From Alcaligenes ammonioxydans (GTDB taxonomy: Bacteria > Pseudomonadota > Gammaproteobacteria > Burkholderiales > Burkholderiaceae_B), in contig NZ_CP049362.1 of assembly GCF_019343455.1 (NCBI RefSeq), positions 2,666,001 to 2,730,000 of the forward strand: 64,000 bases of DNA, given 5' to 3'. Shown here one piece after another: positions 1 to 64,000 of this stretch (its first letter is position 1; each line of letters begins with the position of its first letter). The notes beneath the pieces are model-generated. The model had not been told where the DNA came from, did not search any database, and worked only from the letters and a program-made list of their open reading frames with translations. A program made the translations under genes and the position numbers.

Positions 1-384
1 GGTATCAATCAGGCGCGCCAGGACTTGCTTGGGCAAACCGGGGCGCGCAGCATCATGAACCAGAACCCAGGCTTGCTCGTCCTTATCCAGGCTCTGCAAG
101 GTATTGAGCACCGTTTCAGCCCGCGTTTGCCCACCACAAGGCAGACAGACCGTGCGCGGCAAATCTTGCAGTGCGTCGGCGGCCCAGATGTCACCGGGGG
201 CCACAGCCACCCGCACCTGGCTGATACGTTCATCGGCCAGCAAAGCCTGTACCGAGCGGCGCAACATGGGCTGCCCGCCCAGCAAACGGTATTGCTTGGG
301 CAAGCCTTGTGCCTTCGTGGCAGAATCCAGGGCGCGCGAGCCGATGCCGGCAGCTGGAACAATTGCAATCAAGGTAGTCTTCAT
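1..384 (-). CDS. ispD: 2-C-methyl-D-erythritol 4-phosphate cytidylyltransferase (N-terminal part)
   Basis: IspD makes CDP-methylerythritol from CTP and methylerythritol phosphate in the cytoplasmic MEP isoprenoid pathway. Only the first 128 codons are present; the gene runs off the left edge. The protein begins MKTTLIAIVPAAGIGSR, the nucleotide-binding loop of this family, followed by LPKQYRLLGGQPML, the CTP-binding lysine segment. VHDAARP near the cut is also typical of IspD. The start ATG is at 384. It lies only 17 bp from the likely mfd start on the other strand, so the two promoters must overlap the opposing coding regions. Identity is confident; the missing C-terminus prevents any statement on ispF fusion or linkage. 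Confidence 0.93.
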   Translation of the reverse strand, partial: MKTTLIAIVPAAGIGSRALDSATKAQGLPKQYRLLGGQPMLRRSVQALLADERISQVRVAVAPGDIWAADALQDLPRTVCLPCGGQTRAETVLNTLQSLDKDEQAWVLVHDAARPGLPKQVLARLIDT

Positions 385-401
385 AGGTGGGTGATTTTAT
401 A

Positions 402-3400
402 ATGACAATCCTGATGGAAACCGAAAAACAGCACTCCCTGTCCCTGCCCAGCACCCAAGATGTGCTGGCTGCCCTACGTCCTGGTCAACGCTACACGCAA
501 CCCATGCCTCCGGGCTCCGGGGATGCCTGCCTGATTGCCGACCTGGCCCGCCAGCATAAGGCGCCTATTCTGGTGCTTTGCGCCGACCCCTTGACTGCCC
601 AAAGGCTGGCCGAGGAAATCCTGTTGTTTGGCCCCGCCCTGCGCGTGCGCCAGTTGCCGGACTGGGAAACGCTGCCCTACGATAGCTTCTCCCCTCATCA
701 GGACCTGATCTCAGAGCGCCTGCGCACCTTGCATGCCTTGACCATGCACGAAGTCGATGTACTGACCGTCCCGGTCACAACCGCCCTGTATCGGCTGGCG
801 CCACCTTCTTTTCTGGCGGCCTATACCTTTTCCTTCCGTCAGGGTGATGAACTGGATGAAGCGCAGCTACGCGCCCAGTTGATGCTGGCCAATTACACGC
901 ACATGACCCAAGTCAGTGCCCCGGGCGAATTCAGCATCCGCGGCGGTCTGATTGACCTGTTTCCAATGGGTTCCGTGCTGCCCTACCGTCTGGACCTGTT
1001 CGACAACGAGATCGAAAGCATACGCAGCTTTGATATCGATACCCAGCGCAGCCTCTATCCGGTCAAGGAAATTCAGCTATTACCCGGTCGCGAGTTCCCC
1101 ATGGACGAAGAAGCGCGCACCCAGTTTCGGGCCCGTTTCCGCGAGTTCTTTGAGGGTGATCCGTCGCGCGCCCTGCCCTATAAGGACGTAGGCAACGGCA
1201 TTGCCTTTGCGGGCATTGAATACTACCTGCCGCTGTTCTTTGAAGAAACGGCGACCTTGATGGACTACGTGCCAGAAGGCAGCCTGGTGATCACGCACGG
1301 GGACGCGCAAAACGCCATCGCCCGATTCCAAAGTGATACGCACAGCCGCTTCTCGTTCCTGAAGAACGACCGTGAACGCCCGATCCTGCCACCTGAAAGC
1401 CTGTTTCTGTCCGATGAGCAGTTTTTCAATGGCATCAAGCCTTTCTGCCGTCTGAGCCTGAGTGCTCAGGCCGACAATCAGCCGATTGCTCACCCGGACT
1501 TTGAAGCCTTGCCCGTCGTGGCGGTCAACCGACGGGATAAAGACCCGCTGGCCCAACTGCGGCAAGAAGTCCTGGACCCGAGAAATCGCACCGTCTTGTG
1601 CGCCGACTCGGCTGGCCGGCGGGAAACACTGCTGCAAATGCTGCGCGAGCACAATCTGACGCCCGCGTCAGACTGCCAGAACCTGACGGATTTTCTGCAG
1701 TCAGACGCGGCTTTTGCCTTGGTCGTTGCGCCCTTGTCTCGCGGCTTTGCCCTGATTCATGACAATCTGAGCCTGCTCACCGAAAATGATCTCTACCCTA
1801 CCCAGACACGCACGCAAAGCAGCCGCCGCCGCAACGAACGCAGCAGCGATGTCGAGGCCATGGTGCGGGACTTGTCCGAGCTGCGTGAAGGTGACCCGGT
1901 AGTCCATGCCGAGCATGGCATTGGCCGCTATTGCGGCCTGAAAGAAATGGATTTGGGTGAAGGCCCGGTCGAGTTTCTGCATCTGGAGTACGCCAAAGGC
2001 AGCACACTTTATGTTCCCGTTGCTCAGTTGCATGTGATCGCCCGCTATAGCGGCGCCGATCCCGAGCATGCCCCGCTGCATCAACTGGGCTCGGGTCAAT
2101 GGGACAAGGCCCGCCGTCGTGCCGCCAAGCAAGCACGCGACAGTGCGGCTGAGCTGCTGGCCCTGTACGCCCAGCGAGCCGCCCGTGAAGGTTTCAAATT
2201 CAAGCTGCCCCTCAATGACTACCAGGCCTTCTCCGAAGGTTTTGGTTTTGAAGAAACCCCGGATCAGGCCGCCGCTATCGAAGCGGTCATCAACGATATG
2301 ACGTCCGGCCAGCCCATGGATCGTCTGGTCTGCGGGGATGTGGGTTTTGGCAAGACCGAGGTTGCGCTGCGCGCTGCCTTCCTGGCGGTAGCCAATGGCA
2401 AACAGGTAGCCTTGCTCTGCCCGACCACCTTGTTGGCCGAGCAGCATGCCCAAACCTTCTCGGATCGCTTTGCCGACTGGCCCATCCGGGTTGCCGAGCT
2501 GTCCCGCTTTCGTTCCACGAAACAAACCCAGGCCGCCATCGCAGGACTTCAGGACGGCAGTGTGGATATTGTCATTGGAACGCACAAGATCCTGTCGCCC
2601 GATGTGCGCTTCAAGCATCTGGGCCTGGTCATCATCGACGAAGAACACCGTTTCGGCGTGCGCCAGAAAGAGGCCTTGAAGCAGCTACGTGCCGAAGTCG
2701 ATATCCTGACCCTGACCGCAACCCCTATTCCACGCACCCTGGGAATGTCCCTGGAAGGCATACGGGACTTTTCCGTGATTGCCACAGCGCCACAAAAACG
2801 TCTGGCAATCAAAACCTTTGTCCGTCGTGAAGATGGCAGCACCATACGCGAAGCGCTGCTGCGCGAACTGAAACGCGGGGGTCAGGTCTACTTCCTGCAC
2901 AACGAAGTCGAGACCATCCATAACCGTCGTGCCCGGTTGGAGGAATTGGTCCCGGAAGCCAGCATTGCCGTGGCCCATGGTCAAATGCCTGAGCGCGAGC
3001 TGGAAGCCGTCATGAAAGGCTTCTATCAAAAGCGCTACAACGTACTGCTATGTACCACCATTATTGAAACCGGCATTGATGTACCCACGGCCAATACCAT
3101 CGTCATTCACCGTGCCGATCGTCTGGGTCTGGCACAGCTGCACCAGTTGCGTGGCCGCGTTGGCCGCTCCCACCACCAGGCCTATGCCTATTTGCTCACC
3201 CCAGGTGAGGACGCCATCACCAGCAATGCGAAAAAACGGCTGGAAGCGATTCAAGCCATGGAAGAGCTGGGTGCAGGCTTTTTCCTGGCCATGCACGATC
3301 TGGAAATTCGAGGTGCGGGGGAAGTGTTGGGCGAATCCCAGTCCGGCGACATTCAGGAAGTAGGCTATTCCATGTATGCGGATATGCTCAATACGGCCGT

Positions 3401-3893
3401 CAAAGCCCTGAAAGCGGGGGAGGAACCTGACCTGGATTCGCCCTTCGCCTTGCAATGCGAGGTCAATCTGCATACCTCCGCCCTGCTGCCCGCCAACTAC
3501 TGCCCCGATGTCAATGCCCGTCTGGGGCACTACAAGACGCTCTCGCACGCCCGCACTGAGGACGACCTGATCCACATTCATGAAGAGCTGATCGACCGCT
3601 ACGGCCTGCTGCCGGAGGCCGGCGAGAACCTGCTGGCCGTGCATCGTTTGCGCATCAAGGCCGAGCCCTTAGGTATTGTGAAGATTGATGCCAGTGAATC
3701 ACAGGCGACGATTCAGTTTTCCTCCAAACCCAATGTAGATGCCGTCAGCATTATTGAACTGGTGCAGAAGAACAAACAGGTGCGACTGGCCGGCCCGGAC
3801 AAACTGAAGATTGACATCACCAAAGGTGAAGAAATCAAGAATCGCATTCAGGCCGTACGCAATGTCTTGAACAGCTTGCGCCAAGAGAAGTAA
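402..3893 (+). CDS. mfd: transcription-repair coupling factor Mfd
   Basis: Mfd is a DNA translocase that removes RNA polymerase stalled at lesions and recruits UvrA. At about 1163 residues it has the usual full length. The UvrB-homology region is N-terminal, a CarD-like RNA-polymerase-interaction region lies near residues 495-560, and the SF2 translocase follows. Its Walker A GDVGFGKTE is near residue 645 and its DEEH box (IIDEEHRFGV) near 744. The helicase motif QLRGRVGRSHHQAYAYL and a C-terminal TRCF domain come next. The start is uncertain: GTG 387, ATG 402 and ATG 414 share the frame and none has a clear ribosome site. ATG 402 overlaps a consensus TATAAT at 398-403. A strong terminator follows. 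Confidence 0.96.
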   Translation: MTILMETEKQHSLSLPSTQDVLAALRPGQRYTQPMPPGSGDACLIADLARQHKAPILVLCADPLTAQRLAEEILLFGPALRVRQLPDWETLPYDSFSPHQDLISERLRTLHALTMHEVDVLTVPVTTALYRLAPPSFLAAYTFSFRQGDELDEAQLRAQLMLANYTHMTQVSAPGEFSIRGGLIDLFPMGSVLPYRLDLFDNEIESIRSFDIDTQRSLYPVKEIQLLPGREFPMDEEARTQFRARFREFFEGDPSRALPYKDVGNGIAFAGIEYYLPLFFEETATLMDYVPEGSLVITHGDAQNAIARFQSDTHSRFSFLKNDRERPILPPESLFLSDEQFFNGIKPFCRLSLSAQADNQPIAHPDFEALPVVAVNRRDKDPLAQLRQEVLDPRNRTVLCADSAGRRETLLQMLREHNLTPASDCQNLTDFLQSDAAFALVVAPLSRGFALIHDNLSLLTENDLYPTQTRTQSSRRRNERSSDVEAMVRDLSELREGDPVVHAEHGIGRYCGLKEMDLGEGPVEFLHLEYAKGSTLYVPVAQLHVIARYSGADPEHAPLHQLGSGQWDKARRRAAKQARDSAAELLALYAQRAAREGFKFKLPLNDYQAFSEGFGFEETPDQAAAIEAVINDMTSGQPMDRLVCGDVGFGKTEVALRAAFLAVANGKQVALLCPTTLLAEQHAQTFSDRFADWPIRVAELSRFRSTKQTQAAIAGLQDGSVDIVIGTHKILSPDVRFKHLGLVIIDEEHRFGVRQKEALKQLRAEVDILTLTATPIPRTLGMSLEGIRDFSVIATAPQKRLAIKTFVRREDGSTIREALLRELKRGGQVYFLHNEVETIHNRRARLEELVPEASIAVAHGQMPERELEAVMKGFYQKRYNVLLCTTIIETGIDVPTANTIVIHRADRLGLAQLHQLRGRVGRSHHQAYAYLLTPGEDAITSNAKKRLEAIQAMEELGAGFFLAMHDLEIRGAGEVLGESQSGDIQEVGYSMYADMLNTAVKALKAGEEPDLDSPFALQCEVNLHTSALLPANYCPDVNARLGHYKTLSHARTEDDLIHIHEELIDRYGLLPEAGENLLAVHRLRIKAEPLGIVKIDASESQATIQFSSKPNVDAVSIIELVQKNKQVRLAGPDKLKIDITKGEEIKNRIQAVRNVLNSLRQEK

Positions 3894-3917
3894 GCCTTAA
3901 TCGTCACGCTGGATGCA

Positions 3918-3950
3918 AAAAGAGCGCTGGACAAAGACAGCGCTCTTTTA
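3918..3950 (+). terminator. intrinsic terminator of mfd
   Basis: An 11-bp stem (AAGAGCGCTG arms at about 3919-3929 and 3938-3948) with an 8-nt loop, ending in a short T run, lies 25 bp after the mfd stop codon. Confidence 0.85.
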
Positions 3951-4096
3951 TGTTTGACCGTAACGCCCCTGACTGATGCATTTAGGCCTGCGAACCGAAA
4001 CTTCTCAATACAGCCCCACCCCGGGTGCGGATGGACTGAAGCTAACATCCACCCTCCGATTTTGTAGCGCCAAACCACGCTGACGGTTCGTGTCCC

Positions 4097-4948
4097 TCAC
4101 ACGTCCAAACGGAACCAGTTCAATACGGCATCCAAGGGAGAATGATTCAAGGCAAAGCGGGCCTGCTCCTGCACGACAGGTTTGGCACGGTAAGCGACCG
4201 AGTACTTGGCCTTGGACATCATGGGCAGATCATTGGCCCCATCACCGATTGCAATACACTGCTCGGGGCTTGCCCCCAGATCGGCAGCCAACTCCTGCAA
4301 GAAGCGCGCCTTGGCCTGCCCATCCACAATGGCACCCAAGACTTTGCCAGTCAATTTACCGTCCACCACTTCCAAGGTATTGGAGTGGGCAAAACTCAGG
4401 CTGAAGCGATCTTTCATGCGCTCCGTAAAGAAAGTGAAGCCGCCCGACACCAGCAAGGTCTTCACGCCGTGCGCATGCGCGGTTGCGATCAGGCGCTCAG
4501 CCCCGGGATTGGGCTGCAAACGCTCTTCATAAACACGGCTCAGATCGCTGACCGGCACCCCTTCCAGAAACGCCACTCGACGAACCAGGCTTTCGGAAAA
4601 ATCCTTGATCTCGCCCCGCATCGCCGCTTCAGTAATCGTGGCAACCTGCTCTTTGCGGCCCGCCATATCGGCAATCTCGTCAATGCATTCGATATTGATC
4701 AGCGTGGAATCCATGTCCATAGCCAACACGCGCATATCCTTGAGGCGATCGATCTGCTCCAGAAAGGCAAAGTCCATCGCGCCGCTCTTGCACAGGGTCT
4801 GCACGTCAGCACACTGCGAGGCATCCGCACCCAGAACGCGGACTGCAGTGGGGCCCAGTTCCTGCACGCCATCGGCTTGCACCACTGCCGCAATTTTTTC
4901 GATGATGGCGCTGTCAAGGCGCGGCCCTTGAAGAATGAGATGAGACAT
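4097..4948 (-). CDS. serB: phosphoserine phosphatase
   Basis: SerB removes phosphate from O-phosphoserine, the last step of serine synthesis. The 283-residue protein is a HAD-superfamily hydrolase. The motif I DMDST gives the nucleophile Asp78 and acid/base Asp80, motif II is the serine in VSGGF near 168, and motif IV is GDGAND at 235-240. The N-terminal 70 residues match the ACT-like extension of proteobacterial SerB. ATG 4948 is chosen because the protein then begins MSHLILQG; the in-frame extension to 4984 has no family-like sequence. It stands alone, convergent with mfd and divergent from the nitronate monooxygenase gene. Confidence 0.93.
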   Translation of the reverse strand: MSHLILQGPRLDSAIIEKIAAVVQADGVQELGPTAVRVLGADASQCADVQTLCKSGAMDFAFLEQIDRLKDMRVLAMDMDSTLINIECIDEIADMAGRKEQVATITEAAMRGEIKDFSESLVRRVAFLEGVPVSDLSRVYEERLQPNPGAERLIATAHAHGVKTLLVSGGFTFFTERMKDRFSLSFAHSNTLEVVDGKLTGKVLGAIVDGQAKARFLQELAADLGASPEQCIAIGDGANDLPMMSKAKYSVAYRAKPVVQEQARFALNHSPLDAVLNWFRLDV

Positions 4949-5117
4949 CAGATCGTCCACAAAGCAAAAATACAGCACAGGCACTGTGCCAAAAAACCAG
5001 TATTGTAGCCTGCCAACGGTCAGTCACAGCCTGGCCTTCACGCATCCCTGTCAGTTTTCAGTCTGAACTCATCCTGCTACGATAAACGCTATTGCGAAAT
5101 GACCGAGGACGCCCTCC

Positions 5118-6233
5118 ATGTACATCTGGCCCAACCATAGCTTGCTCGATCTGCTCCACATCGAACACCCCATTGTCCAATCTCCCATGGCCGGTGCCCA
5201 AGACAGCGAGTTGGCCATCGCAGTCGCTCGTGCCGGTGGCCTTGGCTCCCTGGCTTGCGCCATGCTCAGCCCGGACCAGATTCGTGAACAAGTGGCGCTA
5301 TTTCGGCAAGCCGTCTCAGCGCCCATCAATCTGAACTTTTTTTGCCATGAAGATCTGCGTTTGGAGCAAGAGGCCCTGCAGGAATGGCGCTTGCGACTGA
5401 TGCCCTACTACCAGGAATATGGGCTGGACCCGAACCAGGAGCTGCCCAAGGCGGCACGCGCGCCTTTCTCGCCGGTTCATGCTGAACTGGTGGAAGCGAT
5501 CCGGCCCGAGGTGGTCAGCTTCCATTTTGGCCTGCCCACCGCTGACCTGGTTGAGCGCGTCAAAAAATCCGGCGCTTTGGTCATGTCCAGTGCCACTACC
5601 ACCGCCGAAGCTGTCTGGCTGCAAGAACACGGTGCCGATATCATCATCGCCCAAGGCGTCGAAGCAGGCGGCCACCGCGGCATGTTTCTTGATAATAAAG
5701 TTCATACTCAAGTGGGCACCCTGTCTTTGGTTCCTCAGATTGCCGACGCCGTAAGCATTCCTGTCATCGCGGCTGGCGGCATTGCCGACGGACGGGGCAT
5801 TGCGGCAGCGCTGGCCTTAGGAGCCTGTGCCGCCCAGATTGGGACCGCCTACCTGTTCTGCCCTGAGTCCAAGATCAGCCCACTACACCGTGAGGCCTTG
5901 GGACAGAGCCGCTCGGATGGAACAGCGCTGACCAATCTGTTCTCCGGCCGCCCCGCCCGCAGTATCCGCACTCGTCTGATGGACGAAATCGGCCCATTAA
6001 GTGACAGCGCTCCTGTGTTTCCTCATGCTGGTTCCGCGCTGAGCCCCTTGCGTATCGAAGCGGAGAAACAAGGCCGCAGCGAGTTCACCTCTCTATGGAG
6101 CGGTCAAAGCGCAGCATTGGGCCGCGCACTGCCTGCTGAGCAATTAACCTTGGTACTGGCTCAAGAAGCTCAGGGCGTATGTAAACGTCTGGGTTTGGCC
6201 GGCGCGACTCATGCCCCCCTGGATCAGCCCTGA
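5118..6233 (+). CDS. nitronate monooxygenase (2-nitropropane dioxygenase family)
   Basis: This 371-residue FMN-dependent TIM-barrel enzyme belongs to the family that oxidises alkyl nitronates such as propionate 3-nitronate, using oxygen. The N-terminal segment HPIVQSPMAGAQDSELAIAV is characteristic. QGVEAGGHRG holds the family's catalytic histidine, and VIAAGGIADGRG with LGACAAQIGTAYL forms the FMN phosphate site. ATG 5118 has a GAGG-type ribosome site about 12 bases upstream. It ends 80 bp before a bidirectional terminator shared with the end of the nuo operon. The role is probably detoxification of nitro compounds, inferred from the family. Confidence 0.88.
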   Translation: MYIWPNHSLLDLLHIEHPIVQSPMAGAQDSELAIAVARAGGLGSLACAMLSPDQIREQVALFRQAVSAPINLNFFCHEDLRLEQEALQEWRLRLMPYYQEYGLDPNQELPKAARAPFSPVHAELVEAIRPEVVSFHFGLPTADLVERVKKSGALVMSSATTTAEAVWLQEHGADIIIAQGVEAGGHRGMFLDNKVHTQVGTLSLVPQIADAVSIPVIAAGGIADGRGIAAALALGACAAQIGTAYLFCPESKISPLHREALGQSRSDGTALTNLFSGRPARSIRTRLMDEIGPLSDSAPVFPHAGSALSPLRIEAEKQGRSEFTSLWSGQSAALGRALPAEQLTLVLAQEAQGVCKRLGLAGATHAPLDQP

Positions 6234-6317
6234 TTAAGGCCAGACCTTGCGACCTGAAGGGCCAGGCCCCCGTCCACACTGGCCGACAGACGGACTAAGT
6301 CACACATCCGAGACCTC

Positions 6318-6357
6318 CTAAAAAAAACCTCGCAAATAGTTTTGCGAGGTTTTTTTA
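6318..6357. terminator. bidirectional terminator between nitronate monooxygenase and the nuo operon end
   Basis: A long A/T-flanked hairpin with arms AAAACCTCGCAAA and TTTGCGAGGTTTT has a 3-4 nt loop. It is flanked by an A run on the left and a T run on the right, so it can stop transcription from both converging units. Confidence 0.9.
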
Positions 6358-6369
6358 CACGGGCCAGTC

Positions 6370-6903
6370 TTAGTCAAATTTACCCTTGGGATGACGCATC
6401 AAGTAGCGATACACAAAGCCGGGGTAGGCCATGACCAAAAACAAAGCGAAAGTAATGGTGTAAAACACCCAGGTCTGCTTGAACGGATTACCAATGCTGG
6501 CTTCAAAGGCAAAACCAAATGCCCCCACGATACAGTACAAGGCGCACACCTCCAGAAGGCGGGACAGAAAGCCCTTGGAGATCTTTTGATGACGAGCACG
6601 CCACGCGGGAAAGAAAAACAAAGCAGCCGCTAACGCTAAGCCTAGAAGCAGCTTGCCTACCATGAGCGGCAAGGAATTCAGACCCGAGCTGGACGCAATC
6701 AAGGTGTAAATGCCCAGTCCCAAAGCCGCCAGGACAAGCAGATACACCAGACCGACTATCAGTTGCAGCCAGGGCGAAAGACCAGACCGTTCGCCCGGCA
6801 AGGACCAAGGCAATACCAGCAAGGGCTTCTCCACGAGAAACGGCAGATTAGCCGTTATCACGGAAAGAACAATCAAGACCCAGATGGAAAGGCTTTGGTC
6901 CAT
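6370..6903 (-). CDS. DUF2818 family membrane protein downstream of nuoN
   Basis: This 177-residue inner-membrane protein of unknown function is encoded 12 bp after nuoN, at the end of the complex I operon. It opens with SIWVLIVLSVITANLPFLVE, the signature of the DUF2818 family that follows nuoN in many betaproteobacteria, and ends with a membrane segment running into GFVYRYLMRHPKGKFD. I see about four hydrophobic spans. It looks longer than the roughly 100-residue DUF2818 proteins I recall, with extra hydrophobic sequence in the middle. Its position suggests a role in complex I assembly or stability, which is inference. Confidence 0.8.
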   Translation of the reverse strand: MDQSLSIWVLIVLSVITANLPFLVEKPLLVLPWSLPGERSGLSPWLQLIVGLVYLLVLAALGLGIYTLIASSSGLNSLPLMVGKLLLGLALAAALFFFPAWRARHQKISKGFLSRLLEVCALYCIVGAFGFAFEASIGNPFKQTWVFYTITFALFLVMAYPGFVYRYLMRHPKGKFD

Positions 6904-6915
6904 GGGGCTACCTAT

Positions 6916-8394
6916 TTAAAACTGCAAGGAAGACTGGATCACGCGGATGCAGGTATCCATCAGACCGCCGGGCAACAAACCCAGGCCGATAATCAGCACA
7001 CCATTTACCAGCATGACCAGCTTGGTCAACAAACCGGTTGCCACCGGATGCTCTTCCCCTTCGGGCTCGTCGAAGTAAACCACCTTCACAACGCGCAAAT
7101 AGTAGAAGGCGCCGATCAAGGACATGATCACGGCAAACACGGCCAGCCAGATATAACCTGCGCCCACCACCGCCTGCAGCACACTGAGCTTGGCGGCAAA
7201 ACCGGCCAGCGGAGGAATGCCAGCCAGGGAGAACATGGACAACAGCCAGACCAATGCCAGACCGGGATTGCGACGGTTCAGACCTTTGAGATCGCTGATG
7301 TTTTCACATTCAAAACCGCGACGGCTCAGGATCAGAATCAGACCGAAGGTGCTCAGCGTGGTCAGCACGTAGATCACCACGTAGAACAGCGAGGCACCAT
7401 AGGCTTGAGAGTGAGTCTCGCCGTCAAACACGCCTGCCAGCAAGCCCAGGAAAATGAAACCCATGTGCGAGATGGTCGAATACGCAAGCATACGCTTGAG
7501 ATTCTTTTGCATGATCGCAGTCAGGTTACCCAAGGCCAGCGACAGCACAGCCATGATCAGCAACATAGGCTGCCAATCCACGGCAATACCGTGCAGGGCT
7601 TCAACCAGGAAACGCATGGTTACCGCAAACGCAGCCAGTTTGGGAGCAGCACCGATAATCAGGGTGACCGTGGTCGGAGCGCCTTGATAGACGTCCGGTG
7701 TCCACATGTGGAAAGGAGCGGCCGTCAATTTGAAAGCCAGACCTGCCACCACAAACACCACACCGAAGACCAGCGCCAGACGCTCGGCCTGACCATTGGC
7801 AATCACTTCAGCAATGCGTGGGAACTCCAGATGACCGGTAGCGCCAAAAATCATGGACATACCGTACAGCAAGATACCCGATGCCAACGCACCCAGAACG
7901 AAGTACTTGAGCGCTGCTTCGATGGACTGACGATGTTCGCGACGCAAGGCAACCAGTGCGTACAGCGCGAAGGACATCAACTCCACACCCAGATAGGCGG
8001 TCAACATGCTGTTGGCCGAAATCATGATCATCTGGCCCAGCAGAGCCATCAGAGTCAGGGTATAGAGCTCACCGCCACGCTCCATCATGTCACGCTGTTC
8101 AGCGTACTCACGACCGTAAATCAGGGTAGCGGCCACAGCGGCACACGAGAGCAGCTTCAGGAAGTGCGCCATTTCGTCAACGACGAACAGACCACCGAAC
8201 GAGACGCCGTTCACACCCTTGGACCATTGCCAGGCCACACTGGCCGCAACCACGGCAAGCGTCAGCAGGCTAAGAACAAAGGTCGAGTGGCGCTGTTTGT
8301 GTGTGCTGAACGCATCAAAAATCAGCACACACGAAGCCAGAACCAGGAGCAGGATCTCGGGCAAAGCCAGAGAAAAGTTAAAGGTAGTATCCAT
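6916..8394 (-). CDS. nuoN: NADH-quinone oxidoreductase subunit N
   Basis: NuoN is one of three antiporter-like, proton-pumping membrane subunits of complex I. The 492-residue protein has about 14 hydrophobic segments and the proton-translocation core ([16 protein letters not shown] with its conserved Glu, and [20 protein letters not shown]). The lysine-bearing [15 protein letters not shown] segment is also present. It lies 11 bp after nuoM in the same direction. Confidence 0.96.
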
Positions 8395-8405
8395 AGTGAT
8401 TCGGC

Positions 8406-9905
8406 CTACAGTTTCGAGATGGAGACGTGTTGCAGCAACGCTTCAACCGAAACGTGCATGACCTCGGTGAATGGCTTGGGATACACACCCATGCCCAACA
8501 CCGCAATCGCCATTACGCCAAGAACGAAGAACTCACGGCCGCTCAGATCGCTCATGCCAGCCACCTTGTCATTACCCACGGGGCCAAAAGCCACGCGCTT
8601 GAGCATCCACAACGAGTAGGATGCACCGGTAATCAAAGCAGTGGCTGTCAACAAACCGATCCAGAAGTTGTATTCGACCGCACCCATGATGACGGTGAAC
8701 TCACCGATAAACCCGCTGGTGCCAGGCAAACCACTATTGGCCATGGAGAACAGCACGAAGAAGGTGACAAAGCGCGGCATAACCTTGACCACACCACCGT
8801 AATCGGCAATCTGGCGGCTATGCAGGCGGTCGTACAAGACACCAATACACAGGAACATGGCGCCAGAGACAAAACCGTGCGAGATCATTTGCATGATCGC
8901 ACCTTCCATCCCCGTGGTGTTGAACACGAAAAAGCCCAGCGTGACAAAACCCATGTGAGCCACAGAGGAATACGCCACCAGCTTTTTCATGTCGTCCTGA
9001 ACAATGGCAACCAGACCGATATAGATCACCGCGACCAGGGACAGGGCAATGATGATGCCGGCCAGACCTTGGGAGGCATCAGGCGCAATCGGCAGGGAAA
9101 AGCGCAGGAAGCCGTAAGCACCCAGTTTCAGCATGATGGCAGCCAGAACCACGGAACCGCCCGTGGGCGCTTCCACGTGAGCATCGGGCAACCAGGTGTG
9201 AACGGGCCACATAGGCACTTTCACGGCAAACGCCATAAACAGCGCAGCAAAGATCATCACCTGCGTGGTGTAATCCAGCGGCACTTTGTGCCAGGTCAGG
9301 ATATCGAAGGTACCGCCAGACACATTCCACAAATAGATGAATGCAATCAGCGTCAGCAAGGAACCCAGCAGGGTGTACAGGAAGAACTTGACCGAGGCAT
9401 AAACGCGGTTGGGGCCACCCCAGATACCGATGATCAGATACATCGGGATCAGCGTGGCTTCAAAGAACACGTAAAACAGCAAGCCATCCAGAGCCGCGAA
9501 CACACCTACCATCAGACCCGACAGGATCAGGAAGGCGCCCATGTACTGGGCCACACGGCTGGTGATCACCTGCCAGCCCGCCAGCACCACAATCACAGTG
9601 ATGAAGGCGGTCAGCAGAACAAACCACATGGAAATCCCGTCCACGCCAAGGTGGTAATTCACCTTGAAGGCGTCAATCCAGGGAGCCAGTTCGACAAACT
9701 GCATGTCAGCCGTGGCGGGATTAAAGCCCGTGTACAGAGGAATCGTGACAATCAGACCGGCAATCGAACCCAGCAGCGCCAGCCAGCGGGTGAAGGTGGG
9801 ACGATCATCACGCCCCAGAGCCAGCACCAACAGGCCAGCGACGATAGGTACGAAAATCGCCAGCGTTAACCAAGGAAGAGTAGAAGACGCCATATCGCTA
9901 GCCAT
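8406..9905 (-). CDS. nuoM: NADH-quinone oxidoreductase subunit M
   Basis: NuoM is the second antiporter-like proton pump of complex I. The 499-residue polytopic protein has [18 protein letters not shown] with the key glutamate, [19 protein letters not shown], and [18 protein letters not shown]. Two starts are possible: ATG 9905, which overlaps the nuoL stop by 8 nt, and ATG 9893 just after it. I keep the longer one; both fit tight translational coupling. Confidence 0.95.
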
Positions 9906-11910
9906 TTACCGAACTCGCCAGTACAAAAAAGGTTAAGAGCGCCAGAATCCCGAGGATCATGGCAAAGGCATAGTGGTAGACATAGCCGGACTGGATATGA
10001 CGGCTGATTGCAGCCACCCAGCCCACCACGCGCGCACTACCATTGACCACCAGGCCGTCGATCAGGCCACGGTCAGCACCTTTCCAAAGGCCCGTACCCA
10101 GGCAGCGAACGCCGCGAGACAGCACCTGCTCGTTGAACCAGTCAACGTAGTACTTGTTCTCCAGGATACGGTAGATAAAAGAGCAGTTCTTCTTGATGGC
10201 TACAGGCAAGGCAGGATTGACCAGGTACATGTACCAGGCCACCACCGCACCAGCCACAACCAGCCAGAATGGCAAGGTCACAAAGCCGTGCAGAGCGTAA
10301 GCCATCCAGTCAGTCCAATGGCTGGCCAGGGTCGCCATGGCAGGATGATCCGGCAGAACCGTCACAATACCGTCAAAGTAGCCACCGAACAGCAAAGGTT
10401 CAACGAACCAGATACCGGCGAAAATGGACGGAATGGCCAGCAGAACCAAAGGCAGTGTCACCACCCAAGGCGACTCGTGCGGATCACCACCATGAGCGTG
10501 ATGATCGTCATGACCATGATGCTCATCGTGCTTGACGTCACGGAAGCGCTCTTTGCCGTGGAACACCAGGAAGTACAGACGGAAGGAGTACAGCGAAGTG
10601 ACGAACACACCGATCAGTGTGGCGTAGTAAGCGTAGGTCGAACCCCAGATACCGGCGTCGCCTGCCGCTTCGATGATGTGCTCTTTCGAGTAGAAGCCCG
10701 AGAAGAACGGCGTGCCCACCAGAGCCAGCGTACCGATCAGGAACGTCAGCCAGGTGATTGGCATGTACTTGCGCAGACCACCCATGTTGCGGATGTCCTG
10801 ATCGTGATGCATGCCAATGATGACCGAACCAGCACCCAGGAACAGCAAGGCTTTGAAGAACGCGTGCGTCATCAGGTGGAACACCGCCGCCGAGTAGGCC
10901 GACGCACCCAGAGCCACGGTCATGTAACCCAGCTGGGACAAGGTGGAGTAAGCCACAACACGCTTGACGTCGTTCTGGATAATACCCAGCAGGCCCAGGA
11001 ACAAGGCACCCGTAGCACCGATCACGATAATGAAGGACAAGGCGGTCGTCGACTGCTCAAAGACAGGCGAGAAACGGGCCACCATGAAGATACCGGCCGT
11101 CACCATGGTCGCGGCGTGAATCAGCGCCGAGATAGGAGTGGGACCTTCCATGGAATCTGGCAACCAGCTGTGCAAAGGCACCTGAGCCGACTTACCCATG
11201 GCACCCACAAACAGGGCCAGGGCGGCCACCGTCAGCAATTGCCAGTCAGTACCGGGGAATGTCAGGGTACTCAGTTCCTGAACCTTGGCGAACACGTCGC
11301 TGTAGTTCATCGAACCGGTGTAGGCATAGAGCAGACCGATACCCAGGGCAAAGCCGAAGTCACCCACACGGTTGACCAGAAAGGCCTTCATGTTGGCAAA
11401 AATAGCGGTCTTGCGCTCGTACCAGAAACCGATCAGCAGGTAGGACACCAGACCCACTGCTTCCCAACCGAAGAACAGCTGCAGCATGTTGTTGGACATG
11501 ACCAGCATCAGCATCGAGAAGGTAAACAGCGAGATGTAGGAGAAAAAGCGCTGATAGCCCGGATCGTCCTTCATGTAGCCAATGGTGTAGATGTGAACCA
11601 TCAGCGACACGGACGTCACCACGACCATCATCAGGGCGGTGAGCTTGTCGATCAGAAAACCGATATCCCACTGGATGCTGCCAATGGTGATCCAGGTGTA
11701 GACCGGACCATTGAACGTCTGGCCTTCCAGGACCTGCAGCAAGACCATGACCGAGCCGATAAAGGAAATCAGCACGCCCGCGATCGTGATCAGGTGAGCG
11801 CCTGTCTTGCCGACAAATCGACCCAGAAAGCCGGTACCGAACAAACCGGCTAGCGCCGAGCCCACCAGGGGAGCAAGCGCAATCGTTAAGTAAAGATTTA
11901 TGGAGTTCAT
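9898..11910 (-). CDS. nuoL: NADH-quinone oxidoreductase subunit L
   Basis: NuoL is the distal antiporter-like subunit of complex I with the long lateral helix. At 670 residues it has the expected length. Visible features include LFFGWEAVGLVSYLLIGFWY, KSAQVPLHSWLPDSMEGPTP, and KRVVAYSTLSQLGYMTVALG. A His-rich cytoplasmic loop (residues about 455-475, several HDEHH-type clusters) could bind metal but is common in NuoL. It lies 15 bp after nuoK. Confidence 0.96.
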   Translation of the reverse strand: MNSINLYLTIALAPLVGSALAGLFGTGFLGRFVGKTGAHLITIAGVLISFIGSVMVLLQVLEGQTFNGPVYTWITIGSIQWDIGFLIDKLTALMMVVVTSVSLMVHIYTIGYMKDDPGYQRFFSYISLFTFSMLMLVMSNNMLQLFFGWEAVGLVSYLLIGFWYERKTAIFANMKAFLVNRVGDFGFALGIGLLYAYTGSMNYSDVFAKVQELSTLTFPGTDWQLLTVAALALFVGAMGKSAQVPLHSWLPDSMEGPTPISALIHAATMVTAGIFMVARFSPVFEQSTTALSFIIVIGATGALFLGLLGIIQNDVKRVVAYSTLSQLGYMTVALGASAYSAAVFHLMTHAFFKALLFLGAGSVIIGMHHDQDIRNMGGLRKYMPITWLTFLIGTLALVGTPFFSGFYSKEHIIEAAGDAGIWGSTYAYYATLIGVFVTSLYSFRLYFLVFHGKERFRDVKHDEHHGHDDHHAHGGDPHESPWVVTLPLVLLAIPSIFAGIWFVEPLLFGGYFDGIVTVLPDHPAMATLASHWTDWMAYALHGFVTLPFWLVVAGAVVAWYMYLVNPALPVAIKKNCSFIYRILENKYYVDWFNEQVLSRGVRCLGTGLWKGADRGLIDGLVVNGSARVVGWVAAISRHIQSGYVYHYAFAMILGILALLTFFVLASSVNG

Positions 11911-11925
11911 TAGTGTGCTATCCCA

Positions 11926-12240
11926 TCAACCCTTGAGCTGGTCGAGATCCTGGACATTGATCGAATTAAGGTTACGGAACAACAGAACCAGAATTGCAAG
12001 ACCAATGGCCGCCTCGGCCGCAGCGACCGTCAGGACGAAAAAGACAAACACCTGACCTGCCTCATTGCCCATCCACGTGGAGAAGGCCACGAAATTCATG
12101 TTGGCCGACAAAAGAATCAGCTCAACAGACATGAGCAAAACAATCAGGTTGCGACGGTTCAGGAAAAAGCCAAACAGGCCAATCGTGAACAGCACAGCGC
12201 CCAGGACCAAATAGTGCGCAAGCGTCAGCGTCATCATCAT
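11926..12240 (-). CDS. nuoK: NADH-quinone oxidoreductase subunit K
   Basis: This is a small three-helix membrane subunit of complex I, 102-104 residues. It carries [15 protein letters not shown], with the glutamate thought to act in proton transfer, and [16 protein letters not shown] with a second. Three consecutive ATG codons (12240, 12237, 12234) precede [12 protein letters not shown]; family members usually start at the third. The first ATG overlaps the nuoJ stop by 4 nt, so the genes are translationally coupled. Confidence 0.95.
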
Positions 12241-12878
12241 TTGTCTCCTGGCACGACAGCGTCAGCCGAACTGGACACCGACGGCTTTTCGGTTTGAGAA
12301 GGAATGGAAACCATGCGCAGACGGTCTTTCGAGCGAACCTTGACCTGTTCGCTGGAAACGGTGCGTTTGACGCCTTCACGTTTACGCATCGTCAGTGCAA
12401 TGGCCGAGATCATGCCAACCAGCAGCACAATACCGCCCAGCAAAACAGCCAGGACGTACTGGGAATACATCAGCTCGCCAATAACGCGCGTGTTGTTGTA
12501 ATCCGCAGCCACGGCTGCAGCAGGGGCAGTGGTGAACCACAGCTTGGTCAGCACAAAGCCCATTTCCAGAACCATGATGGCGCCGATCAACAGCCCCATA
12601 GGCACGTAAGCCTTGAATTTCTGGGCAGCGGACTCCTGACGCACATCCAGCATCATGATGACGAACAGGAACATCACCATCACGGCACCCACGTAGACCA
12701 CAACCAGCAGCAGGCCCAGGAACTCGGCCCCCATCGTGATCCACATCATGGCAGCGGTGAAGAACACCAGAATCAAATGCAATACGGCTGTAACCGGGTT
12801 CTTGGCGGCGATCACGCGATACGCGGCCACCACCATCACCAGCGCCAGCACATAAAACAGAACAGTAGTAAATAACAT
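12237..12878 (-). CDS. nuoJ: NADH-quinone oxidoreductase subunit J
   Basis: This 213-residue membrane subunit of complex I has five hydrophobic helices, including [20 protein letters not shown], the segment that undergoes pi-bulge rearrangement in known structures. A basic, Ser/Lys-rich hydrophilic tail of about 45 residues ([12 protein letters not shown] onward) is typical of betaproteobacterial NuoJ. It lies between nuoI (18 bp gap) and nuoK (4-nt overlap). Confidence 0.95.
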
Positions 12879-12896
12879 GAGTGTAGAGCTCCGGCC

Positions 12897-13385
12897 TTAG
12901 CGATAAGGTGCATCTGCGGCACGACGACGAGCGATCTCGTCTTCGTAGCGGTCACCGATAGCCAGCAGCATGTCCTTGGTGTAGTACAAATCGCCGCGTT
13001 TTTCACCGTGGTATTCGTGAATATGCGTTTCCACGATCGAATCGACCGGGCAGCTTTCCTCACAGAAACCACAGAAAATACACTTGGCCAGATCGATGTC
13101 ATAACGTGTGGTGCGGCGGGTGCCGTCCTCGCGCTCTGCCGATTCGATGGAGATGGCCATGGCGGGACAGACGGCCTCGCACAGTTTGCAGGCGATGCAG
13201 CGCTCCTCGCCGTTCTCGTAGCGACGCAAAGCGTGCAGACCGCGAAAACGTGGCGAAGCGGGCGTGGTCTCAACGGGGTAACGCAGCGTCACTTTACGCT
13301 TGAAAAAATACTTCCCCGTCAGGCGCATGCCTTTGAGCATCTCGGACAGCATCAGGCTGCCGAAGAAATCTTTGATTGCTTCCAT
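12897..13385 (-). CDS. nuoI: NADH-quinone oxidoreductase subunit I
   Basis: NuoI carries the two tetranuclear clusters N6a and N6b that pass electrons toward the quinone site. The 162-residue protein has two perfect ferredoxin motifs, with cysteines at 63, 66, 69, 73 and at 102, 105, 108, 112. ATG 13385 ([10 protein letters not shown]) is the family start; the in-frame extension toward 13457 runs over the end of nuoH and is not family-like. Confidence 0.96.
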
Positions 13386-13402
13386 AATCTTGCCCCTTAG
13401 CC

Positions 13403-14476
13403 TTAATGCCAGATGTTCCAGGGCGTCTGCATCCAGATCGCCACAATAACCAGCCAAACACCGGTCAGCGGGATAAATACTTTCCAGCCCAAACGCATGA
13501 TCTGGTCATAGCGGTAACGTGGGAACGTCGCACGGAACCAGATGAACATGGAGACGACGACAAAAGTCTTCAGCCCCAGCCACAACCACCCCGGAATCCA
13601 GGTGAAGGGAGCGAACTCGACAATCGGAGTCCAGCCACCCAAGAACATGATGGACGCCAGCGCCGACAGGAAAATCATGTTGGCGTACTCACCCAGGAAG
13701 AACAGAGCGAAACCCGTACCGGAGTACTCCACCATGGGACCGGCCACAATTTCCGATTCGCCTTCCACCACGTCAAAGGGGTGACGGTTGGTTTCAGCAA
13801 CAGCGGAAATCACGTAGATCACAAACAGTGGCAGCAAGGGCAGCCAGTTCCAGGACAGGAAGTTCAAGCCCTTGTCCGCAAAATAACCCTGGGTCTGACC
13901 GACCACGATGCCCGACAGATTCAAGGTGCCGGAAACCAGCAACACCGTGATCAAGACAAAACCGATGGCCAGTTCGTAGGACAGCACCTGAGCAGCTGCA
14001 CGCAGACCGCCCAGCAAGGCGTACTTGGAGTTGGATGCCCAACCCGCCACGATCACACCATACACACCCAGCGAGGTGATCGCCAGAATGTAGAGCAGAC
14101 CGGCGTTCACGTCAGACAGCACCACATCGGGGCTAAAAGGAATCACAGCCCAGGCGGCCAGAGCGGGCATCAGCGTCACGACGGGTGCCAGCAGGTACAG
14201 GACCTTGTTGGACTTCGCAGGAACGATCAGCTCTTTGGTCAGAAGTTTGAAAACGTCAGCAAAAGGCTGCAGCAGGCCGCGGTAACCGACACGGGTCGGT
14301 CCCAGACGAACGTGCATGAAGCCAATCATCTTGCGTTCCCAGTAGGTCAGGTAGGCAACACACAGAATGACGGGCACCGCAATAGCGACAACCTTCAGCA
14401 GCGTCCACACCACATACCATGCGTCCGGACCCAGCAGGTCCGTACCGTAGCTATTGATGGCAGAGAGAAAATCCAT
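13403..14476 (-). CDS. nuoH: NADH-quinone oxidoreductase subunit H
   Basis: NuoH forms the quinone chamber of complex I with NuoB and NuoD. The 357-residue protein has about eight hydrophobic helices and the conserved loops [21 protein letters not shown] and [23 protein letters not shown] 14476 sits one base after the nuoG stop codon and gives [11 protein letters not shown]; a GTG three codons earlier is less likely. Confidence 0.96.
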
Positions 14477-14477
14477 G

Positions 14478-16808
14478 TTATGCACGCTCCACTGTCAATT
14501 GACCGAATGCACTACCCAAAGCGGCAGTTTCAGAAAAAGCGGTGGCAACACGCACCGAGTTCAATGCCACGGTGTCATCCAGTTGAGCAGGCAAGCTGAC
14601 TTCGCCTTGCGACGAACGAACCTTCACCAGATCACCGTCAACCAGACCCAACTGAGCCAGAGTGGTAGCAGCCATACGAGCTGTGGGCGGTGCCGAAGCC
14701 GGTGTTTGCTGAAGCGGAGCCGAACGACGTACCAGTGCATCGCTACGGTAAATAGGCACATCAGCCACACGCTCCAGGCCACTGCCTTCAGGCAGAACGC
14801 TGGCAGCCAGATTGATCTGATTGGACAGACGTGATTCCACACCGGCAGCCATGACAGAGTCACGCACCGACTCGGAGGTTTCGTCATCGAAACCGTCCAG
14901 CTGGAACAGATTGCCCAACACACGCAAAACTTTCCAGGCAGGACGTGTATCACCCACGGGAGCGGCTGCCCCCTTGAAGCTTTGTACACGGCCTTCGGCG
15001 TTGACAAAGGTGCCAGAGGTTTCAGTGAAGGGAGACACGGGCAACATTACATCGGCCCACTGCTCGGCAGCGGAACGATACGATGTCAGCGCCACCGAGA
15101 ACGTAGCGGACTTCAATGTCTCGACAGCACGTTCGCCCAGATCGCTGTCCAGAGCAGGCTCAACGTTCAGAACCAGATAAGCACGCAAGGTTTGAGCCAG
15201 CATTTGCTCGGCGGTCAAGCCACCCTTGCCCGGTACGGCGTTAGCCAGATAACCACCCACGGTGTTACCACCCGCAGTCAGGAAACCCAGCTTGGCACCG
15301 CTAGCCTGTGCAATCGCATGAGCGTTGGCCGCAATCACGCTGGCCTGATCCGAGTTGACCGCCATATTGCCCAGCAGGACAGCGACACGCTCGCCAGACA
15401 CCAGGCTGTCAGCGATCTGCTGAGCCTCAGCAGACACCTGCACGCTTTCCAGACCAGCAGGAACCGCAGTCTCCTTGGCCTTGGCAACCGCAACCAGCAC
15501 TTGAGCCAGAGAATTGGCCAACTGGCTTGGAGCCACGGTCATACGGCCAGCAATCGCATTGAACAATGGATTATCGGCAGCCGAATCGATAAAAGAAACC
15601 TGTGCCCCCCGTTTGACAGCCTGGCGCAGACGCTGAGCCATCAAGGGATGATCTTTACGCAGGAAGGAGCCCACAACCAGAACGCGATCCAGCTCGTTCA
15701 AGGCAGTCAGAGGCATACCCAACCAAGGTACACCGGCCAAGGCGCCATCCAGACGGGCATCGGTCTGACGCAGACGGAAGTCTACGTTTTCAGTACCCAG
15801 AGCACGGCCCAGACGAGCCAGCAAAGCCAGTTCTTCAGTGGTGGAAGTCGCCGAACCAATACAGCCCAACTGATCCGCACCAAACTTCTCGCGCACAGCG
15901 TTCATGCCAGCCACAATGGTCTGCATGGCGTCGTTCCAGGAGGCCTCGCGCCACTGGCCGTCATCACCACGCACCATGGGACGGGTCAGACGATCTTCGG
16001 TATACAGACCTTCGTACGAGAAACGGTCACGGTCGCTGATCCAGCATTCGTTGACTTCCTCGTTCTCGAAAGGAACGACACGCAGCACTTTGTCCATCTT
16101 GGCCTGCAGCACCAGGTTGGCACCCACGCTGTCGTGCGGGCTAACGCTGCGACGACGGGCCAATTCCCAGGTACGGGCATTGAAGCGGAACGGCTTGGAC
16201 AGCAAGGCGCCAACGGGGCAAACGTCAATCATGTTGCCCGACAGCTCGGACTCCACTGCGCGACCCACAAAGGTCGTGATCTCAGCGTGTTCGCCTCGGT
16301 TGAGCATGCCAACCTCTTGCACACCGGCGATTTCTTCGCCTGTACGCACACAACGCGTGCAATGAATGCAACGCTGCATGGCATCCGTGGAGATCAGCGG
16401 GCCCATGGACTTGGCAGCCACAACGCGCTTCTCTTCCTTGTAGCGCGACTCGGAGCCACCGTAACCCACGGCCAGATCCTGCAGCTGACACTCTCCCCCC
16501 TGGTCGCAGACAGGGCAATCCAGAGGGTGATTGATCAACAGAAACTCCATGACGCTCTTTTGAGCGGCAATGGCTTTTTCCGAACGAGTACGCACAACCA
16601 TGCCGTTGGTGACGGGAGTGGCACAAGCAGGCAAAGGCTTGGGCGCTTTTTCCACATCCACCAAACACATGCGGCAGTTGGCGGCAATACTCAGTTTTTT
16701 GTGATAACAGAAGTGCGGCACGTAGACCCCGGCGTCATGGGCAGCCTGAATGACCATGCTGCCTTCCGGGGCGTCAACTTTAATGCCATCGATGGTGAGT
16801 TCTACCAT
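14478..16808 (-). CDS. nuoG: NADH-quinone oxidoreductase subunit G
   Basis: NuoG is the largest peripheral subunit of complex I and carries several Fe-S clusters. The N-terminal ferredoxin domain has Cys34, Cys45, Cys48 and Cys62 for the binuclear cluster. A His-Cys motif and HCTRC-type cysteines for N4 and N5 follow, then a molybdopterin-oxidoreductase-like domain that lacks the cofactor in this family. It is 776 residues long. It follows nuoF by 14 bp and almost touches nuoH. Confidence 0.95.
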
Positions 16809-16822
16809 TACGTTGTCCTGGC

Positions 16823-18190
16823 CTACAAATATTGAGGCACCACACAGCCTTTATGCTCGATGTGGTGTGCGAACTCGTCGCGGAAATGCTTAACGAAACT
16901 GCGCACCGGCATGGCAGCAGCATCACCCAGGGCGCAAATGGTGCGACCCATGATGTTATGTGCGATGTCGTCGAGCATGTCCAGATCTTCCGGACGACCT
17001 TGACCGTTCTCGATACGATGCACCATACGCCACAACCAGCCTGTGCCTTCCCGGCACGGCGTACACTGGCCGCAACTTTCGTGATAGTAAAAATAGGACA
17101 GACGCAGCAGGGACTTGACCATGCAACGTGTCTCATCCATCACAATGACGGCACCCGATCCCAACATGGAACCCGCCTTGGCAATCGAGTCGTAGTCCAG
17201 ATTGGTGGCCATCATGATGTCAGCCGGCAAAACAGGCGAGCTCGACCCACCCGGGATCACCGCCTTCAGTTTGCGACCATCACGCATGCCGCCAGCCAAT
17301 TCCAGCAAGGTGGCAAACGGTGTACCCAGAGGCACTTCGTAGTTACCGGGACGCTCTACGTCACCGGTAATGGAGAAGATCTTGGTACCGCCAGCGTTGG
17401 GGATACCTACTTCCAGGTATTCCTGACCACTGTTGCGCAAAATCCAGGGAACGGCCGCAAAGGTTTCGGTGTTATTGATGGTCGTTGGCTTGCCATACAG
17501 ACCAAAGCTGGCGGGAAAGGGAGGTTTGAAACGGGGCTGACCCTTCTTGCCTTCCAGAGACTCCAGCAAAGCGGTTTCTTCACCGCAAATGTAGGCGCCA
17601 TAACCGTGGAACGCATGCAGCTGAAAGCTGAAGTCCGAACCCAGGATCTTGTCACCCAGGAAACCGGCCGCACGGGCCTGCTCCAGCGCTTCTTCAAAAC
17701 GCTGATAAATTTCGAAGACCTCACCGTGGATGTAGTTATAGCCAACGGTAATGCCCATGGCATAAGCCGCAATAGCCATGCCTTCGATCACGATATGCGG
17801 GTTGAAACGCAAAATGTCGCGGTCTTTGAAGGTACCTGGCTCGCCCTCGTCCGAGTTGCAGACCAGGTACTTCTGGCCTGGCAGGCTGCGGGGCATGAAG
17901 CTCCACTTCAGACCCGACGGGAAACCTGCGCCACCACGACCGCGCAAGGCCGAGGTCTTGACCTCTGCGATCACGTCTTCAGGCTTCATGCCGGTGGTCA
18001 GCACCTTGCGCAAGGCTTCGTAGCCACCGCGCTTGACGTAATCTTCCAGGCCCCAGTTATCGCCATTCAAGCCAGCCAGAATCTGCGGCTGGATGTGACG
18101 ATCATGAAAAATCATGCTGCGCGACAGGTCGCCACCAGGGTTGGGTTCCAGTCCCTGTGCGAACTTGCGCAGAATGTCCGGTGCAATCAT
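16823..18190 (-). CDS. nuoF: NADH-quinone oxidoreductase subunit F
   Basis: NuoF oxidises NADH through FMN and passes electrons to cluster N3. The 455-residue protein has the glycine-rich site [13 protein letters not shown] (from residue 84), the FMN-binding [15 protein letters not shown] segment, and [12 protein letters not shown] with Cys373, Cys376, Cys379 plus Cys419 for the tetranuclear cluster. Its ATG overlaps the nuoE stop by 4 nt. Confidence 0.96.
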
Positions 18191-18681
18191 GCCGATTCTC
18201 CGTATGTCTTCAATTCTTCGAGCATGGCATCAATGCGCTCGGCTTCCATGCGCACGCACATGTGCTGATTGTTCAGCAACATGACGGGCGAATCACCACA
18301 TGAACCCATGCACTCCCCCATGATCAGGGAGAACTGGCCATCTGCCGTGGTTTCACCGTAATCGATACCCAGCTTCTCTTTCAGGTACTCGCCGGCCTTG
18401 ACGCCATCACGCAGCGCACAGGGCAAGTTGGTGCAAACGGAAATGGTGACGCGGCCAACGGGTTTGGTGTGGAACATGTTGTAGAAGGTCGCAACCTCCT
18501 GCACGGCAATAGGCTCCACGCCAATGTATTGGGCAACATCCTCGATAATTTCTGGCGATACCCAGCCTTTTTCCTGCTGGGCGATGGCCAGGGAGGCCAT
18601 GATGGCAGAGCGACGTTGATCTGCCGGGAACTTGCTCAGTTCCTTATCTATCTGTTGGTAGGCTTTTTCGGAAAGCAACAT
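18187..18681 (-). CDS. nuoE: NADH-quinone oxidoreductase subunit E
   Basis: This 164-residue thioredoxin-like subunit of complex I holds the off-path binuclear cluster N1a. The ligands are Cys83, Cys88, Cys124 and Cys128 (VCTNLPC and GECMGSCG). An N-terminal helical domain precedes them. It is translationally coupled to nuoF by an ATGA overlap and lies 29 bp after nuoD. Confidence 0.96.
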
Positions 18682-18710
18682 AATTCGGTTCCGTTTTTCC
18701 AGGCGCGACC

Positions 18711-19964
18711 TTAACGGTCGATCTCGCCAAACACAATGTCCTGCGTGCCGATGATCGTGACCGCGTCGGCAATCATGTGACCGCGGCTCATTTCATCGAG
18801 GGCCTGCAAGTGGACGAAGCCCGGAGCACGGATCTTCATGCGGTAAGGCTTGTTACCACCGTCAGATACCAGATAAATGCCAAACTCGCCCTTGGGATGC
18901 TCCACACCGGCATACACTTCGCCAGTAGGCACGTGCATACCTTCGGAGAACAGTTTGAAATGGTGGATCAAATCCTCCATCCCGGTTTTCATGCGTTCGC
19001 GCGAGGGTGGCGCCACTTTGTGGTTATCCGTGATGACAGGGCCGGGATTGTTGCGCAGCCACTGGACACACTGACGGATGATGCGATTGCTCTCGCGCAT
19101 TTCAGCGATACGAACCAGATAGCGGTCGTAAGAGTCACCGTTGCGACCCACGGGAATATCAAATTCGACGCGATCGTACACTTCATAGGGCTGCATCTTG
19201 CGCAGATCCCACTCCACGCCCGAACCACGCAGCATGGGGCCGGTAAAGCCCAGCGCCTTGGCACGATCGGGATCGACCACGCCCACACCCACCAGCCGCT
19301 GCTTCCAGATACGGTTATCCGTCAGCAGGGTCTCGTACTCGTCCACACAGGCTGGGAAGCGATTGGTGAAGTCCTCAATGAAGTCCAGCAGCGAACCCGA
19401 ACGGGCTTCGTTCATGGCCTTCAATTCTTTGTCGGAACGGTACTTATTGGCCTTGTACTGAGGCATCGTGCCGGGCAAGTCGCGGTACACACCACCTGGA
19501 CGGTAGTAAGCGGCGTGCAACCGAGCGCCAGAGACTGCTTCATAGCAGTCCATCAGATCTTCGCGTTCGCGGAAAGCGTACAGGAACACCGCCATCGCAC
19601 CCACGTCCAGCGCATGCGAACCGACCGACATCAGGTGGTTCAGAATGCGGGTGATTTCGTCAAACATGACACGGATGTACTGAGCGCGCAAAGGAACCTC
19701 TACGCCCACCAGACGTTCCACGGCCATGCAGTAGGCGTGTTCGTTAACCATCATGGACACGTAGTCCAGACGATCCATGTAAGGCAGGGTTTGCAGGAAA
19801 GTGCGGTGCTCGGCCAGCTTCTCGGTGGCGCGGTGCAACAGACCAATATGGGGGTCGGCACGCTGAATAACTTCGCCGTCCAACTCGAGCACCAAACGCA
19901 ACACGCCGTGCGCAGCCGGGTGCTGAGGACCAAAGTTCAGGGTGTAGTTTTGAATTTCTGCCAT
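18711..19964 (-). CDS. nuoD: NADH-quinone oxidoreductase subunit D
   Basis: NuoD is the 49-kDa-type subunit that forms the quinone site with NuoB. The 417-residue protein has [14 protein letters not shown], whose histidine lies near bound quinone, then [14 protein letters not shown] and [16 protein letters not shown], and ends in the conserved DIVFGEIDR. It starts 5 bp after nuoC. Confidence 0.97.
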
Positions 19965-19969
19965 GATGC

Positions 19970-20581
19970 TTATCGCCCAATTCCGTAATCATCCTCGCGC
20001 ACCACTCGCGGCGTGATCTCACGCGGCTCAATGGTGACGGGCTGGTAAATGACCCGCTTCTGCTCGGTGTCATAGCGCATTTCGACGTAACCGGAGATGG
20101 GGAAGTCTTTGCGGAACGGGTGACCGATAAAACCATAGTCGGTCAGAATGCGACGCAGATCAGGGTGGTTCTCGAAAATAATGCCGTACAGGTCGAACGC
20201 CTCGCGCTCGAACCAGTTCACCGAAGGCCAGACCTCGAACAGGGTCGGCAATGTTGGAAAATCATCGTTGGGCACAAAGCAGCGCACACGCAGGCGCCAA
20301 TTGTGCTTCAAGGACATCAGGTGCAGCACAACGGCAAAGCGATGAGGGAACTGACCCGCAGCCGCCTGATAGGTAGGCGCTTTCCAGGCGGAGTAATCAA
20401 TCCCGCACAGGTCAATACAGGTTTCAAAGCGCAAATCAGCATGGTCGCGCAGCAAGGTGCAGGTATCAACCCACGCATCAGCCGGCACTTCCAAAGTGAG
20501 CTCATTGCGCGCTTGCGTCAACGCAGCCTGCTCGCCCAGGATGGAGAGCAGGTTGGTTTTTAAAGTTTCTAGCCGTGTCAT
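19970..20581 (-). CDS. nuoC: NADH-quinone oxidoreductase subunit C
   Basis: This 203-residue peripheral subunit of complex I (30-kDa type) has the signature region [20 protein letters not shown] followed by [16 protein letters not shown]. NuoC and NuoD are separate here, not fused as in enterobacteria. It lies 26 bp after nuoB. Confidence 0.96.
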
Positions 20582-20607
20582 AGTCTTGTTTAGCCTGTTC
20601 TAACCGT

Positions 20608-21084
20608 TCAGCGTGCGATGGTATTGGTCAAGCGGATCTTGTTCTGCATTTGCAGCAAGCCGTAAACCAAGGCTTCAGCGGTCGGAGGACAGCCCGGCAC
20701 ATACACGTCCACCGGAACGATGCGATCACAACCGCGCACAACCGAATAGGAGTAGTGGTAGTAGCCGCCACCATTGGCACAGGAGCCCATGGATACGACC
20801 CAGCGTGGCTCGGCCATCTGGTCGTACACCTTGCGCAAGGCAGGCGCCATCTTGTTGCACAGGGTACCCGCCACAATCATCAAGTCAGACTGACGTGGGC
20901 TGGGACGGAAAATAATGCCAAATTGGTCCAGGTCATAACGAGCCGCACCAGCGTGCATCATTTCCACTGCACAACAGGCCAGACCAAATGTCATGGGCCA
21001 CATAGACCCTGTTTTTGCCCAGTTCAGAAACTTGTCTGCACTGGTCGTCACAAAACCTTCTTTGAGAATGCCGTCGATAGCCAT
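20608..21084 (-). CDS. nuoB: NADH-quinone oxidoreductase subunit B
   Basis: NuoB carries cluster N2, the last electron carrier before quinone. The 158-residue protein has the tandem cysteines Cys37-Cys38, then Cys102 in [12 protein letters not shown] and Cys132 in [12 protein letters not shown] 146-bp gap separates it from nuoA, larger than any other spacing in the operon. Confidence 0.97.
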
Positions 21085-21189
21085 AGTAGTTGCCTTTTGC
21101 CGGATCAGAGCCAGGGAAGACCCGGCCTGTCCTGTTGCTGACCAAACCCGCTGTCATCAAGACGCATCCTCGTGCCCCTTATGCCCAGC

Positions 21190-21225
21190 AGCAGACGCGA
21201 AAACCCTCAGGCGGGTTCTCTGTGG
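21190..21225 (-). other. weak stem-loop in the nuoA-nuoB gap
   Basis: A short inverted repeat, AACCC-N6-GGGTT, followed by T residues on the coding (minus) strand lies between nuoA and nuoB. It could act as a weak attenuator or a processing site. The stem is only five base pairs, so this is tentative. Confidence 0.3.
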
Positions 21226-21230
21226 ATGGG

Positions 21231-21590
21231 TTACTCCCAGTCCAGAGCGCCTTTTTTCCATTCGTAGATAAAACCGACCGTCAAAACGGCCAGAAACGCC
21301 ATAACGGTCCAGAAACCAACCAGGCCTACTGTTCCATTGGCCATGGCCCAGGGAAACAGAAAAGCGATTTCCAGATCGAACATGATGAACAGAATCGCGA
21401 TCAGGTAGTAACGGATATCCACCTTCATGCGCGAATCGCCGAATGCTTCAAAACCGCATTCGTAAGGAGAGAGCTTTTCAGCATCGGGCCGGTTGGGACC
21501 GAGCACTCGACCGACCAAAAGTAGCGCCAGGCCAATCCCAGTGGCAACGATGATAAATAGCAAAACGGGAAAGTACTCTTGCAGGTTCAT
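21231..21590 (-). CDS. nuoA: NADH-quinone oxidoreductase subunit A
   Basis: This 119-residue, three-helix membrane subunit is encoded by the first gene of the complex I operon. The loop [20 protein letters not shown] carries the conserved cysteine of the conformationally active loop near the quinone tunnel. [20 protein letters not shown] holds the conserved Asp-Glu pair. ATG 21590 gives the family N-terminus [12 protein letters not shown]; the frame stays open upstream but is not family-like. Confidence 0.96.
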
Positions 21591-21616
21591 GCAAAGCATC
21601 CAATCGCAGTAAATAA

Positions 21617-21667
21617 ACTCTTGGATTGTAGCATTTTGAGAGCACAGTTTTGGGGGATAACCCCAAA
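21617..21667 (-). promoter_or_regulatory. candidate nuoA promoter with adjacent inverted repeat
   Basis: On the minus strand, TGC-TACAAT (plus 21625-21633) makes an extended -10 element about 35 bp before the nuoA ATG. Just upstream, 21649-21667 is an inverted repeat, TTTGGGG-N5-CCCCAAA, centred near -41, where an operator could sit. No convincing -35 box is seen, which fits either an extended -10 promoter or one needing an activator. Confidence 0.4.
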
Positions 21668-22094
21668 GCATTACATCTATGCGCGGGTGTTGCACCCACG
21701 CCGCAAAAACTGTCAGCTACCTGACCAAAAACCCTTCAACTATTGATTATTTATTCTATTAAGGGTTGCGATTTAAGATCATGATTACCCATCTTACTCC
21801 GTTTTGTAAGGAAAATGTCAGCAATTAGGCATTAGAAAACAAATTTTCCTTATTAATTTGTAAGCAAGAAGAACACAGCAGATGCCTGTCGGCCCCAAAA
21901 GCTCCACTCCAACATCCAGCACAAAATACACTCAAGCCCGATATAGCCCGGCATGCACACCTAAAGCTTTCGGCCAGCCCAAAACCTGCCGTCTACGCAT
22001 ATCCTTCCACACATCCAAACTCGCAGCCGCAGCTCAAACCTACCGCAGCCGGCAACCGACTTCCCATGCGCGCACCCTCCTACAAACCAGCAAT
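21668..22094. other. intergenic region between nuoA and the porin
   Basis: No gene is seen here. Next to nuoA is a GC-rich inverted repeat (GGGTG-TTG-CACCC, about 21685-21697). Then comes an AT-rich block at about 21730-21870, plausibly upstream promoter sequence for nuo. The rest, toward the porin terminator, is featureless. Confidence 0.5.
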
Positions 22095-22127
22095 AAAAAA
22101 GCCATCCCGAAGGATGGCTTTTTTTAC
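22094..22127 (-). terminator. porin terminator with UUCG loop
   Basis: A 7-8 bp GC stem (GCCATCC / GGATGGC) is closed by TTCG on the coding strand and followed by a run of T. It lies about 65 bp after the porin stop codon. UUCG tetraloops are unusually stable. Confidence 0.9.
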
Positions 22128-22192
22128 TTCTGCAGTTCAGGCAAGTCCTAAGACCTGCCCTTCGCAACGCGTAGACATGCTACGCGAAACGA

Positions 22193-23368
22193 TTAGAACT
22201 GGTGACGCAGACCAACGCCGACCAGAGTCGACTTGCCGTCTGGCAAGAAGTGAACGTTCTTGGCGTAGGAACCAATTGCGTACACGTTGGTGCGCTTGCT
22301 CAGTGGGTGGCTGTAACCCAGGCTGAAAGTGTGCTGTTTCTTCATTTCCCACGAAGCACCGGTGTTAGCCAATGCGTCTGGAGCCGAACGAGGATCAGCC
22401 ATCGTCCAGGAACCCATCACAGTACCGGCACCAACTGGAGCGGACAAGCCGACCAGGTAGGTGTTAACTTTCAGGCCTTTCAGGTTGCTGGTGTCAATGC
22501 CAACACCGCTGAAGGACTGAGCTTCGAACAGACCGTCACGAGTTTGACCGAAAGCCAAGTGAGCTTTCACAACTTCAAAGTCGTAGCTACCGCCGATGTT
22601 CCAGGACTTGACAGTGTCGCCGCCAGTCACAGGAGCACCAACTGCAGCGCGGTTTTCACGAGTCTTGTACTGATCGTATGTCAGAGCAACACCGATAGGG
22701 CCGTTAGCGTAACGCAGACCGGTAGTGATACCGCGCTGGTTGCGCTCCAGACCATCTTCAGGGCTTACGCTGTTGGTGATCTTGTACTCTTCAGGACCAT
22801 TGGTGTTGAAGGAGTAACCAACGCCGAACTGGAAGCCGGAGAAGTTAGGGGTTTGGTACATGACCATGTTGTCGTAACGAACGGTGTTAGCAGCTGTGAA
22901 AGCAGCACCGATGTTAGCTTGGTCGAAACCACCGCCGAATGGATCGGCTACGCCTGGCAGGTACTTGGAGGCGATGTTAGTTTGACGACCGAAGTCCAGT
23001 TGACCCCAGCTGTCACCAGCCAGACCCAGAGTGGCTTGACGACCGAACAGACGGTCACCTTGCTTGTGGGTACCGGTACCCAGATCGAAACCGCTTTCCA
23101 GAACGAACACAGCACGCAGGCCGTCACCCAGATCTTCAGAACCCTTCAGGCCCCAACGGTTGCCGGACTGGATGCCATTGATCATGCCGGTTTTCTTCTG
23201 GCTGATAGACTCCATACCATCACGGTTAGAAGCATAAGAATCAACACCTTTGAACTTCTGGTAACCGATACCACCGTCCAGAATACCGTACAGGGTGACA
23301 GACGTTTCTGCGTGTGCGACGCCAGCGAAGCCGGCCATCAGAGCAGCAGCGAGCAGAGTCTTTTTCAT
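22193..23368 (-). CDS. general outer-membrane porin (Gram-negative porin_4 family)
   Basis: This 391-residue trimeric beta-barrel porin lets small hydrophilic solutes cross the outer membrane. A 20-residue Sec signal peptide (MKKTLLAAALMAGFAGVAHA) is followed by ETSVTLYGILDGGIGYQ, the first strand of Burkholderiales porins. The loop-3 region and alternating strands follow. The last residues, GVGLRHQF, end in Phe as needed for Bam recognition. ATG 23368 has GGAG eight bases upstream. It lies between tRNA-Leu(GAG) and nuoA, with its own terminator, so it is monocistronic. Confidence 0.95.
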   Translation of the reverse strand: MKKTLLAAALMAGFAGVAHAETSVTLYGILDGGIGYQKFKGVDSYASNRDGMESISQKKTGMINGIQSGNRWGLKGSEDLGDGLRAVFVLESGFDLGTGTHKQGDRLFGRQATLGLAGDSWGQLDFGRQTNIASKYLPGVADPFGGGFDQANIGAAFTAANTVRYDNMVMYQTPNFSGFQFGVGYSFNTNGPEEYKITNSVSPEDGLERNQRGITTGLRYANGPIGVALTYDQYKTRENRAAVGAPVTGGDTVKSWNIGGSYDFEVVKAHLAFGQTRDGLFEAQSFSGVGIDTSNLKGLKVNTYLVGLSAPVGAGTVMGSWTMADPRSAPDALANTGASWEMKKQHTFSLGYSHPLSKRTNVYAIGSYAKNVHFLPDGKSTLVGVGLRHQF

Positions 23369-23909
23369 GTAAGAAATCTCCGTAGATTTGAGTAAATCAG
23401 AGCAGCCCAACTACAACAGTGCTGCTGCTCTTTCTAACTCCGCGATGGGAAGTTAACGTTATTGCATCAAAATTCCCGTCGCTTGACTACGAAAGCCTTC
23501 GGAAACGTGAATCTTTGTGCACAGGCTGTTGGCTATACACAACAAAAACCTGTTTAAAGAGGCTTTCCTGGCCACTTTGAGTGAGGGCGACTATTAGCAG
23601 GCTAAGCCGGAAATCATCTTAAGAACTTGCTTTAAGTCCTTACAGCAATGCATCGCCAATACTGGATTCTGACCAAATAGAGCCGACCCCGCCAGAAAGC
23701 GCAACCACCCACCCACGCCCCCATCACCTCTCCAGCAAAGCCTCCATCCAAGACATCGGGTTTTCAGCTTTTCCATAATGCGGGAATTTTTACGAGGGGC
23801 AGCCTGACCGCTATCAAGTGAGCCGGAAAAGCGGTCAGACGAGCCCCCATCACTCCACATTCCACACCCTCACCCCCACCGCACCGACAGCCAGGCGTCA
23901 AAAAAAGCA
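23369..23909. other. porin upstream region
   Basis: This 540-bp stretch has no convincing gene. The part next to the porin must contain its promoter, but I could not identify clear -35/-10 boxes. Short frames here lack family-like sequence or a ribosome site. The far end is the tRNA-Leu terminator. Confidence 0.5.
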
Positions 23910-23944
23910 AAAAAAAACCTGTCCTTTTCAGGATCAGGTTTTAT
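23910..23944 (-). terminator. terminator after tRNA-Leu(GAG)
   Basis: A hairpin with arms AAACCTG-TCCT and AGGATCAGGTTT (one bulged base) is followed by nine T on the minus strand, about 35 bp after the tRNA. Confidence 0.85.
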
Positions 23945-23976
23945 TTCAAAGCCACACAAGCGCACAGCTTTTTGTT

Positions 23977-24061
23977 TGGTGCCGACGACGAGACTCGAAC
24001 TCGTACAGCTTTCGCCACTACCCCCTCAAGATAGCGTGTCTACCAATTCCACCACGTCGGC
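23977..24061 (-). tRNA. tRNA-Leu (anticodon GAG)
   Basis: This 85-nt class II tRNA includes an encoded CCA. The acceptor arms GCCGACG and CGTCGGC pair with discriminator A. The D-loop is GGTAGACAC, the anticodon loop TTGAGGG gives GAG, the long variable arm is TGGCGAAAGC, and the T-loop is GTTCGAGTC. Confidence 0.95.
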
Positions 24062-24078
24062 AAGCAATCAAGACAGCG

Positions 24079-24108
24079 ATATTAGCACGATAAAAGTGAG
24101 ACTGTCAG
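24079..24108 (-). promoter_or_regulatory. promoter of tRNA-Leu(GAG)
   Basis: On the minus strand, CTGACA (plus 24103-24108), an 18-bp spacer and TAATAT (24079-24084) preceded by TGC form a strong extended -10 promoter. It ends 17 bp before the tRNA 5' end, so the tRNA does not depend on secG transcription. Confidence 0.65.
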
Positions 24109-24169
24109 CACAAAACAGCCTAAAACACTTAAAAAAGCCGGTACTGGGGCATATTTCACACAATCAGCC

Positions 24170-24203
24170 ATAAACAACAAAGCCCGCCTTGAGGGCGGGC
24201 TTT
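24170..24203 (-). terminator. secG terminator
   Basis: A 10-bp perfect stem (AAAGCCCGCC / GGCGGGCTTT) with a 5-nt loop is followed by a T-rich stretch on the minus strand. It separates secG from the tRNA-Leu gene. Confidence 0.85.
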
Positions 24204-24283
24204 GTCTGCTTACTTTTCAAACTGCCTTGTGATCTTTCCAGCCTCTTATATAGAGAGACCAAATGCTCACAAGCCAGTCGCAT

Positions 24284-24700
24284 TTACTTGGCCGCAGGAG
24301 TCGCGGGTACTTCCTGACTTTCCGAAGCTGCTGGAGGCACAGCTGCCGGTACGGACGCTGCAGGCGCGGGCGCTGGAACTGACGCTGCCCCCGTTGGAGC
24401 CGCACCCGGCACAGAGGATTCGTAACCTTGCATCACACCTGCGTCTGCCTTTTGCGCAGGATGGTGAGCCACCCATGCCAAACCGCCAGTAGAAGCAAAA
24501 AAGACGATAGCCGCCCATTTCGTCATACGCGACAGGAAGTTGGCCGCACCCGCAGCGCCAAAAACGCTACCTGCGGAACCACCACCAAAAGCAGATCCCA
24601 TATCTGCGCCCTTACCCTGCTGCAACAGAACCAGACCAATAATCAACAGCGAGGAGATAACCTGCACCGCCATCAGAACGGAAGACATCCAATCTTGCAT
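24284..24700 (-). CDS. secG: protein translocase subunit SecG
   Basis: SecG is a small subunit of the SecYEG inner-membrane protein channel. The 138-residue protein has two hydrophobic helices (about 8-27 and 58-78) around a cytoplasmic loop, LQQGKGADMGSAFGGGSAGS, which is the family signature. The C-terminal 45 residues form an Ala/Pro-rich low-complexity tail, common in betaproteobacteria. It lies 18 bp after tpiA and is probably cotranscribed with it. Confidence 0.93.
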   Translation of the reverse strand: MQDWMSSVLMAVQVISSLLIIGLVLLQQGKGADMGSAFGGGSAGSVFGAAGAANFLSRMTKWAAIVFFASTGGLAWVAHHPAQKADAGVMQGYESSVPGAAPTGAASVPAPAPAASVPAAVPPAASESQEVPATPAAK

Positions 24701-24718
24701 TTAAAGACTCCAGACCCT

Positions 24719-25459
24719 TTAAGCGGCCACAATACGTAAAAATTCTTGCGCATCCAAAGATGCACCACCCACCAAGGCACCATCAATATCCGGCATGGCA
24801 AATAGCTCAGCGGCGTTATCCGCCTTCACACTGCCACCATACAAAATGCGCACCTGATCCGATTCCATATAGGCACGAATCTGTTGGTGCATTTGCTGCG
24901 CTTGCTGCGGCGAAGCCGTCAGACCCGTGCCAATAGCCCACACGGGCTCATAAGCCAACACCAGACGAGACACGATCTGCGCGCCCAGCGCTTTAATCGG
25001 TTCGAGCTGGTCTTGTACCACGCAGACCTCCTGCCCTGCCTGGCGATCAGCTAACTGCTCACCAACACAGACTATCGGCGTCACGCCCGCATCCAAGGCA
25101 GCCAACACCTTGGCCGCAACCTGAGCGCTACTTTCCTGATGATACTGCCGACGCTCAGAATGCCCGACAATGACCCAGCGGCAACCGATATCGGCCAGCA
25201 TCGCTGCCGAAACTTCCCCGGTGTAAGCTCCCTTGGCATGAACACTCACATCCTGAGCACCGACAGCAATAGCCGATCCTTTCAGGATCCTCACCGCCTG
25301 AGGCAAATACACGTAAGGAACGCATACAAGCACATCACACTCTGCCTGCATCTCAGGCCGAACAAGCAGTTCTTGCAGCAGACGGCTGTTGCCATCAAGC
25401 GAGCCATTTAATTTCCAATTGCCCGCAACCAGTCGTTTACGCGAAGAATGTACGCTCAT
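24719..25459 (-). CDS. tpiA: triosephosphate isomerase
   Basis: TpiA interconverts dihydroxyacetone phosphate and glyceraldehyde 3-phosphate in glycolysis and gluconeogenesis. The 246-residue TIM barrel has all catalytic residues: Lys16 (AGNWKLNG), His100 (VGHSERR) and Glu171 (AYEPVWAIGTG). The phosphate loop YGGSVKADN is near the C-terminus. ATG 25459 has AAGGGAG seven bases upstream, which decides it over an upstream in-frame ATG. Confidence 0.96.
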   Translation of the reverse strand: MSVHSSRKRLVAGNWKLNGSLDGNSRLLQELLVRPEMQAECDVLVCVPYVYLPQAVRILKGSAIAVGAQDVSVHAKGAYTGEVSAAMLADIGCRWVIVGHSERRQYHQESSAQVAAKVLAALDAGVTPIVCVGEQLADRQAGQEVCVVQDQLEPIKALGAQIVSRLVLAYEPVWAIGTGLTASPQQAQQMHQQIRAYMESDQVRILYGGSVKADNAAELFAMPDIDGALVGGASLDAQEFLRIVAA

Positions 25460-25587
25460 TGCTCCCTTGATGCCAGTCAGAAAGTTACACCAACGCCTAC
25501 AAATCAAGGCGCAGCTAACCGGCTATTGTAGCGCGAGCCAATCCTTTACGCGCATCTTTAGCTGAAAATTCCTTTCTTCAGCGCTAG

Positions 25588-25615
25588 AAAACGGGTGGCC
25601 GTGCCACCCTTTGCT
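25588..25615 (-). terminator. candidate terminator of the quinone oxidoreductase gene
   Basis: A 7-bp GC stem (GGGTGGC / GCCACCC) with a 3-nt loop is followed by GTTTTCT on the minus strand, just after the oxidoreductase stop. The T tract is short. Confidence 0.6.
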
Positions 25616-25619
25616 GCTT

Positions 25620-26594
25620 TTAGGGAACAAGAATGATCTTGCCAACCTGCTCACCCGCCTCCATCATGGCGTGCGCCTCACTGGCTTTCTCCAGGGGGAA
25701 AGTAGCGTGAATCAACGGTCGTACCCGCCCGGCCTCGAGCAAAGGCCAGACATGCGTCCTCAGGGCCCGCGCCAACTGGGCCTTGAACGTAACGGGCCGA
25801 GAACGCAGGGTAGAGCCGGTAATCGTCAGGCGTCGGCGCAAAATCTCACCACAATTAATGGTCGCCTTCACGCCACCCAACATCGCAATAATGACGATGC
25901 GGCCATCGTCCGCCAAGCAAGCCAGATCGCGATTGATATAGTCACCGGCGACCATATCCAAAATCACATCCACGCCACGGCCTTCTGTTTTGCCTTTAAT
26001 GACTTCTTCGTAAACCTGTGTTTTGTAGTTGATACCAATTCCGCCCAGACGATTGATGGCTTGCACACGCTCATCGCTGCCCGCCGTGGCATAAACCGTA
26101 TGCCCTAGCGCCACAGCAAGCTGAATGGCGGTGGTTCCAATACCACTTGCTCCACCGTGAACCAACAAGGTTTCGCCTGCGCTTAACTGCCCACGCTCAA
26201 ATACATTGCTCCAGACTGTAAAAAAGGTCTCGGGCAAACCGGCCGCCTCCAGCACACTGAAGCCGGCGGGCACCGGCAAACACTGCTCTACCGGGACCAC
26301 GCAGTACTCGGCATAGCCGCCACCGCTTACCAGCGCACACACCCGATCACCTATCTTAAACTCACTACCCTGCAGATCGCCGGACACGATTTCACCCGCT
26401 ACTTCAAGCCCTGGAATATCAGAAGCCCCAGCAGGTGGTGGATAGGCGCCGGCACGTTGCAACACATCAGGCCGATTGACACCCGCCGCCAACACCTTGA
26501 CCAATACCTCCCCGGCACCCGCCTGCGGCATCGGTCGCTCGCCAATTCGCAATACTTCTGGTTTTCCAAACTCGGTAATTTCCACTGCTCGCAT
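25620..26594 (-). CDS. NAD(P)H quinone oxidoreductase, zinc-independent MDR family (PIG3/Qor-like)
   Basis: This 324-residue medium-chain reductase-dehydrogenase reduces quinones or enones with NADPH. The segment NRPDVLQRAGAYPPPAGASD and GLEVAGEIV match the PIG3-type branch, and VHGGASGIGTTAIQLAVALG is the nucleotide-binding fold. Zinc-ligand cysteines of alcohol dehydrogenases are absent. ATG 26594 is chosen because AGGGAG lies seven bases upstream. It is separated from tpiA by a hairpin and is transcribed in the same direction. Confidence 0.9.
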   Translation of the reverse strand: MRAVEITEFGKPEVLRIGERPMPQAGAGEVLVKVLAAGVNRPDVLQRAGAYPPPAGASDIPGLEVAGEIVSGDLQGSEFKIGDRVCALVSGGGYAEYCVVPVEQCLPVPAGFSVLEAAGLPETFFTVWSNVFERGQLSAGETLLVHGGASGIGTTAIQLAVALGHTVYATAGSDERVQAINRLGGIGINYKTQVYEEVIKGKTEGRGVDVILDMVAGDYINRDLACLADDGRIVIIAMLGGVKATINCGEILRRRLTITGSTLRSRPVTFKAQLARALRTHVWPLLEAGRVRPLIHATFPLEKASEAHAMMEAGEQVGKIILVP

Positions 26595-26829
26595 GCCTGC
26601 TCCCTGTGATATCTCTACTATTTGCTTATAGCGGCCCGGATAGAAAACACCATGCGGCCACCATACCTGCTGCAATCTATCATATGCGCCGCTACAGGTG
26701 CCCGGCTTCGTAGTGGAAAACCGATTATTTCCATGACGTTGGCGAATTTATACGTTACACTTTAAGGCTTTCCTGGCCGCGGTGCTTAAAGGCACTAGTA
26801 TGCGTCCAGTAAAAAAAGTGCGATTGATA

Positions 26830-26919
26830 GGAAGCGTGCCAGAGCGGTTGAATGGACCGGTCTTGAAAACCGGCGATGGGGTAACCCATCCGTGAGTTCG
26901 AATCTCACCGCTTCCGCCA
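26830..26919 (+). tRNA. tRNA-Ser (anticodon TGA)
   Basis: This 90-nt class II tRNA includes CCA. The acceptor arms GGAAGCG and CGCTTCC pair with discriminator G. The anticodon stem ACCGG/CCGGC encloses the TGA loop, a long variable arm follows, and the T-loop is GTTCGAATC. Confidence 0.95.
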
Positions 26920-26931
26920 TCAACTCCCGCT

Positions 26932-27017
26932 GCATCCATGGCGGAATTGGTAGACGCAAGGGACTTAAAATCCCTCGATCCTTGATCGTGCCGGTTCGAT
27001 TCCGGCTGGATGCACCA
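26932..27017 (+). tRNA. tRNA-Leu (anticodon TAA)
   Basis: This 86-nt class II tRNA includes CCA and lies 12 bp after tRNA-Ser(TGA), so the two are likely cotranscribed. Acceptor GCATCCA pairs with TGGATGC. The anticodon stem GGGAC/ATCCC carries TAA, and the T-loop is GTTCGATTC. Confidence 0.95.
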
Positions 27018-27097
27018 TATATTCTCGATAGTGGCGGATATCTTCGCCCGCGATAAAAGCATCCGTTTTTATTCGCTCATGGCCTCTGTCCAGTCAT

Positions 27098-27127
27098 AAA
27101 AAACCCGCCCTAAAGCGGGTTTTTTTA
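27098..27127 (+). terminator. terminator of the tRNA-Ser/tRNA-Leu unit
   Basis: The stem AAACCCGC / GCGGGTTT with a short loop and seven T on the plus strand lies 80 bp after the tRNA-Leu gene. Confidence 0.9.
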
Positions 27128-27412
27128 TGTCGACTCCCGGCCGAAAGCCAAGCCTGCGATGCAGGCACTTAGCAGGCACTACTTCAAGCAGCAGCCGCTC
27201 ACCCCCAATGTCCTCCCCTGCCCGCATCGTACACACCAAGGCTGGCCCTTGCTAAGCCCCATGCAACACAGGCACAACAAAAAGCAGGGATGCCGCCAGC
27301 AACCTCCCACTAACTGCTACTGCTACTGCTACTGCATCAATAATGTAGTCACCCAGACTTCCGGCACTGCACAGCACGTGCTGCCTTTGCTCTGTCTTAC
27401 AGATGGCCGGGC
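27128..27412. other. intergenic region between tRNA-Leu(TAA) and pnp
   Basis: No gene is seen. It holds a 9-bp direct repeat, GCAGGCACT, at 27161 and 27172, and a hexamer tandem repeat, CTGCTA x 3.7, at 27314-27335. Confidence 0.5.
27314..27335. repeat. short tandem repeat CTGCTA x 3.7
   Basis: Three perfect copies of CTGCTA are followed by CTGC in non-coding DNA. Confidence 0.85.
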
Positions 27413-27414
27413 AC

Positions 27415-27443
27415 AAAAAAACCCGCCTTTGAGCGGGTTTTTC
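27415..27443 (-). terminator. terminator of pnp
   Basis: The stem AAACCCGC / GCGGGTTT with a 6-nt loop and seven T on the minus strand begins 22 bp after the pnp stop codon. Confidence 0.9.
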
Positions 27444-27465
27444 TTTCACCAAACAGCAGACTCTA

Positions 27466-29604
27466 TCAAGAAGCAGCAGGAGCAGCCGGGCCGCCTTGAG
27501 CTTCAATGCCACCAATAGCCTTGATCGACAGACGCAGACGACCTTTCTCATCAGCCTCAATGATCTTGACCTTCACAATCTGGCCGACTTTCAGTACGTC
27601 ATTGATATTGGCAATACGGTAGTTGGCAATCTCAGAGATATGCAGCAAACCGTCACGACCTGGCAGAACCTGAACGATCGCACCAAAATCCAGCAAGCGC
27701 ATCACTGGGCCTTCGTATTCCTGACCCACTTCAACTTCAGCCGTCAGTTCTTTGATACGACGCTCCGCTTCGCGAGCCTTGTCCAGATCAGCGCTGGCGA
27801 TGGTAATCGTACCGTCGTCCGAAATATCGATCTGCGTGCCCGTCTCTTCGGTCAGAGCGCGGATGGTGGCACCACCCTTACCAATCACGTCACGAATCTT
27901 CTCGGGGTTGATCTTCACGGTCAACATGCGAGGAGCAAATTCGGACATCTCGGTACGGGAACCGTCGATGGACTCTTTCATCTTGCCCAGGATGTGCATA
28001 CGGCCTTCATGGGCCTGAGCCAATGCAACCTGCATGATTTCCTTGGTAATGCCCTGGATCTTGATGTCCATCTGCAAAGCAGTAATACCTTTCTCGGTAC
28101 CGGCTACCTTGAAGTCCATATCACCCAGGTGATCCTCGTCGCCCAGAATGTCGGTCAGTACGGCAAACTTGTTGCCTTCCTTGATCAGACCCATGGCCAC
28201 ACCCGCCACGTGATCTTGCACCGGAACACCCGCATCCATCATGGACAGAGAGCCACCGCACACGGACGCCATAGAAGACGAACCGTTGGATTCGGTGATC
28301 TCGGACACCACGCGGATGGAGTACTGGAAATCCTCAGCTGCTGGCAGCAAAGGGGTCAGAGCACGTTTGGCCAGACGACCGTGACCAATCTCACGACGCT
28401 TGGGGGCACCGAAACGGCCGGCTTCGCCGGTAGCGAAAGGAGGCATGTTGTAGTGCATCATGAAGCGATCGCGGTACTCACCCATGATCGAGTCAATAAT
28501 TTGCTCATCTTGCTTGGTGCCCAGCGTCGTCACCACCAAAGCCTGGGTTTCGCCACGCGTAAACAAGGCGCTACCGTGAGCACGAGGCAATACGCCCAAA
28601 CGGATGCTGATAGGACGAACAGTGCGGGTATCGCGACCGTCAATACGGGACTCGCCACTCAAGATGCGCGAGCGCACAATCTTGCTTTCCAGATCAAACA
28701 GCATGTTTTCAACAGCCACCATGTCAGGCTGTTCCTGACCGTTAGCCTCTGCTTGAGCCAGAACGGTTTCTTTGGCGTGGGCGTATACCGCGCGAAGCTG
28801 CTCCGTGCGAGCCTGTTTTTCACGCGTTTGATACGCTTGCTTCAAACCTTCCTCGGCAGCGGCGCTAACCGAAGCCAATAGGCTTTCGTTGACAGCAGCC
28901 GGCTGCCAATCCCACTCGGGCTTACCTGCTTCCTCAACCAACTCATGAATGCAGTTGATGGCAGCTTGCATTTGCTCATGAGCAAACACCACACCGCCCA
29001 GCATGACTTCCTCAGACAATTGCTTGGCTTCGGACTCAACCATCAAGACAGCTTGTTCGGTACCGGCAACCACCAGATCCAGATCCGAAGACTTCAGCTG
29101 AGTGGCCGATGGATTCAGCACATACTGACCATCGATGTAACCAACGCGCGCCGCGCCCACCGGACCATTGAAAGGAATACCCGAGATGGCCAGAGCAGCG
29201 GACGCGCCAATCATGGCAGCGATGTCTGGGTCAATTTCAGGGTTGACCGATACGGTGTGAATGATGACCTGAACTTCGTTGTAGAAGCCCTCGGGGAAAA
29301 GAGGACGCAAGGGGCGATCGATCAGGCGGGAGATCAGGATCTCGCGCTCGGACTGACGACCTTCACGCTTGAAAAAACCACCGGGAATTTTGCCGGCAGA
29401 GTAGGTTTTTTCAACGTAATCCACGGTCAAAGGAAAAAAGTCCTGACCGGCTTTCGCTTTGCTGGCGCCCACAACGGTGGCCAGCACAACAGTATCTTCG
29501 ATGGAAACCAGCACGGCACCTGACGCCTGACGTGCGATTTCTCCGGTTTCCAGCACAACGGTGTGCTCACCGTACTGGAAAGACTTGGTGACTTTATTGA
29601 ACAT
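27466..29604 (-). CDS. pnp: polyribonucleotide nucleotidyltransferase (PNPase)
   Basis: PNPase degrades RNA from the 3' end by phosphorolysis, as a trimer and as part of degradosome-like complexes. The 712-residue protein has two RNase PH domains around a helical linker. The second contains [20 protein letters not shown] and [23 protein letters not shown] domain ([20 protein letters not shown]) and a C-terminal S1 domain ([13 protein letters not shown]) follow. ATG 29604 gives [12 protein letters not shown], the family start. It follows rpsO, as in most proteobacteria, with a strong hairpin between them. Confidence 0.97.
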
Positions 29605-29621
29605 TAGGAGAATCCTTACAA

Positions 29622-29672
29622 TAAAAAAACCGTGCACACAGCGAAACCAGTTCGCCGAATGCACGGTTGTTT
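29622..29672 (-). terminator. rpsO-pnp intergenic hairpin: terminator and possible RNase III site
   Basis: On the minus strand, ACCGTGCA and TGCACGGT arms enclose a second stem (GCGAA-N5-TTCGC) and are followed by seven T. This fits partial termination after rpsO. In enteric bacteria the matching pnp leader hairpin is cut by RNase III for pnp autoregulation; the same role here is inference. Confidence 0.75.
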
Positions 29673-29693
29673 AGCGGGGAGCCAGCCCCGGTA

Positions 29694-29963
29694 TCACTTA
29701 CGCAGACCGAGTTTTTCGATCAAAGCACGGTAAGCGTCTGGATTACGACCTTTCAGGTAATCCAGCAATTTGCGACGACGGCTAACCATGCGCAACAGAC
29801 CACGACGGGAGTGGTGATCTTTGTTGTGAGCCTTGAAGTGGCCGGTCAATTCGTTGATGCGAGCGGTCAGCAAAGCCACTTGCACTTCTGGGGAGCCTGT
29901 ATCGCCTTGTTTACGCTGAAACTCGGAAACGATATCGACTTTTTTGATATCTGCAACTGCCAT
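29694..29963 (-). CDS. rpsO: 30S ribosomal protein S15
   Basis: This 89-residue small-subunit ribosomal protein binds 16S rRNA early in assembly. [20 protein letters not shown] and [20 protein letters not shown] are the S15 signatures. It lies upstream of pnp, and its leader (about 90 nt) has a GC-rich hairpin where S15 autoregulation could act. Confidence 0.97.
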
Positions 29964-30061
29964 TTTATATAGCCTCTAAGACTTGCGTTAGGACCGAGGT
30001 GCCCTAACGTGTTGAAAATGAAATTGAGTACACCGGCCCAACGGGCCCGTGCAAGCAAACG

Positions 30062-30091
30062 ATTATAACGAAAAACCAGGATCAGCGTTAA
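30062..30091 (-). promoter_or_regulatory. rpsO promoter
   Basis: On the minus strand, TTAACG (plus 30086-30091), an 18-bp spacer and a perfect TATAAT (30062-30067) lie about 100 bp before the rpsO start. The transcribed leader includes GGCCC-GTT-GGGCC, a short hairpin. Confidence 0.65.
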
Positions 30092-30127
30092 GCATTTCGC
30101 CTTGCGCCTCCACTGAAGCCGACAACT

Positions 30128-30895
30128 TTAGTTGTTTCCACGCCGTAGTCGCGCCAAGGCACGGGCACGACGCCAACGCCAGGCCATCACAAACCATCCC
30201 GACAGCCCATACAGGCAGAACAGACCAAACAGAAAGACGGGCGGATCGGTCGACACAAATACAAAGACCAGCACAAACAGCAACATGCCCCAAAATGGAA
30301 CGCTGCGGCTGATGGCAAAGGACTTGCCGCTATAAAACGGCGCATTGGATACCATGGCCAGGCCGGCGTAAATAGTCAGACCAAAGGCTACCCAGGGGAT
30401 CACATTGACTTGCAGCGACAATTTATTGTCCACGGCCAGCCAGACAAAACCGGCTACCAGCGCGGCGGCGGCCGGACTGGGTAAACCTTGAAAGAAACGC
30501 TTGTCGACCACTTCAATATTGGTGTTGAAACGAGCCAGACGCAAGGCGCCACCCGCCACATAGATAAAGGCGGCCAACCATCCCCAGCGTCCCAAGCCCT
30601 GCATGGCCCAAACATACATGACCAGCGCAGGAGCCGCACCAAAAGAGATCATGTCTGCCATGGAGTCATACTGCTCGCCAAAAGCAGACTGCGTATTGGT
30701 CAGCCGAGCAACCCGCCCATCCATCCCATCGAACACCAAGGCCAGGAAAATGGCGATGGCCGCCGCTTCAAAGCGACCGTTCATCGCTTGCACAACGGCA
30801 TAAAAGCCCGCAAACAAATTGGCGGTGGTAAAGGCGTTGGGCAAAAGATAGATGCTACGCCGACGACGGGTTTCATCATTGAGCAAATTGGGCAT
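30128..30895 (-). CDS. pssA: CDP-diacylglycerol--serine O-phosphatidyltransferase
   Basis: PssA makes phosphatidylserine, the precursor of phosphatidylethanolamine, in the inner membrane. The 255-residue polytopic protein carries the CDP-alcohol phosphotransferase motif DG-x2-AR-x8-G-x3-D-x3-D (DGRVARLTN through DSMAD, about residues 59-81). It opens with the family-like RRRRSIYLLPNAFTTANLFA. The C-terminus is Arg-rich. No psd gene lies directly upstream, where some relatives have one; instead there is a 400-bp gap. Confidence 0.93.
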   Translation of the reverse strand: MPNLLNDETRRRRSIYLLPNAFTTANLFAGFYAVVQAMNGRFEAAAIAIFLALVFDGMDGRVARLTNTQSAFGEQYDSMADMISFGAAPALVMYVWAMQGLGRWGWLAAFIYVAGGALRLARFNTNIEVVDKRFFQGLPSPAAAALVAGFVWLAVDNKLSLQVNVIPWVAFGLTIYAGLAMVSNAPFYSGKSFAISRSVPFWGMLLFVLVFVFVSTDPPVFLFGLFCLYGLSGWFVMAWRWRRARALARLRRGNN

Positions 30896-31216
30896 AATTT
30901 ATGCTTTAAGAGTTGTTGCTAAAGACTGAACACTCGAATGTAGCATTGTCCACAAGGCTACAGAGCGCAAATAGTTCAAGCAAATATAAGCCAGGACAAG
31001 CAAAAAAGACCGAGAGGCCTGCGACCAGGGCGTTCGCGAAGAACGAGTAGATTTTATCGAACTCGCTTGCGCAGCATGCTGACAAGGACGCGATGCTCAC
31101 AGCAAGAGCACTGCATTTTATCGCGCAGTCATCAATACAGCCACAAGACAAGGACACAACGCGGGTATGCCTCCCTTGGCCTGGGCAGCCGCGCTGCGCG
31201 CCCAACGCGTCCTGCA
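30896..31216. other. intergenic region between pssA and ilvC
   Basis: No supported gene is present. A frame at 30906-31217 on the minus strand is Cys/Ala/Ser-rich, without a ribosome site or family resemblance, and is judged spurious. The pssA promoter must lie at the left edge, but no clear boxes are seen. Confidence 0.5.
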
Positions 31217-31256
31217 ATAAAAAAACCGGCTGACGCCGCGAGACGTCAGCCGGTTC
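31217..31256 (-). terminator. terminator of ilvC
   Basis: A 12-bp perfect stem (AACCGGCTGACG / CGTCAGCCGGTT) with an 8-nt loop is followed by T5 ATT on the minus strand, 46 bp after ilvC. Confidence 0.92.
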
Positions 31257-31301
31257 AGGTTCAAGACCAGAGCAGACTAGGCGCCTGCCCCGATATCAAA
31301 C

Positions 31302-32405
<1,104 letters not shown>

Positions 32406-32472
32406 TCATTACTTCCAGGACGGGGACACCGGCGTCTACACAGCACCAGACTGTGCATACCCTTTATAAGGC

Positions 32473-32490
32473 GCTGCCGTGAACGGCAGC
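32473..32490 (-). repeat. perfect inverted repeat between ilvN and ilvC
   Basis: GCTGCCG-N4-CGGCAGC is a stable 7-bp hairpin without a T run, followed on the minus strand by TTATAAAG. It may be a processing or pausing element, or an operator for a separate ilvC promoter whose -10 could be TATAAA. Confidence 0.5.
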
Positions 32491-32533
32491 CCCTTGAATA
32501 AAAGCGGTCATTCTGTCCTGAAAGAGCCTTGGC

Positions 32534-33025
32534 TTACAGCTTTAAGACACGCTCGCCACGGCTGACACCAGAGACCCCGGTGCGCACTGTTTCAAGAATG
32601 GCCGTGCGATCCAGCGCATTAATGAAAGCAGCAATTTTGTCTTGAACACCGGTCAGTTCGATGGTGTATGTCTTGTCCGTCACATCGATGATGCGGCCAC
32701 GGAAAATATCCGCCATGCGCTTCATCTCTTCACGTTCCTTGCCGACAGCCCGCACCTTGATGAGCATCAGTTCACGCTCGATGTGAGGGCCTTCGGACAG
32801 ATCCACCACCTTGACCACGTCAACCAGACGGTTCAAGTGCTTGGTGATCTGCTCGATGACGTCGTCCGCCCCTCGCGTCACGATGGTCATGCGAGACAGG
32901 GTGTCGTCCTCGGTAGGAGCAACCGTCAAGGTCTCGATGTTATAGCCACGAGCCGAAAACAGGCCAACCACACGGGACAGTGCGCCGGGCTCGTTTTCCA
33001 GAAGGATAGAAATGACGTGTTTCAT
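32534..33025 (-). CDS. ilvN: acetolactate synthase, regulatory (small) subunit
   Basis: This 163-residue regulatory subunit gives valine feedback inhibition to acetohydroxyacid synthase. The N-terminal ACT domain begins MKHVISILLENEPGALSRVVGLFSARGYNIETLTV, of which GLFSARGYNIETL is the signature. A second domain (ELMLIKVRA onward) is typical. It starts 10 bp after ilvB. The symbol ilvH is also used for this family. Confidence 0.94.
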   Translation of the reverse strand: MKHVISILLENEPGALSRVVGLFSARGYNIETLTVAPTEDDTLSRMTIVTRGADDVIEQITKHLNRLVDVVKVVDLSEGPHIERELMLIKVRAVGKEREEMKRMADIFRGRIIDVTDKTYTIELTGVQDKIAAFINALDRTAILETVRTGVSGVSRGERVLKL

Positions 33026-33035
33026 GATTCTCTCC

Positions 33036-34757
33036 TTACAGATCGTCAGGGCCCAAGAGCATTTCTGTCAGGCCACGGCCTGCTTTCACCATCGGGAACA
33101 CGTTTTCGGTTTGGTCCGTGATGAAGTTCAGAAATACCAGGCGGTCTTTGTGCGTGGTGAAGGCTTCGCGAATAGCGGGGACCACATCGGCTGGCTTGTC
33201 GATTTCCAGACCCACGTGACCGTAGCTTTCCACCAGTTTGACAAAGTCAGGCAATGCATCCACGTAGGACTCGGAATAGCGCGAGCCGTAATCGATCTGT
33301 TGCCACTGGCGCACCATGCCCAGATAACGATTGTTCAGACAAAGAATCTTGGGACTCAAGCGGTACTGTTTACACGTAGACAGCTCCTGGATATTCATCT
33401 GGATGGAGCCTTCACCGGTGATGACGGCAACATCCTGGCCTGGATTGGCCATCTGCACACCCATTGCGTAAGGCAAGCCCACGCCCATCGTGCCCAGGCC
33501 ACCGGAATTGATCCAGCGACGAGGCTTATTGAATTTGTAGTACTGCGCCGCCCACATCTGGTGCTGACCCACATCGGAAGTCACGAATGCGTTGCCGCCC
33601 GTCACTTCCCACAGGGACTCCACCACAAATTGCGGCTTGATCAGTTCGTCCGACTTGGCGTAGGCCAGCGAGTTCTTGCCCCGCCAGACATTGATCTGCT
33701 TCCACCAGTCGTTCAGGGAAGGCTGGTGCTGCGATTCCTGACGGCTTTGCGCATACAGCTCATTGAACTCGGTCAGCACGTCTTTGACACAGCCCACAAT
33801 CGGCACATCCACTTTCACGCGCTTGGAGATCACGGAAGGATCAATATCGATATGAATGATCTTGCGCGGATTCTGACCGAAATGACGGGTATTGCCGATC
33901 ACGCGGTCATCAAACCGCGCACCGACAGCGACCAGCACGTCGCAATGCTGCATGGTCATGTTGGCTTCATAGGTACCGTGCATGCCGGGCATGCCGATGT
34001 ACTGGTCGGCCGTGCCGGGATAGGCACCCAGACCCATCAAGGTCGTGGTGCAGGGTGCGCCACTGAGCTTGACCAGGTCATTGAGTTCGCTTTCTGCATT
34101 ACCCAGCACCACGCCACCACCCACGTAGATCAGCGGGCGCTCGGCGCTGTTGAGAATCTGGACAGCCTTTTTGATTTGCCCCTGATGGCCCTTGGTCACC
34201 GGCGCATAGGAGCGCATCTTGACCTCGCCACGCTTGGGCGTGTACTTGCACGTTGCGGTCGTAATATCTTTGGGGATATCAATCAGCACGGGGCCTGGAC
34301 GGCCGGTAGTGGCAATAAAGAATGCCTTGCGAATGGTATCGGCCAGATCACGGACATCGCGCACCAGAAAGTTGTGCTTGACGCAGGGACGGGTAATGCC
34401 AATGGCATCACATTCCTGGAAAGCATCTTCGCCAATGGCCTGCGTGCTGACCTGACCACTGATGATGACCATCGGAATGGAATCCAGGTACGCGGTCGCA
34501 ATACCGGTCACGGCATTGGTGACGCCCGGGCCACTGGTTACCAGTGCCACGCCAACTTTCTGGGACGAACGGGAATAGGCATCCGCAGCATGAACAGCGG
34601 CCTGTTCATGACGCACAAGAATGTGCTGGAAGCGGTCCTGCTTGAAGATTGCGTCGTAAATATAGAGAACGGCACCACCCGGGTATCCGAAAACGTGTTC
34701 TACGCCTTCGTCCGCGAGCGTGCGCACAACAATATCTGCGCCATTTAATTCAGACAT
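33036..34757 (-). CDS. ilvB: acetolactate synthase, catalytic (large) subunit
   Basis: This thiamine-diphosphate enzyme condenses pyruvate with pyruvate or 2-ketobutyrate, the first common step of branched-chain amino acid synthesis. The 573-residue protein has the catalytic Glu51 (RHEQAAVHAADAYSR), GLGTMGVGLPYAMG, and the cofactor motif GEGSIQMNIQEL through LNNRYLGMVRQWQ. ATG 34757 has AAAGGA nine bases upstream and gives MSELNGADIVVR. The frame stays open about 200 bp further upstream, but that part is not family-like and overlaps the leader. It is the first gene of ilvB-N-C. Confidence 0.96.
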   Translation of the reverse strand: MSELNGADIVVRTLADEGVEHVFGYPGGAVLYIYDAIFKQDRFQHILVRHEQAAVHAADAYSRSSQKVGVALVTSGPGVTNAVTGIATAYLDSIPMVIISGQVSTQAIGEDAFQECDAIGITRPCVKHNFLVRDVRDLADTIRKAFFIATTGRPGPVLIDIPKDITTATCKYTPKRGEVKMRSYAPVTKGHQGQIKKAVQILNSAERPLIYVGGGVVLGNAESELNDLVKLSGAPCTTTLMGLGAYPGTADQYIGMPGMHGTYEANMTMQHCDVLVAVGARFDDRVIGNTRHFGQNPRKIIHIDIDPSVISKRVKVDVPIVGCVKDVLTEFNELYAQSRQESQHQPSLNDWWKQINVWRGKNSLAYAKSDELIKPQFVVESLWEVTGGNAFVTSDVGQHQMWAAQYYKFNKPRRWINSGGLGTMGVGLPYAMGVQMANPGQDVAVITGEGSIQMNIQELSTCKQYRLSPKILCLNNRYLGMVRQWQQIDYGSRYSESYVDALPDFVKLVESYGHVGLEIDKPADVVPAIREAFTTHKDRLVFLNFITDQTENVFPMVKAGRGLTEMLLGPDDL

Positions 34758-34995
34758 GAGTTTTCCTTTCAGTCTTGCTCTGCAATATCGATCGACCACG
34801 ACGGTCCGAGCTTGAACCGATGTCAGCAACATGATCTGGCGCTTCATGGTCCACAGGACCACACCACCCAGACACATTACCGTCCGGCCTGCACTCTTCG
34901 ACACCCAGTGCGTGCACACAAAAACGTATGCGTTAGCTTGAAACGGAAGTCCTGGCATCCCACGCTTGTGACGCGGCCAGCAACAAAGTTTTTAG

Positions 34996-35026
34996 GCGCA
35001 AAAAACCGGGCGGATGGCCCGGTTAA
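34996..35026 (-). promoter_or_regulatory. candidate ilvB attenuator (terminator in leader)
   Basis: The stem AACCGGGC / GCCCGGTT with a 4-5 nt loop and six T on the minus strand lies 240 bp upstream of ilvB. No minus-strand gene precedes it, so it is not an ordinary gene terminator. Attenuation of the ilvB transcript is the likeliest use. The alternative is that it blocks antisense readthrough and the ilvB promoter lies downstream of it. Confidence 0.55.
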
Positions 35027-35135
35027 CAGTGCCTCGCTACAATTTGCTCGGATACGGAGCAAAAACACCTGGTTACTTTACCTTGCCTGCACAAAGCGAG
35101 CAACTGTGATTGTTGGTAAAGTGCAAAAAAACAGG

Positions 35136-35165
35136 CTTAAAGCGGGCATACGTAAAACGATATAC
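35136..35165 (+). promoter_or_regulatory. candidate promoter of the FUSC gene
   Basis: TTAAAG and TATACT are spaced by about 18 bp, ending roughly 30 bp before the FUSC start codon. The -35 match is poor. Confidence 0.35.
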
Positions 35166-35197
35166 TGTCTACCTATGACGAGCTGTCCGGGTATTTT

Positions 35198-37483
35198 ATG
35201 GCATCGCCCATTCCACAATTAAAACAATTCCTGTATAGCCACTACTTTTTCGGTGGACTGCGCCAGTCCATCGGGGTACTGCTGCCGGTCATTATTTTGG
35301 GCCGGTTTTTTGGTCACTATGACATCGGGGTCATTGCGTCCATGGGCGCGACCTGCGTTGCCATCATTGACCAGCCCGGCGGCCCGCGCCGCTACCGCAA
35401 CAATGAAATGCTCGGCGGTATTGCCTTGGGCACGGTCACCGTGGGCCTGACCGGCTTAGCCTCCAGTTCCCCTTTGCTGCTGGTGCTGTGCGTCCCCTTG
35501 CTCTGCTTTCTGTACAGCATGTTTTCTGTCTTTGGTCGCCGCGGCGGGCTGATCGGTTTTGCTGCCCTGCTGCTGATGACCTTGACGATGCGCTTTCCCA
35601 TGCAGCCTCATGAAGTGCTGGCGCACACCCTTTACTCGTTTGCCGGCGGCCTGTCCTATTATCTGTTCAGCACGCTGTTTCGACGCTTGTTCTGGTATCG
35701 GGAAGAACGTCAGACTCTGGCTGTTGCACTGTTTGCCACCGCTGAGTACATGGAAGCCCGATCACAGTTCTATGACTCCAGCTCGGATCTGGACGCTTGC
35801 TATCGGCGGCTGATCAACCTTCAATCCAATATGACCGAAAAGCATCAGGCGGCCCGCGATGTGGTACTGCGCGAACTGCCACGCGGTCATGGGCGGGGAG
35901 ATCATCACCGCAAGGCGCTGCTGACCATCTTTCTGAACATGGTCAGCATTCTGGACTCGCTGGTTGCCACTTACACCGACTACACCGTCCTGCGCCGCCA
36001 GCTTTCCGACAGCGATTTTATGGTTTTTGCGCGTGACGGCTTGCACAAGCTGTCGCTGGATATTGGCCGCATCGCCATGAATGTTTCACGCAGCGCTCGC
36101 ACAACCCGTCGCTCCAGCGTCAAAGCGGAAATCCGCGCCATGGAATACGAGCTGGAGAAATACAAACGTCAGGGTATGTCTCAATCCGACCCCGAAACGT
36201 ATGCCCTGTTAGTCCAGGTGCTGCGCCGCATGCGCAACCTGAACCGGATCGTCGACAGCATGGCCAGCCTGTCACACAGAGCCAGCCAGAATCTTCCGGT
36301 CGACCAGTACCTGAACAAATCACTCAGCCGCATGCTGTCGCGCGAAGAACTGCGTATGGGCATGCTGACCAGTAATCTCAAGCTGAAGTCCTCGCACTTC
36401 CGCTATGCAGCACGTGTCAGCATCGCCTCCATCGTGGCCCTGGGAATTGGTGCACTTAGCGCTCACTTCCAAAGCGAACTGGGCCTGGTCAGTGCCCTGA
36501 CCGCTCACAGTTACTGGATCATCCTGACAATTCTGGTGATCATGAAACCGGGCTTTGCCATCACCCGTCAACGTAATGGCTGGCGGCTGTTTGGCACGAT
36601 ACTGGGCTGTGCGGCGGCCTTTCTGCTGCTCAAGCTCACCGATAACCGTGAGCTGTATCTGATTGCCATGTTGCTGGCCTATCTGCTTGGCAACAGTCTG
36701 GTTCAATTGAACTTCTTGTTATCCGCCCTGTTCAATACCATTTTTGTCATTCTGTCCTTCCAGTTCCTGTCTACAGGCGGCTCTTTCATTATTGGAGAGC
36801 GCCTGGTCGATACGCTGATCGGTTGCGGCATTGCCATGGCGGCCAGTTATTTGCTCCCGAACTGGGAATCCACGGCTATGACGGGCCTGGCACGCGCAGC
36901 CTTGGCCGCCAATAAAGAGTTCTGGCGGGCCGGTCTGGAGTTCGCTCGTCTGAGTCGTCTGCACAACCAGAACCTCAGAAATGATAAAGCGGGCGAACCC
37001 ACGATGACAGAGGCTCAGAAAGCTCAGGTGGATCTGGATTTGATGGAAGCCGACACCGCCTGGCAGGTGGCGAACAAGAATGTTCACATTGCCTTTAGCA
37101 ACTTTGCCTCGGCCTTCTATCGCATGATGGACGAACCTGTCAGCCGACAAGCCAATGTGTCCCTGCTGAACAATCTGCTGATTCAGAACCATGTGCTGGC
37201 CTCGCAGATCAGTGCCGCAGCCCCGCTTCTGGCTAATTTGAGCCAGATTCCGCCAGGCATCCAAAACGCTCTGGATGCGATTGGTGCACTCATCAACGAT
37301 CAGGATGCAGACCCGCCCGCCTCCATCGAAACGGAAGGCGAACTGGCCATGCTGGCCTACCCAATCCGTCAAATGAGCAAGGCAGCCCAGTTGATTCGCC
37401 AGGATATGAGAGGGCTGGAATACAGTGCTGGCCCACAGCTGCCACCCGAGCGCAAGCAGGAGCTGAACCAGCAAGGGGCTTGA
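35198..37483 (+). CDS. FUSC family inner-membrane protein (YccS/aromatic acid exporter type)
   Basis: This 761-residue protein has the FUSC layout: five to six N-terminal membrane helices, a soluble region of about 200 residues (roughly 170-370), a second membrane bundle (about 400-530, including SYWIILTILVIMKPGFAITR and GTILGCAAAFLLLKL), and a soluble C-terminal domain. The segment MKPGFAITRQRNGWRLFGTI is the most diagnostic. Relatives are proposed efflux proteins for aromatic acids or unknown envelope proteins; the substrate here is unknown. No strong ribosome site precedes ATG 35198. It stands alone, with a heptad repeat and terminator downstream. Confidence 0.88.
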   Translation: MASPIPQLKQFLYSHYFFGGLRQSIGVLLPVIILGRFFGHYDIGVIASMGATCVAIIDQPGGPRRYRNNEMLGGIALGTVTVGLTGLASSSPLLLVLCVPLLCFLYSMFSVFGRRGGLIGFAALLLMTLTMRFPMQPHEVLAHTLYSFAGGLSYYLFSTLFRRLFWYREERQTLAVALFATAEYMEARSQFYDSSSDLDACYRRLINLQSNMTEKHQAARDVVLRELPRGHGRGDHHRKALLTIFLNMVSILDSLVATYTDYTVLRRQLSDSDFMVFARDGLHKLSLDIGRIAMNVSRSARTTRRSSVKAEIRAMEYELEKYKRQGMSQSDPETYALLVQVLRRMRNLNRIVDSMASLSHRASQNLPVDQYLNKSLSRMLSREELRMGMLTSNLKLKSSHFRYAARVSIASIVALGIGALSAHFQSELGLVSALTAHSYWIILTILVIMKPGFAITRQRNGWRLFGTILGCAAAFLLLKLTDNRELYLIAMLLAYLLGNSLVQLNFLLSALFNTIFVILSFQFLSTGGSFIIGERLVDTLIGCGIAMAASYLLPNWESTAMTGLARAALAANKEFWRAGLEFARLSRLHNQNLRNDKAGEPTMTEAQKAQVDLDLMEADTAWQVANKNVHIAFSNFASAFYRMMDEPVSRQANVSLLNNLLIQNHVLASQISAAAPLLANLSQIPPGIQNALDAIGALINDQDADPPASIETEGELAMLAYPIRQMSKAAQLIRQDMRGLEYSAGPQLPPERKQELNQQGA

Positions 37484-37533
37484 TGACCATGCCCCGCTTA
37501 CCTAAGGAACTCACTGTCAGAGCCGAATAAACA

Positions 37534-37596
37534 AAAGCACAAAGCACAAAGCACAAAGCACAAAGCACAAAGCACAAAGCACAAAGCACAAAGCAC
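37534..37596. repeat. nine perfect tandem copies of AAAGCAC
   Basis: Sixty-three bases consist of exactly nine uninterrupted copies of the heptamer AAAGCAC, 50 bp after the FUSC stop codon and before its terminator. Such perfect arrays are prone to slippage, so copy number is likely variable between strains. It lies in the 3' untranslated part of the FUSC transcript. Confidence 0.97.
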
Positions 37597-37642
37597 AAGA
37601 GCATAGGGCGCGAAGCCCTCATCTGGTCGCAGCACTAAAAAG

Positions 37643-37684
37643 AAAAAGGCAAGGCGCAATATACATGGCCTTGCCTTTCCTTTT
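37643..37684. terminator. bidirectional terminator between FUSC gene and yaaA
   Basis: An 11-bp stem (AAAGGCAAGGC / GCCTTGCCTTT) with a 12-nt loop is flanked by an A-rich left side and CCTTTT on the right. It serves both converging genes. Confidence 0.8.
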
Positions 37685-37753
37685 CATCTCTGCAACACCG
37701 CTGATCCGCTAACGAGCTGCCCCTACGGCGCAAGCCATAAATCTATCTGCGCA

Positions 37754-38539
37754 TCAAGCCTTGGCGTCCTGCTCGGAGCGACGAAACACCAGCTTGTCCT
37801 CGCTGGAGAGCTCAGGCTGGAACACATAGCCTTCACGATCAAAGGCCTTCAAAGCCTCTACCGTTTGAACACGATTATCAATCACAAAGCGGGCCATCAA
37901 ACCACGCGCTTTCTTGGCATAAAAACTGATGATCTTCCAGACGCCATTCTTCTCGTCCTGGAAAACACACTGCACCACGCGAGCTCGCAGGGATTTTTGA
38001 TCCACCGCCTTGAAATACTCTTCCGACGCAAGGTTCAAGACAACAGGATCAGCATCACCTTCCTGACGCTCGTTCAGATAATTGGCAATACGGCTTCCCC
38101 AATAAGCGTACAAATTCGCACCACCGGGATTCCTCAAACGAGTGCCCATTTCCAAACGATAGGGCCGCATCAAGTCCAAAGGACGCAAGGCTCCATAAAG
38201 CCCACTCAAGATCACGATGTGATCCTGAGCCCACTTGAGTTCCTTGTCCGACAAATCCGTGGCAGCCAAGCCCTCATACACATCGCCGTTAAACGCCAAA
38301 ATAGCCTGTCGTGCGTTGGAGCGGTCAAACTTGGGCTCCCACTCCTGATAGCGCTGAACGTTCAGCCGTGCCAGATCGTCACTCAGCTTCATCAGGCCCG
38401 CTATATCCTCTTCGGACTGAGTGCGCAAAATATCAATCAAGCCTTGCGCCTGCTCCACAAACAAGGGTTGGGTTTCCAGCTGTGTACGTACAGGAGAATC
38501 GTAATCCAGCTTCTTGGCTGGCGAGAGCAATAACAACAT
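37754..38539 (-). CDS. yaaA: peroxide stress protein YaaA (UPF0246)
   Basis: This 261-residue member of the YaaA family limits free iron and oxidative damage under peroxide stress in Escherichia coli. The N-terminus MLLLLSPAKKLDYDSP is the family signature, followed by LSGLYGALRPLDLMRPYRLEMG and a conserved NLASEEYFKAV. The C-terminus includes FYAKKARGLMARFVIDNR. A perfect 10-bp inverted repeat lies 26 bp upstream of the start codon and may control it. Downstream it converges with the FUSC gene. Confidence 0.93.
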   Translation of the reverse strand: MLLLLSPAKKLDYDSPVRTQLETQPLFVEQAQGLIDILRTQSEEDIAGLMKLSDDLARLNVQRYQEWEPKFDRSNARQAILAFNGDVYEGLAATDLSDKELKWAQDHIVILSGLYGALRPLDLMRPYRLEMGTRLRNPGGANLYAYWGSRIANYLNERQEGDADPVVLNLASEEYFKAVDQKSLRARVVQCVFQDEKNGVWKIISFYAKKARGLMARFVIDNRVQTVEALKAFDREGYVFQPELSSEDKLVFRRSEQDAKA

Positions 38540-38564
38540 GCGCCTATATCCTTTCTAACCAAAC

Positions 38565-38588
38565 AGATAAAGGGAGCCCCCTTTATCT
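38565..38588. repeat. perfect 10-bp inverted repeat upstream of yaaA
   Basis: AGATAAAGGG-N4-CCCTTTATCT is centred about 38 bp before the yaaA ATG. It could be a leader hairpin sequestering the start region, or an operator. It has no long T run, so it is not a clear terminator. Confidence 0.7.
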
Positions 38589-38597
38589 GCCATGAAC

Positions 38598-38626
38598 AAA
38601 AAACGCGCTGACCGCGATTAGCGCGC
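38598..38626 (-). terminator. terminator overlapping the end of the hydroxybutyrate dehydrogenase gene
   Basis: A CGCGCT/AGCGCG stem with a 10-nt loop is followed by six T on the minus strand. The upper arm and loop include the last codons and stop of the dehydrogenase gene. Confidence 0.6.
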
Positions 38627-39400
38627 CGTCCAGCCACCATCCAGGCTGAGCGTCGTCCCCGTCATCTGATCTGCAGCAGCCGAACACAGGAACACCGCCG
38701 CCCCACCCAATTGCTCGGGCGTCACAAACTGCAGGGAAGGCTGCTTCTCTGCCAGCAACTCGCGAGCAGCGGCTTCAATATCCATGCCTTTTTGCTGACT
38801 GATGGCCTCAATCTGCTTTTCCACCAGCGGTGTGCGGACCCACCCGGGACAAATCGCATTGCACGTAATGCCCTTGCCGGCATTTTCCAGCGCCGTCACT
38901 TTGGTCAGCCCAACAACGCCATGCTTGGCCGCCACATACGCCGACTTATTCACCGAGGCCACCAAACCATGGGCCGAAGCGATATTGATGATTCGTCCCC
39001 ACCCCTGCTTTTGCATGATGGGCAAGGCAGCGGCCGTACCATGAAAGACAGCAGACAGGTTCAGCGCAATAATGGCGTTCCATTTGTCGACAGGAAAGTC
39101 CTCAATGGTTGCTGTGTACTGGATGCCAGCGTTATTGACCAGAATATCCAGGCCACCCAGGGCTTGCGCGGCCTTGGCAACAAAATCACGTGTCGCCTGG
39201 GCGTCACTCAGGTCCGCATTCAGATAATAGGCGTGGATGCCGAATCTGGACTCCAGAGAACTGCGCTCGCGCTCGATATCTTCAGGCTGACCAAAACCGT
39301 TGATCACCACATCCGCACCTGCTTTTGCCAATTCGGTGGCCATGGCCAGACCAATACCACTGGTCGATCCCGTTACGATCGCTTTTTTACCTTTCAGCAT
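38618..39400 (-). CDS. 3-hydroxybutyrate dehydrogenase (SDR family)
   Basis: This 260-residue short-chain dehydrogenase oxidises D-3-hydroxybutyrate to acetoacetate with NAD, as in polyhydroxybutyrate turnover. It has the TGxxxGIG motif (VTGSTSGIGLAMA, residues about 8-20) and NNAG (VNNAGIQYTATIEDF). The catalytic Ser-Tyr-Lys set is in IASAHGLVASVNKSAYVAAKHG. The H-G-L-V-A-S-x-x-K-S-A-Y context and NAICPGWVRTPLVEKQI match bacterial hydroxybutyrate dehydrogenases. ATG 39400 has GAGGT seven bases upstream. The gene stands alone. Confidence 0.9.
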   Translation of the reverse strand: MLKGKKAIVTGSTSGIGLAMATELAKAGADVVINGFGQPEDIERERSSLESRFGIHAYYLNADLSDAQATRDFVAKAAQALGGLDILVNNAGIQYTATIEDFPVDKWNAIIALNLSAVFHGTAAALPIMQKQGWGRIINIASAHGLVASVNKSAYVAAKHGVVGLTKVTALENAGKGITCNAICPGWVRTPLVEKQIEAISQQKGMDIEAAARELLAEKQPSLQFVTPEQLGGAAVFLCSAAADQMTGTTLSLDGGWTAR

Positions 39401-39404
39401 AGAT

Positions 39405-39708
39405 ACCTCGTGAGTATGGACAACAGAGAACTGAAACCTCAAGTGTACTCGCCGCTCTGCATGGCCGGACAAGACGTCAGGAGAGTTTTGTCCGAGCTGA
39501 GCGCCCACCCCGCGGGGCGACAGATAGCCCCGTAACACCGGAGTAATCTGTGCTCACGTGGGCATCGACACAGGTCATGTCTGCCCAATCGGAACGGAGA
39601 ACCCGCGTTTCGGCAGGCAATTGCCCGTCAGACAGCCATACGTTTCCCACTTTAACGCCGCAACATGACAGGCAACTGGCCAACAAAACCGACAAGGCAA
39701 ATAGAAAA
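39405..39708. other. intergenic region upstream of the hydroxybutyrate dehydrogenase gene
   Basis: About 300 bp lie between the dehydrogenase start and the tRNA-Ser terminator. No gene or clear promoter was recognised. Confidence 0.4.
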
Positions 39709-39743
39709 CAAAAAAGCCCTTGAATAATCAAGGGCTTTTAAAA
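39709..39743 (-). terminator. terminator of tRNA-Ser(CGA)
   Basis: The stem AAGCCCTTGA / TCAAGGGCTT with a 4-nt loop is flanked by T residues on the minus strand, directly after the tRNA. Confidence 0.88.
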
Positions 39744-39750
39744 TTCTAAG

Positions 39751-39840
39751 TGGCGGACAGGGTGGGATTCGAACCCACGGTACGCTTGCACGTACGCCTG
39801 ATTTCGAGTCAGGTACATTCGACCACTCTGCCACCTGTCC
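39751..39840 (-). tRNA. tRNA-Ser (anticodon CGA)
   Basis: This 90-nt class II tRNA includes CCA. Acceptor GGACAGG pairs with CCTGTCC and the discriminator is G. The anticodon loop ACTCGAAAT gives CGA. The long variable arm is built on GTACGTGCAAGCGTAC, and the T-loop is GTTCGAATC. Confidence 0.95.
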
Positions 39841-40140
39841 GCGATTGCTTATATGGTTACAAGCAAGCCCATAAATATAGATGAAAGAATGCGTTTTGAC
39901 AAGCACTAACCGTGTAGAGTGACTCGTTCCACGCGCACGGTCAGTCGGCGGAACCTGCCTCAGAACCCAAAGTATTCTTTTCGATCAAGGGTTTACCCTT
40001 TATTTTCGACTGTTTTGCTTGTTTGCTCTGGTAGGCGGGCCTATATTGGAATCACACATTGATGCATCGCAGCCCTGCCTTTTCTCCGGCAGTCCTTGTA
40101 ATTCCAGTGCAAAACACTGGACTTGATAAAAGGAATTGTC
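39841..40140. other. intergenic region between tRNA-Ser(CGA) and the EF-hand membrane protein
   Basis: The 300 bp hold the tRNA promoter region on one side and the leader of the small membrane protein gene on the other. No gene is seen. AAAGGA precedes ATG 40141. Confidence 0.4.
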
Positions 40141-40551
40141 ATGCAAACCTTCCAATGGATTATTGATGCCAACGGCGATGGCCTGTACAGCCTGAATGAA
40201 ATCCTCCAGACCTTGCGCTGGGCTTTCCGAATTCCAGGCAGTCTAGTAGTGGAGACATTGGGCTCTGTTCCATATCTGTCAGACGTACTTCGTATCCAGG
40301 CCTCGGAAGCGACGGGCTACGCCTCCTTGCGAGGTGGGCTGGTCAATATCCTATCGCTATTTTTCTGGGCCGGCCTGTGCCTCTGGTTTCTGGAGATCAA
40401 CTCCAAGCCCCGTGCGGAACCCCCACAGCGTAAAACTCGCCTGACCCCGCATCTGCATAAACAGAGTGATTCCGCGCACGCTCAACAACTGCACGCGAAC
40501 CACAATCGCCGCCCGGTCCGTCACCGTCAGGTTGAACGGCACACCTTCTGA
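40141..40551 (+). CDS. small membrane protein with an N-terminal EF-hand-like loop
   Basis: This 136-residue protein is of unknown function. Residues 9-20 (DANGDGLYSLNE) fit a canonical calcium-binding EF-hand loop: Asp, Asn, Asp at positions 1, 3, 5, Gly at 6, Ser at 9 and Glu at 12, flanked by helix-forming sequence. One hydrophobic helix follows at about 67-85 (VNILSLFFWAGLCLWFLE). A basic, His-rich tail of 50 residues comes last. ATG 40141 has AAAGGA eight bases upstream, so it is better than the in-frame codon at 40123. The gene is isolated, and a hairpin follows it. I do not recognise the family. Confidence 0.7.
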   Translation: MQTFQWIIDANGDGLYSLNEILQTLRWAFRIPGSLVVETLGSVPYLSDVLRIQASEATGYASLRGGLVNILSLFFWAGLCLWFLEINSKPRAEPPQRKTRLTPHLHKQSDSAHAQQLHANHNRRPVRHRQVERHTF

Positions 40552-40566
40552 CCCGACTGCATGGCT

Positions 40567-40588
40567 CCCCTGTCCATCCGGACAGGGG
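40567..40588. repeat. hairpin after the EF-hand protein gene
   Basis: CCCCTGTCC-N4-GGACAGGGG is a perfect 9-bp inverted repeat about 16 bp after the stop codon. It is followed by AAATAG rather than a T run, so it may stabilise the 3' end rather than terminate. Confidence 0.6.
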
Positions 40589-40733
40589 AAATAGTTGTTA
40601 AGAAAGGTAAATCCTGAGCATAGCTCATACGAGTCATGTTGCTTTTGGAAGTGCTTTGGCAGGTTTGCCTAACGTTTGAGCCTGCAAATCCGGGCAACAA
40701 TCGCTGCAGCTAGAGTCACGTGAGGTGCAGCAT

Positions 40734-41042
40734 ATGAAAAAACTACTGTTCGCCAGTTTGATGGCCTTGAGCACCAGCACCGCCTTTGCGGGCGGTGTGA
40801 ATGTGGACATCAATGTTGGTATTCCCGGGATTGGTTATGGGCCCATCTTCTACCCACCCGCACGTGTTGTGGAGCGCCCGGTTTATGTCGCGCCCCCGCC
40901 AGTGGTTTACCATCCACCCCGTTACGTCTATCGTCCCGGCTACGTGGAGTATGGACGCGGCAGCAAAGAGTGGCGCAAAGAACAACGGCGGGCTCACAAA
41001 CGCTGGCGCAAGCATCAGGAGCGCTACTGGGATGATGACTGA
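40734..41042 (+). CDS. small exported Pro/Tyr-rich protein (PXPV-repeat-like)
   Basis: This 102-residue protein has a clear Sec signal peptide (MKKLLFASLMALSTSTAFA, cleavage before GGVNV). The mature part starts with a Gly/Ile/Val stretch, continues with Pro-Val/Tyr repeats (RPVYVAPPPVVYHPPRYVY), and ends in a strongly basic helix (EWRKEQRRAHKRWRKHQERY) and three Asp. This resembles the PXPV-type periplasmic proteins of betaproteobacteria, whose function is unknown. ATG 40734 has GAGGTG eight bases upstream. It is monocistronic, with a terminator shared with serS. Confidence 0.75.
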   Translation: MKKLLFASLMALSTSTAFAGGVNVDINVGIPGIGYGPIFYPPARVVERPVYVAPPPVVYHPPRYVYRPGYVEYGRGSKEWRKEQRRAHKRWRKHQERYWDDD

Positions 41043-41066
41043 CCCATCTGAACGGAGCCAAGCATA

Positions 41067-41110
41067 AAAAAGGGCTGAGGACCACAACGGTCATCAGCCC
41101 TTTCTCTTTT
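41067..41110. terminator. bidirectional terminator between the exported protein gene and serS
   Basis: A long stem (AAGGGCTGA and GACC paired with GGTC and TCAGCCCTT, with small bulges) has an A run on its left and T-rich sequence on its right. It serves both converging genes. Confidence 0.88.
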
Positions 41111-41122
41111 AAGACAGCCGCT

Positions 41123-42469
<1,347 letters not shown>

Positions 42470-42611
42470 TTAATAGCCATATAGGTGATGGTTCAATCCC
42501 GATTGATGTGGTGATTTTAACCGCAAGCCACCACAAGCGCAGCACAGCGCACGCAGTAGCGGGATATCGGGAAATACGGGGGTGACAGGCCCAGCAAGCG
42601 CCCGTCCTGTC

Positions 42612-43925
42612 TTAAGTGTCTTTTTTACCGGCCTGCTCGTCCAGTTGACGCAGGCGTTCCATTTTTTCAGCAATCTTGATTTCCAGACCGCGAGGTACTG
42701 GCTGATACCAATGGGGGTCGGGAATGCCGTCCGGCAGGTAGGTCTCGCCCGCCGCGTAGGCATTGGGCTCGTCGTGAGCATAGCGATACGCATGACCGTG
42801 GCCCAGCTCTTTCATCAGCTTGGTCGGCGCGTTGCGCAAATGCACGGGTACTTCACGGCTCTTATCCTGCTTTACAAAGGCGCGAGCCTGGTTGTAGGCC
42901 TTATACCCCGCATTGCTCTTGGGAGCGATGGCCAGATAGATGACTGCCTGTCCCAGGGCCAGTTCGCCTTCGGGGCTGCCCAGCCGCTCGAAGGTCAAGG
43001 CAGCATCGTTAGCAATTTGCATGGCGCGCGGATCGGCCAGACCGATATCCTCCCAAGCCATGCGAATGATACGACGCGACAAATAACGGGCATCCGCCCC
43101 GCCGTCCAGCATCCGAGTGAGCCAATACAAAGCCGCATCCGGGTTGGAACCACGCACCGATTTATGCAAAGCAGAAATCTGGTCATAGAAATTATCGCCC
43201 CCCTTGTCAAAGCGTCGGGAGTTCAAGGTCAAGGCGTTTTGCAAAAAGTCTGTGGTAACCAGCTCGGTGCCCGAGGTCTTGGCAGCTGTATTGGTCTGCT
43301 CGAGCAGGTTCAAAAAACGTCGCGCATCGCCGTCGGCATAGCCGATCAAGGTATCAACAGCTTGATCCTCAAACTCCAGACCCTCCAGCGCGTTTTGCTC
43401 CTGTACGCGGCGCAGCAGCCGTTTAAGTTCATCATCCGTCAGGGATTTAAGTACATAAACTTGCGCCCGCGACAGCAAGGCCGAATTGACCTCAAACGAG
43501 GGGTTTTCCGTCGTGGCACCAATAAGGGTCACCAAGCCGCTCTCGGCATAGGGTAGCAGTGCATCCTGCTGGGACTTGTTGAAGCGATGAATCTCGTCCA
43601 CAAACAGGATGGTGTGCTTGCCCATGGTCAGGTTGTGCTGGGCTTGCTCCATGGCGGCACGAATATCCTTCACGCCCGAAAAAACGGCCGACAAGGCAAT
43701 GAACTCGCACTCAAACGCACTGGCCGTCAAACGAGCCAAAGTGGTTTTACCAACACCCGGTGGCCCCCAGAAAATCATGGAGTGGGGTTTGCCAGACTGA
43801 AACGCCAAGCGCAAGGGCTTGCCCTCGCCCAGCAAATGGGACTGCCCTACTACTTGATCCAGTGTTTTGGGGCGCAGTGCTTCGGCCAAGGGTGCGGCGG
43901 GTTCCTGAGCGAACAAATCACGCAT
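42612..43925 (-). CDS. rarA: replication-associated recombination protein A (MgsA/WRNIP1 family)
   Basis: This 437-residue AAA+ ATPase acts at stalled replication forks. Walker A is GPPGVGKTTLARL (about 55-67) and Walker B is LFVDEIHRFNKSQQD. Sensor and clamp-loader-like helices follow, and the C-terminal MgsA domain includes RRIIRMAWEDIGLADP. It sits between lolA (123 bp) and serS (142 bp). The order is conserved with Escherichia coli. Confidence 0.95.
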   Translation of the reverse strand: MRDLFAQEPAAPLAEALRPKTLDQVVGQSHLLGEGKPLRLAFQSGKPHSMIFWGPPGVGKTTLARLTASAFECEFIALSAVFSGVKDIRAAMEQAQHNLTMGKHTILFVDEIHRFNKSQQDALLPYAESGLVTLIGATTENPSFEVNSALLSRAQVYVLKSLTDDELKRLLRRVQEQNALEGLEFEDQAVDTLIGYADGDARRFLNLLEQTNTAAKTSGTELVTTDFLQNALTLNSRRFDKGGDNFYDQISALHKSVRGSNPDAALYWLTRMLDGGADARYLSRRIIRMAWEDIGLADPRAMQIANDAALTFERLGSPEGELALGQAVIYLAIAPKSNAGYKAYNQARAFVKQDKSREVPVHLRNAPTKLMKELGHGHAYRYAHDEPNAYAAGETYLPDGIPDPHWYQPVPRGLEIKIAEKMERLRQLDEQAGKKDT

Positions 43926-43950
43926 GGCGATCGCCCTTCCTAAAATGGCA

Positions 43951-43975
43951 AGACCTGGCCAAGCAGACCAGGTCT
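43951..43975 (-). repeat. hairpin between lolA and rarA
   Basis: AGACCTGG-N9-CCAGGTCT has perfect 8-bp arms, 26 bp before the rarA start codon and without a T run. It may be an RNA stability or translation-control element inside the operon. Confidence 0.55.
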
Positions 43976-44048
43976 ATATTGAAAACGTGTGGTACTAAAG
44001 CGAACGGCACGCTGGCTCTGACTGTCTTGGCACCAGAGCCACAACGCC

Positions 44049-44675
44049 TTAGGGCATGGACACCACATCCACGCCGGCGGGAGCTTTGAAAGTAAACGTG
44101 CTGGCGCTAATACGGGGGTTGGGTTCCAGAGCGGTGAAATCAATATAGGTGGTCTGCCCAAATGAGTCCTGCAACTCAAGACGACGAGGCTCACTGCCCT
44201 TGAAGCCAATATCCACATAGGAAAAGCCAGCATCAGTTTGCAAAGGCGTGGCTCGTATCCACTCCATCCCATCCCGCGACGCCTGCTCGACCAGTCGGAA
44301 CGAATCTTCCAGATTGCCAGTACCAAACAATATAGCGGCAGGCGAAGCGCCAATAGACTGATCCACTCCACGCTCGGTGACCTGTGCCAGATCCGGGTCG
44401 TATTGATACAGTACCTTGCCGTCCGACACGATCAACTGCTCATAAGGGCGCTGCACATGCCACTTGAACTGGCCCGGACGCTGAAACACGAACTGCCCTG
44501 ACTGCGGCGCACCTTTGGATTGGCCGTTGCTGTCTACGGTGCGCTGAGAGAACTCTCCCTTGGCGGCACGTACATCCTGCACAAAGGAGCGCAATTGCTC
44601 GCCGCCCGATGCGGCCAGGGTCAAGGCAGGTGTGGCAGCCAGCAACATGCTGGCCAACAATGTCTTAATCTTCAT
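44049..44675 (-). CDS. lolA: outer-membrane lipoprotein carrier protein
   Basis: LolA ferries lipoproteins across the periplasm from LolCDE to the outer membrane. The 208-residue precursor has a signal peptide ([21 protein letters not shown]) and the LolA fold. [35 protein letters not shown] and [23 protein letters not shown] segments identify it. ATG 44675 has AGGAGGTG seven bases upstream. It overlaps the ftsK stop by 11 nt, so translation is coupled. Confidence 0.94.
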
Positions 44676-47040
44676 CTTTGGCACCTCCTGCGGGGACCAG
44701 AATTTCACGGTTACCATTGGGCTGCATGGCCGATACCAGCCCCGCCTGCTCCATTTGTTCCAGCAGCCGTGCTGCCCGGTTATAACCGATACGTAAATGA
44801 CGCTGTACCGAGGAAATCGAAGCGCGACGATTTTTGATAATGACCTGAACAGCCTGGTCGTACAAGGGATCGGCTTCCGCATCCGCCATGCCCGTTATGG
44901 GATTGACGCCCTCGCCCGACTCTCCTTCGATGGCGCCTTCCAGCAAACCTTCAATGTAATCGGGCTCACCATGTTCTTTCAGATGCTCGACCACCCGGTG
45001 AACCTCGTCATCGCTGACAAATGCACCGTGTACACGTTTGGGCAAACCGGTGCCAGGAGGCAGATACAGCATATCGCCCTGTCCAAGCAAGGTTTCCGCA
45101 CCCATCTGATCCAAAATGGTGCGCGAGTCGATCTTGGAGGACACCTGAAAAGCGATACGGGTAGGAATGTTCGCCTTAATCAGACCCGTAATCACATCCA
45201 CACTAGGACGCTGTGTAGCCAGAATCAAGTGAATACCGGCCGCACGGGCCTTCTGAGCCAAACGGGCAATCAACTCTTCGATCTTCTTGCCTTGCACCAT
45301 CATCAGGTCAGCCAGCTCGTCAATAATGACGACAATCATGGGCAGAACGGACAGTGGCTCGGGAGCATCCGGCGTCAAGGAGAAAGGATTGGGGATAGGC
45401 TCTTCACGCTTTTGCGCTTCGCGTATCTTGGCGTTGTAACCGGCCAGATTGCGCACGCCCAGCTTGCTCATCAAGCGGTAGCGTTTTTCCATCTCCGCCA
45501 CACACCAGTTCAAGGCGTTGGACGCCAGACGCATATCCGTGACCACCGGCGCCAGCAAATGAGGAATCCCTTCATAGACACTCATTTCCAGCATCTTGGG
45601 ATCGATCAGGATCAGGCGCACATCGGCCGGGTCTGCCTTGTACAGCAACGACAAAATCATGGCATTAATCCCGACAGACTTACCGGAGCCCGTCGTACCC
45701 GCCACCAGCAGGTGAGGCATTTTGGCCAAATCTGCCACCACAGGCTTGCCGGCAATATCCTTGCCCAACGCCATGGTCAGCAGGGATGCACTGCTGTGAT
45801 AGGTCTGCGATCCGACGATTTCCTCCAGACGCACCATTTGACGACGAGGGTTGGGTAGCTCCAGCCCCATCAGGTTCTTACCGGGAATGGTTTCCACCAC
45901 CCGGATGCTGACCAGACTCAAGGCGCGGGCTAGGTCTTTGGCCAGATTCACGATCTGGCTGCCCTTCACGCCCGTGGCTGGCTCGATCTCGTAGCGTGTA
46001 ATAACCGGACCGGCCTGGGCAGCCACCACCGTTACTGCCACGCCAAAATCCGACAGCTTCTTTTCGATCAGCCGCGAAGTGAACTCAATGGTCTCTGGCG
46101 ATACGGTCTCCACATTGTCAGCGGCCGGGTCCAATAAGGACAGTGGGGGTAAATCACTCACCTCGCCCGCCTGACGGGGTGCCTTGAACAAGGTTTGCTG
46201 CTTTTCTTTCTCGACACGTTCGGATTTGGGCACGGCTACAAAAGCGGGCTCGATCCGAACAGGCTGCTCATGAACCAGTTGTTCCTGCTTGGCCACGACG
46301 CTTTCCGTACGCTCGGCACGTTTGACCTCGCCCACACGCCGATCCTGACGGGCCGACCAAAATGTCATGAGCCGGGCAATCGCCCCTTCAATCAAGCCGC
46401 CCAGACGTTCCGCCAGCGTCAACCAGGAAAAACCGAAGAACAAACTGGCCCCGCCGGCAAGCAGGCCCATCAGCACCAACGTAGCACCACCAAAGCCTAT
46501 CGACGTTACCAACAGTTGCGATAATAATTGGCCCAACTGCCCGCCAGCGCCAGCCGGAAGCTGCCACTGCTGGCCTAGCTCTTTAAAAAAGAGTGATTCC
46601 AGGCCCATGCTGCCCAGAAACAGAAAGAAAAACCCGATACCCGTTTCCCATCGCACTCGGGGCAACACGTCCTCGTTCTTGGTGCTGGGCAAAAGTAACG
46701 CAGTCAGCCGGTAAAAACCCACGGCAACGCGTTGCACCAGCAGCACAACCCAAAGCCAGGACGTCAGCCCGAAAAGAAACAATAGAAAATCGGCGATGTG
46801 GGCACCAAAGATGCCCCCGCCATTTTGTGTAAGGCCGGAATGCACAGAGTGCGACCAGCCGGGATCACCCGGGTCCCAGGTTGCCAGTACCAGACCTAGC
46901 CAGGCTGCCAGTGCAGCGAAGATGATCCACCGTGCTTCGCGCAGCAATCCTGTCAGGCGCTGCTGCAAGGCAGAGGGCCCATTGCGCACATTTTTGGATG
47001 ACCGGGACGAACGAGGGGATGTTGCAGGTATTCTTGCCAT
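44665..47040 (-). CDS. ftsK: DNA translocase FtsK
   Basis: FtsK links division to chromosome segregation by pumping DNA at the septum. The 791-residue protein has an N-terminal region with four to five membrane helices (about 30-180), a short linker, and the RecA-like motor. Walker A is [15 protein letters not shown] and Walker B is [15 protein letters not shown]. The C-terminal gamma winged helix ([20 protein letters not shown]) reads KOPS sites. ATG 47040 gives [12 protein letters not shown]. The linker is much shorter than in Escherichia coli. It is divergent from trxB. Confidence 0.95.
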
Positions 47041-47046
47041 GGACTC

Positions 47047-48791
<1,745 letters not shown>

Positions 48792-48814
48792 TTGTCCTGC
48801 GTGGGATAGAGACG

Positions 48815-48848
48815 TAAAAAAGGCCAGCTTTCGCTGGCCTTTTTTTTG
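48815..48848 (+). terminator. terminator of trxB-smr
   Basis: The stem AAAGGCCAGC / GCTGGCCTTT with loop TTTC is followed by a run of T, 25 bp after the stop codon. Confidence 0.93.
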
Positions 48849-49042
48849 TTGTTGTTATGTTGTACTGCCTATTGCTTTTATAGTAGTGACCGTTTTGCTT
48901 CGGTCTTTATTGCCCAGCTTTGCGGGCTATGTCTCCTCACCTGCATGGAACGTATTGTGCCCCATTTATAAAAGTGTCACACTTAGGGAATGCACTGATA
49001 CCCGCATGGTAAGAAAATATCAGCCACTACCTTCGGCGCTTC

Positions 49043-49369
49043 TTATTGGGTTGCCGGGCCCTGCCCCTTCACAGCCCGTTTCAAAAACACCTGCATTTCT
49101 TTCTCTGCCTGTTTGTCGCCCTGCTCCTGGGCAATCACCAGACCTTGCTCCAGAACGTGCTGCGCCTGCGTAAATTGCCCCAGGTTGACCAGTACCCGCC
49201 CCAACAACTTCCAGGCTGCGGTGTAACGCGGATTCATTTCTACGGCTTTAGAAAAATGCTCGCGAGCCGCCTCCAGATCGCCCTCGCCCATACATGCGTT
49301 ACCCAGGCCAAAGCGCAGTAAAGCGTTATCCTTGCCAGCAACCAGCAATTTTTCCAGTCCTTCACGCAT
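49043..49369 (-). CDS. tetratricopeptide repeat protein
   Basis: This 108-residue protein of about two and a half TPR units carries no signal peptide, so it is presumably cytoplasmic. The repeats are visible as ALLRFGLGNACMGEGDLEAA, HFSKAVEMNPRYTAAWKLLG and VLVNLGQFTQAQHVLEQGL. A Lys/Glu helix ends it. ATG 49369 has AAGGGT ten bases upstream. Such short TPR proteins act as protein-interaction modules; the partner is unknown. It lies between the trxB-smr unit and the catabolic island. Confidence 0.8.
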   Translation of the reverse strand: MREGLEKLLVAGKDNALLRFGLGNACMGEGDLEAAREHFSKAVEMNPRYTAAWKLLGRVLVNLGQFTQAQHVLEQGLVIAQEQGDKQAEKEMQVFLKRAVKGQGPATQ

Positions 49370-49516
49370 AATCCGTACCCTTGAAAACAAAGCAAGTCGT
49401 GGTTGCGCTGTCTTCGTACAAAACACAATAGCGACTCGCACAAGCCTAAATAGCTTGATAGCTCTTGAACGGTCCGGCCATCAAGCATTGAGCCTGGTTT
49501 TGTACCACGGAATATC

Positions 49517-49576
49517 AAAAGGCGGCCTCAGCAGGCCAGGCTCTGTAGGTCCATTCTCCGGCGAGTGCCGCCTTTA
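49517..49576 (-). terminator. possible terminator at the end of the dioxygenase operon
   Basis: AAAGGCGGC and GCCGCCTTT form 9-bp arms 40 nt apart, with an inner GGCC-N6-GGCC stem. The structure is followed by TTTTGA on the minus strand. One arm includes the dioxygenase stop codon. The loop is long for a terminator. Confidence 0.4.
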
Positions 49577-50620
49577 GGCCAGATCGCCTTGCAAAACCCC
49601 CTTGCTGACGACCTCACGCCCATCCAGACTCACGGTGCAATTGCGCATGGGGTAGTCAAAATGGCAATCAGAAAAACGGCCTGCAGCGGGATTCGCTCCG
49701 GTAGAGAAAAGGAAGTTACCGGCAAAGGCACGCAACTCGGTTCCGTTGGTATCGCGCTTGTCGTACATGGCCATGGAATCCCAGCGAGCCGCCGGTGCCA
49801 TGCCCCAGCCCACATGACTGACGGCATAGGCATCCTTGTCGTTCCAGCTGGCGTAATAAGAACGGATCAAATCAGCGTCTACACCCTTGCCCTCAATCGC
49901 CACGACATAATCATTTTCGATACGCAGGGTCACGGCCGACTCCAGATAGCGCTTGAAGGTCAAGTTCACATCTCCGCTATCGAGCACCAACGTCCCATTC
50001 ACACTACCATTGCTGGGGTAGCAAATGCACAGACCTGCCGGCCAGTATCCAAAACTGCCCGGCTTGTCGGCAATTCCGGCGCTGCCGCGTCCAATCACCC
50101 CCTCCAGGCTGACTGTCAGATCCGTGCCGGCCTCGGAGCTAATGTGCATGACACTCGCATCGGTAATCAGCTTGCCGCCAAGATCGCACTTGCCTTGCAG
50201 GTAAGGACTGGGTTTGACCCGCTCCAGAATCTCGGGGTGCTCGTCGCTAATCATCATGATGCGGGCCCCTTTGGCCAGCAGTGCGGCACGCTCGGGCGAA
50301 TGCAGCAGCCCTTCTACGGTGCAGTCCACGATGAACTGGCTGCCTGCCAAAGCCTGGACTATCGGGTCCATGCCTTCCAGAGCCAAGGAAGTCCCAGTCG
50401 AGCGCAGGGCAATATTGCTTTTCAGTCGTGGCGAGACCAGTTTCACATGACAAACCCGCGCCCCCATTTGCGTCAGGGCCAACTCGGCCAGCTCGGCCAG
50501 CACAGAGCGCGATTGCGTCTCGGACAGCACGACTGCCATTTCGCCGGGCTGCACCTTGCACAGTCCAAACACTTCTACAAAATCAGCAATCCACTTGCCT
50601 TCAATATGCTCACGCAACAT
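49574..50620 (-). CDS. NicX-like ring-cleavage dioxygenase (2,5-dihydroxypyridine 5,6-dioxygenase family)
   Basis: This 348-residue protein has the M29-peptidase-like fold of 2,5-dihydroxypyridine dioxygenase NicX, which opens the pyridine ring with Fe(II) and oxygen. The iron set H-HxD is intact: His269 in SHVGWG and His320/Asp322 in CHFDYPMRNC. LLHSPER (106-111) and GNFLFSTGAN also match NicX. ATG 50620 has AAGGAG eight bases upstream. It is the last gene of the flavin reductase-transporter-dioxygenase operon. The exact substrate is not known. A peptidase role is unlikely because the M29 metal ligands are replaced by the NicX pattern. Confidence 0.78.
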   Translation of the reverse strand: MLREHIEGKWIADFVEVFGLCKVQPGEMAVVLSETQSRSVLAELAELALTQMGARVCHVKLVSPRLKSNIALRSTGTSLALEGMDPIVQALAGSQFIVDCTVEGLLHSPERAALLAKGARIMMISDEHPEILERVKPSPYLQGKCDLGGKLITDASVMHISSEAGTDLTVSLEGVIGRGSAGIADKPGSFGYWPAGLCICYPSNGSVNGTLVLDSGDVNLTFKRYLESAVTLRIENDYVVAIEGKGVDADLIRSYYASWNDKDAYAVSHVGWGMAPAARWDSMAMYDKRDTNGTELRAFAGNFLFSTGANPAAGRFSDCHFDYPMRNCTVSLDGREVVSKGVLQGDLA

Positions 50621-50688
50621 CTCACTACTCCTTGAAAATTCAAAAAAGGCGCTGCGCGGCTTTTTCAGCCGGGCGGCGCCTCTGCACA

Positions 50689-52020
50689 TCAGTCGTGCAA
50701 ATCCTTGCCCCTGGTTTCAGGCGAGGCAATCGTGGCCCACAAAGCCAGAACACACAGGCCGATCAAATACCAGTCAAAAACCTGCTTTTGATTGATCGAA
50801 TGCAGCCAGGCTTGCAAATAGGGAGCAGTCCCGCCCGTCAAGGCACCGGCAACCGAATACGGCAGCCCCATGGCGACCGCACGGATGCGTGTCGGGAACT
50901 GCTCAGGAAAAAAAGCGGGCATGATGGCGGTAGGCGCCGAGATCAGAAGCATGCCGCCCATCATGAATACCACCAGACGCCAGATCTCGCCCTGTCCGCC
51001 GGTCAGCACCATCGTCAATGGAATGATGCTGATGATTGAACCGATGGAAAAAAAATACCAGTTCACCTTGCGACCGAAACGATCGGAGAACGCCCCCCAG
51101 AAGATCAGGCACAAGATCAAAAATATATTTGCTCCTACGCCCACCCACATCACCTTGGCAGCAGGCATGCCCAGGGAGGTGATGGCAAAGGTCGGCGCCA
51201 TGATGGCCCAGACGTAATACAAGACGGTGCCGCCTGCCGACAAAGCGAATACACGCAAGCAGGCGCTGCGGTACTTCCAGACCTCGGCCCAGAACACGCG
51301 CGCGCCAGGGCGTGCCGTTTTGCCCGAGGCTTGTGCTGCAGCCTGACGGGCTTTGAACATGGGGGTTTCATCGAGCTTTCTGCGCAGATACAGCGCATAC
51401 ACTCCCAAGGCACCCCCCAATACAAAGGGAACACGCCATGCCCAGGCTCGAACGACCTCCTCCCCCAGCAGACTGGTCAGGCAGGCACTGAGCAAGACCG
51501 CGGCCAGCACGCCAATTGTGACAAACACAAAAACAGAGGACGACCACAGCCCGCGTTTATGAGCGGGCGCCATTTCCGTGACATAAGTGAAGGAAGAAAC
51601 CACCTCACCACCATGACCAATCCCTTGTAACAAGCGCCCCATCAACAAGAACAAAGCGGCAATCGGCCCCACCATGTCATAAGTGGGCGCAATGCCGATC
51701 ACCAGACTGCCCAACGCGGTAATCAACATGGACAAGGTCATGGTGAACCGTCGTCCCTTGCGGTCGGCCAGCCAGCCAAAAAAGATGCCTCCCAGAGGGC
51801 GCATGAAAAAACCAACGGCAAATACTGCCAGCGTGCCCAGCAATGCGGCCAGCGGGTCCTCGCTATGGAAAAACTGCTTGGCAAAATAGGCGGCAAAAAT
51901 CGAATAAGCCGTCCAGTCATACCACTCCAGGGCGTTGCCCGCCCCAACCCCCCAAATAACGCGTCGACGCTGCGCGGCAGTCATGGGCTGCTCGCGCAAA
52001 GATGATGTAGGTGCGTCCAA
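50689..52020 (-). CDS. MHS-type major facilitator transporter
   Basis: This 443-residue proton symporter of the metabolite:H+ symporter branch has 12 hydrophobic helices. The N-terminal signature GNALEWYDW at 29-36 is shared by KgtP, ShiA and ProP relatives. The loop 2-3 motif is GWLADRKGRRFTM. These carriers import organic acids and related compounds. It lies between the flavin reductase and the NicX-like gene, so import of the pathway substrate is likely. The start is probably TTG 52020, with AAGGGG ten bases upstream; ATG 51984 lacks a ribosome site. Confidence 0.85.
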   Translation of the reverse strand: MDAPTSSLREQPMTAAQRRRVIWGVGAGNALEWYDWTAYSIFAAYFAKQFFHSEDPLAALLGTLAVFAVGFFMRPLGGIFFGWLADRKGRRFTMTLSMLITALGSLVIGIAPTYDMVGPIAALFLLMGRLLQGIGHGGEVVSSFTYVTEMAPAHKRGLWSSSVFVFVTIGVLAAVLLSACLTSLLGEEVVRAWAWRVPFVLGGALGVYALYLRRKLDETPMFKARQAAAQASGKTARPGARVFWAEVWKYRSACLRVFALSAGGTVLYYVWAIMAPTFAITSLGMPAAKVMWVGVGANIFLILCLIFWGAFSDRFGRKVNWYFFSIGSIISIIPLTMVLTGGQGEIWRLVVFMMGGMLLISAPTAIMPAFFPEQFPTRIRAVAMGLPYSVAGALTGGTAPYLQAWLHSINQKQVFDWYLIGLCVLALWATIASPETRGKDLHD

Positions 52021-52079
52021 GAGATGTCCCCTTCACTGTGATAGTTGTGCTTCTTGTTTTTTGTTGTTGATCCGGCGGC

Positions 52080-52577
52080 TTAGGCCACCAACTGCGTGAA
52101 ACGAGAGCGATGGAAGATCAATGGCGAGACTTCGCGCTCGATCTGCACATCGTGGATAAGCAATTGCACGGCATCGTGGTCCCCAGCCGGATGCACTTGA
52201 AAAACACTGCAGTCAAACCAGACTGATGCCCCTTTTATATGGACGGCCCCCTCCTCGGTCAGCTCGACCTCGACATCGCTGAAGCGGCTGTCCTTATCCG
52301 GCCCGGCCAGCTGACGACAAATAGCCGCATGTTCAGCACTCAAAATGGATACCCCCAGACGCGAGGCGCGAGACAGCAGCGCCCAGGTCGAGGAACTTTT
52401 CTGTACAAAAAAGGCAGCCAAAGGCGGGGCTAGCGAGACCCCTACGGAAAAGCTGGACGCAACAATGACGTGCGGCTTGCCATCGAGCACGGCTGCAATG
52501 GCTGCAACCCCCGACGGAAAATGCCCGAAGGCTTCGCGTACCGCCCTGGCCCCCAACCCACTTATGCTTTCTTTCAT
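52080..52577 (-). CDS. flavin reductase (HpaC-like), component of a two-component monooxygenase
   Basis: This 165-residue flavin reductase-like protein reduces free FMN or FAD with NAD(P)H for a partner oxygenase. FGHFPSGVAAIAAVLDG and VASSFSVGVSLAPPLAAFFV are family segments, and AGDHDAVQLLIHDVQ is the GDH motif near the C-terminus. The only oxygenase partner in the window is the acyl-CoA-dehydrogenase-fold enzyme at 55558-56793, in a separate operon on the same strand. It is the first gene of its operon, and the 277-bp region upstream carries shared repeats. Confidence 0.87.
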   Translation of the reverse strand: MKESISGLGARAVREAFGHFPSGVAAIAAVLDGKPHVIVASSFSVGVSLAPPLAAFFVQKSSSTWALLSRASRLGVSILSAEHAAICRQLAGPDKDSRFSDVEVELTEEGAVHIKGASVWFDCSVFQVHPAGDHDAVQLLIHDVQIEREVSPLIFHRSRFTQLVA

Positions 52578-52854
52578 GACGATGACCCTGCTCAGGCGTT
52601 AAAGAACCAGAACCCAATAGGTGAAGAGCGTTCCTAGCGCTCACTCACCTGAACTCAATTCTGTTTCGATCGTCATTTATTTGCAATAACAAATTTGCTT
52701 TTACTAGGGTTTGTTTATTGATTTTAGGTATTAACCCTATGAAAAAACGTCGTTTTAAAAGCTATAGACCTATACAATTTATATAAATTTTATTGCGTAT
52801 TATCTTTCTCGATAATTTATTTGCAACAAAACAAGTTATTCTGCAAAGGACAAT
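52578..52854. promoter_or_regulatory. divergent control region of the catabolic island
   Basis: This AT-rich region lies between the flavin reductase operon (minus) and the alpha/beta-barrel gene (plus). It holds ATTTG-N6-CAAAT at 52679-52694, a 12-bp direct repeat ATTTATTTGCAA at 52675 and 52815, and TAGGGTT-N21-AACCCTA at 52705-52739. The block GGTTAATACC (minus) lies at 52727-52736. AAAGGA precedes the plus-strand gene. Confidence 0.6.
52679..52694. promoter_or_regulatory. candidate operator ATTTG-N6-CAAAT, copy 1
   Basis: A perfect inverted repeat with a 6-nt spacer lies 102 bp upstream of the flavin reductase start. The same arms and spacing recur upstream of the monooxygenase (56811-56826), which suggests a shared regulator such as the nearby PaaX-like protein. 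Confidence 0.5.
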
Positions 52855-53160
52855 ATGTACCTGCATATCGTTTTGATGGCGCCCCACGCCCCCATTAAGC
52901 CCGAGCTGGCATCTACACTGGATCACGCTTTTATCCGCATACGGCAAGAGTGCCCAGGGATAGAACGCTTTGAGTGGGTGCCAAATCTGTCACGCAGCTC
53001 CGCACGCTACAGCCATGCTCTGCTATCGGTATTCCGCTCCCAGGAAGCGCTGGACGCTTATAGAGAAAGCGACGCTCATCAGGCCATGCTGGAGGCCATC
53101 ACCCCGCACATTCAGGACATTGTGGTGCTCGATAGCGTGCTGGAGGAAAGCTTGTCCTAA
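52855..53160 (+). CDS. dimeric alpha/beta-barrel (Dabb) domain protein
   Basis: This 101-residue member of the stress-responsive A/B barrel family opens with MYLHIVLMAP and contains FEWVPNLSRSS, YSHALLSVFRSQEALDAYRE and SDAHQAMLEAITPHIQDIVV, the typical beta-alpha-beta pattern. Some relatives are small catalysts or binding proteins in catabolic pathways; the role here is unknown. ATG 52855 has AAAGGA eight bases upstream. It is the first of two plus-strand genes, with PaaX 148 bp downstream. Confidence 0.82.
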   Translation: MYLHIVLMAPHAPIKPELASTLDHAFIRIRQECPGIERFEWVPNLSRSSARYSHALLSVFRSQEALDAYRESDAHQAMLEAITPHIQDIVVLDSVLEESLS

Positions 53161-53308
53161 AACGCCTGAGCGCCCGCTCAGGTACATAGCCCCCCTGCAA
53201 GTCCCAATCCGACAACGCTAGCGCCGCTGGGGTACGCACGGTAAAATGGCTCGCTGCAAACCTACTATCAAAAATGGGTAGCCATCCGCCCCACCACCGG
53301 AAAACAGA

Positions 53309-54205
53309 ATGAAAGCAAGCATCGCGATTGATGAGTTCATCGCCAGCCGCGACCATGGCGAACACGAACAACTTGCCCCGCATCATTACATTCTGACGCT
53401 TTATGGTTTGTTCGCCCGCCCCGCCGGCATCACCATCCCCGTGGCCAGCGTCGTTCAGTTGCTGTCCGATCTGGGCGCAGAGCCCTCCAGCGTGCGCTCT
53501 GCCATCTCACGACTCAAGAAAAAAGGCGTGCTGATCAGCCAGCCGGCCGCCTCAGGAAAAGGCTATGCCTTGGCCGCCGAGCTTGAGCCTCACATGCAAG
53601 CGGGCGACGAACGGATTTTCTCCTCGCCCTCCATGAATATCCGAGACCCTTGGCTCCTGGTCTCTTTCTCCGTTCCCGAAAGTGAGCGTCAGAATCGCCA
53701 CAAGATTCGAACGGGCCTGTCACGGATGGGGTTCGGCACGGTAAATGCTGGCTTGTATATAGGCCCGGCTCGCTTGCAGGCCGAAGCCGTGGAGTACATC
53801 CGCGAGCACCAACTGTGGCCTTATATTGAGCTGTTCACCTGTGAGCCTAGCGGCCTGAGCGATATTCAGGAAAAAATCTCCCGCTGGTGGAATTGGGACA
53901 AGCTGGCTAATGAGTACCAGTCTTTTTTGAACGCGTATCAGGACGAGGTTGAAGTCTGGCAAACCGCTTTGCGCCAAGGCACGGGCGACCCTCTGGAAGC
54001 CTTCCGCCTCTATATGCCCATGGTGACCCGTTGGCGCCGACTGCCCTTTCTGGACCCCGGCCTGGCACCCGAGCTGTTGCCAGACAACTGGGTAGGCAAT
54101 TCGGCCCGCAAACTGTTTGGTGACTTGCATCGACTGCTGAGCCCCTTGAGCTCGCAACACGTGCAGCAGGCCATTCCAAACTGGAAGGCCCGCGGGACGG
54201 ACTAA
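53309..54205 (+). CDS. PaaX-family transcriptional regulator
   Basis: This 298-residue regulator resembles PaaX, the repressor that senses phenylacetyl-CoA. Residues 25-75 (HHYILTLYGLFARPAG through SSVRSAISRLKKKGVL) form the winged helix-turn-helix. The middle part, WLLVSFSVPESERQNRHKIR with LSRMGFGTVNAGLYIGP, is the PaaX central domain, and a C-terminal domain follows. It lies between the two catabolic operons, so it probably controls them. The ligand may be an acyl-CoA or an aromatic acid. It converges with the carboxylesterase gene, 14 bp apart, with no terminator seen. Confidence 0.87.
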   Translation: MKASIAIDEFIASRDHGEHEQLAPHHYILTLYGLFARPAGITIPVASVVQLLSDLGAEPSSVRSAISRLKKKGVLISQPAASGKGYALAAELEPHMQAGDERIFSSPSMNIRDPWLLVSFSVPESERQNRHKIRTGLSRMGFGTVNAGLYIGPARLQAEAVEYIREHQLWPYIELFTCEPSGLSDIQEKISRWWNWDKLANEYQSFLNAYQDEVEVWQTALRQGTGDPLEAFRLYMPMVTRWRRLPFLDPGLAPELLPDNWVGNSARKLFGDLHRLLSPLSSQHVQQAIPNWKARGTD

Positions 54206-54219
54206 GTCCACTCCTTTCG

Positions 54220-55554
54220 TTACGCCCCTGCAAAACGAGCGATGTCACCCATCAAGTCCTGGGCGACACGCTCAAACCGCTCCAGCGTCACCCCCTGCAT
54301 CATGGGTGCATCCTGCCAGGCCTGGAAGTTGCCAAACTGGAACGGCAAATCAAAACAATGCCCACTGAACACAGCCTCCAGCGGGCTTTGTTCCGTGAAG
54401 TCACTCCAAATCACAGAATGCCCCGCTGCCTTCAAACTGGCCGCATAGTGCGTGGGAAAACGCTGAAATTGCAACCATGACGAGGCTGCAACAACTTGCC
54501 GATACGGCGTCAGGCCCGACCCCGCTCCCTGATACATTCCATTTCGTAACAGAATGGCGGGCAAATCCCCCACAGGCCATTCACCCAACGCCTGATCAAC
54601 CTGCTCTTGCGTCGCCTGCCGATGAAAAGGCACGTCAAAAAAGAACACCGAGGACTCTTGGGCAGTACAGCGCAGATACACCGCCTGTGCATGGCAGGCG
54701 TGCGCCGCCCAGTCAGGATTCCATAAATCCGGTGGCATCCCGGCACTGATCACAGGCAAGAATGCTGACGGAGCATGAGCCAAACGTGGTGGTTCTTTGT
54801 CCAAAGCCATCATGCCGTGCTGCATCACGATATCCACATCCGCGGTCAGCCACTGATCGCCCAGGCTTTGTCGCACGCGTTCCGTGGTTTTTCTTTGCTG
54901 CTCGGGCGACCATGGCGTGCGCGTTCCCATGCTGAGCAAGGCCACACGATCAATCCAGCCTCGTGTGGACTCCAGCACGCTAAGCAAATGCGCGTACCAG
55001 CCACCCGCCGACTGCCCCATCAAGGTGATCCTGTCCGGATCGCCACCAAAGGCGTGGATGCGATCCTTCACCCATTGGAGCGCCAAGCGCAAATCGGCTG
55101 CCGGCAAGGGCAAGTCGTCCGCTTGTGCATCACCCAAGTGCCCCAAGGCACCGAGGCGATAATTCACATTGACCACCACCATGCCCTGCGCTGCCAGACG
55201 GGTGCCGTCATACCAGTCCAAAGAAGCGCCGCCACTCATCCAGGCACCGCCGTGGATAAAGAACAGCACGGGCAGACCTTGCGCTTGGGCAGGTGCCCAC
55301 ACATTCAGAAAATATGCGTCTTCAGATTGCGGATTGGCACTGCCTGCGCCCATGACCGCAGCAAGACGGCTAGGGCGCTGCGGAAAGACAGGCACCTGAT
55401 CCAGCGATGTCGCTGCCATCCGCCCGATCGCCGCCTGCGCCGCTTCAAAACGGCGCGTGCCTTGGGCGTAACGCAGGCCATACCAGGCCTGCACTTTCAC
55501 GCCATCGGCACGACAACGACGCGAGGGGGCATGGATCCGCAATGTCGCCGTCAT
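54220..55554 (-). CDS. type-B carboxylesterase
   Basis: This 444-residue alpha/beta hydrolase is of the carboxylesterase type B family. SEDAYFLNVWAP is the family signature, HGGAW (101-105) the oxyanion hole, and GQSAGG gives the nucleophile Ser182. His399 in SGHCFDLPFQF is the likely catalytic base, and the acid may be the Glu in CTAQESSVFF. No signal peptide is seen, so it is cytoplasmic. It starts 3 bp after the monooxygenase stop, so they form an operon. It may release an alcohol, phenol or acid from an ester or carbamate substrate of the pathway. Confidence 0.87.
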   Translation of the reverse strand: MTATLRIHAPSRRCRADGVKVQAWYGLRYAQGTRRFEAAQAAIGRMAATSLDQVPVFPQRPSRLAAVMGAGSANPQSEDAYFLNVWAPAQAQGLPVLFFIHGGAWMSGGASLDWYDGTRLAAQGMVVVNVNYRLGALGHLGDAQADDLPLPAADLRLALQWVKDRIHAFGGDPDRITLMGQSAGGWYAHLLSVLESTRGWIDRVALLSMGTRTPWSPEQQRKTTERVRQSLGDQWLTADVDIVMQHGMMALDKEPPRLAHAPSAFLPVISAGMPPDLWNPDWAAHACHAQAVYLRCTAQESSVFFFDVPFHRQATQEQVDQALGEWPVGDLPAILLRNGMYQGAGSGLTPYRQVVAASSWLQFQRFPTHYAASLKAAGHSVIWSDFTEQSPLEAVFSGHCFDLPFQFGNFQAWQDAPMMQGVTLERFERVAQDLMGDIARFAGA

Positions 55555-55557
55555 GGC

Positions 55558-56793
55558 TTAAAGCTTGTTGGAAATATAAGGCGTACCGGTCATGCCGTTG
55601 CCGTGAAGCTCGTAGCCCATCGGTGCCGTAATCGAAGCATGGCGAGTGCCTGTATTGATATCGCGCCACATGCGGCCCAGCAGACTGTTTTCCGCAAAGG
55701 AGGCAGTGCCATGCAACCAGCACAGATTATTCACCGCATCCACCAGTTCATGCCCAGCATGACCGATCCCGGCGCGGTGGCGGGCACGCAGCGCCAAGGG
55801 CATGGGCACTATGCCAGAAGCAGCCGCATCAATCTGCGCTGCAGCGCGCTCCAACAATAAACGCGCGCTATCAATCTGAATACTGGCTGCCCCCAGGTTC
55901 TGAACGAACGCCCCTGAGTCCGACTGTTTCGTGTAATGGGTGTAGGTAATGCCACGCTTGCCACTGACGCCGCTGGTGAAATCCATCGCGGCCTGAGCCG
56001 CACCTAACGATGGCGCTTGAATGCAGGTCGACATGGTCAAATGCGGGGTCAAACGACGGCCAAATGTGGCCAGAGGGTCTTGCTCCTGTACATCCCCCAT
56101 CAATTGCTGAAAGGTAATCAGTCGCTCTTTAGGCACCCACAGGTTTTCAGCCACCATCGTGTTGGAGCCCGAACCGCGCATACCGATGGTGTACCAGGTA
56201 TCCTGAATTTCAAACTCATCACGACGCATTAACACAAAGCCCACGGTGGGCTCGGCCTGCTCGCTTTCTTTAATGAACAAAATCCCAAGCGCCCAGTCCG
56301 AGTGATTGCTGTTCGAGGCGAAGGGCCACTTGCCTGTGATACGCCAGCCTTCGCCGTCGGGCCTTGCTGTGCCTTGGGGCTGGGCAAAGATAGACGCAGC
56401 GCGGATGGGGCCATCCGCAAACACTTCATCCAGCATGGCATCGCTGAAACGATTGGCAAGCATCACCGAACCATTTGAAATCACCACACACCAGGCGGCC
56501 GCCGGATCGTAATAGCCCACCGCGCTGGCGCACTGTAACAGCATCTCGGCCCCACCCTCGTAACCACCGTAACGCTTCAAGGCTGAAATACGCCAGGCTC
56601 CGGTGGACTCCAAAGCTTGAACCGTCTCGTCTGACAACACGCGATTACGGTCAGCCTGAGGGGCCAACTCGCGTAGCAGCGGGCCGATGTCGTGGATACG
56701 TTCCAGAATCTCCTCTGTCTCCTGACGGGACGGGGCCTGCGTGACGATCGTCCGCTCACGCTCGACAAGCAATGGTGCTCCTGTGATAGCCAT
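55558..56793 (-). CDS. flavin-dependent monooxygenase, acyl-CoA dehydrogenase fold (group D)
   Basis: This 411-residue oxygenase uses reduced flavin from a separate reductase to hydroxylate an aromatic compound, like HsaA or the C2 component of 4-hydroxyphenylacetate hydroxylase. WRITGKWPFASNSNHSDWAL and WYTIGMRGSGSNTMVAENLW are typical. RDINTGTRHA at 377-386 lies near the active site, and ELHGNGMTGTP ends the protein. The acyl-CoA dehydrogenase catalytic Glu is not evident, which favours an oxygenase. ATG 56793 has AAGGAG seven bases upstream. The flavin reductase at 52080-52577 is the likely partner. Confidence 0.83.
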   Translation of the reverse strand: MAITGAPLLVERERTIVTQAPSRQETEEILERIHDIGPLLRELAPQADRNRVLSDETVQALESTGAWRISALKRYGGYEGGAEMLLQCASAVGYYDPAAAWCVVISNGSVMLANRFSDAMLDEVFADGPIRAASIFAQPQGTARPDGEGWRITGKWPFASNSNHSDWALGILFIKESEQAEPTVGFVLMRRDEFEIQDTWYTIGMRGSGSNTMVAENLWVPKERLITFQQLMGDVQEQDPLATFGRRLTPHLTMSTCIQAPSLGAAQAAMDFTSGVSGKRGITYTHYTKQSDSGAFVQNLGAASIQIDSARLLLERAAAQIDAAASGIVPMPLALRARHRAGIGHAGHELVDAVNNLCWLHGTASFAENSLLGRMWRDINTGTRHASITAPMGYELHGNGMTGTPYISNKL

Positions 56794-57030
56794 AACCGCT
56801 CCTTAGAATTATTTGATATTTCAAATTTATAGCCATCGTTAAATAATCGCAATATTAATAACCAGAAAAACATACAAAACCCCTTGTTTTATTGGGTTTA
56901 TAGGGGTATTTACCTAGTAAAAATTACAAATCATCCGCCGTTTCAATTGCATAAAACTAACGATCAAAAATATTTTGAGCACAAAAGCAGAAATAAAAAA
57001 GGCGCAGAACAGCCTGCCAAAGCATGGGGC
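56794..57030 (-). promoter_or_regulatory. control region of the monooxygenase-esterase operon
   Basis: This AT-rich 240 bp contains ATTTG-N6-CAAAT at 56811-56826, ACCCC-N19-GGGGT at 56879-56907 and GGTAAATACC (minus) at 56905-56914. The GGT block and the AATAAA-rich sequence next to it resemble the control region at 52705-52739 in the same orientation. Confidence 0.55.
56811..56826. promoter_or_regulatory. candidate operator ATTTG-N6-CAAAT, copy 2
   Basis: A perfect inverted repeat has the same arms and spacing as copy 1 and lies 18 bp upstream of the monooxygenase start codon. Binding there could block transcription or translation initiation. Confidence 0.5.
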
Positions 57031-57064
57031 GAAAAAAAACCGCCGACCCGAAGGTCGGCGGTTT
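57031..57064 (-). terminator. terminator of icd with UUCG loop
   Basis: An 11-bp GC stem (AACCGCCGACC / GGTCGGCGGTT) is closed by TTCG and followed by eight T on the minus strand. Confidence 0.93.
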
Positions 57065-57099
57065 GTCATGTAGAAAACTGGCTTAAAAGCCTGTTTTCA

Positions 57100-58356
57100 T
57101 TACATGTTTTCGATCATCACGTCACCGAAGCCGGAGCAGGACACTTGGGTCGCACCTTCCATCAGACGGGCAAAGTCATACGTAACTTTGCGCGAGGTGA
57201 TGGATTTTTCCATGCTGGAGATGATCAGATCAGCAGCTTCTGTCCAACCCATGTGACGCAGCATCATTTCAGCAGACAGGATCAGCGAACCTGGGTTCAC
57301 GTAGTCTTTGCCAGCGTACTTGGGAGCCGTACCGTGGGTAGCTTCGAACATGGCTACGGAGTCGGACAGGTTGGCGCCAGGAGCGATACCAATACCACCC
57401 ACTTGTGCAGCCAACGCGTCGGAGATGTAGTCGCCGTTCAGGTTCAGTGTGGCGATAACGTCGTACTCGGCAGGGCGCAGCAGAATCTGTTGCAAGAAGG
57501 CGTCAGCAATCGAATCCTTGACGATGATCTCACGACCGGTCTTGGGATTCTTGAATTTGCACCATGGGCCGCCGTCGATCAGCTCGGCGCCGAATTCTTT
57601 TTGAGCCAGTTCGTAAGCCCAATCACGGAAGCCACCTTCGGTGAACTTCATGATGTTGCCCTTGTGAACGATCGTCACGGAAGAGCGATCATTGTCGATG
57701 GCGTACTGGATGGCCTTGCGCACCAGGCGCTCGGTACCTTCGCGGGACACGGGCTTGACACCAATGCCGGAGGTATTGGGGAAGCGAATCTTGTTCACGC
57801 CCAGGGTGTTTTGCAGGAAGTCGATCAGCTTCTTGGCGTTTTCGGACTCGGCAGCAAACTCGATACCAGCGTAAATGTCTTCGGAGTTTTCGCGGAAAAT
57901 GACCATTTCGGTCTTTTCTGGCTCACGCACAGGCGAAGGAACGCCCTTGAAGTAGCGCACAGGGCGCAGGCAGACGTACAGGTCCAGTTGTTGACGCAGG
58001 GCCACGTTCAAGGAACGGATGCCACCGCCAACGGGAGTGGTCAGAGGGCCTTTGATGGAAACAACGTAGTCTTTAACGGCATCCAGGGTTTCTTCTGGCA
58101 GCCACACGTCGGAACCGTATACCTTGGTGGATTTCTCGCCGGCGTACACTTCCATCCATTCGATCTTGCGCTTGCCACCGTAAGCTTTGGCAACGGCAGC
58201 ATCGACCACTTTGATCATGACTGGCGAAATATCCACACCCGTACCATCACCCTCGATGTAAGGAATAATGGGTTGATCGGGAACATTCAGGGAAAAATCC
58301 GCGTTAACTGTAATTTTCTGCCCCGACGCGGGGATCTTGATATGCTGATAGGACAT
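57100..58356 (-). CDS. icd: isocitrate dehydrogenase (NADP-dependent)
   Basis: Icd oxidatively decarboxylates isocitrate to 2-oxoglutarate in the TCA cycle. The 418-residue protein matches the Escherichia coli type. [17 protein letters not shown] opens the domain, [12 protein letters not shown] carries Ser115 at the position phosphorylated by AceK in enterobacteria, and [16 protein letters not shown] follows. [20 protein letters not shown] holds the metal Asp residues. It is monocistronic, with a strong terminator. Confidence 0.97.
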
Positions 58357-58622
58357 GGATGCTCCAGTTGTGCTCCAATATTAGGGATAGCTGAACACGG
58401 AACGCTTTCGCGTTTCCGAAGTCTTATATAAGAGTTTAACTTAATTCGCGCGTATTCAGGCACCTGTAAACTCAAAGCTTGCCAAAAATGCTTGCATTCT
58501 TGACAACTTATCTATTCTACACGGCCCCGTTTGCCGCTTGTATGGGCCTATCGCCTACACAACTGGACGCCACTGACGCAGCATCCGTACCGATTTCCTG
58601 ACCCTTTTTTCTTGATTCCACC

Positions 58623-59051
58623 ATGTTCAACCCCTCTCGCGAACAGGTTCGCCAATTTTTCATCGAAGCCTGGGATAAGCACCAGAGCGGTCATCTGTTG
58701 ACGGCTCTGGAGACCATGGCGGTGGATCTGGTGCAACAGCACCCCGAATACCACGAAGATTTGCGCAACGCCGATGCCCTCAACCAGGACTACTCGGTCG
58801 AGCAAGGACGCAGCAACCCCTTCTTGCATCTGTCCATGCATCTGGCCATTAATGAGCAGCTATCCATTGATCAGCCACCCGGCATCAAAAACGCCTACCA
58901 GCGCCTATTGGCCACGCACGACCCACATGCCGCAGCCCATATCATCATGGAAGCGCTGGGCGAAGTCATCTGGGAGGCACAACGGCTGGGCACACCGCTG
59001 AACAACGAACGCTACATCGAACTCATCTTGCGCCACAGCACGCGCGATTAA
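58623..59051 (+). CDS. DUF1841 family protein
   Basis: This 142-residue cytoplasmic protein of unknown function begins MFNPSREQVRQFFIEAW and includes HPEYHEDLRNAD, NPFLHLSMHLAINEQLSID and HIIMEALGEVIWEAQR, all typical of DUF1841. Several conserved His, Glu and Asp residues on predicted helices suggest metal binding, which is inference. It is encoded divergently from icd, and the next two genes on the other strand encode cytochromes c. Confidence 0.85.
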   Translation: MFNPSREQVRQFFIEAWDKHQSGHLLTALETMAVDLVQQHPEYHEDLRNADALNQDYSVEQGRSNPFLHLSMHLAINEQLSIDQPPGIKNAYQRLLATHDPHAAAHIIMEALGEVIWEAQRLGTPLNNERYIELILRHSTRD

Positions 59052-59080
59052 CAGCGCCACGCCTCTGCGCCGGGTAATGC

Positions 59081-59449
59081 TTACTTGCGGGTGCTCAAGG
59101 GACCAGGCTGGCGCGAGAGCCAGACTGACACGCTGTCAATGTCGGCCTGACTCATGGTGTTGGCCATGGCGCCCATGACGGCATTTTTGCGAATGTTAGA
59201 GCTGGCCGGCGCCCCCTTTTGTCCACGCTGATAAGCCATCAAGGCCTGACGCAGGTAATCTGCATGCTGACCGGCCAACACAGGGTATTCAGGGTTCAAG
59301 GGGGTTTTCGCGTCCTCTCCGTGACAGGATGCGCAATTGAGTCTCTTCCAGGCTTGCCCACCTGCCGTAACCAGATCGTCGGCCGCCATGGCTTGAGCGC
59401 CCGCACCGGCCATCAATCCCACCAGCACCAGCACGACTGCTTTTTTCAT
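59081..59449 (-). CDS. small cytochrome c (class I, c4-like domain)
   Basis: This 122-residue precursor has a Sec signal peptide (MKKAVVLVLVGLMAGAGAQAMA) and one haem site, CASCH (Cys39, Cys42, His43). The axial Met is probably in NAVMGAMANTMSQADID. EYPVLAGQHADYLRQALMAY is typical of c4/c5-type domains. ATG 59449 has GGGGAGGTGG upstream. It lies 16 bp after a second cytochrome gene, so the two could form a di-haem-like pair in periplasmic electron transfer to a terminal oxidase. Confidence 0.88.
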   Translation of the reverse strand: MKKAVVLVLVGLMAGAGAQAMAADDLVTAGGQAWKRLNCASCHGEDAKTPLNPEYPVLAGQHADYLRQALMAYQRGQKGAPASSNIRKNAVMGAMANTMSQADIDSVSVWLSRQPGPLSTRK

Positions 59450-59465
59450 ATCCACCTCCCCGTCC

Positions 59466-59822
59466 TTAAGGTTTGATGGCCGCGTAGTACGCGGCAATAT
59501 CGGCCATGTCCTGCTCTGACAAACTCTGGGCAATGGCCTGCATGGTGGGGAAGGTTCGGGCACCACTGGCGTACTCTTTAAGCGCTGCTTCGATGTACGC
59601 GGCTCCTTGCCCGGCAATCATGGGGACGTGATAGACCTCGGGAAAGCTGGCCTTGTAACCGGGCAAGCCATGACAGCCTATACACATGGAAATCTTGTCG
59701 CGCGCCGCCTCGGGATCGGCCTTGATCGGCGCGGAATCCTGCGCCTTGGCTGCCAAGGGCAGACAGGCGCTTGAGGCCAGAAGAAAGAAAGAGACATACC
59801 GCTTCATTTGCAACTTCATCAT
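59466..59822 (-). CDS. small cytochrome c
   Basis: This 118-residue precursor has a signal peptide ending near AKA-QDSAP and one haem site, CIGCH (Cys47, Cys50, His51). VPMIAGQGAAYIEAALKEYA and the Met in FPTMQAIAQSLSEQDM fit a c4-like domain. Three in-frame ATGs exist (59822, 59819, 59807); none has a strong ribosome site, and 59822 is kept. It is cotranscribed with the following cytochrome gene. Confidence 0.86.
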   Translation of the reverse strand: MMKLQMKRYVSFFLLASSACLPLAAKAQDSAPIKADPEAARDKISMCIGCHGLPGYKASFPEVYHVPMIAGQGAAYIEAALKEYASGARTFPTMQAIAQSLSEQDMADIAAYYAAIKP

Positions 59823-60039
59823 CGCTATTCGCTTTGTTGTGGAGTTGAAAACGGTCTGGGTCAGGCTCTGCGTCCATTGCAGCAAAAGGTGAAACAACGC
59901 GACACCTGGCTCTGTGATGCTGACCGACGAGTACTGAGTCGATTGTATGATAATTGCCAAGGATGACTGATACTAGTATTTATACCCGAGTTTCTATTCT
60001 TGACAGATCAACATTTTAAGTACAAGTTTGAGCCGCTTT

Positions 60040-60897
60040 ATGACTACTACGACCCGTTTTGAAGGCACCGATCAATACGTTGCCACCGATGATCTGAAGC
60101 TGGCCGTCAACGCCGCGTTGACACTGCAGCGTCCGTTGTTGATCAAAGGTGAACCTGGCACCGGCAAGACGCTGCTGGCCCTGGAAGTGGCCCGCGCCTT
60201 GGGCCGCCCGCTACTGCAGTGGCACATCAAGTCCACCACCAAGGCACATCAAGGCCTGTATGAATACGATGCGGTCTCGCGTCTGCGCGATTCGCAACTG
60301 GGCGATGAAAAAGTCCGCGATATTGGCAACTACATTGTGCAGGGCACACTGTGGCAAGCCTTTGAGTCCGAAGAGCCGGCCGTCGTATTGATCGACGAGA
60401 TCGACAAGGCCGACATCGAGTTCCCCAACGATTTGCTGCAGGAGCTGGATCGCATGGAGTTTCATGTTTACGAAACTCGCCAGACCGTCAAGGCACGCCA
60501 TCGCCCTTTAATCATCATTACGTCCAATAACGAAAAAGATCTGCCCGACGCGTTCCTGCGCCGCTGTTTCTTTCACTACATCCGTTTCCCCGAGCGCGAG
60601 ACCATGGAACAGATTGTGGCCGTGCATTACCCCAATCTGCGCAGCGACATCCTGGCTAGCGCCTTGGATACTTTTTTTGCCTTGCGCGAGGTACCGGGGC
60701 TGAAGAAAAAGCCCTCCACCTCGGAGTTTCTGGATTGGCTGCGTCTGCTGCTGGCCAACGACATTCCTGCCGAGGCCCTGCACGAACTGGACGAAGGTCT
60801 GCCCCCGATGGCCGGTGCCCTGTTGAAAAACGAACAGGATCTGTCCTTGATGCAACGCCTGGCCGCCATGAGCCAACGCAGCCAGCGCAGGAGCTGA
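60040..60897 (+). CDS. MoxR-family AAA+ ATPase
   Basis: This 285-residue MoxR-type ATPase is probably a chaperone that inserts metal or assembles an enzyme with a VWA partner. Walker A GEPGTGKT is at 37-44 and Walker B VVLIDEID at 114-121. FITSNNEKDLPDAFLRRCFF-like sensor sequence (ITSNNEKDLPDAFLRRC) and a lid domain follow. ATG 60040 is preferred over TTG 60028; no strong ribosome site is visible. It heads a three-gene unit with a GNAT enzyme and a VWA protein. Confidence 0.9.
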   Translation: MTTTTRFEGTDQYVATDDLKLAVNAALTLQRPLLIKGEPGTGKTLLALEVARALGRPLLQWHIKSTTKAHQGLYEYDAVSRLRDSQLGDEKVRDIGNYIVQGTLWQAFESEEPAVVLIDEIDKADIEFPNDLLQELDRMEFHVYETRQTVKARHRPLIIITSNNEKDLPDAFLRRCFFHYIRFPERETMEQIVAVHYPNLRSDILASALDTFFALREVPGLKKKPSTSEFLDWLRLLLANDIPAEALHELDEGLPPMAGALLKNEQDLSLMQRLAAMSQRSQRRS

Positions 60898-60898
60898 T

Positions 60899-61519
60899 AT
60901 GCAAGCGAGCGCTTTCTCCCAGCCGCTTGCCCCCCTGACACTGGAAGGATGGGGAGTGCGACTTGAGCCTTTGCAACTGGCGCATGCGGAACTGCTGGAA
61001 GCCGCCGCGGCCGACGGCGAGCTCTGGAATGTACGGGTGACCAGCGTGCCCGCCCCCGGCCAGGCCCAGGACTATGTCAAAAAGGCATTGGACGGTCTGG
61101 AGCAAGGCCATATGCTGCCCTTTCTGGTACGCGATCTGACGACGGCACGCGCCGTCGGCACCACTCGCTACCATGACATTGTCGCGCCAGTGGCCCGGCT
61201 GGAAATTGGCTACACCTGGTACGCACGCAGCGCGCAGCGCAGCCATGTCAATACAGCGGCCAAGCTACTCTTGCTGCAACACGCCTTCGAGACCTTAGGG
61301 GCTGGCGTCGTGGGCTGGCGTACCGATCATCTGAACCTCAAATCCCAACAAGCCATCACTCGCCTGGGAGCGCGTTTTGATGGGCGGGTTCGCCACCATG
61401 CCCTCCGCCGCGACGGTACCATCCGCGACACGATGTTCTACAGCCTGATGGCAGGCGAGTGGCCCGACACACGCGCCCACTTGCTCGACAAACTAAGGCA
61501 GCACAGCCATGTTGCTTGA
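60899..61519 (+). CDS. GNAT-family acetyltransferase (RimJ/RimL type)
   Basis: This 206-residue acetyl-CoA-dependent N-acetyltransferase of the RimJ/RimL-like branch contains LEGWGVRLEPLQLAHAELLE, RAVGTTRYHDIVAPVARLEI, YTWYARSAQRSHVNTAAKLL, and LNLKSQQAITRLGARFDGRV, the usual acetyl-CoA and C-terminal segments. The substrate is unknown. It starts 1 bp after the MoxR stop with AGGAG upstream and overlaps the VWA gene by 11 nt, so all three are coupled. Its position between MoxR and VWA is unusual. Confidence 0.85.
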   Translation: MQASAFSQPLAPLTLEGWGVRLEPLQLAHAELLEAAAADGELWNVRVTSVPAPGQAQDYVKKALDGLEQGHMLPFLVRDLTTARAVGTTRYHDIVAPVARLEIGYTWYARSAQRSHVNTAAKLLLLQHAFETLGAGVVGWRTDHLNLKSQQAITRLGARFDGRVRHHALRRDGTIRDTMFYSLMAGEWPDTRAHLLDKLRQHSHVA

Positions 61520-62681
61520 TTTTTTCTACCACCTGCGCGAGCGCGGACTACCGGTTTCGATCCAGGAGCACCTGACCCTGCTGGACGCCCTGTGCAAAGG
61601 CATCATGCCGCCCACCCTGGACGATTTCTATCATCTGTCCAGGTTGGTGCTGATTAAAGACGAAACGCTGTACGATCGCTTTGATCTGGCCTTTGGCGAG
61701 TTTTACCAGCCACAACTGGAAGCGCTGGCCAAAGACAAAACCTTGCCGGAAGATTGGCTGCGCAAAACGCTGACGCGTCATCTCAGCCCCGAGCAAAAAG
61801 CCGCTCTGGAAAAGCATGGCCTGGACAAACTGCTGGAGATGTTCAAGGAACGTCTGAAAGAGCAGCAGGGACGTCACGCGGGGGGCAGCAAGTGGATTGG
61901 CACCGGCGGCTCCTCGCCCTTTGGCCACGGGGGCTACCATCCCGAAGGTATCCGTATCGGTGGCCCATCGGCCGGCAATCGCACCGCCATCAAGGTCTGG
62001 GAAAAACGCGAATTCGTGGATTACGATGACCAGCAGGAGCTGGGCACTCGCAACTTCAAGATGGCCTTGCGTCGACTGCGACGCTTCGCACGGCAAGGTG
62101 CCGCCACCGAACTGGATCTGGAGAGCACCATACGCGAGACCGCCCGTAATGCGGGCATGCTGGATCTACACATGCAGGCGGAGCGGCAAAACCGCGTCAA
62201 TGTGCTGATGTTGCTGGATGTGGGCGGCAGCATGGATGACCACATCGCTCAGGTGGAATCTCTCTTCTCGGCGGCCCGCTCGGAGTTCAAGCACCTGGAA
62301 GCGTATTACTTCCATAACTGCGTGTATGAGTCGGTATGGCGACACAATTCACGACGGCAAAGTGAACGACTGGATACCTGGGATTTGCTGCGCAAGTACA
62401 ACGAGGACTGGCGCATCATCATTGTGGGCGATGCCACCATGAGCCCCTATGAAATCATGGCGCCTGGCGGCTCGGTCGAGCACTACAACAAGGAGACCGG
62501 CGCGGCCTGGCTGCAAAGGCTCAACGACCACTGGCCCCGCATCGTCTGGCTCAACCCCGAGCCGAAGGCTTACTGGCCTTACCGCCAGTCCATCGCCATC
62601 ATCCAGAACCTGATGTCCGATCACATGTACCCCGTTACCAGCGCAGGGCTGGAAGAGGCGATGCGGTACTTGTCACGCTAG
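61509..62681 (+). CDS. VWA domain-containing protein (CoxE-like)
   Basis: This 390-residue partner of MoxR ATPases has an N-terminal region (LPVSIQEHLTLLDALCKGIM) that matches CoxE-type proteins. A Gly-rich linker lies near 125-155. The VWA domain begins NRVNVLMLLDVGGSMDDH: Asp237, Gly239, Ser241 form a MIDAS variant with Gly at the second position rather than Ser. The C-terminus has WPRIVWLNPEPKAYWPYRQS. The gene closes the operon, and a terminator follows. Confidence 0.88.
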   Translation: MLLDFFYHLRERGLPVSIQEHLTLLDALCKGIMPPTLDDFYHLSRLVLIKDETLYDRFDLAFGEFYQPQLEALAKDKTLPEDWLRKTLTRHLSPEQKAALEKHGLDKLLEMFKERLKEQQGRHAGGSKWIGTGGSSPFGHGGYHPEGIRIGGPSAGNRTAIKVWEKREFVDYDDQQELGTRNFKMALRRLRRFARQGAATELDLESTIRETARNAGMLDLHMQAERQNRVNVLMLLDVGGSMDDHIAQVESLFSAARSEFKHLEAYYFHNCVYESVWRHNSRRQSERLDTWDLLRKYNEDWRIIIVGDATMSPYEIMAPGGSVEHYNKETGAAWLQRLNDHWPRIVWLNPEPKAYWPYRQSIAIIQNLMSDHMYPVTSAGLEEAMRYLSR

Positions 62682-62707
62682 CGTCAGCCTTCTATCAAGC
62701 AGGAAAC

Positions 62708-62734
62708 AAAAAGACCCGGGTTTCGGGTCTTTTC
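62708..62734 (+). terminator. terminator of the MoxR-GNAT-VWA operon
   Basis: The stem AAAAGACCCG / CGGGTCTTTT with a 5-nt loop is followed by a short T run, 27 bp after the stop codon. Confidence 0.85.
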
Positions 62735-62743
62735 AATCAGCTG

Positions 62744-62783
62744 TAAAAAACCCGCAGAGCCATGAAACCATGCGGGTTTTTCT
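62744..62783. terminator. second terminator, shared with the lipoprotein gene
   Basis: AAAACCCGCA and TGCGGGTTTT arms with a 14-nt loop have A/T runs on both sides and serve the converging lipoprotein gene. Confidence 0.78.
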
Positions 62784-62805
62784 TCACATTTTTAAAATGG
62801 AGCGA

Positions 62806-63516
62806 TCAGCGCCCTTTCTGCCGCTGCAACATCCCTGCCCGTTGCTGCTCCAGTTCCTTGATCTGCCGCTGCAATTCACGCAGCTGCTCACGCGCCTCCC
62901 GTTCCTGCTCGGCCAGGGCCTGTGCCTCACGGCGCGACTCCTCACGCTGGGCAATGGCCAAGGCTTCCTGCTGGCGCTGCAAAGCCAGATCGTTTTGCAA
63001 AACCGTCAATTGGTCTGCGCTTTCATTGAGTTTCTTTTCTGCATTGGCCACTTCTGCCTGCAGCTTGATGCGTTCCAGATCGGCGGCAGCAAAATCAACC
63101 GTATCCTGACGGTACTGGGTGTACATGCGTTCAGCCAGGGATTCGTCCGTGGTCTTGAAGACACGCCAGAACTCACGCTGCTGGAACAGAGCCACGTAGT
63201 AGGTCATGGTTTCGGCCGAGAACAAGAGACTGGCTCCAAAGCGACCGTTGTAGGCCGTGCGCAGCTCCTGTACCCCACGCGCCTGGATCAACTGCTGCAA
63301 CTGGGCCACGGTGGTGTTCTGATAAGCTGGTGCTGCTGGCGCAGAGGCAGGCTCGGCTGCCGCGACCGGGGCCACTTCCTGGACTTCCTGCTCTTGGGTT
63401 TGCGCCACCACGGGACGCTCCGGCTCCTGGACCAAAGACACCGAGCTGCACGCCGACAATAAAAGAAGTCCGCCCACGGACAGCAACATAGCCGTCTTCT
63501 GACTAAGGTTCACCAT
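62806..63516 (-). CDS. DUF2968-like lipoprotein with C-terminal coiled coil
   Basis: This 236-residue precursor has a signal peptide with lipobox LLSAC (Cys23). A Gln/Glu/Ala/Pro-rich linker follows (to about 70), then a globular domain (YQNTTVAQLQQLIQARGVQE through YYVALFQQREFWRVFK). A long coiled coil rich in Gln, Glu and Arg ends it (about 140-235). The globular part resembles DUF2968 proteins of Burkholderiales; function unknown. The Ser after Cys favours outer-membrane sorting. ATG 63516 has AAGGG eight bases upstream, better than ATG 63522. Confidence 0.8.
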   Translation of the reverse strand: MVNLSQKTAMLLSVGGLLLLSACSSVSLVQEPERPVVAQTQEQEVQEVAPVAAAEPASAPAAPAYQNTTVAQLQQLIQARGVQELRTAYNGRFGASLLFSAETMTYYVALFQQREFWRVFKTTDESLAERMYTQYRQDTVDFAAADLERIKLQAEVANAEKKLNESADQLTVLQNDLALQRQQEALAIAQREESRREAQALAEQEREAREQLRELQRQIKELEQQRAGMLQRQKGR

Positions 63517-63577
63517 ACCCATCCCTTGTTAATCAATTTTTTGTGTTTAGCTTGATACACAGAATCAGCCCCGTATT

Positions 63578-64000
63578 CTAAACGCGCGATGTCGCGTCTT
63601 GTGCCTTTATGTTGAATTTGCGCATCTTTTCCCACAACACTTTACGGGAAATGCCTAAAACAGCCGCCGTGTCCTGGCGCCGCCAGTTCTGCGTGTCCAG
63701 CACAGCGATAATGCGGGCGCGTTCTTCCTGCTCCTGAGCACTGAGGCTGATGGCCGGCTCGGGCCGTTCCAGAATGGTCGCGCCTTCGGGCAGGGCCGTC
63801 GCCGGGGTCCTGACCGGCGCATTAAAGCGTTCGAGCACCTGCCGCAACTGCACGGACTCCCAGGCTCCGAACTGCTTGCTCATGACCGCCACGCGCTCCA
63901 CCAGATTGGCCAGCTCACGCACATTCCCGTTAAAGCGCATGCTGCCTACGGCATCCAGGACCCACTGGGGAATGTCCTCGACATCACACTCCAGAGCCTG
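63578..64000 (-). CDS. sigma-54-dependent response regulator / activator, C-terminal part
   Basis: Only the last 140 residues are in the window; the gene continues beyond the right edge. The end of the AAA+ domain reads RFNGNVRELANLVERVAVM, the GNVREL motif of bacterial enhancer-binding proteins. A Fis-type helix-turn-helix (TAAVLGISRKVLWEKMRKFN) follows. It therefore activates sigma-54 promoters. RFNGNVREL, where most members have WPGNVREL, resembles FleQ/FlrC-like relatives, but the input domain is missing so the signal is unknown. A 60-bp gap separates it from the lipoprotein gene on the same strand. Confidence 0.88.
   Translation of the reverse strand, partial: QALECDVEDIPQWVLDAVGSMRFNGNVRELANLVERVAVMSKQFGAWESVQLRQVLERFNAPVRTPATALPEGATILERPEPAISLSAQEQEERARIIAVLDTQNWRRQDTAAVLGISRKVLWEKMRKFNIKAQDATSRV

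Follow-up and report, generated by a model that had tools for sequence, protein, structure and literature searches.

A conserved seven-gene catabolic island, carried as an accessory module in the genus Alcaligenes, lies within the 64,000-nucleotide stretch of Alcaligenes ammonioxydans DNA analyzed here (the window). It encodes a ring-cleavage dioxygenase of the NicX family in which the iron site is intact and the substrate pocket is changed, and which, judging from the pocket alignment, probably acts on a substrate other than 2,5-dihydroxypyridine (2,5-DHP). A sequence-only reading had proposed an uncharacterized catabolic island here, and the island proved real, conserved, and apparently undescribed: all seven reading frames were found at the coordinates it gave, and the gene set recurs within Alcaligenes and, as a five-gene core, in a second genus. 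Scans of the seven proteins with Pfam and NCBIfam models, together with homologue comparisons and motif searches, yielded the following features:

49574 to 50620, minus strand: NicX-family non-heme Fe(II) ring-cleavage dioxygenase, about 348 aa (NicX match, homologue lengths, and pocket alignment)
50689 to 52020, minus strand: MFS importer (PF07690; nearest to metabolite/H+ symporter family 2A0106, TIGR00883, below cut-off)
52080 to 52577, minus strand: flavin reductase (PF01613), presumed reductase component of a two-component monooxygenase
52669 to 52688, plus strand: 20-bp operator-like box ATCGTCATTTATTTGCAATA, in the intergenic region that separates the flavin reductase gene from the Dabb gene (motif search)
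52816 to 52829, plus strand: shorter second copy of the box, TTTATTTGCAACAA (motif search)
52855 to 53160, plus strand: Dabb alpha/beta-barrel protein (PF07876)
53309 to 54205, plus strand: PaaX-type regulator (three PaaX domains)
54220 to 55554, minus strand: type B carboxylesterase (COesterase, PF00135; S182, E300, and H399 in its own numbering)
55558 to 56793, minus strand: group D flavin monooxygenase of acyl-CoA-dehydrogenase fold (PF08028; nearest solved relative XiaF)
56835 to 56854, plus strand: the 20-bp box again (ATCGTTAAATAATCGCAATA), ahead of the operon of monooxygenase and esterase genes (motif search)

A search of gene neighborhoods, which the earlier reading had suggested as a check across Alcaligenaceae, rightly as to the family, located the island in 8 of the 10 Alcaligenes genomes in our genus comparison; of the two without it, one (G062) has a clean empty site and the other (G055) a 1.7-kb gap at the site. 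In a second genus (g27), a five-gene core of monooxygenase, esterase, PaaX, flavin reductase, and dioxygenase genes stands together in rearranged order in 3 of 3 genomes, those counted being the three with the monooxygenase at E ≤ 1e-80. The MFS gene also belongs to the cluster at two of these loci (the third contig stops past the dioxygenase), and a gene for an EthD-type protein adjoins the dioxygenase gene. Among 399 genomes sampled from the order, the monooxygenase was found at the same threshold in the source genome only. The grouping of the island genes exceeds chance, because five of them recur rearranged in the second genus and because contig sharing among homologues lies far above the null. 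With equal contig size as a proxy for the same contig, dioxygenase and monooxygenase homologues share 17 equal-length contigs (offset-null mean 0.8, maximum 3) and monooxygenase and esterase homologues share 35 (mean 0.4, maximum 3), the latter including contigs of Arthrobacter and Corynebacterium; this test took the top-ranked rows of each list (120 of 7974, 120 of 281, and 118 of 1833 matches, two esterase rows having no length). A literature search lying mostly outside subscription journals returned no description of this gene set, and the accessible portion of the text on skatole degradation (SkaAB) contains none of the terms esterase, M29, or PaaX. The accessory distribution (8 of 10 genomes, with the clean empty site) and the lack of downstream central-pathway genes in the island would suit a role mainly in detoxifying an antimicrobial aromatic rather than in growth; an importer, ring cleavage, and a hydrolase in combination are, however, more typical of catabolism, and we consider such a role improbable.

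The dioxygenase matches NicX of P. putida KT2440, a 2,5-DHP dioxygenase (PDB 7cn3), at 1.3e-57 over about 326 residues (39-364 against 14-339), and NicX was its sole solved relative by sequence search. The family scans gave zero Pfam or NCBIfam matches for this protein; PF26233 is the precomputed label of its 120 listed homologues. Most of these are about 348 aa long, and the start of the gene is therefore probably at 50620 rather than 50689. Using the NicX residue numbering and roles given in the available part of PMC7910607, alignment bears out the earlier statement that the NicX iron set is intact: H265, S302, H318, and D320 are all present, as they are in all compared loci and all 120 listed homologues, and R293, L104, and H105 are also retained. 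Unlike NicX, however, the island enzyme has S in place of E177, Y in place of H189, and R in place of V175. In the accessible text of PMC7910607, E177 and H189 bind the substrate at its 2-oxygen and ring nitrogen, activity is lost in the E177A/H189A double mutant, V175 is placed in an entry channel at a distance from the active site, and cleavage falls on C5-C6 of 2,5-DHP to give N-formylmaleamic acid, activity on other substrates being described there as so far unreported. Of the 120 listed close homologues, none has E177, one has H189, and 85 carry both S177 and Y189; this common pocket partly reflects descent, since the listed sequences are close relatives of the query. One dioxygenase with the S/Y pocket, 71% identical (L059), adjoins a different hydrolase, and no monooxygenase was found within 12 kb on the single side that could be read, which counts against the general scheme proposed below.

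Two further NicX-like paralogs lie elsewhere in the genome (L002 and L003) and serve as controls: both keep E177 and H189, and both have F rather than H at position 105, a replacement (H105F) with which NicX is reported active in the part of PMC7910607 consulted. A further 2,5-DHP route, in which the monooxygenase would form 2,5-DHP, the dioxygenase would form N-formylmaleamate, and other loci would supply the remaining steps, could draw on NicX being the only solved relative and on these two additional loci. Against it, the two residues whose joint mutation inactivates NicX are replaced in the island enzyme and kept in the paralogs, so that a third 2,5-DHP enzyme would be unneeded; we regard 2,5-DHP as an unlikely substrate of the island dioxygenase and the route as a whole as very improbable. 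The earlier observation that the deformylase, amidase, and isomerase of the nicotinate and picolinate routes are missing was confirmed for the island by reading frames and family scans. No deformylase, maleamate amidase, or maleate isomerase gene was found in the island or among the further neighbors scanned in the second genus; in this, too, the island differs from the NicX system.

The monooxygenase and flavin reductase, read earlier as a two-component reduced-flavin system, proved to be of group D type in the family scans, with a PF08028 oxygenase and a PF01613 reductase in one cluster that is conserved in the second genus. The best NCBIfam model for the oxygenase is HsaA (168 bits against a cut-off of 450). 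Among solved relatives XiaF scores highest (PDB 5lvu, 241 bits), and the HsaAB and HpaH-type aromatic hydroxylases, which likewise pair a group D oxygenase with a flavin reductase, are weaker matches (134 and 78 bits, the former for HsaA). Equivalents of S121, F123, and H371 of XiaF, part of the XiaF/XiaP indole hydroxylase of xiamycin biosynthesis, are all present in the island protein (S-I-F plus H, compared with S-V-F in XiaF and S-S-Y in HsaA). Because the Ser and His also occur in HsaA, this residue set is a weak test; the Phe, moreover, is replaced by I or L in 15 of the 120 monooxygenase homologues listed. The kept residues would fit a predicted XiaF-like indole hydroxylase activity. 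According to the available part of PMC5481743, indole was the only one of six aromatics that XiaF converted, and XiaF, unlike a catabolic island enzyme, acts as an indoloterpenoid cyclase and belongs to a biosynthetic cluster.

The remaining proteins also answered to their earlier descriptions. The esterase belongs to PF00135 with an intact Ser-Glu-His triad: S182, E300, and H399 are invariant in 17 of 17 aligned sequences, and E300 and H399 are what we take to be the triad members of a type B carboxylesterase. Its best solved matches are p-nitrobenzyl esterases, and its gene lies 3 bp from that of the monooxygenase. The importer is an MFS protein (PF07690) whose best NCBIfam model, TIGR00883 for a metabolite/H+ symporter, scores 332 bits against a cut-off of 443. 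The regulator contains the N-terminal, central, and C-terminal PaaX domains (PF07848, PF20803, and PF08223); at 151.6 bits it falls below the equivalog cut-off of TIGR02277 (264.55) and is for this reason probably distinct from the phenylacetate regulator itself.

The 20-bp box, which contains the inverted repeat TTATT-TGC-AATA(A), precedes both catabolic operons, which suggests that the two are under common control and bears on the co-induction that the earlier reading asked about. At up to two mismatches these are the only 2 sites in the 3.77-Mb genome, and a reversed control pattern gave 0 sites genome-wide at the same tolerance; as the pattern was built from the two window sites and their orthologues, its presence there is by construction, and the evidence consists of its absence elsewhere and its conservation. 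All 8 Alcaligenes loci retain the 140-bp spacing between the full and shorter boxes, and the monooxygenase-side box has 0 or 1 mismatch in seven of them and 3 in the eighth (L086). The loci of the second genus match only at 3 to 4 mismatches. A short form of the box, TTTATTTGCAAYAA, occurs three times in the window at up to two mismatches, compared with 0.65 expected, a count reached by 3 of 100 shuffles and so mildly rare. Conservation in the intergenic region that separates the flavin reductase gene from the Dabb gene extends beyond the boxes to a further stretch near its middle. A promoter scan found 2 sites compared with 4.0 expected. The PaaX-type protein would be the candidate binder of the box.

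From these parts we infer a scheme, including all of its reactions and their order, that we hold with about even confidence: a single PaaX-associated module for hydroxylation, ring cleavage, and hydrolysis of a nitrogen heteroaromatic. The flavin reductase (52080 to 52577) would provide the reduced flavin with which the group D monooxygenase (55558 to 56793) would hydroxylate the ring beside its N-CH carbon, giving an HO-C=CH-NH unit. The dioxygenase (49574 to 50620) would then use O2 to split that C-C bond into a carboxylate and an N-formyl group, in the manner of NicX on 2,5-DHP, and the esterase (54220 to 55554) would hydrolyze the product, an N-formyl compound or an ester; the MFS protein would carry substrate or product, and PaaX would control both catabolic operons via the shared box. 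The earlier reading of (hetero)aromatic ring opening is partly supported: enzyme families suited to hydroxylation, cleavage, and hydrolysis are present, and the dioxygenase should not be taken for an enzyme of the nicotinate or picolinate type, because E177 and H189 are replaced.

The position of the esterase allows both orders. In our scheme it may take the place of a deformylase once the ring is open, instead of cleaving an ester or carbamate beforehand; to our knowledge, no deformylase is known in this esterase family. The reverse order, put forward in the earlier reading, would have an imported aromatic ester or carbamate hydrolyzed first and the freed hydroxy compound then hydroxylated and ring-cleaved. 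The 3-bp spacing, the 35 shared contigs, and the p-nitrobenzyl esterase matches speak for that order, and the esterase may indeed act next to the monooxygenase, since this pair was followed to more distant homologues than the dioxygenase. An N-formyl ring-opened product would nevertheless need a hydrolase, of which the island has no second one, and an alpha/beta hydrolase gene adjoins related dioxygenases (L063, L060, and L064), as fits a step after cleavage; we judge the esterase-first order rather unlikely.

As to the substrate of the preferred scheme, our best single guess, held tentatively, is indole, passing through indoxyl and N-formylanthranilate to anthranilate and formate, because indoxyl has the HO-C=CH-NH unit and XiaF is the nearest solved relative of the monooxygenase. 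Indole passes membranes unaided; against this guess, the MFS protein is nearest to an organic-acid/zwitterion symporter family, and R175 is new in the pocket. No anthranilate genes were found in the island. As a firm assignment indole was dropped, since an iif-like cluster (SDR, a PF17885 styrene/indole-monooxygenase-type protein, flavin reductase, and AraC regulator, at about 72-78 kb) lies elsewhere in the same genome and the island may therefore be unneeded for indole. If the indole guess holds, the island resembles the iif/ind indole degradation cluster in using a two-component flavin oxygenase and reductase on a small N-heteroaromatic; it differs in that StyA-type oxygenase, SDR, and IifA families were absent from the seven island proteins in the family scans. 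The accessible parts of PMC4577076 and PMC6221969 align IifC with styrene monooxygenase StyA and describe IifB as SDR-type and IifA as dienelactone-hydrolase-like; for indole breakdown in Alcaligenes, the intermediates were described earlier than the genes (PMC6221969).

Alternatively, the island would degrade a carboxylated N-heteroaromatic, such as a hydroxypicolinate- or pyrrole-carboxylate-like acid, imported by the MFS protein and held by R175. This is another substrate within the same scheme, its probability overlapping that of the preferred explanation, and we treat it as a tentative possibility. The change of V175 to R alongside those at E177 and H189, the closeness of the importer to family 2A0106, and the presence of R/S/Y-pocket dioxygenases (L061, L063, and L064) near Peripla_BP_6 binding proteins of ABC importers all point that way, and R175 may indicate a carboxylate on the substrate. 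XiaF, however, works on indole rings (PMC5481743, as far as accessible), and the entry-channel location of V175 (PMC7910607, likewise) means that R175 may miss the substrate.

Other aromatic genes were noted alongside. A candidate anthranilate dioxygenase was rejected: the protein that best matches the AntA model scores 446 bits there but 765 bits with the model for benzoate dioxygenase (cut-off 781). Near 52-56 kb, a salicylyl-CoA 5-hydroxylase-type (PRK08255) cluster includes a gentisate-dioxygenase-like gene. At E ≤ 1e-200, PRK08255 occurs in 146 of the 268 genomes of the family, namely in all 11 that have the island monooxygenase and in 135 of the 257 others, a weak association in a count not corrected for kinship; G062, which lacks the island, has PRK08255.

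Should the indole reading be correct, the island would constitute a second, unrelated bacterial indole route (group D oxygenation to indoxyl, then direct O2 cleavage by the NicX-family enzyme giving N-formylanthranilate, which would be hydrolyzed to anthranilate and formate), a prospect that we consider doubtful; it would provide genes for the type of N-formylanthranilate route put forward in 1953, as well as the first non-pyridine substrate of the NicX family. More broadly, the island represents a NicX-family branch with an intact iron site, a rebuilt substrate grip, and a flavin hydroxylase and an esterase as recurring partners. Several of its listed homologues bear the database name "2,5-dihydroxypyridine 5,6-dioxygenase," a label that calls for caution in this branch given that E177 occurs in 0 of 120, and the branch offers a direct starting point in the search for new ring-opening chemistry on N-heteroaromatics.

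The seven reading frames of the island lie where the sequence-only reading had placed them, and its family calls also hold: an MFS importer, a type B carboxylesterase, a group D oxygenase of the acyl-CoA-dehydrogenase fold, a flavin reductase, a NicX-like dioxygenase, a Dabb protein and a PaaX-type regulator. The minus strand carries two operons, monooxygenase–esterase and flavin reductase–MFS–dioxygenase, and the plus strand carries Dabb and PaaX, transcribed away from the reductase operon. For the dioxygenase, a start at 50620 is probable, given that its listed homologues are mostly close to 348 aa in length. The genome (3.77 Mb) is a single contig, and the G+C content of the island genes is similar to that of their flanks.

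Named contigs encoding dioxygenases 97–99% identical to that of the island are from Alcaligenes. Dioxygenase and monooxygenase are present in 8 of the 10 genomes of the genus, and seven other loci share the gene order of the window. The island-free genome G062 provides a clean empty site, in which icd is followed, after a 0.13-kb gap, by a TPR gene and then by Smr, trxB and ftsK; in G055, also island-free, the distance from icd to Smr is 1.7 kb, and neither a TPR match nor an island gene is found. At E <= 1e-80, the monooxygenase was found in 11 of 268 family genomes. Three of these belong to another genus, g27 (a sample including one MAG, L007), where monooxygenase, esterase, PaaX, flavin reductase and dioxygenase again occur together in a different order; an EthD-type protein is encoded close to the dioxygenase, and an MFS gene is visible in 2 of 3 loci. 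The island is a discrete, conserved accessory module.

In NicX, the iron is bound by H265, S302, H318 and D320, L104–H105 forms a gate, and E177 and H189 hold the ring nitrogen and 2-oxygen of 2,5-dihydroxypyridine (DHP); as described there, the E177A/H189A double mutant loses activity (PMC7910607). All four ligands are present in the window dioxygenase, which bears out the earlier description of its iron set as intact, and L104, H105 and R293 are retained. Relative to NicX, however, E177 is replaced by S, H189 by Y and V175 by R, and orthologous island loci share these replacements. Among the 120 listed dioxygenase homologues, S177 occurs with Y189 in 85 and A177 with Y189 in 26, while E177 occurs in none and H189 in one. 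Two NicX-like paralogs in the same genome (L002 and L003, with equal scores and 39% identity to the island enzyme) serve as an internal control for the pocket because they keep both E177 and H189; they carry F at 105, a residue with which NicX is reported to remain active (PMC7910607). Judged by its non-canonical pocket, the island enzyme is NicX-like but not a DHP enzyme. Other relatives, in other loci, combine G, V, N or T at position 177 with H or N at 189. The paralogs L002 and L003 each lie, with their neighbours, in one of two genomic blocks (L080:8423-10995 and L081:8193-10765) that are separated by about 49 kb and 98.8% identical over 2573 bp, a recent duplication.

Dioxygenases with the S/Y/R pocket, 57–60% identical to that of the island, occur in L060, L061, L063 and L064. 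An alpha/beta hydrolase adjoins the dioxygenase in L063 (PcaD-like), L060 and L064, a group A flavin monooxygenase is found in L060, L061 and L063, and a YCII protein in L063. Two of these loci encode malonyl-CoA synthase (L061 and, from the opposite strand, L063), and L061 also encodes malonyl-CoA decarboxylase:

L061:179-6924, dioxygenase beside group A flavin monooxygenase and malonyl-CoA synthase
L063:8755-14365, dioxygenase beside group A flavin monooxygenase and malonyl-CoA synthase

The substrate of this pair may release malonate. The set of flavin monooxygenase, NicX-like dioxygenase, alpha/beta hydrolase and small alpha/beta-barrel protein seems to have been assembled from differing families, which suggests that the dioxygenase branch serves several substrates and agrees with hydroxylation first, then ring cleavage, then hydrolysis. 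On plasmids of Ensifer and Aminobacter, gene runs (L067:9998-17726 and L068:9245-18373) combine a NicX-like dioxygenase ('peptidase M29') with an acyl-CoA-dehydrogenase-type protein, an alpha/beta hydrolase, a TetR regulator, a glutamine-synthetase-like protein, a flavin reductase and an APC permease.

As a proxy for co-occurrence, we counted equal sizes of the longest contig between homologue lists, using the best 120 of each. The dioxygenase and monooxygenase lists share at least 17 sizes (mean 0.8 and maximum 3 under the offset null), the monooxygenase and esterase lists at least 35 (mean 0.4, maximum 3) and the dioxygenase and esterase lists at least 18 (a count without a null); at least 10 are common to all three. 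Matching records include Paraburkholderia, Cupriavidus, Kerstersia, Vandammella, Bradyrhizobium, Arthrobacter and Corynebacterium, the last three with monooxygenase–esterase pairs only among these lists. Within the same lists, at least 25 of the dioxygenase homologues P0001–P0044 have a monooxygenase or esterase partner, and none of P0045–P0120 does. A counter-example is L059 (genome G206), whose S/Y-pocket dioxygenase (71% identical) adjoins an alpha/beta hydrolase other than the island's; the 12 kb that can be read to one side contain no monooxygenase.

The two catabolic operons are apparently under common control, to judge from a shared upstream motif. Between the reductase and Dabb genes, TTTATTTGCAAYAA occurs twice, the copies spaced 140 bp apart, with 0–1 mismatch in all 8 Alcaligenes loci; since a central stretch of this intergenic region is conserved as well, the repeat is suggestive but not unique. 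A longer 20-bp box encloses the first copy and is also present upstream of the monooxygenase. This pattern was derived from these very sites, and the evidence lies in rarity and conservation rather than presence: two sites at <=3 mismatches in the window against 0.03 expected, and two at <=2 mismatches in the whole genome, where the reversed control pattern has no site. Among orthologue loci, the reductase-side box is unchanged in 8/8, the monooxygenase-side box has 0–1 mismatch in 7/8, and g27 loci match only at 3–4 mismatches. PaaX is predicted to bind this box.

Among solved structures, the monooxygenase matches XiaF best (241 bits; HsaA, 134). XiaF is reported to convert indole alone of six aromatics tried, with S121, F123 and H371 surrounding the indole ring (PMC5481743). 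All three residues are retained in the window enzyme (HsaA has S, Y, H), and the Phe is kept in 105 of the best 120 listed homologues, with I or L in the other 15; this is supportive, though not strong, evidence for a XiaF-like role. The esterase residues S182, E300 and H399 are invariant in 17/17 aligned sequences; among solved structures, the enzyme matches p-nitrobenzyl esterases best.

NicX is described as converting the HO-C=CH-N part of DHP to a carboxylate and an N-formyl group (PMC7910607). The altered pocket would fit a substrate lacking the 2-oxygen but bearing HO-C=CH-NH. Indoxyl is one such compound; the dioxygenase would cleave it to N-formylanthranilate, from which a hydrolase would free formate and anthranilate. 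This proposed chemistry avoids isatin, unlike both routes set against it. Alcaligenes faecalis IITR89 uses indole as sole carbon source and forms indigo (PMC4777759). Against indole as the island substrate stand the importer type and R175, which suggest a charged compound, and an iif-like cluster elsewhere in the genome:

G000:C1, about 72.4-77.7 kb (L106:8433-13734), iif-like indole oxygenase cluster with SDR, PF17885 oxygenase, flavin reductase, FAD oxidoreductase and AraC regulator

The top PDB matches of its oxygenase are 9lrq and 7z4x; a dienelactone-hydrolase-like IifA was not found among ten scanned proteins of the region. PF17885 matches occur in 11 of 13 genomes checked (10/11 with the island, 1/2 without). 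IifC, aligned with StyA in its description (PMC4577076), differs in oxygenase type from the island monooxygenase. Also on this contig, a cluster at about 47.3-56 kb (L079:330-8980) encodes indolepyruvate-oxidoreductase-like subunits, a PRK08255 salicylyl-CoA 5-hydroxylase-type protein (1306 bits, above the cut-off) and a gentisate/5-aminosalicylate-dioxygenase-like protein (below it), and might account for the conversion of anthranilate to gentisate, an unassigned step described in Alcaligenes (PMC6221969).

Because the iif-like cluster, the importer and R175 weigh against it, we regard indole as the best single candidate but less likely than not to be the substrate, and give even chances to the general scheme of hydroxylation, O2-dependent ring cleavage and hydrolysis of an N-heteroaromatic; the odds of rival readings overlap with both and do not sum to one. 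No description of the module was found in the literature searched. The island is a real, conserved and apparently co-regulated catabolic module built from enzymes of known kinds.
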